NCBI RefSeq assembly: GCF_001698225.1
Contig: NZ_CP016594.1
Span: 4,278,001-4,342,000 of the forward strand
Direction of reading: 5' to 3'
From: Gordonia terrae
GTDB taxonomy: Bacteria > Actinomycetota > Actinomycetes > Mycobacteriales > Mycobacteriaceae
Length of the DNA stretch: 64,000 bases
The translations under genes were made by a program, and so were the position numbers. Below, in pieces: positions 1 to 64,000 of the stretch. The notes beneath the pieces were generated by a model. That model was given only the letters and a program-made list of their open reading frames with translations, did not search any database and was not told where the DNA came from. Numbering within the stretch: position 1 is the stretch's first letter; each line of letters begins with the position of its first letter.

Positions 1-798
1 CTTCTCGACATGGGACCCGAACAGGACGGCCTCGCCGTCCCTGGTGCGGTATGCCTCGAGCCGCGGCCAGTCGGGCAGTCGCCCATCGGGCAGCCAGGTC
101 GGCCGCGCGATCGACCGGTCCTTGTTCAGCTCGGCATCGGCAAGGTCCGGCATCCACGCAGCCGCCACATCGATGCCGGCCACCTCCACGTGGCAGCCGA
201 CGCCGGCGGCGCGAGCCTTCAGCAACGCGGCGAGCAGGCCCATCGCACCGTAGGCACCGAGGGCGTACATCGCGATGGGCGGCGCCGTCGAACCGGCCAT
301 GCCGGACACCGGCGGTTCGGTCGGGGTTCGCACCTCCCGCAGCCCGGCGTACGCGTCGAAGACGGGACCCCCGGTGCCGAGTGTCCGGTAGGGGCCGTCG
401 CCGCCCATCCCGGAGACCGTGCACAGCACGATCGCCGGATTCACCTCTCGCAGCGAGTCGTAGCCGACCCCCAGCCAGTCGAGATAACCGCCGCGCATCC
501 CCTCGACGACCGCGTCGCACTCGCGCGCGAGGTCCAGGAAGGCCTGTCTCCCCTCAGGGCTGCGCAAGTCGAGCGCCACGGACTTCTTGCCACGGTTCCA
601 GCGCAGATGCATGAAGGCGGGCCCGTCCGGGGACCCGACCGCCCGGGCGCCGCCGACGCGCACCGGATCGCCGAGCGGACCGGCCTCGACCTTGATCACC
701 TCGGCACCCAGGTCGGCGAGATGGCCACCCACCGACGAAGGCGCCAGCTGGGCCACCTCGATTACCCGAATCCCATCGAGAAGGGAGTACCCACTCAT
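1..798 (-). CDS. Class III CoA-transferase (CaiB/BaiF family), 3' end cut by window edge
   Basis: The first 266 residues are present, from an ATG preceded by an AGAGG-type ribosome site; the rest lies beyond the left edge. The N-terminus (VIEVAQLAPSSVGGHLADLG, then ADLGAEVIKVEAG and WNRGKKSVALDLRSPEG) is typical of CaiB/BaiF proteins, which move CoA between carboxylic acids or racemise 2-methylacyl-CoA esters. It is the last visible gene of a leftward operon with a Rieske oxygenase, an enoyl-CoA hydratase-like protein and a thioesterase, which points to acyl-CoA steps in degradation of a ring or side chain. Odd point: where family members carry the nucleophilic Asp, about 15 residues before the conserved AALL segment, this protein has hydrophobic residues (around 175-177). 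It may be the non-catalytic half of a double-domain protein or a divergent member. Family call is firm, substrate unknown. Confidence 0.85.
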   Translation of the reverse strand, partial: MSGYSLLDGIRVIEVAQLAPSSVGGHLADLGAEVIKVEAGPLGDPVRVGGARAVGSPDGPAFMHLRWNRGKKSVALDLRSPEGRQAFLDLARECDAVVEGMRGGYLDWLGVGYDSLREVNPAIVLCTVSGMGGDGPYRTLGTGGPVFDAYAGLREVRTPTEPPVSGMAGSTAPPIAMYALGAYGAMGLLAALLKARAAGVGCHVEVAGIDVAAAWMPDLADAELNKDRSIARPTWLPDGRLPDWPRLEAYRTRDGEAVLFGSHVEK

Positions 799-808
799 CG
801 TCAGCCTC

Positions 809-1465
809 TCATGTCTGTGAAGTATCCAGTGTCTGTTCAGGTTTGAGTTCGACCCACAGCCCGTGCACCTCGGCCAGCAGAGTCTCACCCGCAAACATCG
901 CGCCGCGCATGGTGCGTTTGCGCCCGCACTGTTCCACCAGCTCGGCGGTGAGCGTCAGTTCCGTGTGCAGCGGTGCAGGTGATCGGTAGTCGACGTGGAG
1001 GTACGCCGTCCGGCCCCACGGCCGGCCCGCGCTGTTGGCCAAGCGTGCCAGCAGTTCGTCGAAGATCAGTGGGGTGACGCCGCCGTTCATCGCATATCGT
1101 CCGGAATGGAATCTGCCGATGGTGACCCGTGCGACAGCGGTGGTCTCGGTGACATGGTCGATGTGCAGTGCCGGCGCCAGTGCGTGCCCTTTTCCCGGGG
1201 TCGACCAACGCTTACCCGCGATCTGCTCGTCCTCGTCCACCTCGTGTGGCGACATGAGACGTGCGACCGCGCGGAGTGCCGCAGTGGCTTCGGCGGCCGC
1301 TGTCGGCGTGGGGCGACTACGGGTCACCGCCTCCTGAACCTCCCGAAGCGCCTGCACCATCGACTCGTACTCGTCGTCCCCGCTCGTCGTCGGCCGGAAC
1401 GGATCCGACCAATCCGGTCGCCACGGGTCGGCGTCCGACATCGCTTCGGAGATGGCGTCGGTCAT
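809..1465 (-). CDS. Hotdog-fold (PaaI-like) acyl-CoA thioesterase
   Basis: A 218-residue protein whose C-terminal half (from about residue 90) looks like a hotdog domain: a Gly-Gly pair followed by an acidic residue in the central helix (NGGVTPLIFDELLARLAN), then long beta strands such as TAYLHVDYRSPAPL and ELTLTAELVEQ. Enzymes of this family hydrolyse acyl-CoA or aryl-CoA thioesters. The first 90 residues form a helical, acidic extension that many family members share, containing MSPHEVDEDEQ. It starts 13 bases after the enoyl-CoA hydratase-like gene and ends 10 bases before the CoA-transferase start, so all three are probably co-transcribed and act on related CoA esters. The usual catalytic His-Gly-Gly is Asn-Gly-Gly here, so activity cannot be assumed. 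Confidence 0.8.
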   Translation of the reverse strand: MTDAISEAMSDADPWRPDWSDPFRPTTSGDDEYESMVQALREVQEAVTRSRPTPTAAAEATAALRAVARLMSPHEVDEDEQIAGKRWSTPGKGHALAPALHIDHVTETTAVARVTIGRFHSGRYAMNGGVTPLIFDELLARLANSAGRPWGRTAYLHVDYRSPAPLHTELTLTAELVEQCGRKRTMRGAMFAGETLLAEVHGLWVELKPEQTLDTSQT

Positions 1466-1478
1466 GCCGTGTCTCCGC

Positions 1479-2267
1479 TCATTGCTCGGCCGCCGTCCGC
1501 CGAAGCCGGGCGTCGCGGTCGGCGAGACCGGCGAGGCCGGCGACCAGTCCGGCGATCTGGTCCGGGTGCGAGTGCGTTCGCGCAGCAGCGATCTCGCGGT
1601 CGTAGCGCGTCCGCAGATCCAGTCCCGGGCCGTGCTGGAGCAGCGACTTGATCTCCCGAATGCCCTCCGGCGGGAGTTCGGCCAGGCCGGCCGCCGTGTC
1701 GACAGCAGCCGACGACACGCCGCCCTCCTCGACGAACCGGCTCAGGAGTCCGATCCGGTACGCCTCCGCCCCGTCGACGGCCCGCGACGTCATCAACAGG
1801 TCTCGGGCGTGTCCGGCACCGACGACGGAGTCGAGCAACCAGGTGAGGTTGGCGCCGCCGTACCGCGCGGCCGTCACGGCGAACCGGGTGCGCGGGTCTC
1901 CGACGCGGATGTCCGCACACACCGCGAGGATGGTTCCCGCGCCGTGTGCCGTTCCGTCCACGGCGGCGACCACCGGCTTCGGGAACGACCAGAACCGCCA
2001 CACGAGTTCCTCTCGCTCGGCCGCGGCGTCTGCCGCTTCGCTCGGCGTCCACCTCGCCAACTCGGTGATGTCGTATCCCGCGGAGAAGGCAACCGAACCC
2101 GCGCCGGCGATGATGACCGACCGGATCGCGTCGTCGGCCGCGATCCGGGTGAGCGCTCGGTCGAGTTCGCGCTGGACCGAGAGCGAGATCGCGTTGCGAA
2201 CCCCCGGACGGTTGATGGTCAGGCGGCGCACACCCGGTGCCGGCTCATCCACCTCCAGTTCGGACAC
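1479..2267 (-). CDS. Enoyl-CoA hydratase/isomerase-family protein
   Basis: A 262-residue crotonase-fold protein, the usual length for this family. I chose the GTG start 4 bases after the Rieske gene stop; longer versions would run into that gene. The oxyanion-hole segments are visible as FSAGYDITELARW (about residue 58) and DGTAHGAGTILAVCADIRVG (about residue 104). One family glutamate is plausible in GAEAYRIGLLSRF, but the other usual catalytic position, normally a PE pair near FgqPE, reads AARYGGANLTW and has no acid. It may therefore catalyse a crotonase-type reaction other than hydration, such as isomerisation or thioester cleavage. Second gene of the leftward catabolic operon; the short gap to its neighbour suggests translational coupling. 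Confidence 0.85.
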   Translation of the reverse strand: MSELEVDEPAPGVRRLTINRPGVRNAISLSVQRELDRALTRIAADDAIRSVIIAGAGSVAFSAGYDITELARWTPSEAADAAAEREELVWRFWSFPKPVVAAVDGTAHGAGTILAVCADIRVGDPRTRFAVTAARYGGANLTWLLDSVVGAGHARDLLMTSRAVDGAEAYRIGLLSRFVEEGGVSSAAVDTAAGLAELPPEGIREIKSLLQHGPGLDLRTRYDREIAAARTHSHPDQIAGLVAGLAGLADRDARLRRTAAEQ

Positions 2268-2271
2268 GGAT

Positions 2272-3462
2272 TCAGTGCGCGGCAGCCGTGGCGGGACGGG
2301 ATCCACGTTCGCGCTCCAGCGCCTCGACATCACCGGCCACCATCTTGTGAAACAGCTGTCCCGGCAATTCGTTTCGTCCGTAGATGAGTTCGTCGACCTG
2401 ACCGAACGCCGCATTGTCGGTGATCGTCTTGGTGACGAACCAGTCCTCGTCGTGCAAGGTCTCCATCAGCAGTTCCCAGTTCTTGTCCAGGATCCGCTCT
2501 TCACGAGGGGTCTGCGGCTTCGTCGGCGACAGCAGCCTGATGGTGCAGTGACTGACGTTCGGGTCGTCCTTGTCCGGGACGATGGTCCAGATCTCGAAGT
2601 GCTTGGGCTCGGTGACGAGCATGGTGCCCGGATACACCGTGTAATTCGCCAGCGAGTAGTCACGGACGTCGAAACTGTCCGGGTCGGCGTCCCTGACCTC
2701 GGTGATGGCCTTGCGCGCCACCACGAGTCGCCACGACCGGTCCACCACGTCGAGAGCGGTGATGTTGCCCTCTAGGTAGTTGCACACCGTCTTCGTGTGC
2801 AACTGGCACAGGTGATAGGAGTCCTGGACGCCGTCGACCGCGATCTTCCAGTTCATGTCCAGCCGCCAGGTCTCCTTGCGCACCTGGAACGACTCCGCCA
2901 TCCCGGTGTCGGTGACCTCGTCGTCGTGCTTGTCCCCGAGCACCGATCGGATGTCGAGATCGGCGCCGACCGTCGGCACCACCCAGACGAGTCCATGCCG
3001 GACCTCACACGGAAACTCCACGAGTCCGTAGTCGGCGCGGTCCATTCCGTCGAAACCCTCGGCATGCGGCATACCCCGCAGCGCACCGTCTTTGCCGTAG
3101 GACCAGTTGTGGTACGGACAGGCGAAGACGCGCTTGCACCCGGACTCACCGAACTCCACGCGCGACCCGCGGTGTCGGCACACGTTCGAGAAGGCTTTCA
3201 CCGACCCGTCACTCTGCCGGATGACCAGCAACGGCGTACCGATCAACTCCGTGGTGACGAACGAGCCCGTCTTCGGCAACTCGTCGACGTGGGCGACGAT
3301 GTGCGGGAATCTCCGCACCACGTCGCGTTCCTTCGCCGCCAGTTCGGCGTCGTTGAACACCGAGAACGGAACTCTCAGCAGATCGTCCGCGTAATCGGTG
3401 CTGTCGTTGTCCACGTGGTCGATCAGTCGCCGGGTCAGCCTGATCTTCTCGTCGCGCTCCAT
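2272..3462 (-). CDS. Rieske non-heme iron oxygenase, alpha subunit
   Basis: A 396-residue ring-hydroxylating oxygenase large subunit. The Rieske [2Fe-2S] ligands are visible as CRH (Cys95, His97) and CPYH (Cys115, His118). The mononuclear iron site follows in DGVQDSYHLCQLH, with His217, His222 and a nearby acid (Asp210) in place. Such enzymes insert oxygen into aromatic or alicyclic substrates using electrons from a separate reductase, which is not encoded nearby. I chose the ATG at 3462 because the only in-frame upstream start is a GTG at 3480 that lies in the operator region. It is the first gene of a four-gene leftward operon and faces a TetR gene, which probably controls it. Substrate is unknown; the CoA-ester genes behind it fit an aromatic, terpenoid or steroid acid. 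Confidence 0.88.
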   Translation of the reverse strand: MERDEKIRLTRRLIDHVDNDSTDYADDLLRVPFSVFNDAELAAKERDVVRRFPHIVAHVDELPKTGSFVTTELIGTPLLVIRQSDGSVKAFSNVCRHRGSRVEFGESGCKRVFACPYHNWSYGKDGALRGMPHAEGFDGMDRADYGLVEFPCEVRHGLVWVVPTVGADLDIRSVLGDKHDDEVTDTGMAESFQVRKETWRLDMNWKIAVDGVQDSYHLCQLHTKTVCNYLEGNITALDVVDRSWRLVVARKAITEVRDADPDSFDVRDYSLANYTVYPGTMLVTEPKHFEIWTIVPDKDDPNVSHCTIRLLSPTKPQTPREERILDKNWELLMETLHDEDWFVTKTITDNAAFGQVDELIYGRNELPGQLFHKMVAGDVEALERERGSRPATAAAH

Positions 3463-3473
3463 GTATCGAGACT

Positions 3474-3503
3474 GACACACGAGACAATCACTGTCTAGTG
3501 TCT
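3474..3503. promoter_or_regulatory. Palindromic operator between Rieske operon and tetR
   Basis: AGACA-N5-TGTCT is a perfect inverted repeat at 3482-3496. It sits inside a second, looser pair, GACAC at 3474-3478 and GTGTC at 3498-3502. The site lies between the divergent starts at 3462 and 3548, where a TetR repressor would block both promoters. The link to the adjacent TetR is inferred from position. Confidence 0.6.
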
Positions 3504-3547
3504 TATCTATCTTCTTTCGATTAGGGCGCCCTTGCTACCGTCGTGTC

Positions 3548-4144
3548 GTGGCCGCAAGCACCGACTCCGACAAGCGCACTGACGTCCAGGAAGCGATCCT
3601 CCGGGCAGCAGAGGAGTGCTTCGCGCGTTTCGGCATGGCCAAGACCACGATGGAGGACGTCGCACGCGCGGCCTCACTGTCGCGTGCGACCGTCTACCGC
3701 TACTTCCGTGATCGCGAAGCACTCATCACCGAACTGGTGGTGCGCCGCGCCCACACCAACATGGACAAGGCCCGGGCACACATCAACAAGTGGCCGACCG
3801 TCTCCGAGCGCATCGTCGAGGGGATCTGCCGGGACATCCGCAAGGGCCATTCCGATCCGATGGTCAACCGACTGGTCGCCCCCGAATCCATGGCGCTGTC
3901 GATGCAGTTGCTCAGCGTGTCGGGACGTGCGATCGAGCTGACCCGAGAACTGTGGGAGCCAGTCCTTCTCGCCGAGCAGTCGGCGGGCAACCTCCGCCCC
4001 GAGGTCGACATCGAGTTGCTGTGCGAGTGGATCTCCGAACTCGAGATCATGTACATCAGTCAGTTCGACTCCACCGATCACTACCTCGATCGGGTCCGGA
4101 CGAAGTTGCGCGCCTTCTTGATTCCCGCGATCGTCGCCGACTGA
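3548..4144 (+). CDS. TetR-family transcriptional regulator
   Basis: A 198-residue regulator starting at GTG. The N-terminal helix-turn-helix is classic for TetR (residues about 17-65): FARFGMAKTTMEDVARAA followed by LSRATVYRYFRDREALI. The helical C-terminal region would bind the inducer, probably an acyl-CoA or substrate of the neighbouring pathway. The gene is divergent from the Rieske/CoA operon and shares its promoter region with the AGACA-N5-TGTCT palindrome, the usual layout for a local repressor that also controls itself. A mycofactocin-type dehydrogenase gene lies downstream on the same strand behind a separate palindrome, and may belong to the same regulon. Family certain, ligand unknown. 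Confidence 0.92.
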   Translation: MAASTDSDKRTDVQEAILRAAEECFARFGMAKTTMEDVARAASLSRATVYRYFRDREALITELVVRRAHTNMDKARAHINKWPTVSERIVEGICRDIRKGHSDPMVNRLVAPESMALSMQLLSVSGRAIELTRELWEPVLLAEQSAGNLRPEVDIELLCEWISELEIMYISQFDSTDHYLDRVRTKLRAFLIPAIVAD

Positions 4145-4202
4145 GGAGACGGCCTCGCAATCCCCGGCCGGCCGGACTCACGCGTTCCGTTCCGTGATCA
4201 AT

Positions 4203-4215
4203 CTAACTATGTTAG
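4203..4215. promoter_or_regulatory. Inverted repeat in leader of the SDR gene
   Basis: CTAAC-TAT-GTTAG is a perfect inverted repeat inside a locally AT-rich stretch of the 216-base gap between tetR and the dehydrogenase gene. Its size and symmetry suit a TetR or GntR operator. It differs from the operator in front of the Rieske gene, so a different regulator may bind it. Confidence 0.45.
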
Positions 4216-4360
4216 TTTCGGCGGCAGCGGGACCATACTCCGCCCCGAGACGCCAGGCGCGCCGACGAGAACGTCGTGTCCTCGAACAGTGCTGCGCCAC
4301 AAACCAATCCGGTCCTCGTGATCCGATTGCTCTCGGTCCGACCAGAGAAAGACGACCATC

Positions 4361-5185
4361 ATGCAGAGACTCAGTGGAAAAGTTGCGTTCATCAGCGGCG
4401 TGGCGCGCGGACAGGGACGTTCCCACGCCATCCGACTGGCCGAGGAGGGCGCCTCGATCATCGGACTGGACATCTGTGACCAGATCCCGACCGTGTTCTA
4501 CCCGATGGCCACGCGCGAGGATCTCGCCGAGACCGAGCGACTGGTCAAGGAGGCGGGCGGACAGATCGTGACCGCGGTGGGCGACGTGCGCGATCGGGAC
4601 GACATCCGCTCGGTGCTCGACGCGGGCATCGATCGCTTCGGCCGCCTGGACACCGTGATCGCCAACGCGGGGATCATGCCCGTGATCGGCCCGGGCGAAC
4701 AGACCCAGGCCTGGCATGACGCCGTGGACGTCATGCTGACCGGCGTGTGGAACGTCCTCGATCTCACCGTCCCGCGGTTGATCGAGCAGAACGAGGGCGG
4801 ATCCATCGTGATCACGAGTTCCGCCGCCGGGCTGACGAGCATCGGACTCAACACGTTCGCGGGCCAGGCGGGTTACTCGGCAGCCAAACACGGCGTCGTC
4901 GGTCTGATGCGCCTGTACTCCAAACAGCTCGCCAAGAACCTCATCCGCGTCAACACGATCCACCCGACGGGGGTCAACACCCCGATGGTCGCCAACGTCG
5001 AATACGGCGAGTTCGTCAACTCCCACCCCGAGGTGGCGAACGACGAGTCCTACAAGAACCCGATGCCGGTCGAGCTGATCGAGTCGGTCGACATCAGCAA
5101 CGCGATCGTGTTCCTTGCCTCCGACGAGGCCCGCTACATCACCGGGGTGACCCTGCCGGTGGACGCCGGCTACAACGTTCGCTGA
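4361..5185 (+). CDS. Mycofactocin-coupled SDR-family oxidoreductase
   Basis: A 274-residue short-chain dehydrogenase. The cofactor loop reads SGVARGQGRSHAIRLAEEGA (about residues 12-31). The catalytic residues follow as Ser in ITSSAAGL and YSAAKHG (Tyr and Lys, about residue 170). The GVARGQGRSHA signature and the insert after the first Rossmann strand (DICDQIPTVFYPMATREDL) are the marks of the mycofactocin-associated SDR subfamily. These enzymes keep a tightly bound NAD and pass electrons to the peptide-derived cofactor mycofactocin instead of exchanging NADH. It probably oxidises an alcohol intermediate of the neighbouring catabolic pathway, an inference from position. A strong hairpin terminator follows the stop. 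No mycofactocin biosynthesis gene is in this window. Confidence 0.9.
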   Translation: MQRLSGKVAFISGVARGQGRSHAIRLAEEGASIIGLDICDQIPTVFYPMATREDLAETERLVKEAGGQIVTAVGDVRDRDDIRSVLDAGIDRFGRLDTVIANAGIMPVIGPGEQTQAWHDAVDVMLTGVWNVLDLTVPRLIEQNEGGSIVITSSAAGLTSIGLNTFAGQAGYSAAKHGVVGLMRLYSKQLAKNLIRVNTIHPTGVNTPMVANVEYGEFVNSHPEVANDESYKNPMPVELIESVDISNAIVFLASDEARYITGVTLPVDAGYNVR

Positions 5186-5265
5186 CACCCGGGGCAACGG
5201 CGAAATGACGGTCCCATCCGGCGCCCCGTTCCGCCTGCTGCCAGGTATTCGCGGCGCGTGACACC

Positions 5266-5296
5266 GACCACCCTCGGGCACAGCCCGAGGGTGGTC
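5266..5296 (+). terminator. Intrinsic-type terminator hairpin after SDR gene
   Basis: GACCACCCTCGGGC and its exact complement form a 14-bp stem with a 3-base loop (ACA), 80 bases after the SDR stop. There is no long T tract, as is common in actinobacteria. It separates the catabolic genes from the nuclease/ATPase region. Confidence 0.75.
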
Positions 5297-5380
5297 ATCG
5301 TCGTGGCACAGAGGGTGTCGCGCCGGCGAGTGACGACCGAACCGGGCACCTGTCGGATTCGGGCGATATGGTCGGCAACG

Positions 5381-6493
5381 ATGAACATCCGTCCGTCCAC
5401 GCTCGACGCGGCCGTGCGTCCCGGACACGTGCTACGGGTCGACGACGTGGACGGCCTCGCCCTGGCCGACCTCGTCGACTCGGTCTCGGCCGAGCTGCCC
5501 GTGTTCCTGGACCACCGCGGGCCGACGGATCGCACTGCTCGGGAGGTCGTCGGTGAGGTCCTCGACGCCCTCGAAGACATCGTCGTCGCGCTCTTCCCCA
5601 CCTGGCTCCCGGGCGGCGAGTCCGGCTCGCTGGTCGATGCCGACGACGCCGAATCACGGGCGCGTGCGCTGTGCCGCGACGCCGGCTTTCCCTCGCCCGC
5701 TGTCGCCCATCTGGCCCGTGCAGCTGCCGGTGCGCGTCGACCGGCTTCGAGGCCCGCCGACGATGCCCGGGCGGGAGCGCTGACATTCCTCCTCAGACGG
5801 TCGTACGGTCGGGACGCCGTCGTCCTGGCAGTACGCGCCCACACGGCACTGCCCGAGCGCGCCCAGCACGCCGCGGCCGCCGCATACGACTGGCTGGCGG
5901 ACCACGCGGACCTCACCGTGTGGCTCACCGCCGACGCGCTACCGGCCGTCGCGCGGGTGCCGGTGGTGCGAATCGGGGTCGCCGACGGGCGGCGCCCCGA
6001 CCAGACCGGCCTCGCGGAGGTGCCGGTCGACCCGTCACCGGCCCCGGGTCCCGTTCTCGTCGTCTCCCGACCGGCGGGTGGACCGGCACCGCACAGCCCC
6101 GCCGAGCAGGCTCTCGAACGAGCCCTTGCGAGGGCGCCGTGGGCGCGCGACCGCCAGTGGAACCGGAGTCCGGGTGACCTCGACCCGCTGACGCCCGCGG
6201 TCATCGTCGACCTCCTGTGGTCGAGTGAACGGATCATCGTGGAGGTCGACGGCGCCGATCATCGCGGACCGGTAAAGTACGCGCGAGATCGACGTCGCGA
6301 CAACATGCTTCAGCGTGCCGGGTACCTCGTTCTGCGCTACACGAACGACCACGTTCTCGATGACCCCGCGCTTGTCGTCGCAGAATTGGCCGCCGCGATC
6401 GCCGAACGCTCCCCGTCGCGGGCACCCTCGCGACCGACGCCCGCCCGACCCCCTATGAACCGCGAGGAGCATCCGTGGACCACGCCCAGCTGA
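5381..6493 (+). CDS. Putative PD-(D/E)XK (DUF559/Vsr-like) endonuclease
   Basis: A 370-residue protein. I start it at the ATG at 5381 (MNIRPSTLDA); upstream in-frame starts would run back into the terminator hairpin. The C-terminal part (about 238-342) has the layout of the DUF559/Vsr nuclease fold: a first helix with glutamates (SPAEQALERALA), a strand with Asp277 (VIVDLLW), the strand IIVEVDG with Glu288 and Asp290, an Arg-rich helix (ARDRRRDNMLQ), then AGYLVLRYTNDHVLDDP. This suggests metal-dependent DNA cleavage. The N-terminal 235 residues match nothing I recognise; they contain predicted strands such as DAVVLAVRAHTAL and LTVWLTADALP, perhaps a target-sensing or second nuclease-like domain. 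Its last 19 bases overlap the next gene, so the proteins are probably made together. Confidence 0.65.
   Translation: MNIRPSTLDAAVRPGHVLRVDDVDGLALADLVDSVSAELPVFLDHRGPTDRTAREVVGEVLDALEDIVVALFPTWLPGGESGSLVDADDAESRARALCRDAGFPSPAVAHLARAAAGARRPASRPADDARAGALTFLLRRSYGRDAVVLAVRAHTALPERAQHAAAAAYDWLADHADLTVWLTADALPAVARVPVVRIGVADGRRPDQTGLAEVPVDPSPAPGPVLVVSRPAGGPAPHSPAEQALERALARAPWARDRQWNRSPGDLDPLTPAVIVDLLWSSERIIVEVDGADHRGPVKYARDRRRDNMLQRAGYLVLRYTNDHVLDDPALVVAELAAAIAERSPSRAPSRPTPARPPMNREEHPWTTPS
6464..6469 (+). promoter_or_regulatory. Ribosome binding site fixing the 6475 GTG start
   Basis: GAGGAG sits 5 bases before the GTG, inside the end of the upstream nuclease gene. It decides the start of the 225-residue protein and shows translation is coupled to the nuclease. 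Confidence 0.7.
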
Positions 6494-7152
6494 CGCCGAC
6501 TCAGAGCGCGGCGCTGTTCGTCCTGCTGGCCGAGTCACGCGAGCTCTCCAACCCCGAACTGAAGGAGCTCGGTCCCGCGCTCGACAAGCCGGCCCGGGAC
6601 CATCTCAACGCACTCGGCCTCGTCGACTCACGGATCGGCGCCCGTCGCGCCTGGTTCCACACGCTGACCGACCGCGGCTGGGCCTGGTGTGCATCCGAAC
6701 TGACCTCCGAGCCACCCAAGAGATCGACCGCGCCGTCGAAGGCCATGTACGCGGTGCTCGCCGGACTCGCCCGCTACCTCGACGACGAGGACCTCCGTCT
6801 GCACGAGGTGTTCGGCCGCCCCCGTCGCCCGGATCACACGGAGTCCGACACTCGAGCCCCGGCGACGCCTGCGCCCGACCCCGCGTCGCGCGATCCCCGT
6901 GCGCAGATCGCGGCGGCCTACCGAGCCCGGGCCGCCGCTGCGGGCGACTTCGTCCTCGTCGCCGATCTCCGCACCGACGTGCCCGGGATCGGCGCCGAGG
7001 TCTTCGACGCCACCATGGTGGAGTTCCAGCGCGAATCCGGCGTCAGCCTCATCCCTCAGGAGGACCAGGCGCTGCTGACCCCGGAAGACCGCGCCGCCGC
7101 GGTCACGGTGGGCACCCAGCCCTGTCATCTGTTCGCGATCGAGGAGATCTGA
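6475..7152 (+). CDS. Hypothetical protein with probable winged-helix domains
   Basis: A 225-residue protein not assigned to a named family. The first 75 residues read like a winged helix-turn-helix: LTPTQSAALFVLLAESRELS, then NPELKELGPALDKPARDHLNA, a short strand region with GARRAWFHTLTDRGWAW. After a Pro/Ala/Asp-rich linker (about 120-140), a second compact domain (about 143-225) has helices and a turn typical of another winged helix: FVLVADLRTDVPGIGAEVFD, then MVEFQRESGVSLIP. A DNA-binding or adaptor role for the neighbouring ATPase is an inference. The start overlaps the nuclease gene by 19 bases and the stop is 4 bases before the ATPase start, so the three proteins are probably produced at matched levels and may form one complex. 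Confidence 0.7.
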   Translation: MDHAQLTPTQSAALFVLLAESRELSNPELKELGPALDKPARDHLNALGLVDSRIGARRAWFHTLTDRGWAWCASELTSEPPKRSTAPSKAMYAVLAGLARYLDDEDLRLHEVFGRPRRPDHTESDTRAPATPAPDPASRDPRAQIAAAYRARAAAAGDFVLVADLRTDVPGIGAEVFDATMVEFQRESGVSLIPQEDQALLTPEDRAAAVTVGTQPCHLFAIEEI

Positions 7153-7156
7153 TCCG

Positions 7157-10100
7157 ATGGACGCCGACGCCCGTCAGGCACTCGAGTCCATCCGACTCAA
7201 CTGGGCCGACACCCCTGACGACGTGTGGGGCACCGCCGACCCCTTTCACGTCGGCGGCCTGCACGAGGACACCATCGTCGACATCGTCCGATCCTTCGAC
7301 GACGCCCGGCGCTCACCGTCGGGAAGCCCGATCGGGGTCACCGTGCGCGGACCGGCCGGATCGGGTAAGACGCACCTGCTCGGTCGGGTCCGACATCGGG
7401 TCCAGGAGGAGGGCGGCTACTTCTTTCTCGTCAAGTTGCTCGACGCCACCGACTTCTGGCGTTCGGTTCTCGTCGCGATCATCGATGATCTCGGACGACC
7501 GGCTCCGCGACATCGCTCGCAACTGAACCAGCTCCTCCACCGACTCGCGATCGACGCCGAGGTGTCGGACGACACGCGTGCCGCGGTGACCGGTGGCGCA
7601 CCGCTGCAACCCGCGGCGCTCGACGACTTCATCCACGGCGTCTACACGCGCCACTCCCGGCACCGGCGCCGTTCGCAGCACATCCTGCGTGCACTCGTAC
7701 TGCTCGAGTCCGACGACTTCGCGGCCAAGGACCTCGGCGAGGCGTTCCTGCATCTCGACATCGACGACGCCGACGAGCTCGCCGCGTGGGGGATCCGCAA
7801 CGCCCGACTCGGCTACCAGGAGATCGTGGAGAACATCTCGCGCATCATCGCCTTCGATGATGCCGCGGTGCTCGCCATCGACCAGATCGACACCCTGATC
7901 GAGGCCGGGAAGACCGCCGAACCCGGCGAGGAATCCCAAGTGGAGAAGCTGGCGCACGGTCTCATGTCGGTGCGCGAGACCATGAGCCGAACGACCTGTG
8001 TGGTCTCCTCGATCTCCGCGGCGTGGGACTACCTGTCCGGGCACGTCATGCGATCGGCGGTCGACCGCTTCCGGTTACCACCCACGCTGCAGCGGCCGGC
8101 CAGCGCCGATTTCGGCCGGTTGCTCCTCGCCCGGCGCTTCGCCCCGGGTTTTTCCGGGGTGGGATTCACACCGCCGCACCCTACGTGGCCGGTGTCCGAT
8201 ACCGCGCTGAGGACGGCAACCGACTACACACCACGCGAACTGATGGTGACCGTGGACCGCCAGATCGCCGCACTGCTCCGCAGCGACACCTTTGCCGAGA
8301 TCACCGACCTCACTGGAGCCGCGCAGACGAGTCCCGCGACGACCACCACCACATCCATCTCGGGGGCGGGCCAGACCACGATTCCGGGAATCGACGAATC
8401 CGGTCGCGACACAGCAACTCCCGCGACCGACCACACTCCCTCTCGAACATCGCCGCCGACAGCCGTCTCGTCGGACGATGCGCCATTCACGAAGATCGAT
8501 CAGCGATACGCGGACCTGATCTCGCGCGCCGACCCCCTACCCGCGTTGGTACCCGACACCGAGGACAGGATCGTCCCGTCACTCCTGCACGCGGGACTGT
8601 CGACCTGGATCCAGGCCCTCACGCGCGACGCCGACCTCTGGCAGCTCGACGCTCGGCCGGGCCCGAAAAGCCCGCTGCACGGGCGCATCCGGCAGCTCGT
8701 CGACCCCAACCGGGACATCGAACAGTCCTGGAGCTTCCGCGCGATCGCCGCATCGAACGCGCGGGCCGTCCAGACCCGACTGTCGAGCGCGACCACGACC
8801 TCCGGGTTCACGCTCGGCGACATCGAACGCACCCTGGTGATCCTCCGGCGGGACCCCTGGCCCACCGGCCCCAAGACCCAGCAGATGGTCACCGAACTCC
8901 ACGATCGTGGGGGCCGGGTCGTGGCCTGGACCGAACACGACATCAAACGGCTCAGTGCGTTGGCCACGCTGCGCGCCGAACGGCCATCGCATCTCCGCGA
9001 GTGGATCTCCGCCCGCAACCCGGCCGCCGAGATCGAATTCATCGCCGACATCCTGGGCCCCGCACTCGAGGCGCCTGCGGCCCGTGTGGACACACCGGTG
9101 GCCCCGGCGTCACAGACGGACACGACGTCAGGACGACGCGAGCCGGGCACCGCGGGCCACACCTCGACCCCGCCGACACCCCGCGAACCGGAGGCCGGGA
9201 ACCCCCGGTCCACCGACCCGCAGTCCTCCGACCGCCAGTCCCCCGACCTACCGTCGCGGTCGGAGTCGCCGGGTTCGGACGTCGGCGGATCACGCTCGCG
9301 GACAACCGCGTCCGTCGTCGACCAGTCGATCACACTCGGGCGAAGTGTCGCCACCGGCGAGGGGGTGACGGTCTCACTGCTCGCCCTGCGCAAGCACGTG
9401 GCGCTGTTCGCCGGATCCGGTTCGGGTAAGACGGTGCTCATCCGACGCATCGTCGAAGAGGCTGCGTTGCGGGGAGTGTCATCGATCATCCTGGATGTGA
9501 ACAACGACCTCGCCCGCCTGGGGACACCGTGGCCGGACGACGACCCGCGCCCGTGGACACCCGCCGACCGCGAACTCGCCAAGCGCTACCTCCACGACAC
9601 CGAGGTCGCCGTTTTCACCCCGGGCCGGGCATCGGGACGTCCACTGAGTTTCCAACCGCTACCGGACTTCAGCACGGTCGCCGGCAACCCCGACGAGTTC
9701 CGCGCCGCGGTCGACTCCGCCGTCGGCGCGCTGATCCCGCATGCCCGGGCGATCGGCACCAGCGCGAAGGCCTACCGGCAGCAAGCAGTCCTGCAGCAGT
9801 CCATGGAGGCCTTCGGACGCCGCGGCGGCGGAACCCTGCAGGCCTACGTCGGATTGCTGACCGAGTTGCCGGACGACGCGAGCACCCTCGCCGACGCTCC
9901 CAAGCTCGCCGCCGAACTCGCCGAGAACCTCAAGGCCTCCATGGCGATCGATCCCGTCTTCGGGGGTGACGCCGCCCCGGCCGACCCCGGGTTCCTCCTC
10001 ACCCCGGGTCCCGGCTTCCGGGCCCGGGTGTCGGTCATCAATCTCGCCGGCCTGGGCACCGACGACCGGCGGGCGAGTTTCGTGAACCAGCTCCAGATGG

Positions 10101-10567
10101 CACTGTTCGCCTGGATCAAGAAGAACCCCGCCGTGGATCGACCACTCGGCGGCCTGCTCGTGATGGACGAGGCGCAGAACTTCGCCCCGTCCGTCCGGAT
10201 GACCGCGGCGTCGAAGAGCACCAGTGCACTGGCGTCGCAGGCTCGCAAGTACGGGCTCGGTCTGATCTTCGCGACCCAGTCGCCGACCGGTATCGACAAC
10301 AAGATCTCGGCCAACTCCTCGACCCAGATCTTCGGGCTTCTCAATCATCCGACACAGATCGACCGCGCCAAGGAACTCGCCGCCAACAAGGGCAGCAGGG
10401 TGCCCGACATCGGCAAGCTACCGGCGGGAACGTTCTACATCGCGAGCGAGGGCGGGCGGTTCGCGAAAGCGGCGACCCCGCTGTGCCTGACATATCACCC
10501 GTCGAGTCCCCCGACCGAGGACGAGGTGGTCGAACTCGCCCGCTCGACGGCACCGCGCGGACAGTGA
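7157..10567 (+). CDS. Dual P-loop NTPase: AAA/ORC-like plus HerA/FtsK-like domain
   Basis: An 1136-residue protein with two separate ATPase domains. Domain 1 (about 1-375) has Walker A GPAGSGKT at 65-72 and Walker B VLAIDQIDTL at about 238-247, like the AAA/ORC-type ATPases of DNA-handling systems. A Ser/Thr/Pro-rich linker follows (390-440). A middle region (about 445-637) matches no family I can name. It contains RTLVILRRDPWPTGPKTQQM and VVAWTEHDIKRL, a Rossmann-like strand-helix pattern. A second disordered linker (640-715) leads to domain 2 (about 720-1130), with GSGSGKT at 753-759, LVMDEAQNF at 1001-1009 and the sensor segment FATQSP at 1038-1043. This pattern is that of HerA/FtsK/VirB4 motors that pump DNA. 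Positioned behind a nuclease gene, a DNA-processing or defence role is likely but unproven. Confidence 0.8.
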   Translation: MDADARQALESIRLNWADTPDDVWGTADPFHVGGLHEDTIVDIVRSFDDARRSPSGSPIGVTVRGPAGSGKTHLLGRVRHRVQEEGGYFFLVKLLDATDFWRSVLVAIIDDLGRPAPRHRSQLNQLLHRLAIDAEVSDDTRAAVTGGAPLQPAALDDFIHGVYTRHSRHRRRSQHILRALVLLESDDFAAKDLGEAFLHLDIDDADELAAWGIRNARLGYQEIVENISRIIAFDDAAVLAIDQIDTLIEAGKTAEPGEESQVEKLAHGLMSVRETMSRTTCVVSSISAAWDYLSGHVMRSAVDRFRLPPTLQRPASADFGRLLLARRFAPGFSGVGFTPPHPTWPVSDTALRTATDYTPRELMVTVDRQIAALLRSDTFAEITDLTGAAQTSPATTTTTSISGAGQTTIPGIDESGRDTATPATDHTPSRTSPPTAVSSDDAPFTKIDQRYADLISRADPLPALVPDTEDRIVPSLLHAGLSTWIQALTRDADLWQLDARPGPKSPLHGRIRQLVDPNRDIEQSWSFRAIAASNARAVQTRLSSATTTSGFTLGDIERTLVILRRDPWPTGPKTQQMVTELHDRGGRVVAWTEHDIKRLSALATLRAERPSHLREWISARNPAAEIEFIADILGPALEAPAARVDTPVAPASQTDTTSGRREPGTAGHTSTPPTPREPEAGNPRSTDPQSSDRQSPDLPSRSESPGSDVGGSRSRTTASVVDQSITLGRSVATGEGVTVSLLALRKHVALFAGSGSGKTVLIRRIVEEAALRGVSSIILDVNNDLARLGTPWPDDDPRPWTPADRELAKRYLHDTEVAVFTPGRASGRPLSFQPLPDFSTVAGNPDEFRAAVDSAVGALIPHARAIGTSAKAYRQQAVLQQSMEAFGRRGGGTLQAYVGLLTELPDDASTLADAPKLAAELAENLKASMAIDPVFGGDAAPADPGFLLTPGPGFRARVSVINLAGLGTDDRRASFVNQLQMALFAWIKKNPAVDRPLGGLLVMDEAQNFAPSVRMTAASKSTSALASQARKYGLGLIFATQSPTGIDNKISANSSTQIFGLLNHPTQIDRAKELAANKGSRVPDIGKLPAGTFYIASEGGRFAKAATPLCLTYHPSSPPTEDEVVELARSTAPRGQ

Positions 10568-10613
10568 TGGGGATACCCGACTCCGCCGACGGTCGGCCGC
10601 GCCGATTGGCACA

Positions 10614-12038
10614 ATGGACTCCGTGCTCACGCTGACCGCCGGAGAGAACCGACCACTGCCCTCGTCGGCCGTGACCGTCTCGGTGCGCTCGGCGTCGCCG
10701 GTGAACACCTCGGCGATCCTCCTCACCGACGCGGGCCGGGTCCGCTTCGATGCCGATCTCATCTTCTACAACCAGCCCGCCGGCCCCGGCGTCGGCTACC
10801 GCTCCGACGGATCCGCCGACATCATCTCCATCGACACCGCCGCCCTACCCCGCGACATCGTGACGGTGGTGGTCGCGGCGAGTCTCGACGGGACCGGACC
10901 CGCGAGCTTCGCCACCGCGGGTGCGCTCACCGCCACGGTGACCGGCGGCGGCGCCGAGCTCACCTTCAGCCCCGCGGGCCTCACCAGCGAAGCCGCCGTC
11001 GTCTGCCTGGAGATCTACCGGCGCAACGACGTGTGGAAGGTCCGTGCCGTCGGACAGGGATACGACGCGGGTCTCGCGGGCCTGGCGACCGCCTTCGGCA
11101 TCGAGGTCGACGAGGAGGAGCCCGCACCGCCGTCACCACCCGGACACTCTCCGCGGGTGACCGATCCGCAGCCCTGGCCACCGGCGGCCACACCACCGCC
11201 GGCAGCACCATCAGCGTCGTCGCCTGGAGCTCAAGCGTCGCAATCGAATACACCCCCACCGAGGCCTCCGGTCACCGCCCAACCACAGGGAGTTCCCATG
11301 CACAGCGATCTGTTCGCGCCGTCCCACGCCGAGGTCACCGGGCAGGGCATCCAGAAGCAGGGCAGCAAGATGTGCCGCGTGGGGCTCGCCGGCGAGGTGA
11401 TGGCCCGCAGCGGCTCGATGGTCGCGTACCAGGGCAATCTGAAATTCGAGGCGCTCGGCTCCGGAGGGCTCGGCCGGATGATGCGTCAGGCGATGACCGG
11501 CGAGGGCGTCCCGCTGATGAAGGTCACCGGGCAGGGCGACCTGTTCCTCGCCGATGCTGCGTCGGACGTGCACCTCATCGATCTCGACGGGTCCGACGGC
11601 CTCACCATCAACGGCGCCAACGTACTCGCCTTCGACTCGTCACTCTCCTACGACATCGCCCGCGTGCAGGGTGCCGGCGCGATGAGCAACGCCGGCATGT
11701 TCAACTGCGTCTTCACCGGCCGCGGGCGGATCGCCATCACCACCGACGGCACGCCGGTCGTCCTCAACGTCGACGCCGCGACCTACGCCGACCCCCAGGC
11801 CGCGGTCGCGTGGTCGTCGAGCCTGCGCACCTCGGTGAAGTCGAACGACTCGTTCAACCTCGGCACCCTCATGGGACGCAGCACCGGCGAGCGGTTCACC
11901 CTCGAGTTCTCCGGTCGGGGTTTCGTCGTCGTCCAGCCGTCGGAACTCCCGCCCGGCGGGTTCGTCGGCGGCACCGGCGGCGGGAGCGCGGCCGGCTCCG
12001 GCGCCGGCGGCATGCTGGGCGGCATCCTCGGCCGCTGA
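10614..12038 (+). CDS. TerD-AIM24 domain fusion protein
   Basis: A 474-residue two-domain protein. Residues 1-166 resemble TerD, the calcium-binding stress protein of tellurium-resistance loci: LTLTAGENRPLP at the start, then SAILLTDAGRVRFDADLIFYN and GYDAGLAGLATAFGIEVDEE at the end. Several acidic calcium ligands of classical TerD are missing (SPVNTSAILL where DLDASA is usual), so metal binding may be weak. A Pro/Ala-rich linker (167-228) joins an AIM24-like beta-helical domain (about 229-440; VTGQGIQKQGSKMCRVGL, AYQGNLKFEALGSGGL) and a Gly-rich tail. It starts 46 bases after the dual ATPase and has no obvious ribosome site, so it may be leaderless or coupled. Ter proteins have been linked to DNA-processing modules by comparative genomics, which fits this location. 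Confidence 0.8.
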   Translation: MDSVLTLTAGENRPLPSSAVTVSVRSASPVNTSAILLTDAGRVRFDADLIFYNQPAGPGVGYRSDGSADIISIDTAALPRDIVTVVVAASLDGTGPASFATAGALTATVTGGGAELTFSPAGLTSEAAVVCLEIYRRNDVWKVRAVGQGYDAGLAGLATAFGIEVDEEEPAPPSPPGHSPRVTDPQPWPPAATPPPAAPSASSPGAQASQSNTPPPRPPVTAQPQGVPMHSDLFAPSHAEVTGQGIQKQGSKMCRVGLAGEVMARSGSMVAYQGNLKFEALGSGGLGRMMRQAMTGEGVPLMKVTGQGDLFLADAASDVHLIDLDGSDGLTINGANVLAFDSSLSYDIARVQGAGAMSNAGMFNCVFTGRGRIAITTDGTPVVLNVDAATYADPQAAVAWSSSLRTSVKSNDSFNLGTLMGRSTGERFTLEFSGRGFVVVQPSELPPGGFVGGTGGGSAAGSGAGGMLGGILGR

Positions 12039-12120
12039 CGAAGCGGAACTCGGCACGTCTCCCGAGTTTGCCGGTGCCGCCTGCTCTACTACGCTCCACC
12101 GTCGAACACCAGGAGCGAGC

Positions 12121-12384
12121 ATGGCCCACCCCTTCTCCGATCTGCGGGGTCTGCCCCGCCGGCACCCCGACCCGCTGATACGCGAGACGCTCGACCGCAT
12201 CCGGCGCTGCGGTTGGGCGGAATCCTCGGGCGCGGGCCGATCAGGATCTGGTGGCGAAAACCGCTGTCAGAAGCCATCTTTCGCTCCGAAGTCCGGGCGA
12301 CGGGTATCGTCGACGCCATGCCTGAAGCATCAGCGACCGTCCTCGTCCAGCAGCCCGTCGACACCGTGTGGGAGTACAGCCTGA
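12121..12384 (+). CDS. Short ORF of doubtful status behind a good ribosome site
   Basis: An 87-codon frame starts at ATG 6 bases after AGGAG (12111-12115), so initiation is plausible. The first 32 residues (MAHPFSDLRGLPRRHPDPLI and on to RRCGW) look protein-like. The remainder is Ser/Pro/Cys-rich and overlaps the SRPBCC gene in another frame, which suggests the true gene was truncated or frameshifted near 12220. I recognise no family. It could be a decayed remnant or a leader peptide. The 12039-12317 gap holds nothing else I can name. Confidence 0.25.
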   Translation: MAHPFSDLRGLPRRHPDPLIRETLDRIRRCGWAESSGAGRSGSGGENRCQKPSFAPKSGRRVSSTPCLKHQRPSSSSSPSTPCGSTA

Positions 12385-12770
12385 TCCCCGACCACGTCGC
12401 AGCGCTGACTCCCGGCGTCGTCCGCGTCGAGCGGGTCACCGACGGGCCGGTCTCGGTGGGCACCGTCTGGCGGGGCCAGATGAAGGGCCTGGGCCGGGCG
12501 GTCGACTGGACCGGCGAGTTCACCAGGGTCGACGCACACACGGCCACCGAGTTCACCTCGACCGAGTCGCCGCTCGAGTTCGCCATCTCCGCGACCTTCG
12601 CGGAGGTTCGCCGCGGGGTCGAACTCACCTACCGCATCCGCAACGCGGGGATGGGCGGTGCGGTCGGCAAGGTCGCCGATGCGCTGGCGATCCGGGCCTA
12701 CCAGCGATCACTCGCCGCCAACGCGAAGAAGCTGCCGCGCCTCGTCGAGGACTGGGCCGCCACCCGCTGA
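12318..12770 (+). CDS. SRPBCC (START/Bet v1-like) family protein
   Basis: A 150-residue protein of the polyketide-cyclase/SRPBCC superfamily. It opens with the standard pattern ASATVLVQQPVDTVWEYSLI (strand, then helix with PxxxVW), followed by alternating strands (VRVERVTDGPVSVGTVWRGQ, TATEFTSTESPLEF) and the long C-terminal helix (YQRSLAANAKKLPRLVED). These small cup-shaped proteins bind hydrophobic ligands, and many act as lipid carriers or toxin-like partners; the exact role cannot be read here. It starts at ATG 12318; longer in-frame versions begin inside the preceding doubtful ORF. It converges on rpsN, and a two-tier hairpin lies between the two genes. Confidence 0.8.
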   Translation: MPEASATVLVQQPVDTVWEYSLIPDHVAALTPGVVRVERVTDGPVSVGTVWRGQMKGLGRAVDWTGEFTRVDAHTATEFTSTESPLEFAISATFAEVRRGVELTYRIRNAGMGGAVGKVADALAIRAYQRSLAANAKKLPRLVEDWAATR

Positions 12771-12772
12771 CG

Positions 12773-12811
12773 ACAGCGGCCCCACCTCGCGAGGCGAGGC
12801 GGGGCCGCTGT
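12773..12811. terminator. Bidirectional terminator hairpin
   Basis: ACAGCGGCCCC pairs exactly with GGGGCCGCTGT, and inside it CCTCGC pairs with GCGAGG around a GAG loop, with one mismatched position between the two stems. It lies between the convergent SRPBCC and rpsN genes and would stop both. Confidence 0.75.
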
Positions 12812-12873
12812 GGCAATCGGTGGCGAGGATGCGCTACGAGCGCATCGTCGCTACGAAATCCGAGGGGTGAAAG

Positions 12874-13059
12874 TCACCAGCTGGACTTCTGCACACCCGG
12901 CAGCTCGCCGGCGTGTGCCATGTCGCGCAGGCAGATTCGGCACAGGCCGAACTTGCGGAACACCGAGTGCGGGCGACCGCACTTGTTGCACCGGGTGTAG
13001 GCCCGCACGGCGAACTTGGGCTTCTTGTTGGCCTTGTTGACCAGAGCCTTCTTTGCCAT
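12874..13059 (-). CDS. rpsZ: 30S ribosomal protein S14 type Z (zinc form)
   Basis: A 61-residue protein, the length of the short zinc-binding S14. The four zinc ligands are Cys24 and Cys27 (CNKCGRPH) and Cys40 and Cys43 (CRICLRD). It begins [16 protein letters not shown] and ends GVQKSSW, almost diagnostic of actinobacterial S14. S14 helps assemble the head of the 30S subunit. It starts 1 base after the rplE stop and ends the cluster here; in the usual spc operon rpsH follows, but here a terminator hairpin and the convergent SRPBCC gene come next. Some actinobacteria also carry a zinc-free S14 copy; none is in the window. Confidence 0.98.
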
Positions 13060-13060
13060 G

Positions 13061-13672
13061 TCAGTTGTCCTTAACGTTGTTGTCCTTGAACGGGAAGCCC
13101 AGGGCACGCAGCAGCGCCCGGCCTTCGTCGTCCGTGGTGGCCGACGTCACGACGGTGATGTCCATACCGCGGGGCCGGTCGATGTTGTCGATGTTGATCT
13201 CGTGGAACATCGACTGCTCGTTCAGGCCGAACGTGTAGTTGCCGTTGCCGTCGAACTGACGGTCCGACAGGCCGCGGAAGTCGCGGATACGCGGGAGGGC
13301 GATGGACACGAGGCGGTCCAGGAACTCCCACATGCGGTCGCCACGGAGGGTGACGCGCGCGCCGATCGGCATGCCCTCGCGCAGCTTGAACTGTGCGATG
13401 GACTTGCGAGCGCGACGGATCTCCGGCTTCTGGCCGGTGATCTTGGCCAGATCCTCGACGGCGCCGTTGATCAGCTTCGCGTCACGGGCGGCGTCGCCGA
13501 CACCCATGTTCACGACGACCTTCACGACGCCCGGGATCAGCATCACGTTGGGGTATTCGAACTCTTTGTTCAGCGTGTCCTTGATCTCCTCGCGGTAGCG
13601 AGTCTTCAGGCGCGGCTGGATCTTGTCGGCGGAGCTTGCGGAGCCGCCGTTCACAGTTTCAGTAGAGGTCAT
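13061..13672 (-). CDS. rplE: 50S ribosomal protein L5
   Basis: A 203-residue L5, slightly long because of a Ser/Thr-rich N-terminal extension ([20 protein letters not shown]). The conserved core is clear: [57 protein letters not shown] and [21 protein letters not shown]5 holds 5S rRNA in the central protuberance of the large subunit and contacts P-site tRNA. One base separates it from rplX upstream and rpsN downstream, so it is part of a single leftward transcript with them. Confidence 0.99.
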
Positions 13673-13673
13673 G

Positions 13674-13991
13674 TCAGATGTCCTTCCCGCTCTTGCGCGA
13701 GATCCGGACCTTCTTGCCCGATTCCTCGTCGACGCGGTAGCCGACGCGGGTCGGGTTGCCGTCGGAATCCACGACCATCACGTTCGAGACGTGGATCGAG
13801 GCTTCCTGGGTCACGATGCCGCCGGAGGAGGCACCGCGCTCGTTGGCCGACGCGGCGGTGTGCTTCTTGATTCGGTTGACGCCCTCGACGAGAACTCGCT
13901 GCGTCTTCGGGAAGGCCTGGATGACCTTGCCCTTGGCGCCCTTGTCCTTGCCCGAGATGACGATCACGGTGTCACCCTTGTGGACCTTCAT
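13674..13991 (-). CDS. rplX: 50S ribosomal protein L24
   Basis: A 105-residue L24 with the KOW motif at its N-terminus ([20 protein letters not shown]) and the typical continuation [21 protein letters not shown]24 starts large-subunit assembly by binding the 5' part of 23S rRNA. It lies between rplN and rplE with 1-base gaps, the standard spc order, and starts at ATG. Confidence 0.99.
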
Positions 13992-13992
13992 G

Positions 13993-14361
13993 TCAGATCA
14001 CCTCCGGTGCCAGCGACACGATCTTCATGAACTTCTTCTCGCGCAGCTCGCGGCCGACCGGGCCGAAGATGCGGGTACCGCGGGGGTCGCTCTCACCCTT
14101 GAGGATGACGGCGGCGTTCTCGTCGAAGCGGATGTAGCTTCCGTCCGCACGACGGCGCTCCTTGGTGGTGCGCACGATGACGGCCTTGACGACCTCGCCC
14201 TTCTTGACGTTGCCGCCCGGGATGGCGTCCTTGACAGTGGCGACGATGACGTCGCCAATGCCGGCGTAGCGCCGCGAGGAACCGCCGAGCACGCGGATGC
14301 ACAAGATCTCCTTGGCACCGGTGTTGTCGGCGACTCGCAGGCGGGATTCCTGCTGAATCAC
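13993..14361 (-). CDS. rplN: 50S ribosomal protein L14
   Basis: A 122-residue L14 of normal length, starting at GTG ([20 protein letters not shown]). Other family segments are [20 protein letters not shown] and [21 protein letters not shown]14 lies at the subunit interface and binds L19 and translation factors. It is the first gene of this four-gene ribosomal block. Upstream there is no rpsQ/rpmC, as would be expected in an intact S10-spc arrangement, but a 602-base gap and a divergent peptide synthetase; the promoter for the block must lie in that gap. Confidence 0.99.
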
Positions 14362-14963
14362 TCGTTAGTCTCCTTGACCTGGCTTCTTATGTACGGCGGA
14401 TTTCCGACCCGACGCACACGGTCCGTTGCCACCGAACACACGCCTGCCTGGGGTTTTGGCCAGGCTGTGACACCTGAGCGGTCCGCCCCAGTGGGTTCGT
14501 GAGCCGATTCGCGACACAACAGTGCCGCAGGCAACCCCACAAGTGTAGGGGAATGCCCAGGTCCGGGCCAAATCGGTGCCGCCGTCATCGGCCGCGGGTT
14601 TCGGATGGCACCGGGCCGGGAAACTTTTTTTTCGCATCGACCCATCTGGGGTGTACCGCCACGCGAAGCACCCATGAGACGAGATCGACCAGATTACAAG
14701 CCCGCCCGGCGAGCCACGAGAGCGCGTCGGGAGGGAGCGAAACACGGGGGGCGTGTCAGCACCGGGGGAAATCTCGGCTGCCGATCGTGAGCCGAACGAT
14801 CACCATGCCTCCCGGCTCCGCAGCTCAGTCCGACAACCGCGGGCCTGACGGCAAGTCCTCGACTCCGGGCCACCCGCCCCGAGTTCGTGGACCGGAGTTC
14901 GAATCCCCACGCTCGATCCGGGTTCGACGCTGCCGTGCGGGCGCACTCACAGGGGAGGCACGC
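14362..14963. promoter_or_regulatory. 602-base divergent promoter region, rplN / NRPS1
   Basis: No convincing gene is present. The region must hold a leftward promoter for the ribosomal block and a rightward promoter for the 17-kb NRPS operon. I see no clear iron-box (IdeR/DmdR type) sequence. A short stretch at 14897-14910 resembles a tRNA T-loop but has no tRNA around it. Confidence 0.4.
14951..14958 (+). promoter_or_regulatory. Ribosome binding site for NRPS1
   Basis: AGGGGAGG lies 5 bases before GTG 14964. It decides this start over earlier in-frame codons, whose translation (Arg/Gly/Pro-rich) does not look like protein. Confidence 0.8.
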
Positions 14964-28864
<13,901 letters not shown>

Positions 28865-28868
<4 letters not shown>

Positions 28869-29122
28869 CGAACCCGTTCGACGACACCGAGGGGACCTTC
28901 CGCGTCCTCGTCAACCACGAGAACCAGCATTCCCTCTGGCCGGACTTCGCTCCCGTCCCGGACGGCTGGCGCGTGGTGTTCGGCCCGTCGGGTCACGACG
29001 AGTGCCTCGAATACGTCGAGGAGAACTGGCGGGACATGCGCCCGGCCAGTCTGATCCGCGCCATGGAACGTTCGCAGGACAGTGAAAGGGAGGTCACACA
29101 TGGGGCGGCACAGTATGGCTGA
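28865..29122 (+). CDS. MbtH-like protein, partner of NRPS1
   Basis: An 85-residue MbtH family protein: [20 protein letters not shown], then [20 protein letters not shown] and [14 protein letters not shown] carry the invariant tryptophans and the family NxExQxSLWP pattern. These small proteins bind adenylation domains and raise their solubility or activity. Its ATG overlaps the synthetase stop (ATGA at 28865-28868) behind AGGAGGAGG, a clear translational coupling with NRPS1. The C-terminal tail runs about 10 residues past the usual end and overlaps the start of the ABC gene by 23 bases. Confidence in the family is very high; that it serves NRPS1 is inferred from coupling. Confidence 0.97.
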
Positions 29123-30344
29123 CACGACATCGGCTGAGGCGACCACGACAACCCCGACGCCGGGTACCACCCCCGGCGCCGCCGCGCCGGCGCGGAACGC
29201 GCTCGAACTGCGCGGTCTGCGAAAGACGTTCCGCACCGGCCTGTTCGGCCGCGGCCGTCGCGTACACGCCCTCAACGGTCTGGACCTGACCGTGCCCGCG
29301 GGCACCGTGCACGCGCTGCTCGGGCCCAACGGTGCGGGCAAGACCACCACCGTCCGCGCGGTCGCGACCCTGATGAGGCCCGACGAGGGCAGCGTCCTGG
29401 TCGACGGTGTCGACGCCATCGCCGACCCCGGCGCGGCCCGCAAGATCATCGGTGTCTCCGGCCAGTACGCGGCCGTCGACGGGAACCTGACCGGCTTCGA
29501 GAACCTGCGGATGGTCGGGCAGCTGTACGGGCTGTCGCGCGGCGAGGCCTCCACACGTGCCCGTGAGCTGATCGCCGACCTCGCCCTCCAAGACGCCGCC
29601 GACCGGCCGATGCGCACCTACTCCGGCGGCATGCGCCGACGGCTCGACCTCGCCGGCGCCCTCATCAACCGGCCGTCGCTGGTGATCCTCGACGAGCCGA
29701 CCACCGGGTTGGATCCCCGTGGGCGGCGCCAGATGTGGGAGGTCATCACCGAACAGGTCGCGGGCGGCGCGACGGTGTTGCTGACGACGCAGTACCTCGA
29801 GGAGGCGGACGCACTGGCCGACGAGATCACCGTCATCGACCACGGGACCATCCGTGCCCAGGGCAGTGCCGCCGATCTCAAGGCGGCCACCGGCGGTTCG
29901 ATCCTCACCGTCGAGGTCGACATGCGCTCGGGATCGCCGGAACCGCAGGACGAGCTCGTCGCCACGACACTGGCCGAGATCGGTCTCGGCATGCCCGAAC
30001 GACTCGAGAGCGAGGCCACCGCCCACCCGGGGTCGACGGGCACCCGATGGTCGATTCCCGTCGACAACGGAACGCGCAGTGCCGTCGAGGCCGTCCGCGC
30101 CCTCGACGCCGTCGGCATCGACGTCGTGGACGCCACGGTCGCGACCCCGACGCTCGACGACGTGTTCCTGACCCTCACGGAGCGCGACACGCACGGGACC
30201 GACGGCGACAGCGACGCCGGTGTCGGTACACCGGCGGGGTCCCATGCCGATGCCGAGACCGCCGTCATCCCGAAGGTGTCCGACGCCGATCCCGACCTCT
30301 CCCACGCCCCGACGACCCGATCGGATCGACTCCATGCTCACTGA
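29100..30344 (+). CDS. DrrA-like ABC transporter ATP-binding protein
   Basis: A 414-residue ATPase of the daunorubicin-resistance (DrrA) family. Walker A is GPNGAGKT (75-82), the Q-loop follows at GQYAAVD, the ABC signature is YSGGM (174-178) and Walker B LVILDEP (194-200). Starts from ATG 29100 because GGGAGG (29088-29093) sits 6 bases upstream. A Thr/Pro/Ala-rich N-terminal stretch of about 30 residues and an acidic C-terminal tail (after [12 protein letters not shown]) extend the core. With the permease encoded next it should form an ABC-2 exporter; in this operon it probably moves the NRPS1 product or its lipid form across the membrane. That cargo is an inference from gene order. Confidence 0.93.
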
Positions 30345-31116
30345 CACCGCAGTCCTGGTCGAACGAAATCTGCTCACCGTCAAGCGAATTCCGACCCTGC
30401 TCATCAGCGCCACCATCCAGCCGCTGATGTTCGTGTTCCTGTTCGCCTACGTCTTCGGCGCGACGTTCGGCGGGGGTTCCTACCGCGAGTTCCTGATGGC
30501 GGGCATCTTCACCCAGACCGTGGTGTTCAACGCGGCGTTCACCACCGTCGGCCTGGCGAACGACACCTCCGACGGCATCGTCGACCGGCTCCGGTCCCTG
30601 CCGATGTCCCGGTTGGGCGTCATCAGCGGACGCGTCACCTCGGACATGCTGCTGGGGATCGTCGGCCTTGCGGTGATGGTCGCCTGCGGTCTCGCGATCG
30701 GCTGGCGGGTCCAGGGCAGCGCCGGCGACGCCGCCCTCGCCTTCGGCATCATCGGCCTGTTCGCACTCGCCATGGCCTGGGTCGGGGCCGTGACCGGTCT
30801 CGCCGCGCCGAATGTCGAAGCCGCGCAGAGCATCGGCTTCCTGTGGATGTTCCCGGTCACCTTCTTGTCGAGCGCGTTCATCTCGGCCCAGAGCCTGCCC
30901 GGACCGTTGCGTGCGATCGCCGAATGGAACCCGGTCACCGCAGTGGCGACGGCATCCCGGCAGCTCTTCGGCAACGAGGCGCCGCCCACCTTCCCCGAGG
31001 CCACCGGATGGGTCGCCGACCACGCGGTCGCGTACTCGGTCGGTTCGGCCCTGGTCATACTGGCGGTGTGCATACCTGCCTCGCTCATCCTGTACCGCCG
31101 TGCCGCCAACCGGTGA
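30334..31116 (+). CDS. DrrB-like ABC-2 type permease
   Basis: A 260-residue membrane protein with six likely helices, including LLISATIQPLMFVFLFAYVF, LLGIVGLAVMVACGLAIGW, AFGIIGLFALAMAWVGAVTG, SIGFLWMFPVTFLSSAFISA and SALVILAVCIPASLILY. The segments RLRSLPMSRLGVISGR and AEWNPVTAVATASRQLFG are hallmarks of DrrB/ABC-2 permeases. Starts at ATG 30334 inside the end of drrA (11-base overlap), so the two subunits are coupled. Only one permease is present, so it may act as a homodimer. A longer N-terminus is possible in frame but would be Pro/Arg-rich and unconvincing. Confidence 0.93.
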   Translation: MLTDTAVLVERNLLTVKRIPTLLISATIQPLMFVFLFAYVFGATFGGGSYREFLMAGIFTQTVVFNAAFTTVGLANDTSDGIVDRLRSLPMSRLGVISGRVTSDMLLGIVGLAVMVACGLAIGWRVQGSAGDAALAFGIIGLFALAMAWVGAVTGLAAPNVEAAQSIGFLWMFPVTFLSSAFISAQSLPGPLRAIAEWNPVTAVATASRQLFGNEAPPTFPEATGWVADHAVAYSVGSALVILAVCIPASLILYRRAANR

Positions 31117-31207
31117 CCTGTAGGTCCGTGATCCATGAATTCGCGATCGGTCTACCCGGGATCAACGATCACCCGAGAAATCCCCACGTGTTCGTTACCG
31201 TGGAACA

Positions 31208-31816
31208 GTGACACCGGACGATGGCAGCGCGGCCGCCGACGCGCACCACGGACGCGGGGGCGAAGCACAGGTGCTGCGGGAGTTGCTGGCCGCCGCGGCG
31301 ACAGGCGACCGGACCGCGTTCTCCGCTCTGTACGACCGCACGAGTTCACGGATCTACGGACTCGCGTTCCGGGTCGTGCGGGACCGTCAGTACGCCGAGG
31401 AGATCGTCCAAGAGGCATATCTGCAGTACTGGCAGAAGGCCGGCGAGTACCAGCCCGGACGCGGTTCGGTCATCACCTGGATGATGACCATCGCCCATCG
31501 GCGGGCCGTCGACCGCGTGCGCTCGGAGGAACTGCAGCAACAGCGGATGTCGCAGTACGGGGCGGTGTCGGTGGAGACCCCGCGAAACATACCGCTCGAG
31601 GTCGTTGTGCAGACCGACGAGGCGCGTACGCTACGAACATGTCTCGGTACGCTCACGGAACTGCAACGGAGCTGCATCGAGATGTCCTATTTCGGGGGCC
31701 TGACCTACCCGGAGGTCGCCCGGCACACCGACACCCCCCTGCCCACCATCAAGTCTCGGATTCGAGATGGCCTGCGTCGGTTGAGAACCTGCCTGAGGAC
31801 GCACGAGGACGCCTGA
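31208..31816 (+). CDS. sigK: SigK-like ECF RNA polymerase sigma factor
   Basis: A 202-residue ECF sigma factor. Region 2 is visible as RIYGLAFRVVRDRQYAEEIV and YLQYWQKAGEYQPGRGSVIT, with WMMTIAHRRAVDRVRSEE, the latter nearly matching mycobacterial SigK as I remember it. Region 4 is LTELQRSCIEMSYFGGLTYP and PTIKSRIRDGLRRLRTCL. SigK directs a small regulon including itself and surface antigens, and is held by the membrane anti-sigma factor RskA. The gene starts at GTG with no strong ribosome site. It is followed after 7 bases by an RskA-like gene, the standard pair. I name it by family resemblance and by that neighbour. Confidence 0.85.
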   Translation: MTPDDGSAAADAHHGRGGEAQVLRELLAAAATGDRTAFSALYDRTSSRIYGLAFRVVRDRQYAEEIVQEAYLQYWQKAGEYQPGRGSVITWMMTIAHRRAVDRVRSEELQQQRMSQYGAVSVETPRNIPLEVVVQTDEARTLRTCLGTLTELQRSCIEMSYFGGLTYPEVARHTDTPLPTIKSRIRDGLRRLRTCLRTHEDA

Positions 31817-31823
31817 TCCCACA

Positions 31824-32768
31824 ATGACCACACCCGATACGACATCCGGGGACCGCGAGGCCGCCTGGCTCGACGACCACGTCGAACTCTTCGCCGTCGG
31901 CGCCCTGACGCCCGACGAGACCACCCGCGTCGAGCGAGAACTCGCCGTCCTGCCGCCGCAGGAACGCGCGGTCTACGACGCGCAGATCACCGACATCCAG
32001 GCGGCGATGGCGGGCTTCGCCACGACCTACGCGCTCGACGCACCGCCCGAACTCCGGGACCGGGTACTGCACCATGTCTTCGAGGGCGCCGCGCTGACCC
32101 CGGACGCCTATGTGCCCGCGGGCGCCGATCCGGGCCCGCAGACCCCGATCGCAGCCGCGGCAGACCCCGAGCCCCCGGCCCCGGCCGGACCCGATCACAG
32201 CGGAGAGACCGACCTCGCGCCACCGCCGCCGGTCGAACTGCGACCCCGCGATTCCGCGCCCGGACAGCACCGGTCCGGCAGCACCGCACCGCGCCCGGCG
32301 CGTGCCACCGCGATCCTGGCGGCGGCAGCGGTGACCGTGGCGGTGGCCCTCGGCGCAGGCGTCCTCATCGGTCGCACCACCGCGCCCGAGACGTCCACCT
32401 CCTCGACGGCCCTCAGCGACTCGCAGCGTGAGGTGCTCGGGGTGCTCACGGCTGCCGACGCCTCGGTGAGCGTCGAACCCCTCGCCGACGATCGCGGCAC
32501 CATCGCGGTGGTGACCTCCGAGTCGGCCGATCAGGCCGTGGCGCTCCTACGAGACCTGCGGACGCCGATCCCCGCCGACAGCACCTACCAACTGTGGCTG
32601 GTGGGCGGCGCCGACCGGCCCGTACCGGCCGGGCTGATCCCCGGGGACGACACCGCCCCGGTGGTGGTGAACGACGTGAGCGGGTCGAGCGTGCTCGCGG
32701 TGACCATCGAGCCGGCCGGCGGCTCGCCACAGCCGACGACGCCGATCCTCGCCCAGGTCGCCCTCTAG
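31824..32768 (+). CDS. rskA: RskA-family membrane anti-sigma factor
   Basis: A 314-residue protein. The cytoplasmic N-terminus (about 1-85) has the anti-sigma pattern with DDHVELFAVGALTPDETTRV and QITDIQAAMAGFATTYALD. A long Pro-rich linker (85-165) precedes one transmembrane helix ATAILAAAAVTVAVALGAGV. The extracytoplasmic part ends in the RskA domain: STYQLWLVGGADRPVPAGLI and SVLAVTIEPAGGSPQPTTPI. RskA proteins hold the sigma factor at the membrane until stepwise proteolysis releases it. Linked to the preceding SigK-like gene with a 7-base gap. The linker is longer than in the mycobacterial proteins I recall. Signals that trigger release cannot be inferred from sequence. Confidence 0.85.
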   Translation: MTTPDTTSGDREAAWLDDHVELFAVGALTPDETTRVERELAVLPPQERAVYDAQITDIQAAMAGFATTYALDAPPELRDRVLHHVFEGAALTPDAYVPAGADPGPQTPIAAAADPEPPAPAGPDHSGETDLAPPPPVELRPRDSAPGQHRSGSTAPRPARATAILAAAAVTVAVALGAGVLIGRTTAPETSTSSTALSDSQREVLGVLTAADASVSVEPLADDRGTIAVVTSESADQAVALLRDLRTPIPADSTYQLWLVGGADRPVPAGLIPGDDTAPVVVNDVSGSSVLAVTIEPAGGSPQPTTPILAQVAL

Positions 32769-32908
32769 ACCCGGCGAGATTCGATCCTTCGGGTGACAGG
32801 CGCGGCGCGCTCTTCTCGTATCGTTTTCCCCTGGGCGGACGATCCACCCGAGGAGAGCCGGTCAATGCGTCAACGAACGAGTGCGTGTCGAGAACGAGTG
32901 GGTGCGAT

Positions 32909-33961
32909 GTGAACGAAAGCGGTCGTCGAATCCAGCGGCACGTACGTCTCGGCGGTCGGAGACTGCTCGCAGCTCTGCTGACCGTGGGCGCGGTGATGGC
33001 GGGTCTCGCGGTCACCACCGGAGCGCCGGCTTCCGCGGCACCGCCGTCGTCCCCGGATGGCTCCCGCGTCATCGACTCCTACACCGACGACCCACAACAG
33101 GTGACGTTGCTCGTCCACTCCGCGGCCATGAACCGCACGGTCCCGGTCACGGTGCTCACCCCGCGGGATCGTGCCCGGCCGGCCCCGACGCTCTACCTCC
33201 TCAACGGTGCCGGTGGTGGCGAGGACTCCGCGACCTGGGACGCGCGGACCACCTACAAGCGCTACTTCGCCGACAAGCACGCCTACGTCGTCACCCCCAT
33301 CGGTGGGGCCTACTCGTATTACACGGACTGGCAACGCGATGACCCCACCCTCGGCCGCAACAAATGGCAGACGTTCCTCACCGAGGAGCTCCCGCCCCTC
33401 ATCGACGGCACGTTCGACACCACAGGGGGCAACGCAATCGCCGGGATCTCCATGGCCGGGACGTCCGTACTCAATCTGGCCATTGCCGCCCCGGGGCTGT
33501 ACCGATCCGTCGCAGCGTTCAGCGGGTGCGCCCGGACCAGCGACCCCGCCGGTCAGCAATACATCCGTCTCGTGGTCGAAGACCGCGGTCAGGCGGACAT
33601 GACCAACATGTGGGGGCCCCTCGACGGGCCCGGCTGGCGGGCCAACGACCCCTATCTCAATGCGGCGAAGCTCCGCGGCAGCAAGGTCTACATGACCACC
33701 GGTACCGGCGCGCCGGGAGTCCACGAGCAGCTGACCGACCCGAGTATCGAGGGCGACGGGTTCACGCTCGCCAACCAGGCGATCCTGGGCGGTGGGATCG
33801 AGGTCGCGATCGACATCTGCACCCGGCAGATGGTCCAGCGCATGCGTTCCCTGAACGTCCCGGTCCACGTCAACTTCCGGCCGACCGGCACCCACTCGTG
33901 GGGCTACTGGCAGGACGACCTGTACCAGACCTGGCCACGTATCGAACGCGACCTGCGCTGA
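32909..33961 (+). CDS. Secreted antigen-85-type mycolyltransferase/esterase
   Basis: A 350-residue exported alpha/beta-hydrolase. A signal peptide is clear (basic start, RLLAALLTVGAVMAGLAVTT, cleavage near PASA-APP). The nucleophile elbow is GISMAG (Ser181), as in antigen 85 GLSMAG, and the C-terminal histidine is in THSWGYWQDDL (His329), matching the family HSWxYW. The acid is probably Glu298 in GGGIEVAIDIC. Such enzymes transfer mycolic acids to trehalose or arabinogalactan, so this gene is good evidence for a mycolate-bearing host. Start: GTG 32909; the ribosome site is weak (GAGTGGGTG). It sits alone after the sigK/rskA pair; regulation by SigK is possible but not shown. Confidence 0.88.
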   Translation: MNESGRRIQRHVRLGGRRLLAALLTVGAVMAGLAVTTGAPASAAPPSSPDGSRVIDSYTDDPQQVTLLVHSAAMNRTVPVTVLTPRDRARPAPTLYLLNGAGGGEDSATWDARTTYKRYFADKHAYVVTPIGGAYSYYTDWQRDDPTLGRNKWQTFLTEELPPLIDGTFDTTGGNAIAGISMAGTSVLNLAIAAPGLYRSVAAFSGCARTSDPAGQQYIRLVVEDRGQADMTNMWGPLDGPGWRANDPYLNAAKLRGSKVYMTTGTGAPGVHEQLTDPSIEGDGFTLANQAILGGGIEVAIDICTRQMVQRMRSLNVPVHVNFRPTGTHSWGYWQDDLYQTWPRIERDLR

Positions 33962-34022
33962 CCACGCCGATCCCGTCCCGACCGAACGGTCCGCGCCGCA
34001 CGCGACCCGCCCGGCCGCGAAC

Positions 34023-34388
34023 TCACCACGAGTCGAGGCCGGTGTATCCGTCCTGGAGAGCCCGCGCGAAGAGATGCGTCTTGGTGGGGGCTCCCCGGCC
34101 GACCGCGGTGTATTTGGCACGGATTCGTGCAAGGTGGGTGCTGACCGTCGACGCCGAGATGAACAGGCGCGCCGCGGCATCCTCCTTGGAGTCGGCGGCC
34201 AGCCACGCCAGCAAGACCTCGATCTCCCGGTCGGACAGGCTCGGGCGCGGAATCGCGGCGGCCACCTCCCCGCTTTCCCGATAGTCGGCGAGTCGCGCAA
34301 CAGGCTTGTGCGCCATCATGTCCGAAGCATCAGCACGGCGTGGCGCCGACGACACCCCGGTCGTGAAGAATTCTGTGGTCGCCGTCAT
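34023..34388 (-). CDS. Stand-alone LuxR-type helix-turn-helix protein
   Basis: A 121-residue protein with only a C-terminal LuxR/GerE DNA-binding domain (LSDREIEVLLAWLAADSKED, then ARLFISASTVSTHLARIRAK) and no receiver domain. The first 50 residues are low in recognisable structure. Its C-terminal end YTAVGRGAPTKTHLFARAL aligns closely with the neighbouring full response regulator (YADAGRPTRTKVDLFKRAV), so the two genes are probably related by duplication with loss of the receiver. Starts at ATG with GGGGATGG upstream. It could compete with or complement the response regulator at shared sites, an inference. Confidence 0.8.
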   Translation of the reverse strand: MTATTEFFTTGVSSAPRRADASDMMAHKPVARLADYRESGEVAAAIPRPSLSDREIEVLLAWLAADSKEDAAARLFISASTVSTHLARIRAKYTAVGRGAPTKTHLFARALQDGYTGLDSW

Positions 34389-34706
34389 TGATCCATCCCC
34401 TTTTCGATCGGCGCATCGCTCACGTCCCCGACGCCGCACGCTCCACGCGTTCTCATCGTTGCCCCAACGGTAGGTCGGCCGACTACTGGTCGGTAGACCC
34501 AGAACTGGGGACCCCGGCGTCGCTCGAACTGTTCCCGCACCCGGTTCCCCATCGTTCCCCTCCTCTGCACTCCGGTCGGCACCGTCTCTGCGCGCCACCG
34601 TCTCTGGGCGTCACCGTCTCTGCGCGCCACCGTCTCTGGGCGTCACCGTCTCTGGGCGCCACCGTCTCTGCGCCACGGACCCCGATCGCCGGAGGTCCGC
34701 ACCCAC
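34389..34706. promoter_or_regulatory. 318-base intergenic region carrying tandem repeats
   Basis: Apart from six 16-bp tandem repeats and a short GC palindrome (GTCGGCCGAC, 34474-34483) there is no convincing gene. It lies between two leftward regulator genes and must contain the promoter of the small LuxR-type gene. Confidence 0.5.
34580..34675. repeat. Six tandem copies of a 16-bp repeat
   Basis: The unit is CACCGTCTCTGSGCGY, at 34580, 34596, 34612, 34628, 34644 and 34660. Variants alternate between TGCGCGC and TGGGCGT endings in copies 1-4. The period is 16 bases, not a multiple of three and close to one and a half helical turns. It could be a variable-number minisatellite or a multi-site binding array. 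Confidence 0.9.
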
Positions 34707-35423
34707 TCATCGTCGGCGTCCGCGTGAATCCTCGGACGCCACCCGCGTCGTCCGCCGATACCGTTGTGGCACCGGCAACCAGCCGTCTTCGACGGCACGC
34801 TTGAACAGGTCCACCTTGGTGCGCGTGGGCCTCCCCGCATCCGCATACTTCTGCCGGATTCGTTTGAGGTACTCGTTGACCGTCTCGGCGGACACACCCA
34901 GGGCGGCGCCGACCCGCGCCGAGGTCTCCCCGGATGCGTACAGCGCCAGCACTTTCTGCAGCTGGGGCGACAGGTCGACCGCGGCGAGCTCGGGGTCGCC
35001 GTCGATGGCCGCGGCCCACTCCGTGGTGAGGACCGCCCTCCCCCGCGCCGCAGCCCGGATCGCTTCGATGATGACCGATTCATCGGCCGACTTGAGGACA
35101 ACGCCGAGTGCTCCGGCCCGGGCGGCCGACCGAAGCAGCGCCGGATGCTCGCCGGACGTGTAGACGACGGTGGCGACCCCGGCCGCGGACAACGCGTTGA
35201 CGTTCTCGCGAGGCGTCGTGCCGTCGTCGAGACGCAGGTCCAGCAGGACGACGTCGAGCGGCATCCCGCCGAGCACCGCGTCCACCGTGGAGGCTGCGCA
35301 GACCAGGGAGATGTCGGCGATCGGGTCGAGTACGCGCTCGATCCCCCAGATCGGCGAACGATGGTCGTCGACCATCCCGACTCGGACGAGAGATGCGCCG
35401 CCCGCCGAGTACTCTCCCGTCAT
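34707..35423 (-). CDS. NarL/LuxR-type response regulator (orphan)
   Basis: A 238-residue regulator with an N-terminal receiver domain: acid pair Asp19-Asp20 (VDDHR), phosphate-acceptor Asp62 (VVLLDLRLDDG), conserved Thr in VVYTSGEHPAL and Lys111 (VVLKSADES). A LuxR helix-turn-helix follows (about 150-212): LSPQLQKVLALYASGETSAR and LGVSAETVNEYLKRIRQKY. Starts at ATG 35423 because GAGGGGG lies 8 bases upstream. No histidine kinase is encoded nearby, so its partner is elsewhere or it responds without phosphorylation. It precedes a shorter LuxR protein that shares its C-terminal sequence, separated by a tandem-repeat array. Confidence 0.9.
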   Translation of the reverse strand: MTGEYSAGGASLVRVGMVDDHRSPIWGIERVLDPIADISLVCAASTVDAVLGGMPLDVVLLDLRLDDGTTPRENVNALSAAGVATVVYTSGEHPALLRSAARAGALGVVLKSADESVIIEAIRAAARGRAVLTTEWAAAIDGDPELAAVDLSPQLQKVLALYASGETSARVGAALGVSAETVNEYLKRIRQKYADAGRPTRTKVDLFKRAVEDGWLPVPQRYRRTTRVASEDSRGRRR

Positions 35424-35750
35424 CGCGTTCACCCCCTCGGAACCTGTCCGCGCGATCAGCGTCGACCGCGGTGGCTGCGGACGGTCGGCGACTCTCAGCA
35501 ATTACACAGCGTTTTGTGACCGTGTACTCAGCGAACGTTATCCGACGACTCGGACATGACCCCCCGTCATCGACCTCACCAGCGGCGATCTGTCCCAATC
35601 TGCATGCAGTTGTGTCCACATTCCTGGGGACATCGACGGTTCGCGCGCCCATTGCCCCCCGGTACATGCAAGACTAGAACATGTTCTAGAAACGCGATCG
35701 GACGTCCGCCCGGGCCGTCGATCGCACGTCGCCTCGCAGAAGGAGAACAG
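35424..35750. promoter_or_regulatory. 327-base divergent promoter region with KstR-like box
   Basis: It holds promoters for the leftward response regulator and the rightward decarboxylase-like gene. A 16-bp palindrome is described separately. Outside it I see only AT-richer stretches (around 35495-35545) that could contain promoter elements, and no gene. Confidence 0.5.
35674..35689. promoter_or_regulatory. Perfect 16-bp palindrome matching a KstR-type operator
   Basis: CTAGAACATGTTCTAG is an exact palindrome. Its core TAGAACATGTTCTA fits TnnAACnnGTTnnA, the motif bound by KstR, the TetR repressor of cholesterol catabolism in mycobacteria and relatives. It sits 61 bases before the GTG of the acetoacetate decarboxylase-like gene. 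Another TetR with the same preference cannot be excluded. Confidence 0.7.
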
Positions 35751-36506
35751 GTGAGCGCACCTTCGACCCACGACGTCCTCGGCACGCCGGTGACGATGCC
35801 GGTCGAGATCCGGCACGCGCGGTGTTTCGTCGCCGGCTTCACCGCCGACTCGACAGCCGTCGCGCGGGCCATCGACGCCGAGTCGCCGCGGCCCGGCACT
35901 CTCCGCCCACTGCGCATCCGGCCGGGTCGCACGATGTGCATGCTCGTGTTCGTCGACTACGTCGACGGCGACCTCGGGCCGTACAACGAGTTCGGGGTGT
36001 GTTTCCTCGTCGAGGACCCGTCGGTCCCGCCGGCCTCCCCCGTCCGGGCACTGCGCTCCCTGCTGCGCGGCGACGCGCGTGCGCTCGTGCACCGACTCCC
36101 CGTCGACGGCGACTTCACCCTGGCCGCAGGCCGCGGCATCTGGGGGTTTCCCAAGACGCTCGCCGAGTTCGACGTGAACCACTCCTCGGCCACGAAGCAC
36201 GGCCGGCTCGTCGCCGACGGAGCGCTCGTCGCCGACCTGAGCGTGAAGCCGGGGATCAAGGTCCCCGACTCCACCGCCGACACCGTGTTGCACGCCTACT
36301 CACAACTCGACGGGACCACCCGGATGACGCCCTGGCGACTCACCTCGACCAGCGGGACCCGCACCCGGATCGGTGGCGCGAGTCTGACACTCGGCGCGCA
36401 CCCGATCGCCGACGAACTGCGGTCCCTCCGATTGGGCCGGCACGCTCTCATGTCCAGCTCGGTGGACCGGATCACGATGCGTTTCGAGGACCCGACCGTC
36501 GTCTGA
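35751..36506 (+). CDS. Acetoacetate decarboxylase-family protein
   Basis: A 251-residue protein of the acetoacetate decarboxylase superfamily. The active-site segment GRGIWGFPKTLAEFD carries the candidate Schiff-base lysine (Lys135); ADC proper has GFPKK. Preceding family features include YNEFGVCFLVEDP, the acidic stretch around residue 80. Members catalyse decarboxylation or aldol/hydrolytic steps on beta-keto acids, so the true reaction is uncertain. Starts at GTG 35751 with AGGAG 5 bases upstream (35741-35745). The KstR-like palindrome in its promoter suggests a link to steroid or other lipid degradation. No sterol-ring gene is in this window, so the pathway assignment rests on that site alone. 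Confidence 0.82.
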   Translation: MSAPSTHDVLGTPVTMPVEIRHARCFVAGFTADSTAVARAIDAESPRPGTLRPLRIRPGRTMCMLVFVDYVDGDLGPYNEFGVCFLVEDPSVPPASPVRALRSLLRGDARALVHRLPVDGDFTLAAGRGIWGFPKTLAEFDVNHSSATKHGRLVADGALVADLSVKPGIKVPDSTADTVLHAYSQLDGTTRMTPWRLTSTSGTRTRIGGASLTLGAHPIADELRSLRLGRHALMSSSVDRITMRFEDPTVV

Positions 36507-36574
36507 TCGGGGCGGGCCGCGTCGCTGCACACGGGTCGGCAGACGCCGGGGCCGCGGTCGCGGACAATGTGGTC

Positions 36575-37588
36575 ATGAGCAATCTGGAAACGGACCCCGT
36601 CGAGGTCGAATGCCACGCCGACGCGGGCGTCGCCTCGGGTTCGGGCCACCTCCGCATGGACGTCCTCACCGCCCGCGACGTGCCCCTCGGCGGCCCGCGC
36701 GCGATGACCGTGCACCGAACTCTGCCGCAGCGGTCCCGATCGCTGATCGGGGCCTGGTGTTTCATCGACCATTACGGCCCCGACGATGTCGCGAGCAGTG
36801 GCGGGATGGACGTCCCGCCGCACCCGCACACCGGGCTGGCGACGGTCAGCTGGCTGTTCACCGGGGAGGTCGAGCACCGGGACACGATGGGCAATCACGC
36901 GATGGTCCGCCCCGGCGAGATCAACCTGATGACCGCCGGGCACGGCATCGCGCACACGGAGGTCTCGACACCCGACACCACCACCCTGCACGGGGTGCAG
37001 CTGTGGGTTGCCCTGCCGGCCGACAAGGCCGACACCCCACGCGACTTCGCGCATCACCGGCCCGATCCGCTCGATCTCGGCGGGGTCACCGCCAGGGTCT
37101 TCCTGGGCGAACTGTTCGGCACCCGCTCGCCGGTGCACACGTTCACCCCGCTGACCGGCGCCCAGCTCGACTTCGCACCGGGCGCATCGGTCGCCATCGA
37201 TGTCGATCCCGCACACGAGCACGGCATCCTCGTCGACACCGGGACCGTCGAGGTGACCGAGGCGGACGCGGCACCGTTGTCCCGCACCGAGCTGGGTTAC
37301 GTGGGGCTGGGAGCGCGGCGGATCACGCTGACCAACGTCGTCGACACCGACGCCCGCGTCGTCTTCCTCGGTGGCGCACCGCTGTCCGAGGACATCGTGA
37401 TGTGGTGGAACTTCATCGGTCGCACGCACGAGGAGATCGTCTCCTACCGGGAGCAGTGGGAGGCGCACAGCGAACGGTTCGGGCAGGTCCGCGGGTACGT
37501 CGGATCGACCCAGCACCTACCCGCGCCGCCACTGCCGCACTCCCGGCTGCGTGCCCGCAGCAACACCCCCGGTCGCGCCACTCCCTGA
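36575..37588 (+). CDS. Pirin-family protein
   Basis: A 337-residue pirin. The metal-binding residues are in place: His83 and His85 in PPHPHTGLATVSWLF, His127 and Glu129 in TAGHGIAHTEVS. The C-terminal cupin half contains LTGAQLDFAPGASVAIDVDP and FLGGAPLSEDIVMWWNFIGR, followed by HEEIVSYREQWE. Pirins are iron-containing cupins; some act as quercetin dioxygenases, others as regulators. It begins 68 bases after the decarboxylase-like gene on the same strand and may be co-transcribed. It converges with the FMN reductase with only 19 bases between stops. Function beyond the family is unknown. Confidence 0.92.
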   Translation: MSNLETDPVEVECHADAGVASGSGHLRMDVLTARDVPLGGPRAMTVHRTLPQRSRSLIGAWCFIDHYGPDDVASSGGMDVPPHPHTGLATVSWLFTGEVEHRDTMGNHAMVRPGEINLMTAGHGIAHTEVSTPDTTTLHGVQLWVALPADKADTPRDFAHHRPDPLDLGGVTARVFLGELFGTRSPVHTFTPLTGAQLDFAPGASVAIDVDPAHEHGILVDTGTVEVTEADAAPLSRTELGYVGLGARRITLTNVVDTDARVVFLGGAPLSEDIVMWWNFIGRTHEEIVSYREQWEAHSERFGQVRGYVGSTQHLPAPPLPHSRLRARSNTPGRATP

Positions 37589-37607
37589 CAGGGAGGGCTG
37601 CAGGCGA

Positions 37608-38282
37608 TCACGCCGTGCCGAGCAACCTCGCGAAGTTCGCGATCCCCGCGGCCTCGACCGCCTGCTGCCGGCCGTCGGTGACGGCGGGCGCGTTCGACGG
37701 CTCGCGGCCGCCGGCGGCATCCGCCGACCCCGGATAGCCCCGCGGTGTGAGGAGCGACGCGAGTTCGGCTGCGGCACGGTCGATCCGGTCGTTCAGCGAA
37801 GCGGTGTCCCCGCCGGCGCCGGCCCAGTCCGCCGACGCGGCGTAGACACCGGTCGGCAGGACGACGGCCCGCAGGTAGGCGAACAGCGGTCGCAGAGCGT
37901 GGTCGAGCACCATCGAATGCCGCGGACTGCCGCCGGTCGCGCCGATCAGCACCGGCTTGCCCGCCATCGCCTCGATGTCGACGAGATCGAAGAACATCTT
38001 GAACAGGCCGCTGTAGGACGCGTTGAAGACCGGCGTCGCCACGATCAGGGCATCGGCCCCCTCGACCGCGTCGAGCGCCGCCCGCGCCCCGCCCGAGGCG
38101 AAGCCGACGGTCATCGCCTGCCCGAGGTCGACGGCGAGGTCACGGAGGTCGACGATCTCGACCTCGGTGCGTCCCTCACCGAGCCGTTCGGCCGCTGCCG
38201 CGACCATCCGGTCGATCAGCAGTCGCGTCGACGACGGTTCGGACAGGCCGGCATTCACCGCGACGATGCGCAGCGCTGTCAT
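37608..38282 (-). CDS. NADPH-dependent FMN reductase (CE1759-like)
   Basis: A 224-residue flavodoxin-fold protein. The FMN-binding loop appears as VNAGLSEPSSTRLLID, and the conserved pocket as DALIVATPVFNASYSGLFKM followed by GKPVLIGATGGSPRHSM. It starts inside the stop of the upstream luciferase-like monooxygenase gene (ATGA at 38279-38282), so the two are translated together. The pair is a common two-component system: this enzyme makes reduced FMN, which the monooxygenase consumes. The C-terminal tail (after LLTPRGYPGS) is Gly/Ala-rich and extra to the core fold. Confidence 0.9.
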   Translation of the reverse strand: MTALRIVAVNAGLSEPSSTRLLIDRMVAAAAERLGEGRTEVEIVDLRDLAVDLGQAMTVGFASGGARAALDAVEGADALIVATPVFNASYSGLFKMFFDLVDIEAMAGKPVLIGATGGSPRHSMVLDHALRPLFAYLRAVVLPTGVYAASADWAGAGGDTASLNDRIDRAAAELASLLTPRGYPGSADAAGGREPSNAPAVTDGRQQAVEAAGIANFARLLGTA

Positions 38283-39409
38283 GACGACACCTCCACACTT
38301 TCCTCGGCTGCACTCTCCTGGGCCACTCTGTCCTGGGATTCGCGGCGCGCAGCGACCAGCGAGGAGTGCGTCGGCGCCTCCGGCATGTCCGCGGGCCGCC
38401 CTTCGGCGAATCCGGCACGCAGGTCCGGCAGCACCTCACCCAGCAGGTCGAGTTGCTCGAGAACGGTCTTGAGCGGCAGCCCGGCGTGATCGACGAGGAA
38501 CAGCTGGCGCTGGTAGTCGCCGAAGGTCTCCCGGAAGGTGAGCGTCTTGTCGACGAACTCGGCCGGGCTACCCACCGTCAGCGGCGTCTGCGAGGTGAAG
38601 TCCTCGAGCGACGGCCCGTGTCCGTACACCGGCGCGTTGTCGAAGTACGGACGGAACTCGCGCACCGCGTCCTGCGACTTCGGCCGGATGAAGAACTGCC
38701 CGCCGAGCCCGACGATGGCCTGATGGGCCTTGCCGTGTCCGTAGTGCTCATACCGTTCGCGATAGAAGTCGATCAGGCGCTGGAAGTGCTCATTGGGCCA
38801 GAAGATGTTGTTCGCGAAGAAGCCGTCGCCGTAATAGGCGGCCTGCTCGGCGATCTCGGGGCTGCGGATCGAGCCGTGCCACACGAACGGCGCGACGTCG
38901 TCGAGCGGCCGCGGGGTCGAGGTGAACGACGTCAGCGGGGTGCGGAACTGTCCCTCCCAGTCGACCACGTGCTCGGTCCACAGCCGGTGCAGCAGATGGT
39001 AGTTCTCGATCGCCAGCGGAATGCCCTGCCTGATGTCCTGACCGAACCAGGGGTACACCGGACCGGTGTTGCCCCGCCCGAGCATCAGGTCGACGCGCCC
39101 ATCGGCGAGGTGCTGCAGCATGGCGAAGTCCTCGGCGATCTTCACCGGGTCGTTCGTGGTGATCAGCGTGGTCGCGGTGCTCAGTTGCAGACGCTGCGTC
39201 TGCGCCGCGATGTAGGCCAGGGTCGTGGTCGGCGACGACGAGAAGAAGGGCTCGTTGTGGTGCTCGCCCAACGCGAACACATCGAGTCCGATGTCCTCGG
39301 CCTTCTTCGCGATCTCGACGATCGCCTTGATCCGCTCGTGCTCGGTCGGCGTCGTGCCCGTGGTGGGGTCGACGGTGATGTCGCTGACGCTGAAGAGTCC
39401 GAACTGCAT
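38279..39409 (-). CDS. LLM-class flavin-dependent monooxygenase
   Basis: A 376-residue luciferase-like TIM-barrel protein. Family segments include MQFGLFSVSDITVDPTTG at the start, DVFALGEHHNEPFFSSSPTT, LITTNDPVKIAEDFAMLQHL and DGRVDLMLGRGNTGPVYPWF. Starts at ATG 39409 because AAGGAGG lies 6 bases upstream; a longer in-frame start would precede it without a ribosome site. It uses reduced FMN from the coupled reductase downstream to oxidise an unknown substrate. The pair of genes closely follows the CE1758/CE1759-type arrangement known from corynebacteria. The last 35 residues are Glu/Ser-rich and probably disordered. Confidence 0.92.
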   Translation of the reverse strand: MQFGLFSVSDITVDPTTGTTPTEHERIKAIVEIAKKAEDIGLDVFALGEHHNEPFFSSSPTTTLAYIAAQTQRLQLSTATTLITTNDPVKIAEDFAMLQHLADGRVDLMLGRGNTGPVYPWFGQDIRQGIPLAIENYHLLHRLWTEHVVDWEGQFRTPLTSFTSTPRPLDDVAPFVWHGSIRSPEIAEQAAYYGDGFFANNIFWPNEHFQRLIDFYRERYEHYGHGKAHQAIVGLGGQFFIRPKSQDAVREFRPYFDNAPVYGHGPSLEDFTSQTPLTVGSPAEFVDKTLTFRETFGDYQRQLFLVDHAGLPLKTVLEQLDLLGEVLPDLRAGFAEGRPADMPEAPTHSSLVAARRESQDRVAQESAAEESVEVSS

Positions 39410-39529
39410 GTCGCGCCTCCTTGTCGTGGTTACATCGACCATAACCGGACCGCGGTCCGATTAATTCCGAAGGGTGGTGAGTTAGTGTTGGCTCACTGCG
39501 GAGAACGCAACCCAACCGAGGAGAGTCGC

Positions 39530-40063
39530 ATGAAGATCCGGAAGTCCATCGCTGCCGTCACCCTCGCCGGGGCCGCACTGTTCGTCGCCACCGGCTGTTC
39601 GGAGTCCACCGACACCGTCGACGAGGCGACGAGCGCGGTGTCGACCGCCGTCGAGTCCGCCGCCAGCCAGGTCGAGACCGCTGCGAGTGACGCGGTCGAC
39701 GAGGTCACCGGGCTCAGCAACGACGACGCGACGGAAACCCTCCGCCAGGCCATCGACCCGGCCACCTCATCCGAGGATCTCGACAAGGTCATCGACGTCA
39801 CGAACCCGGCGACCAAACCGGCCGCGATGGCATTCGCCAAGGGCGCATCCGCCGCGGGTTACACTCCGGATGCCTTCTCGGTCAAAGAGGTCACCGAGGA
39901 CGGCGACAAGGCCACCGCAACCGTTGCCGTGAAGAGCCCGCATTCGCCGGCACCGGTCGACATCCAGCTCGGCTTCGTCAAGGTCGACGGCGACTGGAAG
40001 CTCAGCGGTGACGCCATCCAGCAGCTCATCAGCATGGGCAGCGGTCAGCAAGAGGGCAACTAG
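39530..40063 (+). CDS. Secreted lipoprotein, DUF4878-like
   Basis: A 177-residue lipoprotein. The signal peptide ends in the lipobox VATGC (Cys23), so the mature protein is anchored to the membrane outside the cell. A low-complexity Ser/Ala/Thr/Val stretch (about 28-65) leads to a compact alpha+beta domain: TETLRQAIDPATSSEDLDKV, AAMAFAKGASAAGYTPDAFS and IQLGFVKVDGDWKLSGDAIQ, the pattern of the NTF2-like DUF4878 family. Function unknown. ATG 39530 follows GAGGAGAG. It is divergent from the monooxygenase gene across about 120 bases. Confidence 0.8.
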   Translation: MKIRKSIAAVTLAGAALFVATGCSESTDTVDEATSAVSTAVESAASQVETAASDAVDEVTGLSNDDATETLRQAIDPATSSEDLDKVIDVTNPATKPAAMAFAKGASAAGYTPDAFSVKEVTEDGDKATATVAVKSPHSPAPVDIQLGFVKVDGDWKLSGDAIQQLISMGSGQQEGN

Positions 40064-40137
40064 ACCCGCGGCGTACGTCGCCTCCTCGCCTACACTCGGA
40101 CGGGTGCGGTTCCGACCCGGGGCCGAGCGGCGAGGAG

Positions 40138-40779
40138 GTGTACGTGCGTACCGATCAACCCACCCATCCGTTCGCTCCGCCGGTGACCCAGCGCCACGCG
40201 CGGTGGCCGCTCGTGAACGATCTCGACGACACCGAGCTACCCGCCGCCGCGATCACGCCGGCCGACACCCGGATCGACGCGAGTGCCCCGGTATCCGACT
40301 CGCCCACGCCGACCAGAATCGACACCGCGGCGAGACCGGTGCCGCGGTCGGCAACCCGGGTGGAGACCAGACTGCCCGCACGCGAGCACGCTGCACTCCC
40401 GCCGGTGGGCGACTTCTGGGACCTGCAGCACGCGGTCCGGTCACCCCTGGTCGCGATGTCCACACCGGTCCGGGTGGTCACTCCTTCACCGGCGCCCTAT
40501 CTCACCCGGCCCGTCGGTGGTCGCCCTGTCGCTCCGGCCGCATCGCTGGCGTTGACCACCGGTTTGATCTCGATTCCGCTGACCCTCGTTCTCGGCCTGG
40601 GCGCGATCCTCGGCCTGGTCGCCGTGGTCTCCGGTGTCATCGGCGTCAAACAGGTTCGCCGCGCCCCCGCCGAGCGCAAGGGCACCGGTCGCGCTATCAC
40701 CGGCATCATGACCGGCGCCGGCAGTATGGTCGTCGGCGGCCCGATCCTGCTGCTCGTCCTCTTTCTCGCCGGACTGTAG
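40138..40779 (+). CDS. Small two-helix membrane protein, DUF4190-like
   Basis: A 213-residue protein. The first 135 residues are hydrophilic and Pro/Thr/Arg-rich, probably cytoplasmic and disordered. The end holds two transmembrane helices: LALTTGLISIPLTLVLGLGA running into ILGLVAVVSGVIGVKQV, and GAGSMVVGGPILLLVLFLAG, separated by RRAPAERKGTGRAITGIM. This is the DUF4190 pattern of actinobacterial membrane proteins. Starts at GTG 40138; a GTG 6 bases on is also possible. It ends 54 bases before the strong terminator at 40834. Function unknown. Confidence 0.75.
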   Translation: MYVRTDQPTHPFAPPVTQRHARWPLVNDLDDTELPAAAITPADTRIDASAPVSDSPTPTRIDTAARPVPRSATRVETRLPAREHAALPPVGDFWDLQHAVRSPLVAMSTPVRVVTPSPAPYLTRPVGGRPVAPAASLALTTGLISIPLTLVLGLGAILGLVAVVSGVIGVKQVRRAPAERKGTGRAITGIMTGAGSMVVGGPILLLVLFLAGL

Positions 40780-40833
40780 CCGACGGGCGCACCGTTCGAG
40801 GTTCGTCGCCTCCGCGATCGCACCACCACAGAT

Positions 40834-40867
40834 ACGACGAGACCCGCCTTTCGGCGGGTCTCGTCGT
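40834..40867. terminator. Strong bidirectional terminator
   Basis: ACGACGAGACCCGCC pairs exactly with GGCGGGTCTCGTCGT around the 4-base loop TTTC. The perfect 15-bp stem lies between the convergent genes ending at 40779 and 40888, and separates region 5 from the second NRPS operon. Confidence 0.9.
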
Positions 40868-40887
40868 GTGTATGCGTGTGCCGGGGC

Positions 40888-41205
40888 CTAGCTGACCGCG
40901 CGGAGCCGCGGCCGGGCCGAGGCCACCTCGCCGCGTTCGCGCCCGAGCCAGGCCTGGATTTCACCGATCACCTGCAGCCGGGCGTCCACCGGGTCGATGT
41001 CCACCAGCGACGGCATGCAATGCATCAGGGCGGCGTAGAACGCCGAGGTCGGCGACATCCCGTATTCGGCGAGCACGTTTCCGTAGTCGTCGACGCGATC
41101 AGCGAGTTCACCGTAGGTGAGAGCGTCATCGCCCAGCCGAACTGCTGTCAGGTGGGGCGTGATCGCCCCTCGGGTCTGGATGTCATCCAGAAGTAGCTGG
41201 TCCAT
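40888..41205 (-). CDS. Orphan adenylation-domain N-terminal fragment-like protein
   Basis: A 105-residue protein whose first half resembles the start of an NRPS adenylation domain: ITPHLTAVRLGDDALTYGEL, then ADRVDDYGNVLAEYGMSP (compare LTYAELDxRSNRLAR). It lacks every later adenylation motif, including the P-loop and acceptor sites. The second half (ALMHCMPSLVDIDPVDARLQ and on to LGRERGEVASARPRLRAVS) has no match I can name. It starts at ATG after GGAAGG. As the last gene of the leftward NRPS operon it could be a chaperone-like or decoy partner, or a remnant of a degraded synthetase. No stop or frameshift marks it as broken. Confidence 0.75.
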   Translation of the reverse strand: MDQLLLDDIQTRGAITPHLTAVRLGDDALTYGELADRVDDYGNVLAEYGMSPTSAFYAALMHCMPSLVDIDPVDARLQVIGEIQAWLGRERGEVASARPRLRAVS

Positions 41206-41510
41206 GATTACTGCCTTCCCGCCCGTGGAGCGTCGATCGCTGTGTCCCCGCCTCCCCTGACGTTGGTACCGAGCGATCCTTCAACCCAGTGTGCCCTACA
41301 TCATTCAAGTAGTAGAACACTGGCTCAACATGTGTGGGATATTCCACAACATTTTCCGTAACTATGCTGCACTTTGATGTTACGGCTGTGACTGTAGTTG
41401 CAACAGGGCATCAGTGGTTTGATTCTTTACCTGTTATCCACATGCAACTGTCCCGACATTCGAGCACGTCCGACTTTGGCGATCGCGAGTGTCGACCTCC
41501 GAACCGAGGT
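41206..41510. promoter_or_regulatory. 305-base AT-richer gap between MbtH2 and the orphan fragment
   Basis: It is clearly less GC-rich than its surroundings (around 41290-41460). No gene is evident. TGTGGGATATTCCACA at 41333-41348 is a near-perfect inverted repeat with one mismatched pair, a possible operator. A promoter for the orphan fragment gene is probable here. Confidence 0.5.
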
Positions 41511-41738
41511 TCAGGCGTCGCTGCTCTTGTCCGCTTCCATGGCCTCGATGAGGCTCTTGGGCCGGAGATCGGTCCAGTTCTGCTCCACATACTCCAGGCA
41601 CGCCGCGCGGCTGTCCTCACCGAAGACCTTGGTCCATCCGGCGGGGATGTCCGCGAAGGTCGGCCACAGCGAGTGCTGGTTCTCGTCGTTGACGAGCACG
41701 TAGAAGCGGCCGTCCTCGTCATCGAATGGGTTCGTCAT
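41511..41738 (-). CDS. MbtH-like protein, partner of NRPS2/3
   Basis: A 75-residue MbtH family protein: [40 protein letters not shown] and [20 protein letters not shown] have all the conserved tryptophans. It is about half identical by eye to the MbtH behind NRPS1 but shorter. A ribosome site (AAAGGA) precedes the ATG. It lies 121 bases downstream of NRPS2 on the same strand, so it should assist the adenylation domains of this second assembly line. The 121-base gap shows no other gene. Confidence 0.97.
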
Positions 41739-41859
41739 GGGTGTCCTTTCTCCGGTGGCGCGGCGACTGTCGTCGCCCGCCTGCTTTGTTGTTGTCGAAC
41801 GTAGTGGCTCTCGGCCGGGACGTCGGCGAGGTCAGGTCGATGATGTCACGCAAATCCCC

Positions 41860-44800
41860 TCATTCCGCTCCCTGTCCGGCCGAGCCGTCGACGCGCGACA
41901 ACTGATCGTCGAGCGTCGGCCCGATCACCGAGAGCGCGTCGGCGTTCGCCATCCCGAGGTGATGGGTGGCGACATCCACGTTGTCGATCGCGCCGGTCAC
42001 GTACGGACGCCAGGCACCGGCCAACAGCGACGGGTCGTCCTTGTCCTCGGTCGCGGTGAACACGTGCATGTCGCCGGCGAAGACGTCCGGGCGGTAGTCG
42101 AGAACCACCTGGGTCGAGGAATCGAAGCTGTCCATGATGCGCTCCACCTGGTCCTCGGCCAGCAGTCCCATGCCGGAGATCTGCTGCCGGATGATCGCGG
42201 TGACCTCCTCGGAGGTGGACGCCTGCACGTCGTCGCCGAGATCGAAGAGGTCGCGCCAACCGCCGAGGACGTCGACGACCGTCGACGCATCGGGTTCGAT
42301 GGTCTCGGCGACTGTCGACCCCGGCGCATCGGCCACGACGGTGTCTCCGGGCTCGTCGCCGGCGAGCGACGGACGGTCGTGACCGGTGATCACCGGCTCG
42401 TCCTCCGGACGCGAGTCCATGATCCCCAGGTAGGCGACGCCCTCACCGAGTTCGACGAGGTGGGTGGCCATGGCGTGTGCGATGACACCGCCGACCGACC
42501 AGCCGAGTAGGTGGTACGGGCCGCGCGGCTGGACGCGCCGGATCTCCTCGACGTAGCGCCGGGCGAGTTCCCGGGCATCGGTGACGCTCGGTTCGCCGGT
42601 CACCACGTGCGGGTCCTGCAGCCCGTAGATCGGCCGGTCCCGCAGATGCGGGGCCAGTCCGCCGTAGAACCAGGCCAGGCCACCGGCCGGGTGCACACAG
42701 AACAGCGGGGCCCGCGCCCCCTCGCCGCGAAGGGTGATCACGACGTCGCTGCTCACCGCGTTGCCGTCGGCAAGGCGCCGGGCCAGACCACGCACGGTCG
42801 GATCGTTGAACAACCACGCGAGCTCGATGTGGAAGCCGTTGTGGTCGCGGAGTACCGCCTTCACGCGCGTGGCCGACAGCGAGTTGCCGCCCAGATCGAA
42901 GAAGCTGTCGGTGGCCCCGACCCGCTCGACGCCGAGGACCTCGGCGTAGGCATCGGCGATCGCCTGCTCGACCGGGGTGCCCGGGGCGACGAACTCGGTG
43001 GGCGCCACCTCGGGTGCGGGCAGCGCCGCCCGGTCCAGCTTGCCCACCGGGGTCAGCGGGAACTCGTCGAGCACCGTGATCGACGCGGGCACCATGTGCG
43101 CGGGCAACTGGGCGGACAGCAGGCCGCGCAGGGCGTCCACCTGTACGCCGCCACCGACGACATATGCGGCGAGACTCGCGGCGACCGAGCTCGGTGTCCC
43201 CGACGAACCGACACCGACGACGACCGCGGATCGCACCTCGGGCGCCGAGCGCAGCGCCGCCTCGATCTCCCCCAGCTCGATGCGGAGGCCGCGGAGCTTC
43301 ACCTGGTCGTCGCTCCGACCGGAGTACTCGAGGGTGAGACCTCCCGAGCGCGACTCCCGCCACCGCACGACGTCACCGGTCCGGTACATCCGGCGTCCGG
43401 CGCCCGCATACGGACTGGCGACGAACCGCGCGGCGGTCAGGCCCGGCTTGTCGAGGTAGCCACGAGAGAGGGCGGGTCCGAGGACGTAGAGCTCGCCGGC
43501 CACGCCGACCGGGACGGGCCGCAGGTGCGCGTCGAGCACCAGGAACTCGACGCCGGGCAGCGGACCGCCGAGGCGGACCGGCTCGCCGGGCGTCGCCGCC
43601 TCACCGACCGCGATCATGATCGTCGTCTCGGTCGGGCCGTAACCGTTGTGGATGCGGGTGTGCGGTGCCCAGGCGTCCATCACCGACTGCGGCACCGCTT
43701 CGCCGCCCACGGACACCGCCTGCAGGCTGGGCAAGGCGGTCGGATCGAGCGTCGACAGCACCGACGGCGTGAGGAAGGTCGTGGCGACCTCGTGCCGCTG
43801 CATGAACTCCTGCAGCTCCGCGCCACCCACCGCGGTCGACGGCCGGTAGGCGAGCGTCCCGCCGTTGACCGTCGCGAGGAGGTATTCGAGCACCGAGGCG
43901 TCGAAGCTCGGGGACGCGAATCCCAGGACAACCGCGCCGTCCTCGACCCCGAGCGCCCGCGACTTCGCGACGGCGAAGTTCCGTAGACCCGAATGTGACA
44001 CCGCGACGCCCTTGGGGCGACCGGTCGAGCCCGAGGTGTAGATGACATAGGCGACGTTGTCGGTCCGAACCGGTCCGGCCTGCTCCCCCGGCTCCACGGC
44101 GGCCTCGGAGGTGGCGTCGAGTTCGGCGACCACCGACGTGTCGTCGAGGCGAAGCCACTCGAAACCCTCGTCCGGCAACGCTCCGACGGCGGTGACCGAC
44201 AGACCCACCCGGGCGCCCGCGTCCTCGACCATCGTCGCCACGCGTTCGGCGGGATAGTCCGGATCGATCGGGACGTACCCGCCGCCGGTCTTCGCCACCG
44301 CCCAGATCGCGACCAGGAGATCGACGGACCGCGGAATCGCCAGTGCCACCAGCGTTTCCGGGCCGACGCCGCGGCCGATCAGCCACCGGGCCAGGCGGTT
44401 GGACCGGGCATGCAGCGCCGAGTACGACAGCGTCGCCCCGGAGGCGTCGACCACCGCGGTCCGACGCCGATAGCGCGTGCCGGCCTCGGTGAACAGGTCG
44501 CCGAGCAACACGGGTTCGGCGGCCTCGCCACCGCGCACCGGCACCAGGGACTCGGCCTCACCCGCCAGCAGGATGGGCGCGGCGGCGACCGGAGCGCCCG
44601 GGGTCGCGGTGAGCGCGTCCAGCAGGTTGACGAACCGCGCCGTGAACCCGGCGGCGGTGGATTCGGTGAACAGATCGGTGGCGTATTGCAGTGCCGCCGT
44701 CCAGGTCTCGCCCGCTCCGGCCTTCGCGACCGAGAACAGCAGGTCCACCTTGGCCGGCACCTCCCCCGCGTCGAGCGGGGTGACCGCGATGTCGCCGAGA

Positions 44801-47800
44801 TCGGCTGACAGCGACTGTCCGGCGAGCTCGGGCACCACGCTCTGGTCCAGGGTCAACCACACCTGGGTGAGCGGCGCAAACGACTCGGAGCGAACCGGAT
44901 TGAGCCGATCGACGAGGGTCTCGAACGGCAGGTCCGCATGCGCGAAGGCGTCGAGGTCGACACGGCGGACGCGATCGAGCACGTCGGCGAAGGTGTCGGC
45001 TCCCGCGTGCGCGGTCCGCAGCACGAGCGTGTTCACGAACATCCCGACGAGCGGATCGAGCACGGCGGCGCCCCGACCGGCGATCGGCGTACCGACCGCC
45101 ACGTCATCGGTGCCCGACAGATCGGCGAGCAGGACCGCCAGCGCCGCGTGCAACACCATGAACGGGGTGGCCCCGAACTCGTCGGCGACGGTGTCGATCC
45201 GCGCGGTGACGTCCGCCGGGATCGTGAAGGACACGCGCGCACCGCGCTGCGACGCGACCGCCGGACGCGGGCGGTCGGTCGGCAGCTCGAGCAGATCCGG
45301 CATGCCGGCCAGGTGTGCGGTCCAGTAATCCAGCTGGGCGCCCATCGCCGACGTCGCGTCGTCGACATCGCCGAGGGCACGTCGCTGCCAGATGGCGTAG
45401 TCGGCGTACTGGACGGGCAACGGCTCGAATCGCGGCTGCTCCCCGGCCGTCCGCGCGAGATAGGCGGTGGTGAGGTCGGTGACGAGCGGGCCGAGGGATT
45501 CACCGTCGGAGGCCACGTGGTGCAGCACCACAGCCAGAACGTATTCCGTTGTGCCGGACGAGGTCTCGATCTCGAGCAGCCTGGTCCGCACCGGCCAGTC
45601 GGCAGTGAGGTCGAAGCCGGCGGTGACCGCGGACCCGACGACCGCTCCCGGATCACGACCGTCGGCCGCCGGCACGAACTCGTGGTCGAGCCGGGTCGCA
45701 ATGTCGGACACCGGGGCGATCACCTGGACCGGCATACCGCCGACCTCGGGGTAGGTGGTGCGGAGGATCTCGTGCCGCGCGACGACGTCGGCGATGGCGG
45801 CGCCGAGCGCCTCGGGATCGAGTGCACCGGTCAGGCGCATCACGGCCGGGATGTTGTAGGCCGCCAACGTCGGATCGAACCGGTTGATGAACCACATCCG
45901 CTGCTGGGCGTACGACAGCGGGATCCGGTCGGGCCGCGGTGTCACCGCGGCGATCGGCGGGAGTCCGCCGGTCCGGTCGGCGAGGCGTTCGGCCAGCAGG
46001 CGCGGCGTCGGAGCCTCGAAGACGTCACGAACCGTGACGTCGGCACCGAGGGCGTCACCGAGACGGGCTGCCGCCCGCATCGCCGACAGCGAATTGCCGC
46101 CGATGTCGAAGAAGTTGGTGGTGGCGCCGACGTTCTCCGGCGACATCGACAGCAGTTCGGCGAAGACCGCCGCGGCGGCCGATTCACGTGCGCCCGCGAC
46201 CGGCACGATCGCGGCCGCGTCGACGGTCGGCGCGGGCAACTGCTGCCGCACGATCTTGCCCGCGCTGCTGAGCGGCATCTCCTCCAGCAGCATCCACATA
46301 CCGGGACGCATGAACTCCGGAAGGGACTGCGCCACGGCCTGTTTGACCGCGTCGAGGTCCACCGACGACGGGGTCAGGTAGGCCACGAGCTGCTGACCGG
46401 CCGGGGTCTCGACGACCGCCGCCGCGGCGTACACGACTCCCGGCGCCGACATGAGGGCCGACTCGATCTCGCCGAGCTCGATCCGCTGACCGCGCAGCTT
46501 CACCTGGAAGTCGGTGCGGCCCTCATACTCCAGCTCACCGTCGGCTCGCCAGCGGACCAGGTCACCGGTCCGATACAGGCGGGATCCGGGTGCGCCGTAG
46601 GGGTTCGGCACGAACCGTTCGGCGGTGAGGGCGGGCCGCGAGGTGTATCCGCGCGCCAGTTGGACACCACCGAGATACAGCTCGCCGGTGAATCCCGGTG
46701 CCACCGGCCGCAACCGATGGTCGAGCACCAGCGCGGTGGTGTTCGCGACGGGTCGCCCGATGGCGACCGAGTCACCCGAGACCCGGGCGACGGTCGCGTA
46801 GATCGTCGCCTCGGTCGGTCCGTACTGGTTGCTGACGGGGGCGTGTGGGATGAGCTCCCGGACGGTCTCGGCAACGCTCTGCGGGAGGGCTTCGCCACCG
46901 GTGTGGAGGTGACGCAACCGGGTGAGCCCCCGCAGTTGCTCGGGTTCCGCGACCTCGGTGAGCACGGCGAGCATCGAGGGCACCAGCGTCGCCGAGGTGA
47001 CGCCGAAGTCGGCGAGGTGACGCAGTACCGCGACGGGATCACGATGCGCACCCGGCTCCATGACCACGAGGCGGCCACCCGACAGCGGCGGACGCAGGAT
47101 CTCACCGACGGAGGGGTCGAAGGTCAGTTCCAGCACCTGCAGGAACACGTCGTCGGGACCGAATTCGTAGGCGCCGCGGTCGTAGTCGAGATGCGCGCGC
47201 AGTGTCTGGTGACTGACCGTGACGCCCTTCGGACGACCCGTCGAACCGGACGTGAAGATGGTGTAGGCCGGATTCGCGCCGTCGACCGCCGACACGCGTT
47301 CGGCAGGACCGAAAAGCGGTACCGCCGCGTCCGAGTCGTCGTCGACGGTCACGACGGTCACCTCGGGGTCGAGCGCCTCGATGCCCGCCGGGGACTGCCC
47401 CGGGCCGATCAGTACGGCCGCGACCCCGGCGGTGCGCGCCAGGTAGTCGATGCGGTCGGCCGGGGCGGCGGGGTCCATCGGCACGAACTGCCCACCGGCA
47501 GCGAGGATCGCGTGGACCGCGACGATCATCTCCGTCGACCGCGGGATGCACACGCCCACCGCGACTTCCGGCCCGACACCCAGACCGACCAGCCGTCGGG
47601 CGAGCACACTCACCCGGTTGCCCAGTTCGGCGTAGGTCGCCTCCCCGAACCGACCCTGCACCGCGATCGCGTCCGGAGACGCAGCGATCCGCTCGAGGAG
47701 CAGATCGGCGACGTGGGTGCCGGCTGGCGTGAGGTCCGGGCCGGCCGACCACGTGTCGAGGCGGGCCTCGTCCACGGTCGACATCGGCGGGATGTCGGCG

Positions 47801-50800
47801 ATGGGAGTCTGCGCGTCGTCGGCGATCGTCTGCAGGATCCGCACGAGCGACCGCGCGAAGACGGCGACCTCATCGTCGGTGAAGGCGTCGGGGAGGTAGG
47901 TCAACCGGACCGCGATGCCCGACGCGGTCGGCGAGGTCGCCAGGTTGAGGGGATAGTGCGTGGCGTCGGAGACCTCGACGTCCCGGATCGACAGCCCCAC
48001 CGCAGCACTCGCGGCGCCGCCGGCCAGCGAATCGTTGTCCACGGGATAGGACTCGTGCACGGTCAGCGTGTCGAACAGTTGCGGATGACCGACAGCGGTG
48101 AGGATCTCGGGCAGGCCGATGTGCTGGTGATCGAGGACGGCGGTCTTGTCCGACTGCAGCCGGCCGAGGACCTCGGCGATCGTGGCGTCCGGATCGACGT
48201 CGACGACGGCGGGCAGGGTGTTGATGAAGAGGCCGACCATCGACTCGACCCCGTCGAGTCCGGCGGGCCGCCCGGAGACGGTCTCACCGAAGGTGACCAC
48301 CCGGTTGTCGGTGAGACGGGACAGCAGGACCGCCCACGCGAGCTGGAGCGTCGTGGCCATGGTCGAGCCCGACTGCCGTGCCGTGCGCTCGAGCGCCGCG
48401 ACGAGGTCGGGTTCGAGGACCCAGCGGTGTTCCCGCGGCAGATGTTCTGCCGCGGTGCGGTTCTCGCCGTCCTCGACGGACGTGCCGGTGAGGCCGGGGG
48501 CGACCAGGGTGGGTTCGGTGACCGGTCCGAGGACCCGTGCCCACGCGGCGAGACCGGCGTCGAGGTCGGTGTCGGCGATGCGGGCGAGGTAATCGGCGAA
48601 GTCGGTGCGCTCACCCGTCCCCTGTCCGGTGAACGGGGACCCGGTCGCGTAGAGCGCGAGCAGGTCGGCCAGCACGAGCGGACCGGACCAACCGTCGAAC
48701 AGGATGTGGTGGTTGGTGATGACCACACTCGTCCCCTGCGCGTGCCGCACCACCACCGCACGCAGCAGCGGCGGGTCGGCGAGGTCGAACGGTTCGGTGC
48801 GCTCGGCCGCCGACACCTCGTCCACGGCAGCCCGGAGATCGTCGTCACCGGCTGCCGGCACGTCGATCACGCGCCAGCGCAACGGCACCGTCTCGGGCAC
48901 GACGGTGACCACGTGTCCACTGGGCACCCGTACGAAGCCGGACTTCAGCGTGCGGTGGTGATCGAGCAGAGCGACCACGGCGGTGCGCAATCGGTCCAGG
49001 TCGACATCGCCGTCGAGATGCAGGACCGCTTGGGTCACATACACGTCGAGCTGGTCGGTACCGGCGAGCTGCGACTGGAAGTACAGTCCGCGCTGCAGCG
49101 GCGACAGTGCCCAGACCTGGGCGCCGGGGAACCGCTGCGCCACCGTGTCGAGATCGTGCTGGGTGACGTCGGCACCCGGGACGTCCGCGGGCGACCGGCC
49201 GACGTCGACGCCGTCGGCGACGAGGCGGACCACGTCGGTGAGTTCCGCTGTCCACCGCCGTGCGATGTCGCGGACATCCTCCGGCGACAGGATCGCCGCG
49301 GGGAACTGCAGGTCGGCCGACAGCACGCGGCCGTCCGGGGACGCGCCGGTACTCGCGTTGACCGTCAGCACACTCATCGCCGCCACCCCGTCGGACACGG
49401 CAGCGGGCAGAAACGGCGCGTCGGGTGCGGGCAGGAACGCGGCGCCGGCGAGCGCCGCTGCACCGGACGTCGGGGTGTCGACCTCGCCGGGCGCCGTCGG
49501 CGCCTCGCTGCGTCCGGTCGCGCCGCGGGTGCCGAGATAGTTGAACGCGATCGTGGGCAGCGGACGGGACCGCAGTTGTGCGACCGGGTCGGTGGGGTCG
49601 CCGACAGCTGCGGCATAGCGCAGCAGGCCGAACCCGATCCCCGAGTCGGGCATGCCGAGACGCTCTTCCTTGGCCGCCTTGATCGCGTGGACGACGTCGT
49701 CGGCCGGATCGATGGCGAGCGGGGCGATCGAGGTGAACCAGCCGACCGTGCGCGACAGGTCCGCGCGACGCGGCTCCGGGCCGGCGAGCAGCACGTCCTC
49801 GTAACGGCCGTGTCCCTCGGTGAGCACGGTGACCGGTGCGGCGTCGGCGATGTCGCGATCGCGCTGCCAGGACCGCACCGCCCGCGCGAGGGTGCCGAGC
49901 AGGACATCGACGACGGACGCCGAGAACGCTTCGGGCACAGTCGTCGTCAGCGGATCCACGATGGCCGGCTCGACGCGGTGGACGATCGAGGTCAGCGTGC
50001 CGTACCGGTCGCGGTCGGGGTCGAGCGGCGCGCCGAAGTCGGTCGGTTCGGCCGGCGAGCGGTCGAGCCAGTACCCGGCCTCGGTCCGACGTGCGTCGAG
50101 CTGCGCGGTGAGTGCGCCCTGCCACGCACGCTGCGAGGTCTCCTCGGCCCGGACCGCCACGGGCTGTCCGGCGGTCAGCTGGGCGTGGACGGTGAGGAGG
50201 TCCTCGATCAGGATCGGCCACGACACCGCGTCGACACCGAGGTGGTGGATCACCAGCACGATCCGAGCGGGTGCGCCGGGCTCCGCGGGCGCGGACTCCC
50301 GGGTCGTGGCGCCGCTGACGATCGTCGCGGCGACCAGTCGCCCGGCGGCCGGGTCGAGGCGGCCCGCGGCCTGGGCATGCGCGTCGACCAGCGCGTCGGC
50401 GAAGCCGGGCTCGCCGACGGCCGTGTCGATCGAGAGCGCGACGATCGAGGCGTCGGCGTCGAACGGCGTTCCGGCAGTGAGGGTCCAGGTGTCCCCGGTC
50501 TGGGTGTCCCCGGTCTGGGCGCCACCGGCGGGCTCCAGGCGCGCGCCGAGCATCGGATGCGCGTCGACGAGCGCCCCGAGCACGTCGCCGAGGTGGGCGA
50601 CGGTGAGGCCGGCCGGCGCGGTCAGCACCATCGACTGGTTGAAGTCGGCGAGGTCGGCCGGTGTCGGCGCGGCATCGATGAGCCAGGACACGATCGGCGG
50701 GAGATCGACCAGACCGGCGGGATCGCCGGTGGGTTCGGCGAGCATCGGGGCGCGGTCCCCGCCCGCCGAGGCGACCCGCGCCATCGCGCGGATGGTCTTC

Positions 50801-53800
50801 TGTTCGAAGATCTCTCGGGGTGACAGGGGCAACCCGGCCGCCTTTGCGGCGGAGGCGAGCTGGATCGACATGATCGAATCGCCGCCGAGCGCGAAGAAGG
50901 ACTCGGTCACCGAGACGGTCTCGAGACCCAGCAGCCCCGCGACGATCGCGACGAGCGTCTCTTCGGCGGTCGTCGCCGGTGCGACGTATCCGTCGGCGGG
51001 AGTGGTGAACTCGGGGGTGGGCAGCGCGCGCCGGTCGAGCTTGCCACCCGGTGTCACGGGCAGTTCGTCGAGCACCATCGCCGAGTGCGGGATCATGTGT
51101 CCGGCAAGGCGGTCGGCCGCCCCGGCGAGAACCGCGTCGGCATCGAGGCGCCGGTCGCCGGTGGTGTCGTCGGCCACGAGGTAGGCGACGAGCCGGGTGC
51201 GCCCGTGGTCGTCGTCGACGCCGGTCACGACGACCGAGCCGACGCCCGGCTGATCGCCGAGCACGGACTCGATCTCGCCGAGTTCGACGCGCTGGCCGTT
51301 GATCTTCACCTGGTGGTCGGCGCGCCCGGCGAACTCGATCTCACCGGTCGCGGTGATCCGCACCAGATCACCGGTGGCGTACATGCGCCGGCCCGGTTCG
51401 CGGGCGAAGGGATCGGCCACGAAGGACGATGCGGTGAGGCCGGGCCGGCCGAGGTAACCCCGGGCCAGCGAGTCGCCGGTGGACAGGTAGAGCTCACCCA
51501 CCACGCCCTGCGGGACCGGATGCAGACGGCCGTCGAGCACGTGGGCGGTGAAGCCGCGGACCGCGCGACCGATGGTCACCGGCGCTCCGGGCTCGGATCG
51601 TCCGGTGGTCGCCCAGACGGTGGCCTCCGACGGCCCGTAGAAGTTGTACATCCGGCGCCCGGATTCCGGTGTGGCCCAGCGCGCTATCAGCTCGGGCGGG
51701 CACGCCTCGCCGCCGGTGACGAGGTTCCGGACGGTGTGGCCCCGCCGCGGGTCGACGGTCGCCAGCACCGTGGGGGTGATGAGGGTGTCGGTGACCCGGT
51801 CGCGTTCGAGGATGCGCCCGAGCGCGTCGCCGGCGTACTCGGCGGCCGGCGCGACGACGAGGGTGTGCCCGACCGCGATCGACCACATCATCTCCAGCAC
51901 CGAGGCGTCGAAGCTCGGTGAGGCGACGTGCAGGACACGGGTGTCGGGGGCCTGTGCCGGTGTGCCGGTGACCTCGGTCAGCGCGGCGACGAAGTTCGCG
52001 ATGCCGCGATGCGGGACCCCGACGGCCTTGGGGCGTCCGGTGGAGCCGGAGGTGTAGACGAGGTAGGCCAGGTCGTCGAGCCGGACCGGTCGGCGACGTT
52101 CGGCGTCGGTGACCGGCCCGCCGGCGACGGCCTGGTCGTCGAGCGAACCGAGTTCGAGCCACTCACAAGATGATTCGCCGAGCCGGGCCCGCGTGGAGGC
52201 GTCGGTGATGCCGAGCCGGACACCGGAGTCGGCCACCATGAAGTCGATGCGATCACTCGGATAGGCGGGATCGATCGGCACATACGCGGCGCCTGCCTTG
52301 ATGACACCGAACACCGCGACCACCGACCCGATGGACCGCTCGAGGCCGACGGCCACCACGTCGCCGGGGCCGACCCCACGCGAGATCAGCCGGCGCGCAA
52401 GGCGATCGGTGCGGTCCTCGAAGTCCGCGTAGGAGAGCTCGGCCTCGTCGTGGATCAGGGCCGGACGGTGCGGATCGAGGTCGCGTCGCGTGAGGAGTTC
52501 GGTGAGGGTCACCGGTTCGGTCACCCCGCCGTCGGCAGCGGGTGTGACTTCGCCGACGGAGTTGCGGCTCGGAGCGCTCAGAGTCGCGGCGTCGATGCCG
52601 ACGATGTCGATGTCGCCGACGGGCACCGCGGGGTCGGTGGCCATCGCGGCGATCACCTGGAGCCACACCTCGGCGACGCGGCGGATGGTCGCGGCGTCGA
52701 ACAACGAGGTGGCATAGAGGAAATCGGCCCGCATCGGCGACGACCCGGTGCGTTCGGACACCGAGACCGTGAGGTCGAACTTGGCGGTCGGCGTGGCGAC
52801 CCCGAGCGGTTCGGCACTCAGGTCCGAGAACTCCACCCGGTCGATCTCCTCCGGGCGGCCGCCCGCGGCGGCCAGGGTGTACGCGATCTGCACCAGCGGC
52901 GGGTACGAGGTCGACCGCTCCGGGGCGAGTTCCTCGATCAGGTCGTCGAATTGGACGTCCGCGTGCGCGAAGGCGTCCAGGTCGGTGGCGCGGATCGTGG
53001 CGATGAGGTCATCCATCGTCGATGCCGGGTCGACGGCGGTGCGCAGCACCAGCGTGTTGACGAACATGCCGACGAGGTCGTGGAGGGCGGCGTCGGGGCG
53101 GCCGGCGATCGGTGTGCCGATCACGACGTCCCGGGTGGCGGCGAGCCGGGCGACGGTGACGGCGAGCGCGGCGTGCAGCACCATGAAGAGCGTGACGTCG
53201 CGGTTGCGTGCGAGGTCGTCCAGGGCGGTGACGAGTGCGTCGTCCACGGTCACCGACTCGACCGCCGCCGCGGTGTCGAGGACTGCCGGTCGCGGCCGGT
53301 CCATCGGCAGGTCGGTCACCGCGGGGAGATCCGCGAGGACCGCGCGCCAGTGGTCGAGCTGGCGGCCCATCGGCGTGCCGGGTTCGTCGGCGGCGCCGAG
53401 GTATTCGCGCTGCCAGAGGGCGAAGTCCGCGTACTGGACCGCAGGCGCGGCGACCGGGGGCGCGGCGTTCGTCCGACTCAGGTAGGAGCCGAGCAGATCG
53501 CGCACGAACACCGGGGTCGACTCACCGTCGAAGGCGATGTGATGCACGGTGAGCACCACGTCGACCGTGTCGTCCCCGCGACGCAGGACCCGGCCGCGCA
53601 GCGGGAATTCGCTCGCGACGTCGAATCCGGTTGTCGCCGAGACGAACAGCTCCTCGTCGGTCTCCACGGCCCGCCAGTCGAGGCGGGCACGGGCCGAGTC
53701 GGGATCGGTGACGAGCTGGAGCGGCCCCTGCTCGTCGCTGGGATAGGTGGTCCGCAGGATCTCGTGGTTGGCGACCACATCACCGACCGCGGCCTCCAGC

Positions 53801-55761
53801 GCGTCGAGGTCGAGAGCTCCGGTGAGACGCAGCGCCATCGGGATGTTGTAGGCCGCCGAGGCGGTGTCGAACTGGTTGATGAACCACATGCGACTCTGCG
53901 CCGTCGACAACGGCAATCGCTCGGGTCGCGGCATCGCGGTGACGCGCGGGACGCTCCGACCGCGTCCGGCCACCAGGCCGGCCAGGGCCCGCACCGACGG
54001 CGCGTCGAACAGGTCACCCACCGACACGTCGACGTCGAGCAGGTCGGCCACCCGCGCCGCCACCCGCGCCGCGGACAGCGAGTTGCCGCCGAGGTCGAAG
54101 AACGACTGCGTCACGCTGACGCGATCGGTGCCCAGCACATCGGCGACGATGGCCGCGATAGAGGTCTCGGCGTCGGACTCGGGGGCGGCGAACTCCTCGA
54201 CGGTCAGTTCGGGGACCGGCAGCTTACGCCGGGCGACCTTGCCCGCACTGTTCAGCGGCAGTTGCTCGAGCGTCATCCACACCGTGGGTCGCATGTAGGC
54301 CGGGAGCGACTGCGCGACAACCGATTTGACCGCGTCCACGTCGACGGACGCGGGCGCGAGGTAGGCGACGAGGTGGGCTTGTCCGGACACCTTCGCCACG
54401 GTGGCGGCCGCGTGCAACACACCCGGCGCCGACATCAGGACGGACTCGACCTCACCCAGCTCGAGTCGCTGGCCGCGGAGCTTCACCTGGAAGTCCGTGC
54501 GGCCCAGGTACTCCAGTTGACCGCGCGCATTCCATCGCACGAGGTCGCCGGTCCGGTACAGACGCTCGCCGGGGTCGCCGAAACCCTCGGTGCCGCCGGC
54601 GGAGTCGCCGGCGGTGGAGTCACCGTCCGGGGCATCGCCGCGTGCGGGAGCCGCGAAGGGGCTGGCGACGAAGCGTTCGGCGGTCAGGGCGGGCTGCGAC
54701 GCGTACCCACGGGCGAGTTGCACGCCGCCGAGGTACAGCTCACCGGGCACGCCCGAGGGCACGAGCTGTAGTCGCGAGTCGAGGACGAAGGTGGTGGTGC
54801 TCGGGACCGGGACGCCGATCGGCACCGACGTCTCCCCCGCCCGCACCTGATGGGCGGTCACGTCCACCGCTGCCTCGGTCGGGCCGTACAGGTTGTGAAG
54901 CTCGTTGTGCGGCAACGCCGTCACCAGCGCCTGCGCCACCGGAGCGGTCAGCGCCTCGCCGGAGGTGAACGTCAACCGCAGGGACGACAGGTCGCCCACC
55001 CGATCGCCGAGGACGTCGAGGAACACCGACAGCATCGACGGCACGAAGTGGATGACCGACACCTTCTCGGCCGTGATCAGCTCGGCCAGATACCGCGGAT
55101 CACCGTGTCGGTCGGGTTCGGCCACCACCAGCGTCGCCCCCACCGCGAACGGCAGGAACAGCTCCCACACGGACACGTCGAACGTCACCGGCGTCTTCTG
55201 GACGAAGACATCCGAGTCCTTGATCGAATACCAGTCCCGCATCCACTCCAGGCGGTTCACGATCGCCGCATGCGACACCGTGACGCCCTTCGGCCGACCC
55301 GTCGACCCCGAGGTGAACAGCGTGTAGGCCGCGTCCGCGGGCGCCAGCGGCGCCCGGCGTTCGTCGTCGGTGACCGGTGCGGTGGCGAGGTCGACCTCGG
55401 TGGTCGTGTCGACCACGACCGCGGTGACGTCCACCGGCAGCTCGACGGCCGAGCCGGCGGCGACGAGGGCCAGCCGGGCGTCCGCGGTGTCGAGCATGTA
55501 CCGGGTGCGGTCGGACGGCGCGTCGATGTCGAGCGGGACGTAGTGACCGCCCGCGGCGACGATGCCGTGGATGGCGACGAGGAGCTCGACCGAACGGGGA
55601 ATGGCGACCGCCACGGCGACGTCGGGTCCGACACCGAGGGAGATCAGATGACGAGCCAGTGAGTCGACCCGCGCCCCGAACTCGGCGTAACTGACGCGAC
55701 GCGGACCGAACACGATGGCCGGTACGTCGGACCTCGTCGCCACATGCACCACATCGGTCAC
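41860..55761 (-). CDS. NRPS2: starts with A domain; A-T-C-A-T-E-C-A-T-C-A-T-TE
   Basis: A 4633-residue synthetase. Landmarks on the DNA: A1 (55315), T1 GGNSL (54085), C HHIAFDG (53545), A2 (52050), T2 GGDSI (50885), E HHLGVDAVSW (50240), C HHILFDGW (48700), A3 (47245), T3 (46090), C HHVASDG (45515), A4 (44025), T4 (42885), TE GWSVGG (42505). The protein begins directly in an adenylation domain without a preceding C domain, which lies instead at the end of NRPS3: one module is split over two proteins. Specificity residues I read: A1 DVWHFSLVD (serine), A2 DALLVGFVW, A3 DPGTHGQIY, A4 DALFSGGIM. The epimerase predicts a D-residue from A2, and the next C domain has the form that follows epimerases. 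A1 has an unusual Gly/Asp-rich insert between SPFAAPARGDAPDG and DPGERLYRTGD. The TE ends the line. Confidence 0.95.
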   Translation of the reverse strand: MTDVVHVATRSDVPAIVFGPRRVSYAEFGARVDSLARHLISLGVGPDVAVAVAIPRSVELLVAIHGIVAAGGHYVPLDIDAPSDRTRYMLDTADARLALVAAGSAVELPVDVTAVVVDTTTEVDLATAPVTDDERRAPLAPADAAYTLFTSGSTGRPKGVTVSHAAIVNRLEWMRDWYSIKDSDVFVQKTPVTFDVSVWELFLPFAVGATLVVAEPDRHGDPRYLAELITAEKVSVIHFVPSMLSVFLDVLGDRVGDLSSLRLTFTSGEALTAPVAQALVTALPHNELHNLYGPTEAAVDVTAHQVRAGETSVPIGVPVPSTTTFVLDSRLQLVPSGVPGELYLGGVQLARGYASQPALTAERFVASPFAAPARGDAPDGDSTAGDSAGGTEGFGDPGERLYRTGDLVRWNARGQLEYLGRTDFQVKLRGQRLELGEVESVLMSAPGVLHAAATVAKVSGQAHLVAYLAPASVDVDAVKSVVAQSLPAYMRPTVWMTLEQLPLNSAGKVARRKLPVPELTVEEFAAPESDAETSIAAIVADVLGTDRVSVTQSFFDLGGNSLSAARVAARVADLLDVDVSVGDLFDAPSVRALAGLVAGRGRSVPRVTAMPRPERLPLSTAQSRMWFINQFDTASAAYNIPMALRLTGALDLDALEAAVGDVVANHEILRTTYPSDEQGPLQLVTDPDSARARLDWRAVETDEELFVSATTGFDVASEFPLRGRVLRRGDDTVDVVLTVHHIAFDGESTPVFVRDLLGSYLSRTNAAPPVAAPAVQYADFALWQREYLGAADEPGTPMGRQLDHWRAVLADLPAVTDLPMDRPRPAVLDTAAAVESVTVDDALVTALDDLARNRDVTLFMVLHAALAVTVARLAATRDVVIGTPIAGRPDAALHDLVGMFVNTLVLRTAVDPASTMDDLIATIRATDLDAFAHADVQFDDLIEELAPERSTSYPPLVQIAYTLAAAGGRPEEIDRVEFSDLSAEPLGVATPTAKFDLTVSVSERTGSSPMRADFLYATSLFDAATIRRVAEVWLQVIAAMATDPAVPVGDIDIVGIDAATLSAPSRNSVGEVTPAADGGVTEPVTLTELLTRRDLDPHRPALIHDEAELSYADFEDRTDRLARRLISRGVGPGDVVAVGLERSIGSVVAVFGVIKAGAAYVPIDPAYPSDRIDFMVADSGVRLGITDASTRARLGESSCEWLELGSLDDQAVAGGPVTDAERRRPVRLDDLAYLVYTSGSTGRPKAVGVPHRGIANFVAALTEVTGTPAQAPDTRVLHVASPSFDASVLEMMWSIAVGHTLVVAPAAEYAGDALGRILERDRVTDTLITPTVLATVDPRRGHTVRNLVTGGEACPPELIARWATPESGRRMYNFYGPSEATVWATTGRSEPGAPVTIGRAVRGFTAHVLDGRLHPVPQGVVGELYLSTGDSLARGYLGRPGLTASSFVADPFAREPGRRMYATGDLVRITATGEIEFAGRADHQVKINGQRVELGEIESVLGDQPGVGSVVVTGVDDDHGRTRLVAYLVADDTTGDRRLDADAVLAGAADRLAGHMIPHSAMVLDELPVTPGGKLDRRALPTPEFTTPADGYVAPATTAEETLVAIVAGLLGLETVSVTESFFALGGDSIMSIQLASAAKAAGLPLSPREIFEQKTIRAMARVASAGGDRAPMLAEPTGDPAGLVDLPPIVSWLIDAAPTPADLADFNQSMVLTAPAGLTVAHLGDVLGALVDAHPMLGARLEPAGGAQTGDTQTGDTWTLTAGTPFDADASIVALSIDTAVGEPGFADALVDAHAQAAGRLDPAAGRLVAATIVSGATTRESAPAEPGAPARIVLVIHHLGVDAVSWPILIEDLLTVHAQLTAGQPVAVRAEETSQRAWQGALTAQLDARRTEAGYWLDRSPAEPTDFGAPLDPDRDRYGTLTSIVHRVEPAIVDPLTTTVPEAFSASVVDVLLGTLARAVRSWQRDRDIADAAPVTVLTEGHGRYEDVLLAGPEPRRADLSRTVGWFTSIAPLAIDPADDVVHAIKAAKEERLGMPDSGIGFGLLRYAAAVGDPTDPVAQLRSRPLPTIAFNYLGTRGATGRSEAPTAPGEVDTPTSGAAALAGAAFLPAPDAPFLPAAVSDGVAAMSVLTVNASTGASPDGRVLSADLQFPAAILSPEDVRDIARRWTAELTDVVRLVADGVDVGRSPADVPGADVTQHDLDTVAQRFPGAQVWALSPLQRGLYFQSQLAGTDQLDVYVTQAVLHLDGDVDLDRLRTAVVALLDHHRTLKSGFVRVPSGHVVTVVPETVPLRWRVIDVPAAGDDDLRAAVDEVSAAERTEPFDLADPPLLRAVVVRHAQGTSVVITNHHILFDGWSGPLVLADLLALYATGSPFTGQGTGERTDFADYLARIADTDLDAGLAAWARVLGPVTEPTLVAPGLTGTSVEDGENRTAAEHLPREHRWVLEPDLVAALERTARQSGSTMATTLQLAWAVLLSRLTDNRVVTFGETVSGRPAGLDGVESMVGLFINTLPAVVDVDPDATIAEVLGRLQSDKTAVLDHQHIGLPEILTAVGHPQLFDTLTVHESYPVDNDSLAGGAASAAVGLSIRDVEVSDATHYPLNLATSPTASGIAVRLTYLPDAFTDDEVAVFARSLVRILQTIADDAQTPIADIPPMSTVDEARLDTWSAGPDLTPAGTHVADLLLERIAASPDAIAVQGRFGEATYAELGNRVSVLARRLVGLGVGPEVAVGVCIPRSTEMIVAVHAILAAGGQFVPMDPAAPADRIDYLARTAGVAAVLIGPGQSPAGIEALDPEVTVVTVDDDSDAAVPLFGPAERVSAVDGANPAYTIFTSGSTGRPKGVTVSHQTLRAHLDYDRGAYEFGPDDVFLQVLELTFDPSVGEILRPPLSGGRLVVMEPGAHRDPVAVLRHLADFGVTSATLVPSMLAVLTEVAEPEQLRGLTRLRHLHTGGEALPQSVAETVRELIPHAPVSNQYGPTEATIYATVARVSGDSVAIGRPVANTTALVLDHRLRPVAPGFTGELYLGGVQLARGYTSRPALTAERFVPNPYGAPGSRLYRTGDLVRWRADGELEYEGRTDFQVKLRGQRIELGEIESALMSAPGVVYAAAAVVETPAGQQLVAYLTPSSVDLDAVKQAVAQSLPEFMRPGMWMLLEEMPLSSAGKIVRQQLPAPTVDAAAIVPVAGARESAAAAVFAELLSMSPENVGATTNFFDIGGNSLSAMRAAARLGDALGADVTVRDVFEAPTPRLLAERLADRTGGLPPIAAVTPRPDRIPLSYAQQRMWFINRFDPTLAAYNIPAVMRLTGALDPEALGAAIADVVARHEILRTTYPEVGGMPVQVIAPVSDIATRLDHEFVPAADGRDPGAVVGSAVTAGFDLTADWPVRTRLLEIETSSGTTEYVLAVVLHHVASDGESLGPLVTDLTTAYLARTAGEQPRFEPLPVQYADYAIWQRRALGDVDDATSAMGAQLDYWTAHLAGMPDLLELPTDRPRPAVASQRGARVSFTIPADVTARIDTVADEFGATPFMVLHAALAVLLADLSGTDDVAVGTPIAGRGAAVLDPLVGMFVNTLVLRTAHAGADTFADVLDRVRRVDLDAFAHADLPFETLVDRLNPVRSESFAPLTQVWLTLDQSVVPELAGQSLSADLGDIAVTPLDAGEVPAKVDLLFSVAKAGAGETWTAALQYATDLFTESTAAGFTARFVNLLDALTATPGAPVAAAPILLAGEAESLVPVRGGEAAEPVLLGDLFTEAGTRYRRRTAVVDASGATLSYSALHARSNRLARWLIGRGVGPETLVALAIPRSVDLLVAIWAVAKTGGGYVPIDPDYPAERVATMVEDAGARVGLSVTAVGALPDEGFEWLRLDDTSVVAELDATSEAAVEPGEQAGPVRTDNVAYVIYTSGSTGRPKGVAVSHSGLRNFAVAKSRALGVEDGAVVLGFASPSFDASVLEYLLATVNGGTLAYRPSTAVGGAELQEFMQRHEVATTFLTPSVLSTLDPTALPSLQAVSVGGEAVPQSVMDAWAPHTRIHNGYGPTETTIMIAVGEAATPGEPVRLGGPLPGVEFLVLDAHLRPVPVGVAGELYVLGPALSRGYLDKPGLTAARFVASPYAGAGRRMYRTGDVVRWRESRSGGLTLEYSGRSDDQVKLRGLRIELGEIEAALRSAPEVRSAVVVGVGSSGTPSSVAASLAAYVVGGGVQVDALRGLLSAQLPAHMVPASITVLDEFPLTPVGKLDRAALPAPEVAPTEFVAPGTPVEQAIADAYAEVLGVERVGATDSFFDLGGNSLSATRVKAVLRDHNGFHIELAWLFNDPTVRGLARRLADGNAVSSDVVITLRGEGARAPLFCVHPAGGLAWFYGGLAPHLRDRPIYGLQDPHVVTGEPSVTDARELARRYVEEIRRVQPRGPYHLLGWSVGGVIAHAMATHLVELGEGVAYLGIMDSRPEDEPVITGHDRPSLAGDEPGDTVVADAPGSTVAETIEPDASTVVDVLGGWRDLFDLGDDVQASTSEEVTAIIRQQISGMGLLAEDQVERIMDSFDSSTQVVLDYRPDVFAGDMHVFTATEDKDDPSLLAGAWRPYVTGAIDNVDVATHHLGMANADALSVIGPTLDDQLSRVDGSAGQGAE

Positions 55762-55768
55762 CGTTGGG

Positions 55769-55773
55769 CCTCC
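55769..55773 (-). promoter_or_regulatory. Ribosome binding site for NRPS2 GTG start
   Basis: GGAGG on the minus strand lies 7 bases before the GTG at 55761. It confirms that NRPS2 really begins in the adenylation domain, so the missing C domain is not an artefact of a wrong start. Confidence 0.75.
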
Positions 55774-55854
55774 ATCTCGCCTCGTCGTCTGCCGTCTCGT
55801 CCTGCGTTCCCCATTCCCCCCGTGTGTTCGCTGCGCCCCGGGTGTTCTCTCCGC

Positions 55855-58800
55855 TCAGTCATCCCCACCGGGACCACTGTCGGAACCATCGTCACCGTAG
55901 CGACTCTCGTCCCCACCGCGACCGTTGTACCCGACCTCGCGGCCGGCCACACCGTTCTCGCCGACTCCCGGCTCCCCCGCGCCGGACTGCCGGGATCCGA
56001 CGATGCCCGGCAGGGTGGCGCCGGTCGGCCGCGTCGCGGCACCCGCCGACCAGGCCAGCACGCGATCCCGTTCCGCCGGTGTCACCAGTGGACACTCCCC
56101 GACCGCGGCGTCCGGCCGGGCCGTGAGCCCGTCGAGGAGCGTAACCAGGCGCTGCGCGAGCAGCTCGACGGTCCCCTCGTCGAACAGGTCCGTCGCGTAG
56201 ACCATCGACGCCGACCAGGACCGGTCCGGACGGGCGACCACCGCGACCGTGAGGTCGAGCTGGGCGGACGTCACCGGCGACTCGAGCGCCGCGACCCGCA
56301 GACCCTCCGCCTCGAACACCGGCGCGGTGTTGCCCGCGTTGGTCAGCGTCAGCATGACCTGCGCGAGCGGCGAGAACGCCCTGGACCGGGTCGGGTTCAG
56401 CCGCTCGACCAGCGTCTCGAACGGCACGTCGGCGTTGGTGAACGCGTCCAGGTCGACGACCCGGGTGTCCTCGAGCAGTTCCGCGAAGCTCATCGCCGGG
56501 TCCACCTCGGCCCGCAGGACCAGGGTGTTGACGAACATGCCGATCAGCTGATCGATCTCGGCGCGTCCCCGGCCCGCGATGGGAGTGGCGACCGCGATGT
56601 CGTCGGTCGCGGTGACCCGGGCGAGCAGCACCGACAGGCCCGCGTGCACCACCATGAACGGCGTCATCCCGCGCTCGCGCGCCAGCGCCGAGATCCGCGT
56701 CGCGACCTCATGCGGGATCTCGAAGTCGACCCGCGCACCCCGCATCGACGCCACGGTCGGGCGCGGCCGGTCGGCGGGCAGCTCCAGCACGTCGGGTACC
56801 CCGGCGAGCTGACGCAACCAGTACGACAGTTGCCGTCCGACCACCGACGTCGGGTCGTCGACCGCGCCCAGCTCGCGTTGCTGCCACAGCGCGTAGTCGG
56901 CGAACTGGACCGGCAGCGGCGGCAGGTCCGGTGCCCGGCTCGCGGCCCGGTCCCGGTAGGCCGTCACGACGTCGGACATCAGTGGCCGCATGGACTCACC
57001 GTCACCCACGATGTGATGCAGTACCGCGAGCAGGACCCACGAACCCTCGTCGCGTTGCCACAACCGGATCCGGACGGGCACCTCGGTGGTCACGTCGAAT
57101 CCGGCGGACAGCGCCTCGAGAAGCTCCGCCTCCGAATCACATTCGACGAGGCGGGGCAGCGCCGCCGGACCGTCGGCGTCGTGGACGACCTGGGTCGGCC
57201 GGCCGTCGACGGCGGGGAACGTGGTCCGCAGGATCTCGTGCCGCGCGACGACGTCGCCGATCGCCGCACCGAGGGCCTCGACGTCCAGCCGGCCGCCGAG
57301 TTCGACACCGATCGGCAGGTTGTAGGCCGCCGAGGCCGGGTCGAGGCGATTGATGAACCAGATCCGCTGCTGCGCGAACGACAGCGGGATCTCCGCCGGC
57401 CTCGGCTCGACCCGGGTGACCGGCGCGCGCAGACCGCCCCGGTGCTGACCGAGAGCGGCCAGTGCCCGCGGCGTCGGCGACTCGAACACGTCCCGCACGC
57501 CGATGTCGGCGTTGAGGGCGTCGCCGACGCGTGCCGCCAGTCGGGTCGCGGAGAGCGAGTTGCCGCCCAGGGCGAAGAAGTCACCGGTCACCGACACCGC
57601 GTCGACGCCCAGCAGGTCGGCGAAGACGGCGACCACGCGCGCCTCCGCCGCCGTCTCCGGTGCGACGAGGTCGTCGGCCTCGATGTCCGGTGCCGGCAGT
57701 GCCCGCTTGTCCAGCTTGCCCGTCGCGGTGAGCGGCAGGTCGGCCAGGACCGTGATCGTCGCCGGGATCATGTACGACGGCAGTCGATCCGCCAGATGGT
57801 CCCGCAGCGCAGCGGTGTCGACGGCAGGAGTCTCGCCGCCGGTGCTCAGCGCGTCCGATGCCGGTACCACGTAGGCGGCCAGCGACGACGCGACCGACCC
57901 GCCGACCCCGAGCACCACCGCGGTCTTCACCGACGGATGCGTGGACAGCGCGTTCTCGATCTCGCCCAATTCGATGCGCAGGCCGCGCAGCTTCACCTGG
58001 TCGTCGGAACGACCGAGATACTCGAGCACCAGCTCGCCGGATGCCGAGCGCACCCACCGGACACGGTCGCCCGTGCGGTACATGCGGTCGCCGGGTCCGC
58101 CGAACGGGGACGCGACGAAGCGCTCGGCGGTCAGCTGCGGACGCCGGAGATATCCGCGGGCCGACGAGACACCGGTGGCGTACAGTTCGCCCGCCATCCC
58201 GATGGGCACCGGGGACAGTCGCTGATCCAGGACCAGCAGGCCGGTACCCGCCACCGGGCCGCCGATCGTCACCGGCTCGTCCGGGTCGAGCGGACCGCTG
58301 ATCGCGACCGCCACCGACGTCTCCGTCGGCCCGTACGCGTTGTGGAACGCGACGCGGCCCGCCCAGGTGCGGACGAGGGCGGTGGAGACCGCCTCGCCGC
58401 CCGAGGCCAGCATCCGCAGTGCGGGCAGGTCGTCGGGTTCGACGGTCGCCAGCACACTCGGTGTGAGGAACACGTGCGTCAGTTCGTGCTCGCGGAGGAA
58501 GGCGGTCAGCGTCTCGCCGCCGACGATGTCGTCCGGCCGGTACACCAGTGTCGAACCCGAGGTCGAGGCCAGCAGCCACTCCAGCACCGAGGCATCGAAA
58601 CTCGGTGAGGCGTAACCGAGTACCCGCGAACCCGGATCGATGCCGAACCGGTGCGCCTCGGCGACGGCGAAGGCGTGCGCACCGCGCTGGGTGACCGCCA
58701 CGCCCTTGGGCACACCGGTCGACCCGGAGGTGTAGATGACATAGGCGAGTGCATCCAGACGCGGGGTACCCACCAGCTCGCCCGGCGCGAGGGCGGTGCC

Positions 58801-61800
58801 CTCGATGCCACGCATGGCGTCGGCGACGGCGGACACGTCGATCCATTCGACGTCACCGCGGGCACCCGCTTCCGGCCCCGGGCCGCCCTGTTCCGGACTT
58901 CCCGATGCCGACGCGATCACCAGACGCACACCGGAATCGGTGACCATGTGCGCGATGCGGTCGGCGGGCAGCGTCGGGTCGATGGACAGGTACGCCGCGC
59001 CCAGCTTCGCCAGGGCCCAATGCCCCGCCAGCCGGTCGACGGTGCGACCGAGCGCCAGCCCCACGACCGAGTCCACGCCGATCCCGCGGCCGATCATCCA
59101 CCGCGCGAGCCGGTTCGAGCGCTCGTCGAGCTCGGCGTAGGTGAGCGACGCGCCGTCGCCGTCGGTGACCGCGACGATCCCCGCGTGCGCGGCCGCGACG
59201 TCGGCGAACACCTCGCCCAGCAGACGCGGTTCCGGCGCCGCCGGACCGTTCACCGGCGTGAGCTCGGCAGCTGCCGCGGCGTCGAGGAGCGCGATCGACG
59301 AGGTCGGCGAATCCACATCGTCGACGGTCGTCCGCAGGATCTCGCGCAGCGCCGCGCCGAACACCCCCACCTGGTCGTCGGCGAAGGCCGACGGGAGGTA
59401 CTTGAGCTTCAGCAGCAGGCGGTCACCGGACGGTGACGACGCGAGGTTGAGCGGATAGTGCGTCGAGTCGCCGGCGTCCACGCCGACGATCTGCAGACCG
59501 CCGGCCAGCGACGTGTCCGCCGTGGACAGCGAGTCGGAGTCCACCGGGAACGACTCGAACACGGTCAGCGTGTCGAAGAGCGCACCGATCCCCGCAAGCG
59601 CGGTGAGGTCGGCGAGACCGACGTGCTGGTGGTCGAGGACTGCGACCTTGTCGGCCTGCATCGCGGCGAGCACGTCGCCGATCGGGGCAGCCGGGTCGAC
59701 GTCGACGACGCTCGGGACCGTGTTGATGAACAGGCCGACCATGCCCTCGACACCGTCGAGGTCCGACGGGCGCCCCGACACGGTCTCGCCGAAGGCGACC
59801 ACCTGGTTGCCGGTCATGCGCGACAGCAGCACCGCCCAGGCGAACTGCAGGATCGTGCTGACCGTGACACCGCGTTCGCGCGCCAGCCGGTTGATCGCCG
59901 CCGTCGTCTCGGCGTCGATCCACTCCTCGTGGTCACGCGGCAACGACGTGGTCGTGGCCTCCTCGGCGCCGGACACCAGCGTCGGCTCCGCCAGCGGCGC
60001 CAGCACATCCCGCCAGGCGGCGAGACCCGCGGCCGGGTCGGCGGCGGCGAGCCGCCGGACGTGGTCGCCGAAGTCGGAGTCCGCGGAAATGGTTGCCGTG
60101 TACGGACCCACCCCGGCGTAGAGCGCGAGCAGGTCGGCGAGAACCAGCGGACCGGACCAGCCGTCGAGCAGGATGTGATGGTTGGTCACGATCAGGCTCA
60201 GCGTCGTGTCGGATCCGGAGCCGTGCTCGACGCTCACGAACCGCACCAGCGGCGGCGCCGCGAGATCGAACGGTTCGATCCGTTCGGTGTCGGCGATCTC
60301 GCGCACTCGTCGCGCTGCCTCGTCACCGTCGAGGTCGGGTTCCAGGGACACCTCGGACCACGGCAGGTCGACGCGCGGCGGTACGACGGCCACCAGGGCC
60401 CCGCCCGCCGTGCGCACATACCCGCTGCGCAGCACACGATGATGTGCGACGAGTTCCTCGGCCGCCGAACGCAATCGCGCCCGGTCGACCTCACCGCCGA
60501 GATGCAGCACCGCCTGCGTGACGTAGACGTCCACGTTGTCGGAGCCCGTGGGAGCGACACCGTCGGCTCCCGCGGTGTTCTGCGCAGCCATCTGCGACTG
60601 GAAGTAGAGACCGGCCTGCAGCGGCGTGAGCGGCCAGACGTCCGCACCCGGGAACCGCACCGCGAGCGCGTCGAGTTCGGTCTGGGTGACGGGCGTACCG
60701 GGCACGTCCGACGGCGACCGGCCCGGGTCACCGACGACCGCGACGTGCTCGGCGAGTGCGGTGAGCTCGTCGGCCCACAACTCGGCGAGCGCCGTGATGT
60801 CGTCGGTCCCGAACAGAGCCGACGGGAACGTGAAGTTGGCCGTGAGGCGCCGGGTCTCGCCGTCGCTTCGCGTTCCGACGTTGACGCTCAACGGGTTCAG
60901 CGCGACCATCGCGCCCGACACCGACGGCGGCATACCCGGCGCGCCGGGCGCACCGGTGAACGGGATGACGTCGGGCGCGGGTTCGGCCGCGGGGCGTCCC
61001 GCGCGTCCGGCACCGAAGAAGTTGAACCCGATGCTCGGCAGCGGACGCTGCGACAGCTCGGTGTCGGCGCCGTAACGCAGCACACCGAAACCGAGCCCGC
61101 CGTCGGGTTGCCCGAGGCGTTCCTCCTTGGCCGACTTCACCGCATGGGTGACGTCGGTGGACGGATCGACGGCGATCGGGGCGATGGTGGTGAACCAGCC
61201 GACCGTACGGGACAGGTCGACTGCGCGTTCGCCGTCGGCGGTGTCGATCTCGTCCTTGCGACCGTGACCTTCGACCAGGACCGTCACGGGTGCGACGTCG
61301 GCGATGCCGCGCGCGGCCTGCCACGCGCGCACCGCACGTGCGAACGTACCGAGCAGGACGTCGTTGGCGTTGCCGCGGAACACTTCCGGCACCGAGGTCA
61401 GCGCCGCCTCGGTCACCTGCGCGTCGAATGCGTGGACCACCGACACCTCGGTGGCGAACCGGTCCCGTGACGCGTCGAAGTCGATCCCGAGATCGGTGGG
61501 CCGGGCCGGGAGCCGCTCGAGCCAGTACGGCAGCTCGGTGGCGCGCCGGTCGGCCTGTGCGCCGACTGCATGGGCCCACGCCCGCTCGGACGTCGCCTCG
61601 GCACGCAGCGCGATCGGTTGCCCCGATGCCCGCTGCGCCCATCCGGTGACCAGGTCCTCGACGAGGATCGGCCAGGACACCGCGTCGACACCGAGATGGT
61701 GGATCGCCAGGACGACCCGACCGACGCCGTCGGCGTCGGTGACGATGCCCGCCGCGACGAGCACACCGGCCGACGGATCGAGGTGAGTCAGTGCCTCGGC

Positions 61801-64000
61801 ATGTGCGGCACGAAGATCCGCGTCGTGGCCGGGACTGCCCACCGGTGCGACCGAGGAGCGTGCGAACACATAGGGCGCCGCGCTCGGACCACCGGCGTTC
61901 TCATCCGATCCGGCGACCAATCGCCAGCGGTCATCGCTCCGGGTGAGACGCGCGGACAGCATCGGGTGCACCGCGATGAGCTCGGACAGCAACTCCGACA
62001 ACGCGTCCACGGCGAGATCCGCCGGCGCGTGGAGCACCCGGTACTGCGAGAAGTCCGCGAAATCAGATGCGTGCGTGGAATGTTCGATCATCCACGACAT
62101 CACCGGCAGCAGTGGCAGGTCGCCGCGCCCGCCGCCCGCGGGTTCGTCGAGAGCGGGCAGACGGTGCGCCTCCCCGGCGACCACGCGGGCCATCGCCCGA
62201 ATGGTCCGTTGCTCGAAGATGTCTCGCGGTGTCAGCGTGAACCCGGCGGCGCGAACCGCCGAGGCGAGCTGGATCGACATGATCGAGTCACCGCCGAGCG
62301 CGAAGAACGACTGGGTGACCGAGACCCGGTCCAGTCCGAGCAGACCCGCCACGATGGTCGCCAGGGCCTCCTCCGTCGCGTTGGCGGGCGCGACGTGATC
62401 GGCGTCGAGCCCCGCGAAGTCGGGTGCGGGCAGGGCGCGGCGGTCGAGCTTGCCCGCGCTGTTCAGCACCACCTCGTCGATCGGCATCCACAGCGTCGGA
62501 CGCATGTACTCCGGGAGTGCCCGGGTCACCGCGTCCCGCAGGACCTCGAGGTCCACGGTCGACGGCGCGACATAGGCGACCAGATGCTGTCCGCCACCCG
62601 GCGCGTCGGCCACCGACACCGCGGCGTGCACGACGCCGGGCGCCGCCGCGACGACGGACTCGATCTCGCCGAGTTCGATGCGCTGGCCGCGCAGCTTCAC
62701 CTGGAAGTCGGTGCGGCCGAGGTATTCGATCTCCCCCTCGGTGTTCCACCGCACGAGATCACCGGTCCGGTAGAGCCGCGAGCCGGGCCGGCCGAACGGG
62801 TCGGCCACGAAGCGCTCGGCGGACAGGCCCGGTTGCGCGGCATACCCGCGGGCCACCTGATCGCCACCCAGATAGAGCTCGCCCGGGACCCCCGTCGGGA
62901 CAGGATTCAGTCGCGCGTCGAGCACATGGGTCGTCGTGTTCCAGACCGGCACGCCGATCGGCACGATCGACGGCGCCCGGGTCACGTCGGCGTAGGCCAC
63001 CTCGACCGCCGCCTCGGTGGGACCGAACAGGTTCACGATCTGGACGTGTGGCAGCAGCTCGTGGGCACGGGCCACCACCGCGGGCGGCAGCGCCTCACCG
63101 GAGGCGAACAGCCAGCGGAGCGTACCCAGGCGCGAGATCGTCTCGGCCGGCACGACATCGAGGAACACCGACAGCATCGACGGGACGAAATGCACCGAGG
63201 TGGCACCGCTGGACGCGATCAGGTCGACGATGTAGAGCGGATCGGCATGGCCGCCCGGTTCGGCGATCACCATCGTCGCACCGGTCAGCAACGGCGCGAA
63301 CAGCTCCGGCACCGAGACGTCGAAGGTGTACGGCGTCTTCTGGATGATCCGGTCACCCACGGTCCAGGGATACTCGTCGAGTCCCCACCACAACCGGTTG
63401 GCCACCGCGGCGTGGGAGACGGTCACGCCCTTGGGTCGTCCGGTCGAGCCGGAGGTGAAGAGCGTGTACAGCGCATCGTCACCGCGGATCGGCCGGACAC
63501 GTTCGGCGTCGGTGACCGGCGGTGTCGACGGATCGATGTCGCGGGTCGAGTCGACGGTGACGCGCCGGACGCCGTCGTCCAGTCCGGACAGATCGGCCGC
63601 CACGGGCCGCGGTCCGACGAGCAGAACCCGCGCGCCCGCGGTCTCGACCATGTAGCGCACACGGTCGCCCGGGGCAGCGGTGTCGATGGGCACGTACCGG
63701 CCACCGGCCGCGGTCACCGCGTGGACGGCCACCACCATGTCCACACCGCGGTCGATGCAGACCGCCACCGCGACATCGGGTCCCACGCCCAGCCCGAGGA
63801 GTTCCCGGGCGAGATCGGCGACCCGAGCGCCGAACTCGCGGTAGGTCAACTCACGATCGGCGTAGGTCAGCGCGATCGAGTCGAGCGACCGCGCCCCGCG
63901 AAACGAGAGCGCATCGGCCACCGATCCCGCCGGTATGGCGGTCTCCGTGCCCCGTGATCGCCGGAGTATCTCCTCGATCTCGGCGGGTTCGAGGAGGGCG
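55855..64000 (-). CDS. NRPS3 (5' end cut): ..A-T-E-C-A-T-C
   Basis: At least 2714 residues; the frame stays open through the right edge (ALLEPAEIEEILRR just before it is C-to-A linker sequence), so the gene starts outside. Landmarks: A1 (63440), T1 GGDSI (62295), E HHLGVDAVSW (61690), C HHILLDGW (60170), A2 (58720), T2 (57560), C HHIVGDGE (57010). It ends with a complete C domain, a short A-like linker (TGATLPGIVGSRQ) and a Gly/Asp-rich tail of about 45 residues that may be a docking element for NRPS2. Specificity residues: A1 DVPHFSLVE, like the serine code but with Pro and Glu changes; A2 DALFAGAVA. The epimerase predicts a D-residue from A1. NRPS3 probably precedes NRPS2 in the same peptide; 93 bases separate the genes. 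Confidence 0.93.
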   Translation of the reverse strand, partial: ALLEPAEIEEILRRSRGTETAIPAGSVADALSFRGARSLDSIALTYADRELTYREFGARVADLARELLGLGVGPDVAVAVCIDRGVDMVVAVHAVTAAGGRYVPIDTAAPGDRVRYMVETAGARVLLVGPRPVAADLSGLDDGVRRVTVDSTRDIDPSTPPVTDAERVRPIRGDDALYTLFTSGSTGRPKGVTVSHAAVANRLWWGLDEYPWTVGDRIIQKTPYTFDVSVPELFAPLLTGATMVIAEPGGHADPLYIVDLIASSGATSVHFVPSMLSVFLDVVPAETISRLGTLRWLFASGEALPPAVVARAHELLPHVQIVNLFGPTEAAVEVAYADVTRAPSIVPIGVPVWNTTTHVLDARLNPVPTGVPGELYLGGDQVARGYAAQPGLSAERFVADPFGRPGSRLYRTGDLVRWNTEGEIEYLGRTDFQVKLRGQRIELGEIESVVAAAPGVVHAAVSVADAPGGGQHLVAYVAPSTVDLEVLRDAVTRALPEYMRPTLWMPIDEVVLNSAGKLDRRALPAPDFAGLDADHVAPANATEEALATIVAGLLGLDRVSVTQSFFALGGDSIMSIQLASAVRAAGFTLTPRDIFEQRTIRAMARVVAGEAHRLPALDEPAGGGRGDLPLLPVMSWMIEHSTHASDFADFSQYRVLHAPADLAVDALSELLSELIAVHPMLSARLTRSDDRWRLVAGSDENAGGPSAAPYVFARSSVAPVGSPGHDADLRAAHAEALTHLDPSAGVLVAAGIVTDADGVGRVVLAIHHLGVDAVSWPILVEDLVTGWAQRASGQPIALRAEATSERAWAHAVGAQADRRATELPYWLERLPARPTDLGIDFDASRDRFATEVSVVHAFDAQVTEAALTSVPEVFRGNANDVLLGTFARAVRAWQAARGIADVAPVTVLVEGHGRKDEIDTADGERAVDLSRTVGWFTTIAPIAVDPSTDVTHAVKSAKEERLGQPDGGLGFGVLRYGADTELSQRPLPSIGFNFFGAGRAGRPAAEPAPDVIPFTGAPGAPGMPPSVSGAMVALNPLSVNVGTRSDGETRRLTANFTFPSALFGTDDITALAELWADELTALAEHVAVVGDPGRSPSDVPGTPVTQTELDALAVRFPGADVWPLTPLQAGLYFQSQMAAQNTAGADGVAPTGSDNVDVYVTQAVLHLGGEVDRARLRSAAEELVAHHRVLRSGYVRTAGGALVAVVPPRVDLPWSEVSLEPDLDGDEAARRVREIADTERIEPFDLAAPPLVRFVSVEHGSGSDTTLSLIVTNHHILLDGWSGPLVLADLLALYAGVGPYTATISADSDFGDHVRRLAAADPAAGLAAWRDVLAPLAEPTLVSGAEEATTTSLPRDHEEWIDAETTAAINRLARERGVTVSTILQFAWAVLLSRMTGNQVVAFGETVSGRPSDLDGVEGMVGLFINTVPSVVDVDPAAPIGDVLAAMQADKVAVLDHQHVGLADLTALAGIGALFDTLTVFESFPVDSDSLSTADTSLAGGLQIVGVDAGDSTHYPLNLASSPSGDRLLLKLKYLPSAFADDQVGVFGAALREILRTTVDDVDSPTSSIALLDAAAAAELTPVNGPAAPEPRLLGEVFADVAAAHAGIVAVTDGDGASLTYAELDERSNRLARWMIGRGIGVDSVVGLALGRTVDRLAGHWALAKLGAAYLSIDPTLPADRIAHMVTDSGVRLVIASASGSPEQGGPGPEAGARGDVEWIDVSAVADAMRGIEGTALAPGELVGTPRLDALAYVIYTSGSTGVPKGVAVTQRGAHAFAVAEAHRFGIDPGSRVLGYASPSFDASVLEWLLASTSGSTLVYRPDDIVGGETLTAFLREHELTHVFLTPSVLATVEPDDLPALRMLASGGEAVSTALVRTWAGRVAFHNAYGPTETSVAVAISGPLDPDEPVTIGGPVAGTGLLVLDQRLSPVPIGMAGELYATGVSSARGYLRRPQLTAERFVASPFGGPGDRMYRTGDRVRWVRSASGELVLEYLGRSDDQVKLRGLRIELGEIENALSTHPSVKTAVVLGVGGSVASSLAAYVVPASDALSTGGETPAVDTAALRDHLADRLPSYMIPATITVLADLPLTATGKLDKRALPAPDIEADDLVAPETAAEARVVAVFADLLGVDAVSVTGDFFALGGNSLSATRLAARVGDALNADIGVRDVFESPTPRALAALGQHRGGLRAPVTRVEPRPAEIPLSFAQQRIWFINRLDPASAAYNLPIGVELGGRLDVEALGAAIGDVVARHEILRTTFPAVDGRPTQVVHDADGPAALPRLVECDSEAELLEALSAGFDVTTEVPVRIRLWQRDEGSWVLLAVLHHIVGDGESMRPLMSDVVTAYRDRAASRAPDLPPLPVQFADYALWQQRELGAVDDPTSVVGRQLSYWLRQLAGVPDVLELPADRPRPTVASMRGARVDFEIPHEVATRISALARERGMTPFMVVHAGLSVLLARVTATDDIAVATPIAGRGRAEIDQLIGMFVNTLVLRAEVDPAMSFAELLEDTRVVDLDAFTNADVPFETLVERLNPTRSRAFSPLAQVMLTLTNAGNTAPVFEAEGLRVAALESPVTSAQLDLTVAVVARPDRSWSASMVYATDLFDEGTVELLAQRLVTLLDGLTARPDAAVGECPLVTPAERDRVLAWSAGAATRPTGATLPGIVGSRQSGAGEPGVGENGVAGREVGYNGRGGDESRYGDDGSDSGPGGDD

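Follow-up and report, generated by a model that had tools for sequence, protein, structure and literature searches.

A three-gene HerA/FtsK-type module of Gordonia terrae resembling predicted anti-invader capture systems, with a nuclease absent from many related loci

In the HerA–Sir2 and HerA–NurA systems a HerA-type motor is encoded together with a nuclease or effector. HerA and its partner nuclease DUF4297 confer phage resistance, according to the available portion of PMC11291478. The ‘HerA/FtsK capture’ systems, which carry an ATPase of the Orc/CDC6 type, have been assigned a predicted anti-invader role (PMC10853773). The available portion of that paper proposes that AAA+ and wHTH components position the apparatus and that the HerA/FtsK motor drives the invading DNA towards the nuclease; the arrangement of the components varies among capture systems.

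We analysed a window of 64 000 nucleotides of Gordonia terrae DNA, part of a single 5.7-Mb contig, and followed up an earlier claim that four adjacent rightward genes at 5381–12038 constitute a candidate undescribed DNA-processing or defence system. All four genes are present at these positions. The features discussed below, in window coordinates, are the following.

5341..10605, + strand: module cassette (genes 1–3); the alignment with genome G015 starts at 5341 and the sequence from 10606 onward is common to module-free genomes
5381..6493, + strand: gene 1, Vsr/DUF559-type nuclease, 370 aa, from a DUF559 match, a structure model and conserved residues
5381..6025, + strand: gene 1 residues 1–215, P-loop-NTPase-like domain lacking Walker A
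6089..6415, + strand: gene 1 residues 237–345, nuclease domain
6475..7152, + strand: gene 2, 225 aa, likely winged-helix DNA-binding partner; GTG start, beside gene 3
7157..10567, + strand: gene 3, twin ATPase (AAA+, REase-like, HerA–FtsK), 1136 aa; ATG start
7157..8296, + strand: gene 3 residues 1–380, AAA+ ATPase (GPAGSGKT, DQID), from AAA_22 and AAA_16
8531..9076, + strand: gene 3 residues about 459–640, fold of the restriction-endonuclease type that seems to lack catalytic residues
9338..10516, + strand: gene 3 residues 728–1120, HerA/FtsK-type motor (AGSGSGKT, MDEAQ), from DUF87 and HerA profiles
10614..12038, + strand: gene 4, TerD–AIM24 fusion (TerD and AIM24 matches), a neighbour and probably not a component
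12874..14361, − strand: rpsN, rplE, rplX and rplN of the spc operon, marking the junction of the module; from tblastn with annotated Tsukamurella proteins, 77–95% identity

Gene 1 runs from an ATG at 5381 to a stop at 6493, and alignments with homologues begin at about the same point. It overlaps gene 2 by 19 nt; a gap of 4 nt separates the stop of gene 2 from the ATG of gene 3, and 46 nt lie between genes 3 and 4. The first three genes had been read as likely one complex on this account, and they proved to be conserved together: gene 3 is immediately preceded by gene 2 in 80 of 80 genome loci. These are the best 80 of 506 confirmed gene 3 stretches, and because the best were taken the set is skewed towards close relatives. 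Gene 2 is clipped by a contig end in one of them (L073) and split across two frames in another (L063).

The assignment of gene 1 as a PD-(D/E)XK-type nuclease was upheld. DUF559 matches at 50.1 bits (cut-off 20.6; E = 2.8e-13), the structure model has a pLDDT of 88.6 and residues Asp277, Glu288, Asp290, Gly291 and His294 are invariant in 48 of 48 aligned sequences; the protein has the PD-(D/E)XK-like fold of the Vsr/DUF559 nucleases with their conserved acidic and histidine residues. Gene 1 is predicted to encode a DNA-cutting enzyme; its N-terminal P-loop-NTPase-like domain is predicted to be inactive. No match to NurA was found in the Pfam, PADLOC and NCBIfam scans, and gene 1 has no match of any kind in the PADLOC scan. 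Membership of the HerA–NurA, HerA–Sir2 or HerA–DUF4297 systems was considered and rejected, since gene 1 is of the DUF559/Vsr type and unmatched in PADLOC.

Gene 3 does encode the 1136-residue protein with two P-loop ATPase domains that had been proposed, both of them above their Pfam cut-offs. In the AAA+ domain AAA_22 scores 41.0 bits against a cut-off of 27 (E = 2.8e-10) and AAA_16 is also over its cut-off (E = 1e-9); against PDB sequences the domain gives weak AAA matches, the best with E = 0.064. Its GxxGxGKT motif is kept in all of the best 80 of 506 loci and DQ[IL]D in 79, the exception being DQVD in L070. The motor domain matches DUF87/HerA at 34.2 bits against a cut-off of 23.2 (E = 3.5e-8) and the HerA structure 4d2i in a profile search (E = 3.1e-9); its Walker A and DEAQ motifs are kept in 80 of 80 loci (best 80 of 506). 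Between the two lies an REase-like domain that is apparently catalytically dead. It retains basic residues, with His508 and Arg528 in 74 of 74 sequences and Arg510 in 73 of 74, and is followed by helices at model residues 184–209, with no wing in the model. The nearest protein match to gene 3, at 96%, is from Gordonia.

Gene 2 had been read as a winged-helix-like protein. Five of 46 gene 2 sequences match the DUF6293_C winged-helix model of Pfam, weakly (best E = 4.8e-4), but the protein encoded in the window has no such match. From these sequence matches gene 2 is likely to be a winged-helix DNA-binding partner.

The three genes appear to form a single-chain variant resembling the HerA/FtsK capture systems, and would be a compact three-gene example of that predicted class. 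As far as the available text of PMC10853773 describes them, those systems have in common with the module a HerA/FtsK motor, an AAA+ ATPase and an active-type REase. An inactive REase directly after the AAA+ core is a trait of the capture systems that gene 3 apparently shares. In those systems the inactive REase of the Orc protein is followed by a C-terminal wHTH, where the gene 3 model shows only helices. The active REase alongside, which in the paper belongs to one of two families, would correspond to gene 1, with its catalytic-type residues in 48 of 48 sequences and its presence in 47 of 80 loci (best 80 of 506), and the wHTH component to gene 2, with its weak match in 5 of 46 sequences. Set against the Orc/CDC6 family of the capture systems, the AAA+ domain of gene 3 has AAA_22 and AAA_16 above cut-off. 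Unlike the systems described there, the module has its AAA+, REase-like and HerA domains in one chain, its nuclease is of the DUF559/Vsr type and often absent, and it is mostly chromosomal. Set against their mobile neighbourhood, it shows polymorphism at its site and patchiness, with no matches to gene 3 in phage or viral records and no recurrent defence genes among the neighbours scanned. DUF559, Vsr, TerD and AIM24 receive no mention in the main text of PMC10853773.

Other described systems were compared as well. The module is like HerA–DUF4297, HerA–Sir2 and HerA–NurA (for the first, as given in the available portion of PMC11291478) in that a HerA-type motor is encoded beside a nuclease or effector, but it adds a fused AAA+ ATPase, a nuclease of the Vsr/DUF559 type and a third subunit. 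The BREX-related capture (BRC) systems, as outlined in the available portion of PMC12839542, likewise have HerA/FtsK, an ORC/Cdc6-type ATPase and a DNA-binding component; unlike BRC, PglZ, DUF6079 and DUF4007 are absent from the Pfam matches listed for genes 1–4. Type III-B CoCoNuTs also couple a Vsr-like PD-(D/E)xK effector to a motor, although in the available text of PMC11090510 the effector is fused to a helicase. With MADS (PADLOC mad1–mad8) the common feature is that mad8 is the PADLOC model closest to the gene 3 HerA domain (77.5 bits, 3e-22). Genes 1, 2 and 4 match no mad model in PADLOC, so that mad1–mad7 are not found beside the mad8-like domain; among six other window proteins only a TetR-like one gives a weak match, to mad1 (2.1e-4). 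In the open-licence literature we found no described system with this exact gene set, as the original prediction had supposed. Of its wider proposal, the three-gene unit is supported and resembles a published predicted class (PMC10853773, available portion); TerD–AIM24 as a component and a location in defence islands are not supported.

We consider the chances about even that genes 1–3 encode a DNA-translocating complex that intercepts foreign double-stranded DNA, and a defence role is predicted. The likely winged-helix subunit and the AAA+ domain of gene 3 would load the complex, pumping of the DNA would fall to the HerA/FtsK-type motor and cutting, where gene 1 is still present, to the predicted Vsr-type nuclease. 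We propose the REase-like domain, apparently dead and with conserved basic residues, as a possible platform for binding DNA or a partner, and the target would be phage or plasmid DNA. Assembly, substrate, loading, pumping, cutting and target are all things that we infer, and because this holds for every functional step our confidence is kept at that level.

Gene 1 depends on gene 3 in one direction: in the genomes sampled the nuclease is present only where the ATPase is. Within Gordonia it occurs in 14 of 19 genomes with gene 3 and in none of 40 without (Fisher p = 9e-10, relatedness ignored), and in a family sample of 151 genomes, which contains 10 of the 59 Gordonia genomes, in 30 of 40 with and none of 111 without (Fisher p = 2e-23, again ignoring relatedness). 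These counts include gene 3 in fragments (G007, G012 and G041) or partial with two stops (G067). Full-length gene 1 is found in 27 of the 36 non-Gordonia family genomes bearing gene 3, and in 26 of these 27 it lies near gene 3 on the same contig. Distances between sequences correlate for genes 1 and 3 (r = 0.75, 48 sequences) and for genes 2 and 3 (r = 0.73, 46 sequences), in each case unmatched in 500 shuffles, and shared descent contributes to both values. Gene 3 itself is patchy, being present in 19 of 59 Gordonia genomes, 40 of 151 in the family and two of 198 in a phylum sample, G000 among the two. The three-gene set also occurs in Nonomuraea, Tsukamurella and Methylobacterium (gene 3 of the last at 35% identity), and among the best 120 of 929 matches gene 3 has a large alphaproteobacterial branch comprising Methylobacterium, Methylorubrum and Rhodopseudomonas.

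The HerA/FtsK capture model does not anticipate that the nuclease is missing from many loci, and it is this feature that makes the module of interest for experiment. Gene 1 adjoins genes 2 and 3 in 47 loci and is missing from 33 (best 80 of 506); in two of the latter (L073 and L053) the contig ends nearby. A quick tree was built from 84 gene 3 proteins, 51 with the nuclease and 32 without (L073 left uncounted), and on it the presence of the nuclease changes at least ten times. Loss is a simpler reading than gain because the distant Methylobacterium copy keeps all three genes, and the tree suggests that several relatives have shed the nuclease independently. C-terminal remnants persist in three of the 33 nuclease-free loci (best 80 of 506): 57 aa at 91% in L034, 57 aa at 68% in L053 and 17 aa at 88% in L056. 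L034 also retains a weakly matching N-terminal stretch, as after an internal deletion.

Gene 3 is under strong purifying selection even without the nuclease. Both ATPase sites are intact in 33 of 33 nuclease-free loci (best 80 of 506), and dN/dS over its three domains is 0.03–0.13 in six nuclease-free pairs versus 0.02–0.33 in six nuclease-bearing pairs (NG86; hand-chosen close pairs, some with a common member). Such conservation, together with the 33 loci lacking the nuclease and the three remnants, would suit genes 2 and 3 blocking or silencing incoming DNA without cutting, with the nuclease as an optional add-on effector. We regard this as very doubtful: any activity of these proteins is itself putative, and although no full-length gene 1 was found elsewhere (E ≤ 1e-10) in the 26 nuclease-free genomes examined of the 33, 14 of the 26 hold a nuclease-domain match elsewhere, so that a partner in trans is possible. 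A related proposal, that the pair alone captures and disables invading DNA by pumping, with the Vsr-type nuclease as an effector that can be detached and that actinobacterial lineages freely discard or retain, strikes us as unlikely.

Gene 4 is the TerD–AIM24 fusion that had been named (TerD 73.0 bits, AIM24 123.4 bits), but its proposed place as fourth component is not supported, nor is the tie between a Ter protein and a DNA-processing module, since TerD is not co-inherited with gene 3 in Gordonia. An orthologue (at least 66% identity) is present in 25 of 59 Gordonia genomes, near full length in 22 and in pieces in three; it accompanies the module in five of 19 genomes and occurs in 20 of 40 without it, five joint occurrences against 8.05 expected (one-sided p = 0.98, two-sided p = 0.10). 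We fetched 10 of the 20 module-free TerD–AIM24 loci and 10 of the 19 module loci. All 20 lie next to genes of the ribosomal spc operon, the 20 kb examined showing rpsN in 17, rpsH in six and both in three, so that TerD–AIM24 occupies the rpsN–rpsH junction without the module as well, in 10 of 10 cases. Homology to the closest module-free genomes starts at 10606, eight bases 5′ of its start codon.

That the four genes nevertheless form one system, with TerD–AIM24 as a stress or ligand sensor, is highly improbable. The two are co-directional and 0.06–0.8 kb apart in all five Gordonia genomes with both (in G027 with one called gene between), and TerD–AIM24 stands in the fetched flank of 10 of the best 80 of 506 loci, mostly from Rhodococcus and Williamsia. 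However, in Gordonia the two occur together no more often than expected by chance, every fetched module-free copy sits in the same junction and the position varies, TerD–AIM24 being upstream of the module in L017 and L058. TerD–AIM24 probably occupies the same chromosomal junction as the module independently of it. Separate inheritance, which the original prediction had named as counting against it, applies to gene 4 and in part to gene 1, which 33 of the best 80 of 506 loci lack.

The module is present in G015 and absent from G039 and G022 at one site. The flanks on either side match between G039 and G015; where G039 has 131 bases, G015 has 6967, a segment containing the module and one further called gene. 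This gain or loss, and the combination of a ring motor, a nuclease and a DNA-binding subunit, might suggest a remnant of the DNA-transfer or integration machinery of a mobile element, but we find that barely credible, as neither gene 1 nor gene 3 was found in phage records; viral contigs searched with gene 3 likewise gave no match. A plasmid collection holds three gene 3 records, of which two are probably chromosomal because one carries ribosomal operons and the other is 11.9 Mb long. Some close relatives carry the whole module and others lack it, and the nuclease is likewise present in some and missing in others; these natural experiments make the question of whether the motor defends without the cutter directly testable.

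The neighbourhoods of the module do not look like defence islands, a setting that the original prediction had suggested checking: no PADLOC family is matched by more than two of the 130 neighbours scanned. These ordinary-looking settings, and the neighbouring families common to Mycobacterium module loci, weigh against defence. They could instead indicate an accessory machine for chromosome maintenance or repair, in the manner of archaeal HerA–NurA, in which the motor, helped by the nuclease, would handle broken or unsegregated DNA belonging to the cell itself. The chromosomal location, the lack of recurrent defence genes among the neighbours scanned and the purifying selection on gene 3 with or without the nuclease all favour such a role. 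We judge it possible but somewhat unlikely, given that 40 of the 59 Gordonia genomes and 111 of the 151 in the family sample give no match to gene 3, that insertion and absence are polymorphic at one site and that the partner nuclease is of the Vsr/DUF559 type, with NurA unmatched in the three scans.

Isolated defence-type PADLOC matches do occur among the neighbours scanned, none of them recurrent. In other actinobacteria the module also adjoins rpsQ (11 loci), and the rpsN–rpsH and rpsQ–rplN ribosomal junctions are recurrent sites of accessory genes in these bacteria.

Besides the module, the ribosomal operon cluster has taken up another large insert, in which a synthetase gene (window 14499-28868) starts 137 bp from rplN and is followed by ABC transporter genes. 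The features concerned are as follows.

14499-28868 (+), non-ribosomal peptide synthetase of 4789 aa, with AMP-binding, condensation and carrier domains and a terminal thioesterase
22505-22592 (-), tRNA predicted by ARAGORN within the reading frame of the synthetase, probably spurious
29082-31116, ABC transporter genes, after the synthetase gene

At the Tsukamurella locus (L002, 6526-15564) ribosomal operon genes are found together with the module on a record called 'plasmid 22', which is probably a chromosomal contig. Between rplN and rpsQ, the module is accompanied there by a DEAD-box helicase and by genes of the VapBC type.

In another gene-3 locus (L032, 1044-9576) the pair formed by gene 2 and gene 3, the twin ATPase, is present twice in tandem; only the first copy is preceded by a nuclease gene, and TerD-AIM24 is located downstream of both. 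One Gordonia genome (G007, contig 46, 138127-145189) carries a single nuclease gene followed by one copy of gene 3 and the N-terminal half of a second. In G033 a TAG is located inside the nuclease reading frame.
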